In this document: piece by piece, positions 1 through 5,800 of the stretch | Numbering within the stretch: the first letter of the stretch is position 1 | Layout: each line of letters begins with the position of its first letter | Source of the DNA: Pseudomonadota bacterium | Lineage (GTDB): Bacteria > Pseudomonadota > Gammaproteobacteria > Pseudomonadales > Oceanobacteraceae | DNA length: 5,800 nt | Assembly (NCBI GenBank): GCA_023399105.1 | Contig: JAEWQT010000156.1 | Coordinates: forward strand, 1-5,800 | Direction: 5' to 3' | The notes under the pieces: generated by a model | What the model was told of the DNA's origin: nothing | Database searches by the model: none | What the model saw: the letters and a program-made list of their open reading frames with translations, nothing else | Made by a program: the position numbers and the translations under genes

Positions 1-3000
1 GCAGCATAAAGCGGTTAATGCCGGCGGCCTGCTGCGGATGATCATGCAGCCATTGCACCAGCTGTTCCAGGGTCCAGCGATCCAGCAAATACATGCGGTT
101 GTAGTTTTCCGCGGCCTGCAGATAGTCCAGAGGCGGAATCTGCGCTCCCTGTTCATCGCGGATGCTGATCATAATTTCATACTGACGCGTGTCGCGATAC
201 CGTTCCTGGATCGGCTTGATGGGGATGCAGAGCACCTGCAGCTGGTTGTTGCTGAGCGCCTGATTCAGTTTGTTGCCCCAGGCCATAAATTCCTCATGGC
301 GCTGGCGGCTGGTGTCATCGGTCTGGTAGGTGACAATGCGGCTGCCACCTTTCTCTTTGGCCAGCTGGCAAGCGGATTCGGCCTGCTCCACCAGCTCGGC
401 GGCACCAGCGCTGTCGGCATTGGTCGTGGCCAGGCCAATGCTGAGGTGCACAGTGAAACTGCCGGCCGGACTGTCGACCTGGGTGGTTTCAATCTGGCGC
501 TTCAGCATTTTGGCGCTGGCCTCGGCCTGTTCGCTATCGGTATGGGGGAAGAACAGGGCAAACTCGTTGCTGCCCAGGCGCGCACACAGGGCATCCGGCA
601 TATGGTCGCGCAGCAGTCCGGCGACCTGTTGCAGGCACAGGTCGCCGCCTTCCACGCCGTAGTTTTTGTTGATCAGTTTGAACTGATCAATGTCGGCCAT
701 CAGCAGGGTGCAGGGCGTGGCACTGCGCAGGCTGATCAGAATGCGTTCCTGCAGCAGGCGCAAAAAGTGCTGACGGTTGGTCAGGCCGGTGAGCGGGTCG
801 ATATTGGCCTGCTCAGACAGGTCGCGGTAAATCTGCTGCACCAGCTTATCGACGCCCCGGTCGACCGCGGACTCTTCCTGTTCGTACAGGCGTTTGACCC
901 GACCATCATCAAAGGCTTTGGCCAGTTCGGCCAGGGTGAAGTCGATGACCTTCATGCCGCTGTGGTTCACGCAGGCAAAGCGTGATGCATCCTGAGCGAT
1001 CCAGACCACCGACACCGCCTGATCCGGTTCGACCAGCAACAGCCAGTCGCCGACCTGCAGGTTCATGGCGCGGCGGGTGCCACGGCCTTCCGGGACCACT
1101 TCGGTCGGTTCGGCACTCCAGGCTGGCAGATCAATGGCTTCGGGGATGGTGCCGGATTGCAGGTGCTCAGTGGCGGCTTGCAGAATGGCCTGGTGCCACA
1201 GTTCATGGGCCGGCAGGTTGCCGTTCAGTTTATCCATTTCGCTGCGGGCCAGATCCAGTAAGGGCCGGAACTTTGGCAGCAACTCCTGGCGCCCGCTGTT
1301 GGCCGGACCGAACAGGGCCAGTACCTGCCGGTAGAGCTTAATCGCTCCCTGGAAGCGCTTGCTGTCCTTGCCTTCGCGCAGCAGCAGCAGGCTCAGCAGC
1401 GGTTGCCAGCCCTGCTGCAGCCATTCCACCACGCTGTTGGGCAGGGTGCGGTTGGCGATGTCTTTGCCAATCAGTTGCTCAATGCGGCGGCGGGCGTTGT
1501 GCAGCTTGTGCTCGCCTTCGGCGGCCTGGGCCACCCGTTCGGCATTCTGGCGGGCTTTGCGCTCAGCGCCGCCCACCAGGCCCTGCAGATTTTCCAGCAG
1601 CTCTTCCAGTGAGTGTTCGTCACGATCAAGATTCTGCAGTACCGGATCGATCAGCCCCTGCAGGCGGCTGCTGAGCTGGTCTTCGCCGCTGGTGGTCAGC
1701 TGGCCGAGTTTGGCCAACTGGTTCAGAACCAGCCGGCCCGGGTGTTCGGGGTTGAACAGCAGGCTGGGGTCTTTCAGCATCAGCTGCAGCAGTGGCCAGC
1801 CCAGACGTTCAATAAAGGGTTTAATAAAGTCGGCGACCTGGTCGCTGCTGAGCAGGTGCTGGGTCACCTGCTCCAGGGTATCAATGGCATCACGGGAATC
1901 GGCCGGCAGGCTGACGTCCTGTTCGGCCAGGGCTTTTTCCACCGATTCCCGCACATGGCCCTCGGCCAGGCTGTGTTGCTGGGCCAGATGGGTAACGATA
2001 TCGCTGACCTGCTGCGGAGCAGCGACCGGCAGACTCTCTTCCGGGGTAAGTTCCGCCTGCTCCAGCCGCTGGTAACGCAGGCTGAGCAGGTTCTGGATGT
2101 TGGCGTAGGCCTGTTTGGCTTCCTGCTGATGGCGCTGGAAGCTTTGCAGCGACTGACCCCGATTGTTGCCGGGCGGCGGATTGGTAACGCTCGCTGCGCT
2201 GTTCGTCTTAACGGTTGCGGCCGTGATGCTGGTGGAGCTGGCACCGGCTGCGGCAGACGCCGTGGGCACGGCTGATTGCACCGCGGGGATGGCGCGGCGA
2301 TAACGGAAGGTCAGCGGGATATCAATCTGGCGGATCAGATTCTGGTAGCTGGTTTGCAGGGTGGTCAGGGCCACCTGCTCATACACAGAAAACGCCAGTG
2401 CCCGCGCTTCCTGGGGTAGCTGCAGGGCATCCAGGCTGTCACGGAAGGCTTCTGTCACGGTGGACGGACCGATGGGGTTGAAGGTGTCTTCCATGCGCGC
2501 CGCTGACAGGGTATCGAGCAGCTGGCGCAATTCAAAGCTCATGTTGGCCAGCCGGGACTGCAGGTGCGATGCCGTCACTTTGGCCAGCAGCCAGTCTTCA
2601 AAGTCAGCCTGCTGCACCAGGGATAAACGCAGCTCAGCCTGATCGGGCTGCTGTTCGCGCGAGGCTTCCGGTTGCCCCTGCAGCCAGCGTTGCAGCTGTT
2701 GTTGCAGGCGCTGCTGAAACACCTTCAGCATTGCACCGGCATTGGTTTTGGCTTGTTTTTCCAGTCGCAGCCACAGCTGTTGTTCGGCGGTGTTGCGGGC
2801 CATGTTGGCTTTTTCGAAGGTGCCTTCGAGGAAGTCCGGCAGCCATTGACGCAGCAGCCGGTCGCGCACGTTCTCGGCTTCCTGTTGCAGCAGCTGCAGA
2901 TAGCGTTGCTTTTGCTCGTCCGTGATGCGGCGTTGATTACGGGTGGCCTGATTGTATTCCTGCAGGCGCAGAAACAGTTTGCTGTCGGGCTGCCGGAATT

Positions 3001-3244
3001 GCACGCCGGCATGCTGGTCGTTATTGAAGACCCAATCCACCGCGACCTTGACGGGGTGATCGTCAAAGGCCAGCTGCAGCATCAGATTCTGAGTGCTGGT
3101 GGGAATGCCATGCGGCCAGAGCAGGTGCACGCCGGTCTGTGAATAATCCACTACCTGACAGGGGTATTGTTGCCCATCGGTGCTGATCAGAGCAGCATTC
3201 AGGTAGGTGGTGAATCTTGGGTGTTCGCGTTGCTCAACGGCCAT
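1..3244 (-). CDS. PilZ-DUF1631-GGDEF-EAL multidomain protein, probable c-di-GMP receptor (3' end beyond window)
   Basis: The minus-strand frame from ATG at 3244 stays open for 1081 codons to the left edge, so the C-terminus is missing. Residues 1-95 look like PilZ: R6-x3-R10, then D33-x-S35-x2-G38, both c-di-GMP-binding motifs intact. Residues about 110-800 fit DUF1631: an HPGR-x-VLN core at 501-507 and a GDW motif at 732-734 followed by a beta-rich stretch typical of that family's end. An Ala/Ser/Thr-rich linker lies at about 320-362, and Gln/Leu-rich helical stretches flank it. A GGDEF domain follows (DPLTGL 816-821, DID 851-853), but its signature is GSNEF (891-895) and no RxxD I-site precedes it, so cyclase activity is unlikely. 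The EAL domain begins near 995, with EIM (1023-1025) in place of EAL. I infer a cytoplasmic c-di-GMP-binding protein whose later domains are regulatory or scaffolding. No membrane segment is visible. The start is supported by the position of the PilZ motif; the Shine-Dalgarno (GGA, 9 nt upstream) is weak. Confidence 0.88.
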   Translation of the reverse strand, partial: MAVEQREHPRFTTYLNAALISTDGQQYPCQVVDYSQTGVHLLWPHGIPTSTQNLMLQLAFDDHPVKVAVDWVFNNDQHAGVQFRQPDSKLFLRLQEYNQATRNQRRITDEQKQRYLQLLQQEAENVRDRLLRQWLPDFLEGTFEKANMARNTAEQQLWLRLEKQAKTNAGAMLKVFQQRLQQQLQRWLQGQPEASREQQPDQAELRLSLVQQADFEDWLLAKVTASHLQSRLANMSFELRQLLDTLSAARMEDTFNPIGPSTVTEAFRDSLDALQLPQEARALAFSVYEQVALTTLQTSYQNLIRQIDIPLTFRYRRAIPAVQSAVPTASAAAGASSTSITAATVKTNSAASVTNPPPGNNRGQSLQSFQRHQQEAKQAYANIQNLLSLRYQRLEQAELTPEESLPVAAPQQVSDIVTHLAQQHSLAEGHVRESVEKALAEQDVSLPADSRDAIDTLEQVTQHLLSSDQVADFIKPFIERLGWPLLQLMLKDPSLLFNPEHPGRLVLNQLAKLGQLTTSGEDQLSSRLQGLIDPVLQNLDRDEHSLEELLENLQGLVGGAERKARQNAERVAQAAEGEHKLHNARRRIEQLIGKDIANRTLPNSVVEWLQQGWQPLLSLLLLREGKDSKRFQGAIKLYRQVLALFGPANSGRQELLPKFRPLLDLARSEMDKLNGNLPAHELWHQAILQAATEHLQSGTIPEAIDLPAWSAEPTEVVPEGRGTRRAMNLQVGDWLLLVEPDQAVSVVWIAQDASRFACVNHSGMKVIDFTLAELAKAFDDGRVKRLYEQEESAVDRGVDKLVQQIYRDLSEQANIDPLTGLTNRQHFLRLLQERILISLRSATPCTLLMADIDQFKLINKNYGVEGGDLCLQQVAGLLRDHMPDALCARLGSNEFALFFPHTDSEQAEASAKMLKRQIETTQVDSPAGSFTVHLSIGLATTNADSAGAAELVEQAESACQLAKEKGGSRIVTYQTDDTSRQRHEEFMAWGNKLNQALSNNQLQVLCIPIKPIQERYRDTRQYEIMISIRDEQGAQIPPLDYLQAAENYNRMYLLDRWTLEQLVQWLHDHPQQAAGINRFML

Positions 3245-3262
3245 GCTGTCAATTCCATAATG

Positions 3263-3295
3263 CGGGCCAGCGGCCCGTAGCCGGCACTGGGCCGG
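3263..3295. repeat. GC-rich inverted repeats in the leader of the PilZ-DUF1631 gene
   Basis: Two adjacent perfect inverted repeats are visible: CGGGCC-AGC-GGCCCG at 3263-3277 and CCGGC-ACTGG-GCCGG at 3281-3295. On the minus-strand transcript they lie about 20-50 nt upstream of the ATG at 3244. An alternative stem (CGGCCC with GGGCCG) would compete with both. There is no T-run on either side in the right place, so this is not an intrinsic terminator. It may fold the leader and limit translation, but base composition alone could produce such stems. Confidence 0.4.
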
Positions 3296-3345
3296 GTTCT
3301 CCTCAACTGGCAGAACAGCTTCAGGGGAATACTGCCAACGATGTT

Positions 3346-3374
3346 ATTCTATTCCCTGTTGTGCATATTGTTAT
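3346..3374 (-). promoter_or_regulatory. Candidate sigma-70-type promoter for the PilZ-DUF1631 gene
   Basis: On the minus strand, ATAACA (3374-3369, 4 of 6 to TTGACA) is followed after 17 bp by TAGAAT (3351-3346, 5 of 6 to TATAAT). It sits in the only AT-rich stretch of the 184-bp gap between the sigma-54 activator and the PilZ-DUF1631 gene. Transcription would begin near 3339, giving a leader of about 95 nt. I saw no convincing terminator after the activator gene, so read-through from it is also possible. Confidence 0.35.
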
Positions 3375-3428
3375 CTGTTTTCGCGCTTGCCGAAATAGCC
3401 GGGTGTGTAAAGTCCGGTTTTTTTTGCG

Positions 3429-4775
3429 TTAAAACGCTTGGTTATCGACCTTCTGGCTGCGCAAACTGCGCAATTTCCGGTACAGCGTGCGTTCGCTGAT
3501 GCCCAGGGCCTGTGCCAGTGACGCGTTATCACCTTCGTACTGTTGCTGCAGTTGTTGCAGGTAATGCTGCTCCAGCTGATCCAGCGGCATCACGGGCAGA
3601 CTGGTGGGTAAAGCGGTGCCGCTGGTGACGATGAGGTTATCACGCTGTGGCAGTTGCAGGTGGCGTGCTTCAATCAGGTTGCTGTCGCACAGCAGAATGG
3701 CGCGCTCAATCCGGTTACGCAGCTCACGGATATTGCCCGGAAACGTCTGGCTGGTGAGCCAGTCGCAGGCGCTGTCAGAGAACTGCAGTGGCCGCTGTGG
3801 GCTGAGTTGCTGCAGCAGGTGGGTGGCCAGCGGCACAATATCTTCTGGGCGCTCGCGCAGTGACGGCAGCAGCACCGGAAAGGGGCTGATACGGTAGTAA
3901 AGGTCCTGACGGAAGGTGCCGGCGGCGACCATGTCTTCCAGCTGCCGGTGGGTGGCACAGATCAGCCGGAAGTCGGCCTGCTTGGGGGTGATGCTGCCAA
4001 CCGGCCGGTAAGCGCCGGTTTCGATCAGGCGCAGCAGTTTTACCTGCATGGGCAGCGGAATATCCCCCACCTCATCCAGAAACAGAGTGCCGCCACGGGC
4101 GGCATCAATCAGGCCGGGTTTCTTCTGGGTAGCGCCGGTAAAGGCGCCTTTTTCGTAGCCGAACAGTTCGCTCTCAAACAGGCTTTCGGTCAGGCCGGAA
4201 CATTCCACCGTCACAAAAGGTTTGCTGCTGCGCTGGCTGTGGTGGTGCAGATATTGTGCCGCCAGTTCTTTGCCGGTGCCGGAATCCCCCAGCAGCAGTA
4301 CGCTGATATCACTGGGTGCTGCCCGGCTGAGTAATTCCAGCATACGGGTGTAGGCACTGCTGTAACCCAGCATGGGCTGACCGTGCAGGCTGTCGCGGTG
4401 TTGCAGCGGCTGCATGATTTCGACAAAGAAGGTGATGTTGCCGGCGTCGTTGCAGATCGGGCTGAGTTCCACGTTGACGTGTTCGCGGCCACGGGCGGTG
4501 TTGTGAATATGCAGAATGCGCTGGCGCTGACCGGTGTCCAGGCACTGGCGTAAGGGGCAGTGTTCGCCAGCCTGATCGCAGGGGACGCTGTAGCCGTGCG
4601 ATACCTCGTAACAATGACGCTGCAGAATGTCCTCTTCATTGGCAAAGGTGCGCCGGTAGGCATCGTTGGCCGCGCAGATTTCGTAATTCAGATTCAGTAA
4701 GACGGCCGGATCGCTGATGGCATTCAGCAGCGAGGTAATAGCGGGCAGGTCGTGACTGTCGAGGTTGGAAAACAT
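3429..4775 (-). CDS. Sigma-54-dependent transcriptional activator with Cys-rich PAS sensor domain
   Basis: From ATG at 4775 this gives 448 residues. Residues about 10-120 resemble a PAS sensor and carry a cysteine cluster (C55, C66, C73, C78) in a CYEV...PC...CPL pattern that recurs in PAS domains of such activators. The AAA+ domain has Walker A GDSGTGKE (163-170), the sigma-54 contact loop GAFTGA (210-215), Walker B LFLDE (231-235), an arginine-finger stretch RQDLYYRI (289-296) and PGNIRELRN (346-354). A Fis-type helix-turn-helix ends the protein (about 417-435). There is no phospho-receiver domain, so it should sense a ligand or redox state directly rather than a kinase. It would open promoters held by RpoN polymerase, using ATP. 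It is transcribed divergently from cydA, which has a near-consensus -24/-12 element, so cydA is the obvious target. A TTG at 4808 would add 11 residues (with C6 and C9) but would place one operator-like repeat inside the gene. Neither start has a good Shine-Dalgarno. The family is certain; the signal and target are inferred. Confidence 0.95.
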
Positions 4776-4778
4776 GGG

Positions 4779-4794
4779 CTGACATCTTTGGCAG
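4779..4794. promoter_or_regulatory. Candidate activator-binding site 1 (imperfect palindrome)
   Basis: CTGACA-TCTT-TGGCAG is an imperfect palindrome, with 5 of 6 arm positions paired. It matches site 2 in the pattern CTGnCA-N4-TGGCAG, and the centres lie 23 bp apart, about two helical turns. It is about 110 bp upstream of the -12 element of the cydA sigma-54 promoter, a usual distance for an enhancer bound by a sigma-54 activator. It also lies just upstream of the activator's ATG at 4775, so autoregulation is possible. Confidence 0.5.
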
Positions 4795-4801
4795 TAGTGT
4801 G

Positions 4802-4817
4802 CTGTCAAATCTGGCAG
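4802..4817. promoter_or_regulatory. Candidate activator-binding site 2 (imperfect palindrome)
   Basis: CTGTCA-AATC-TGGCAG repeats the pattern of site 1, again with 5 of 6 arm positions paired; adding the flanking G and C extends the palindrome to 18 bp. Its centre is about 95 bp upstream of the -12 GC of the cydA promoter. Paired palindromes at this distance are typical of upstream activating sequences for sigma-54 activators with Fis-type DNA-binding domains. A further single half-site TGGCAG occurs at 4869-4874. Confidence 0.5.
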
Positions 4818-4890
4818 CTAATGTAAAGATTCGCAAGCCCGGTGAGGGTTTTCTATGCTCAACAGCGGTGGCAGTCATGCTGTGGCCGGC

Positions 4891-4906
4891 TGGCCCGCTT
4901 GTTGCT
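4891..4906 (+). promoter_or_regulatory. Sigma-54 (RpoN) -24/-12 promoter for cydA
   Basis: TGGCCCG-CTTG-TTGCT matches the RpoN consensus TGGCACG-N4-TTGCW at all but one position. The invariant GG (4892-4893) and GC (4904-4905) have the required 10-bp spacing. The start of transcription would be near 4917, leaving an untranslated leader of about 134 nt before cydA. The element points toward cydA and lies between that gene and a divergent sigma-54 activator, which strengthens the call well beyond the motif match alone. Confidence 0.75.
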
Positions 4907-4966
4907 GGGTGACTCTGTGACAATACGCCGCATCGTCAGCCAGGGCATTTGGGCTGACCATGCGAT

Positions 4967-4981
4967 GCCTGACTGGCAGGC
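4967..4981 (+). repeat. Small inverted repeat in the cydA leader
   Basis: GCCTG-ACTGG-CAGGC forms a perfect 5-bp stem with a 5-nt loop inside the predicted untranslated leader of cydA. No T-run follows, so it is not an intrinsic terminator. It is short enough to be chance and is listed mainly because a longer hairpin follows it. Confidence 0.3.
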
Positions 4982-4999
4982 CCTGCGTTCGTGGGGCGG

Positions 5000-5018
5000 C
5001 CGCCGGCTTAACCGGCGG
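5000..5018 (+). repeat. Stable hairpin in the cydA leader
   Basis: CCGCCGG-CTTAA-CCGGCGG is a perfect 7-bp GC-only stem with a 5-nt loop, ending about 20 nt before the Shine-Dalgarno of cydA. There is no U-tract after it, so termination is unlikely. A hairpin here could stabilise the messenger or influence translation. The ribosome-binding site itself is outside the stem. Confidence 0.5.
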
Positions 5019-5038
5019 TGCCAATGTTCTGAGTAACC

Positions 5039-5044
5039 GGAGGA
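5039..5044 (+). promoter_or_regulatory. Strong ribosome-binding site of cydA
   Basis: GGAGGA lies 6 nt upstream of the ATG at 5051. It fixes the cydA start and contrasts with the weak sites before the two minus-strand genes. Confidence 0.9.
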
Positions 5045-5050
5045 TCAGCA

Positions 5051-5800
5051 ATGATCAGTGAAAGCCTCGTCGAGCTATCGCGGCTGCAGTTTGCCATTAC
5101 GGCGTTTTACCATTTTCTGTTTGTACCCCTGACCCTGGGCCTGTCATTTCTGTTGGCCATCATGGAGTCGGTGTACGTGATGACCGGTAAAGAAATTTAC
5201 CGCGACATGGTGAAATTCTGGGGCAAGCTGTTTGGTATTAACTTTGCGCTGGGGGTGACCACCGGCCTGACCATGGAGTTTCAGTTCGGTACCAACTGGG
5301 CGTATTACTCGCATTATGTGGGTGATATTTTCGGGGCGCCGCTGGCCATTGAAGGCCTGATGGCGTTCTTTCTGGAATCCACCTTTATTGGCCTGTTTTT
5401 CTTTGGCTGGGATCGGTTAAGCAAGGTGCAGCATCTGGTGGTGACCTGGCTGGTGGCCATCGGCTCTAACCTGTCGGCCCTGTGGATTCTGATTGCCAAC
5501 GGCTGGATGCAGAATCCGATTGGTGCTGAATTTAATTACGACACCATGCGCATGGAAATGACCAGCTTTGCTGAGGTGATTTTAAATCCGGTGGCGCAGG
5601 TGAAATTCGTTCATACCGTATCCGCCGGTTATGTGACCGGGGCGATGTTTGTGTTGGCAATTTCGGCCTATTACATGCTGAAAAAACGCGATCTGCCCTT
5701 TGCCCGCCGTTCGTTTGCCATTGCCGCCAGCTTCGGTTTTGCCGCCATTCTGAGTGTCATTATTCTGGGCGATGAATCCGGTTATGAGCTGGGTGATGTG
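5051..5800 (+). CDS. cydA: Cytochrome bd ubiquinol oxidase subunit I (5' half; continues past window)
   Basis: CydA is the quinol-oxidising, haem-bearing subunit of the inner-membrane cytochrome bd terminal oxidase, which reduces oxygen to water with high affinity and does not pump protons. The 250 residues visible align almost without gaps, from memory, with the E. coli protein (about 520 residues), offset by two positions at the start. Key residues are present: H21 (haem b595 ligand, E. coli H19), E101 and E109 (E. coli E99 and E107) and H188 (haem b558 ligand, E. coli H186). The stretches [13 protein letters not shown] (57-69), EFQFGTNW (76-83) and GDESGYE (241-247) are hallmarks. Several hydrophobic membrane segments are evident. 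The Q-loop lies mostly outside the window, so its long or short form cannot be judged; cydB would be expected downstream. A good Shine-Dalgarno supports the start. The promoter upstream looks RpoN-dependent, with the divergent activator as the likely regulator. Confidence 0.98.

Follow-up and report, generated by a model that had tools for sequence, protein, structure and literature searches.

A divergent FisR-type regulator gene and a predicted sigma-54 promoter before cydA suggest control of a cytochrome bd oxidase by reactive sulfur

The cytochrome bd oxidase encoded in the window (the whole stretch of 5,800 nt analyzed here) is predicted to respond to reactive sulfur rather than to low oxygen, and related bacteria show the same arrangement repeatedly. 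A match to a sigma-54 promoter precedes cydA, together with two likely activator sites. The divergent gene next door, overlooked in the preliminary description of this DNA, encodes a sigma-54 activator of the FisR type. We consider it quite probable that this regulator, once sulfane sulfur has modified it, works with sigma-54 to activate cydAB, and that the bd oxidase would thus be on under sulfide stress; the signal, the binding, the activation and the benefit are all inferred.

Three genes were found in the window, encoding from left to right a PilZ-DUF1631-GGDEF-EAL protein, the activator and CydA (Table 1). The last was assigned to the bd oxidases by a Cyt_bd_oxida_I domain covering residues 9-247 (profile search, E 2.3e-110). 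Its ATG is separated by 275 nt (4776-5050) from the divergent regulator gene, and in the relative nearest to the window, locus L115, cydB follows cydA. In a blastn search of plasmids, the best 20 of 219 records covered cydA only.

Table 1. Annotated and predicted features of the window.
Feature	Position	Strand	Remarks
PilZ-DUF1631-GGDEF-EAL protein	2-3244	minus	extends past window edge
FisR-type sigma-54 activator gene (fisR-like)	3429..4775	minus	448 aa; PAS_4 - Sigma54_activat (GAFTGA) - HTH_8
Codons of the C55-X10-C66-X6-C73 motif	4557..4613	minus	PAS domain of the regulator
Distal predicted activator site TGACA-TCTT-TGGCA	4780..4793	.	23 bp from proximal site; just ahead of fisR-like start codon
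Proximal predicted activator site TGTCA-AATC-TGGCA	4803..4816	.	centre 81 nt before promoter element; de novo motif
Sigma-54 (-24/-12) element TGGCCCG-CTTG-TTGCT of cydA	4891..4906	+	1 mismatch; conserved in relatives
Predicted cydA transcription start	4917	+	12 nt past the C of -12; placed by sigma-54 geometry
Structured 5' leader of predicted cydA transcript	4917..5050	+	folding, z -2.28
cydA, cytochrome bd quinol oxidase subunit I	5051..5800	+	first 250 aa; window ends inside gene

The putative promoter element, TGGCCCGCTTGTTGCT, agreed with TGGCACG-N4-TTGCW at 11/12 positions, with the GG of -24 and the GC of -12 exactly spaced, and 144 nt lie between it and the cydA ATG, in keeping with the near-consensus sequence and the correct placement claimed in the preliminary description. 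By its letters alone the match is suggestive only, because dinucleotide shuffles of the intergenic region, read in the same orientation, yielded a GG/GC-containing match of at least 11/12 in 28 of 5000 cases, and shuffles of the whole window, read on either strand, in 44 of 300. When up to two mismatches were allowed, the window contained one sigma-54 match against 2.17 expected by chance. The geometry of sigma-54 promoters was used to place the transcript start, and the resulting leader is GC-rich with several predicted hairpins (-61.5 kcal/mol) and is mostly kept in L115. A gene with the Sigma54_DBD domain (rpoN) was present in 5/5 close genomes. Two candidate elements were rejected: a clear IHF site (best match only 7/9) and, for the leader, an RNA element of a known family (the one hit, sroD, scored 18.2 bits versus a gathering score of 50).

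The same description had reported that no FNR/ANR box precedes cydA, and this held, since the best match to TTGAT-N4-ATCAA in the intergenic region reached 6/10; FNR/ANR control of this gene was therefore discarded. A simple scan listed no sigma-70-type site between the two genes, although such a scan is crude and overlooks weak promoters. A basal sigma-70 promoter might thus share the gap with an inducible sigma-54 promoter, which would make sulfur control an add-on: the 275 nt offer room, and sigma-54 promoters give little basal expression. We regard such a combination as unlikely, given that neither a sigma-70-like nor an FNR element was detected there.

The profile search placed a PAS_4 domain at residues 17-127 of the regulator, Sigma54_activat at 136-301 (E 1.3e-63) and HTH_8 at 398-436. 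This layout of an N-terminal PAS, a sigma-54 AAA+ and a Fis-type HTH domain matches the FisR-type architecture, and the GAFTGA loop, which contacts sigma-54, occupies residues 210-215. The three cysteines of the FisR type are present as C55, C66 and C73 (the third cysteine of Cupriavidus pinatubonensis FisR we take to be Cys71). They were invariant in 31/31 aligned regulator sequences (the query plus 30 homologues taken from 120 listed of 7999), and C55, H60, C66 and C73 were retained in 76/76 loci, comprising 69 places from a search of the order, L001-L006 and the window. The 25 listed NCBIfam models, out of 29 with a match, all stayed below their curated cut-offs, and the regulator was therefore not named NifA, NorR, NtrC or the like. 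A sequence search of the PDB at 1e-10 returned only the AAA+ part and the HTH of other activators, with no FisR structure among them. In the available portions of the literature on FisR of C. pinatubonensis JMP134 (Li et al. 2017, doi 10.1111/mmi.13725, via PMC9495516, PMC9774590, PMC12170894), sensing is attributed to three conserved cysteines (PMC9774590), and Cys53 and Cys64 form a tetrasulfide with sulfane sulfur (PMC9495516). The step from C55 to C66 is 11 residues, equal to that between these published positions. Judged by residue positions and domains, the divergent regulator is of the FisR type, and it likely senses sulfane sulfur through its three conserved cysteines. The activator next door to cydA also suggests what the signal is, namely sulfane sulfur or sulfide.

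In the order search, 66 of 390 genomes matched at E <= 1e-120, with at most four candidates scored per genome, and weaker FisR-type genes, such as one of Neptunomonas at 5e-119, fall outside this set. Loci L001-L006 are the six kept of 80 obtained by a contig scan with generic AAA+ peptides; L007-L010, among the 74 dropped, match residues 13-436 or 16-435 at 36-42% identity. Of the 69 FisR-type loci of the order, 44 contained a gene for a bd oxidase, either CydA or CioA, and 51 a pdo- or sqr-like gene; both kinds occurred together in 33 and neither in seven. Among the genes sought, the first divergent one across the 76 loci was CydA (n = 14), CioA (n = 25), PDO (n = 24), TauE (n = 1) or none of these (n = 12), and the gap held a sigma-54 site of at least 10/12 in 11/14, 22/25, 15/24, 0/1 and 0/12 cases, respectively. 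No 10/12 site was present in the stretch beside the regulator in L001, L002, L003 and L006. On the regulator tree, the CydA-first label required four changes and the CioA-first label six; since these may be gains or losses, the tree shows repeated change of partner, not the number of gains.

In two loci, sigma-54 sites precede both a sulfide-related gene and cydA. In L004, from an Oxalobacteraceae MAG, the regulator gene is flanked by a pdo-like/sqr-like/tauE-like operon on one side and by cydAB on the other, with TGGCACAGCTTTTGCT (11/12) before the pdo-like gene and TGGCATGGAAACTGCA (10/12) before cydA. In L005, from Neptunomonas antarctica, sigma-54 sites precede an SQR-like gene (11/12) and cydA (10/12). 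Names such as PDO and SQR denote activities predicted from the Pfam domains of the L004 and L005 proteins (metallo-beta-lactamase fold, Pyr_redox_2, TauE), from gene order and from similarity to these proteins. At 10501-12517 of L005, the SQR-like gene and a rhodanese-like gene immediately precede cydAB in the same orientation. In most members of another group (L133-L138, L142-L147, L149 and L154), cioAB and then a pdo-like and, mostly, an sqr-like gene run co-directionally, away from the divergent FisR-type gene, and cioA is preceded by a sigma-54 site; these genes form a candidate unit for sulfide respiration. L141, a pdo-first locus, does not belong to this group.

We lean, with less assurance than for the window itself, towards an order-wide sulfur switch, in which FisR-type sensors would directly command two separate kinds of bd oxidase, CydA and CioA, with persulfide dioxygenase and sulfide:quinone reductase frequently part of the same unit, sulfur would replace oxygen (FNR) control, and in the lineage of the window the set of genes next to the sensor would have been reduced to the oxidase alone. 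In both the window and its closest relative, G243, whose regulator is 94% identical, the neighbour of the regulator is cydA. The best pdo-like and sqr-like genes of G243 (L274 and L278) lie away from the regulator, and their 400-nt upstream regions contain no palindrome of the kind described below and no sigma-54 match above 8/12, so that in this lineage the sulfide link rests on the kinship of the regulator. A COX1-family gene was found in 5/5 close genomes, and a sulfide-resistant second oxidase would therefore be useful, although the COX1 family includes some NO reductases.

The activator and sigma-54 could also control cydA while the same cysteine-bearing PAS domain senses NO, cyanide, oxygen or general thiol oxidation. 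Protection by the bd oxidase extends to NO and cyanide (PMC11837568, in the parts available), which would fit such a signal, as would the separation of the G243 sulfur genes from the regulator; the pdo- or sqr-like genes beside the regulator in 51 of the 69 loci, and sulfane sulfur as the effector given for FisR in the available parts of PMC9495516 and PMC9774590, make it rather improbable.

The control comparison drew on the same 390 genomes, in 101 of which cydA was found; 92 of these genes and that of the window, 93 in total, were compared over 400 nt upstream (nine were left out, two of them partial genes). A FisR-type gene lay within 10 kb of cydA in 24 cases (FisR-near), and the 69 others were classed from 1.5 to ~3.4 kb of fetched upstream sequence, plus gene coordinates for four loci. 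A sigma-54 site of at least 10/12 preceded 19 of the 24 FisR-near cydA genes and two of the 69 others (Fisher p 2.7e-13), against an opposite-strand background of 0/24 and 4/69; the five remaining FisR-near genes scored 9 (n = 3) or 8 (n = 2). After clustering of similar upstream regions the difference persisted (11/16 versus 1/42, p 2e-7), and a chance sigma-54 match was rejected on this co-conservation. FNR/ANR boxes (at least 9/10) showed the reverse distribution, with 0/24 FisR-near and 21/69 others (Fisher 0.0012), weakly so after clustering (0/16 versus 10/42, p 0.048). The promoter 16-mer of L115 is identical to that of the window. Co-conservation of such sites with the regulator gene makes the predicted sigma-54 promoter credible. 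The two sites found away from FisR belong to L248 and L250, which score 10/12 although the upstream sequence fetched for them contains no gene of the FisR type.

A de novo motif search in 57 regions upstream of sigma-54 sites recovered the palindrome TGYCA-N4-TGRCA in two of six runs, those with the two top scores, while the other four gave weaker motifs. The window contains exactly two copies of the relaxed form TGNCA-N4-TGNCA, which are the predicted activator sites of Table 1. This form occurred upstream of cydA in 18/24 FisR-near cases, being absent in six, versus 2/69 others (p 3e-12), and in 12/16 versus 1/42 after similar upstream regions were clustered. Distances from site to promoter favoured steps of ~10.5-11 bp (resultant 0.65 at 10.75 bp and 0.66 at 11.0), a tendency described over related loci and given without a significance test. 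In L115 the sites lie 71 and 94 nt from the promoter, compared with 81 and 104 in the window, a 10-bp shift, and a third palindrome near the promoter of L115 has no counterpart in the window. The distal site, 4 nt before the regulator start codon, may also restrain the regulator's own gene.

The preliminary description had further proposed that RpoN control ties this oxidase to a specific signal, and the divergent activator, the palindromes, their co-conservation across the order and the lack of FNR boxes in the FisR-near set lend support to that proposal. That an ordinary sigma-70 promoter under oxygen control (ANR/ArcA) runs cydA and the sigma-54 match is fortuitous seems very improbable: shuffled windows do give equally good matches at the rate stated above and weak promoters escape a simple scan, but no FNR box or sigma-70-type site was found between the genes, and the sigma-54 site, the palindromes and the regulator strongly co-occur.

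In the mechanism favoured here, sulfide would be oxidised to persulfides and polysulfides, which would crosslink C55 and C66 of the regulator in the way described for the Cys53-Cys64 pair in FisR from Cupriavidus. This would free the AAA+ domain to hydrolyse ATP, and FisR bound at 4780-4816 would loop to the RNA polymerase-sigma-54 complex on the promoter element and open it, with the cydAB mRNA beginning near 4917. Because the bd oxidase resists sulfide, respiration would go on under sulfide while haem-copper oxidases are inhibited.

FNR/ANR-controlled cydAB is a known system with the same oxidase, whereas the window has a sigma-54 site and no FNR box. The remaining comparisons refer to the available portions of the papers cited. 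FisR of C. pinatubonensis shares with the regulator of the window the sigma-54 activator type, conserved cysteines with an 11-residue step and, in relatives of the window, sulfide-related neighbours; its published targets, however, are sulfide-oxidising genes, while the divergent gene here is cydA. FisR of Acinetobacter baumannii, likewise a sigma-54 activator, controls pdo1-sqr, and its gene is divergent from pdo1-sqr-tauE, but that protein is without the regulatory cysteines (PMC7315123). In Chromobacterium violaceum, cioRAB under CioR also encodes a bd oxidase protecting against sulfide, but it is governed by a MarR-type repressor and induced by cyanide, and sigma-54 is not mentioned in the available text of that report (PMC11837568). 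Sigma-54 regulators stand near other genes in the cases of NitA of nit1C (PMC11049912, PMC6368324) and NorR (PMC4601167), and in a sigma-54 case from Campylobacter cydAB is merely a neighbour (PMC4626219).

The searched literature, which mostly excluded subscription papers, contained no statement of FisR or sigma-54 control of any bd oxidase; the kind of regulator is already known, but no paper there names a bd oxidase among its direct targets. Sulfide resistance of the bd oxidase is documented (PMC8148161), as is CIO-mediated tolerance in P. aeruginosa (PMC10968556), and the enzyme is sulfide-induced in E. coli, M. tuberculosis and A. baumannii. For the last, the available text neither assigns the induction of cydAB to FisR nor names the regulator behind it (PMC7315123). 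The present locus offers a testable regulator, predicted binding site and promoter for a bd oxidase, and suggests that this enzyme can be a core component of the FisR sulfide response and not only an enzyme of oxygen limitation. On the far side of the regulator gene, the adjoining PilZ-DUF1631-GGDEF-EAL protein is probably related to c-di-GMP.
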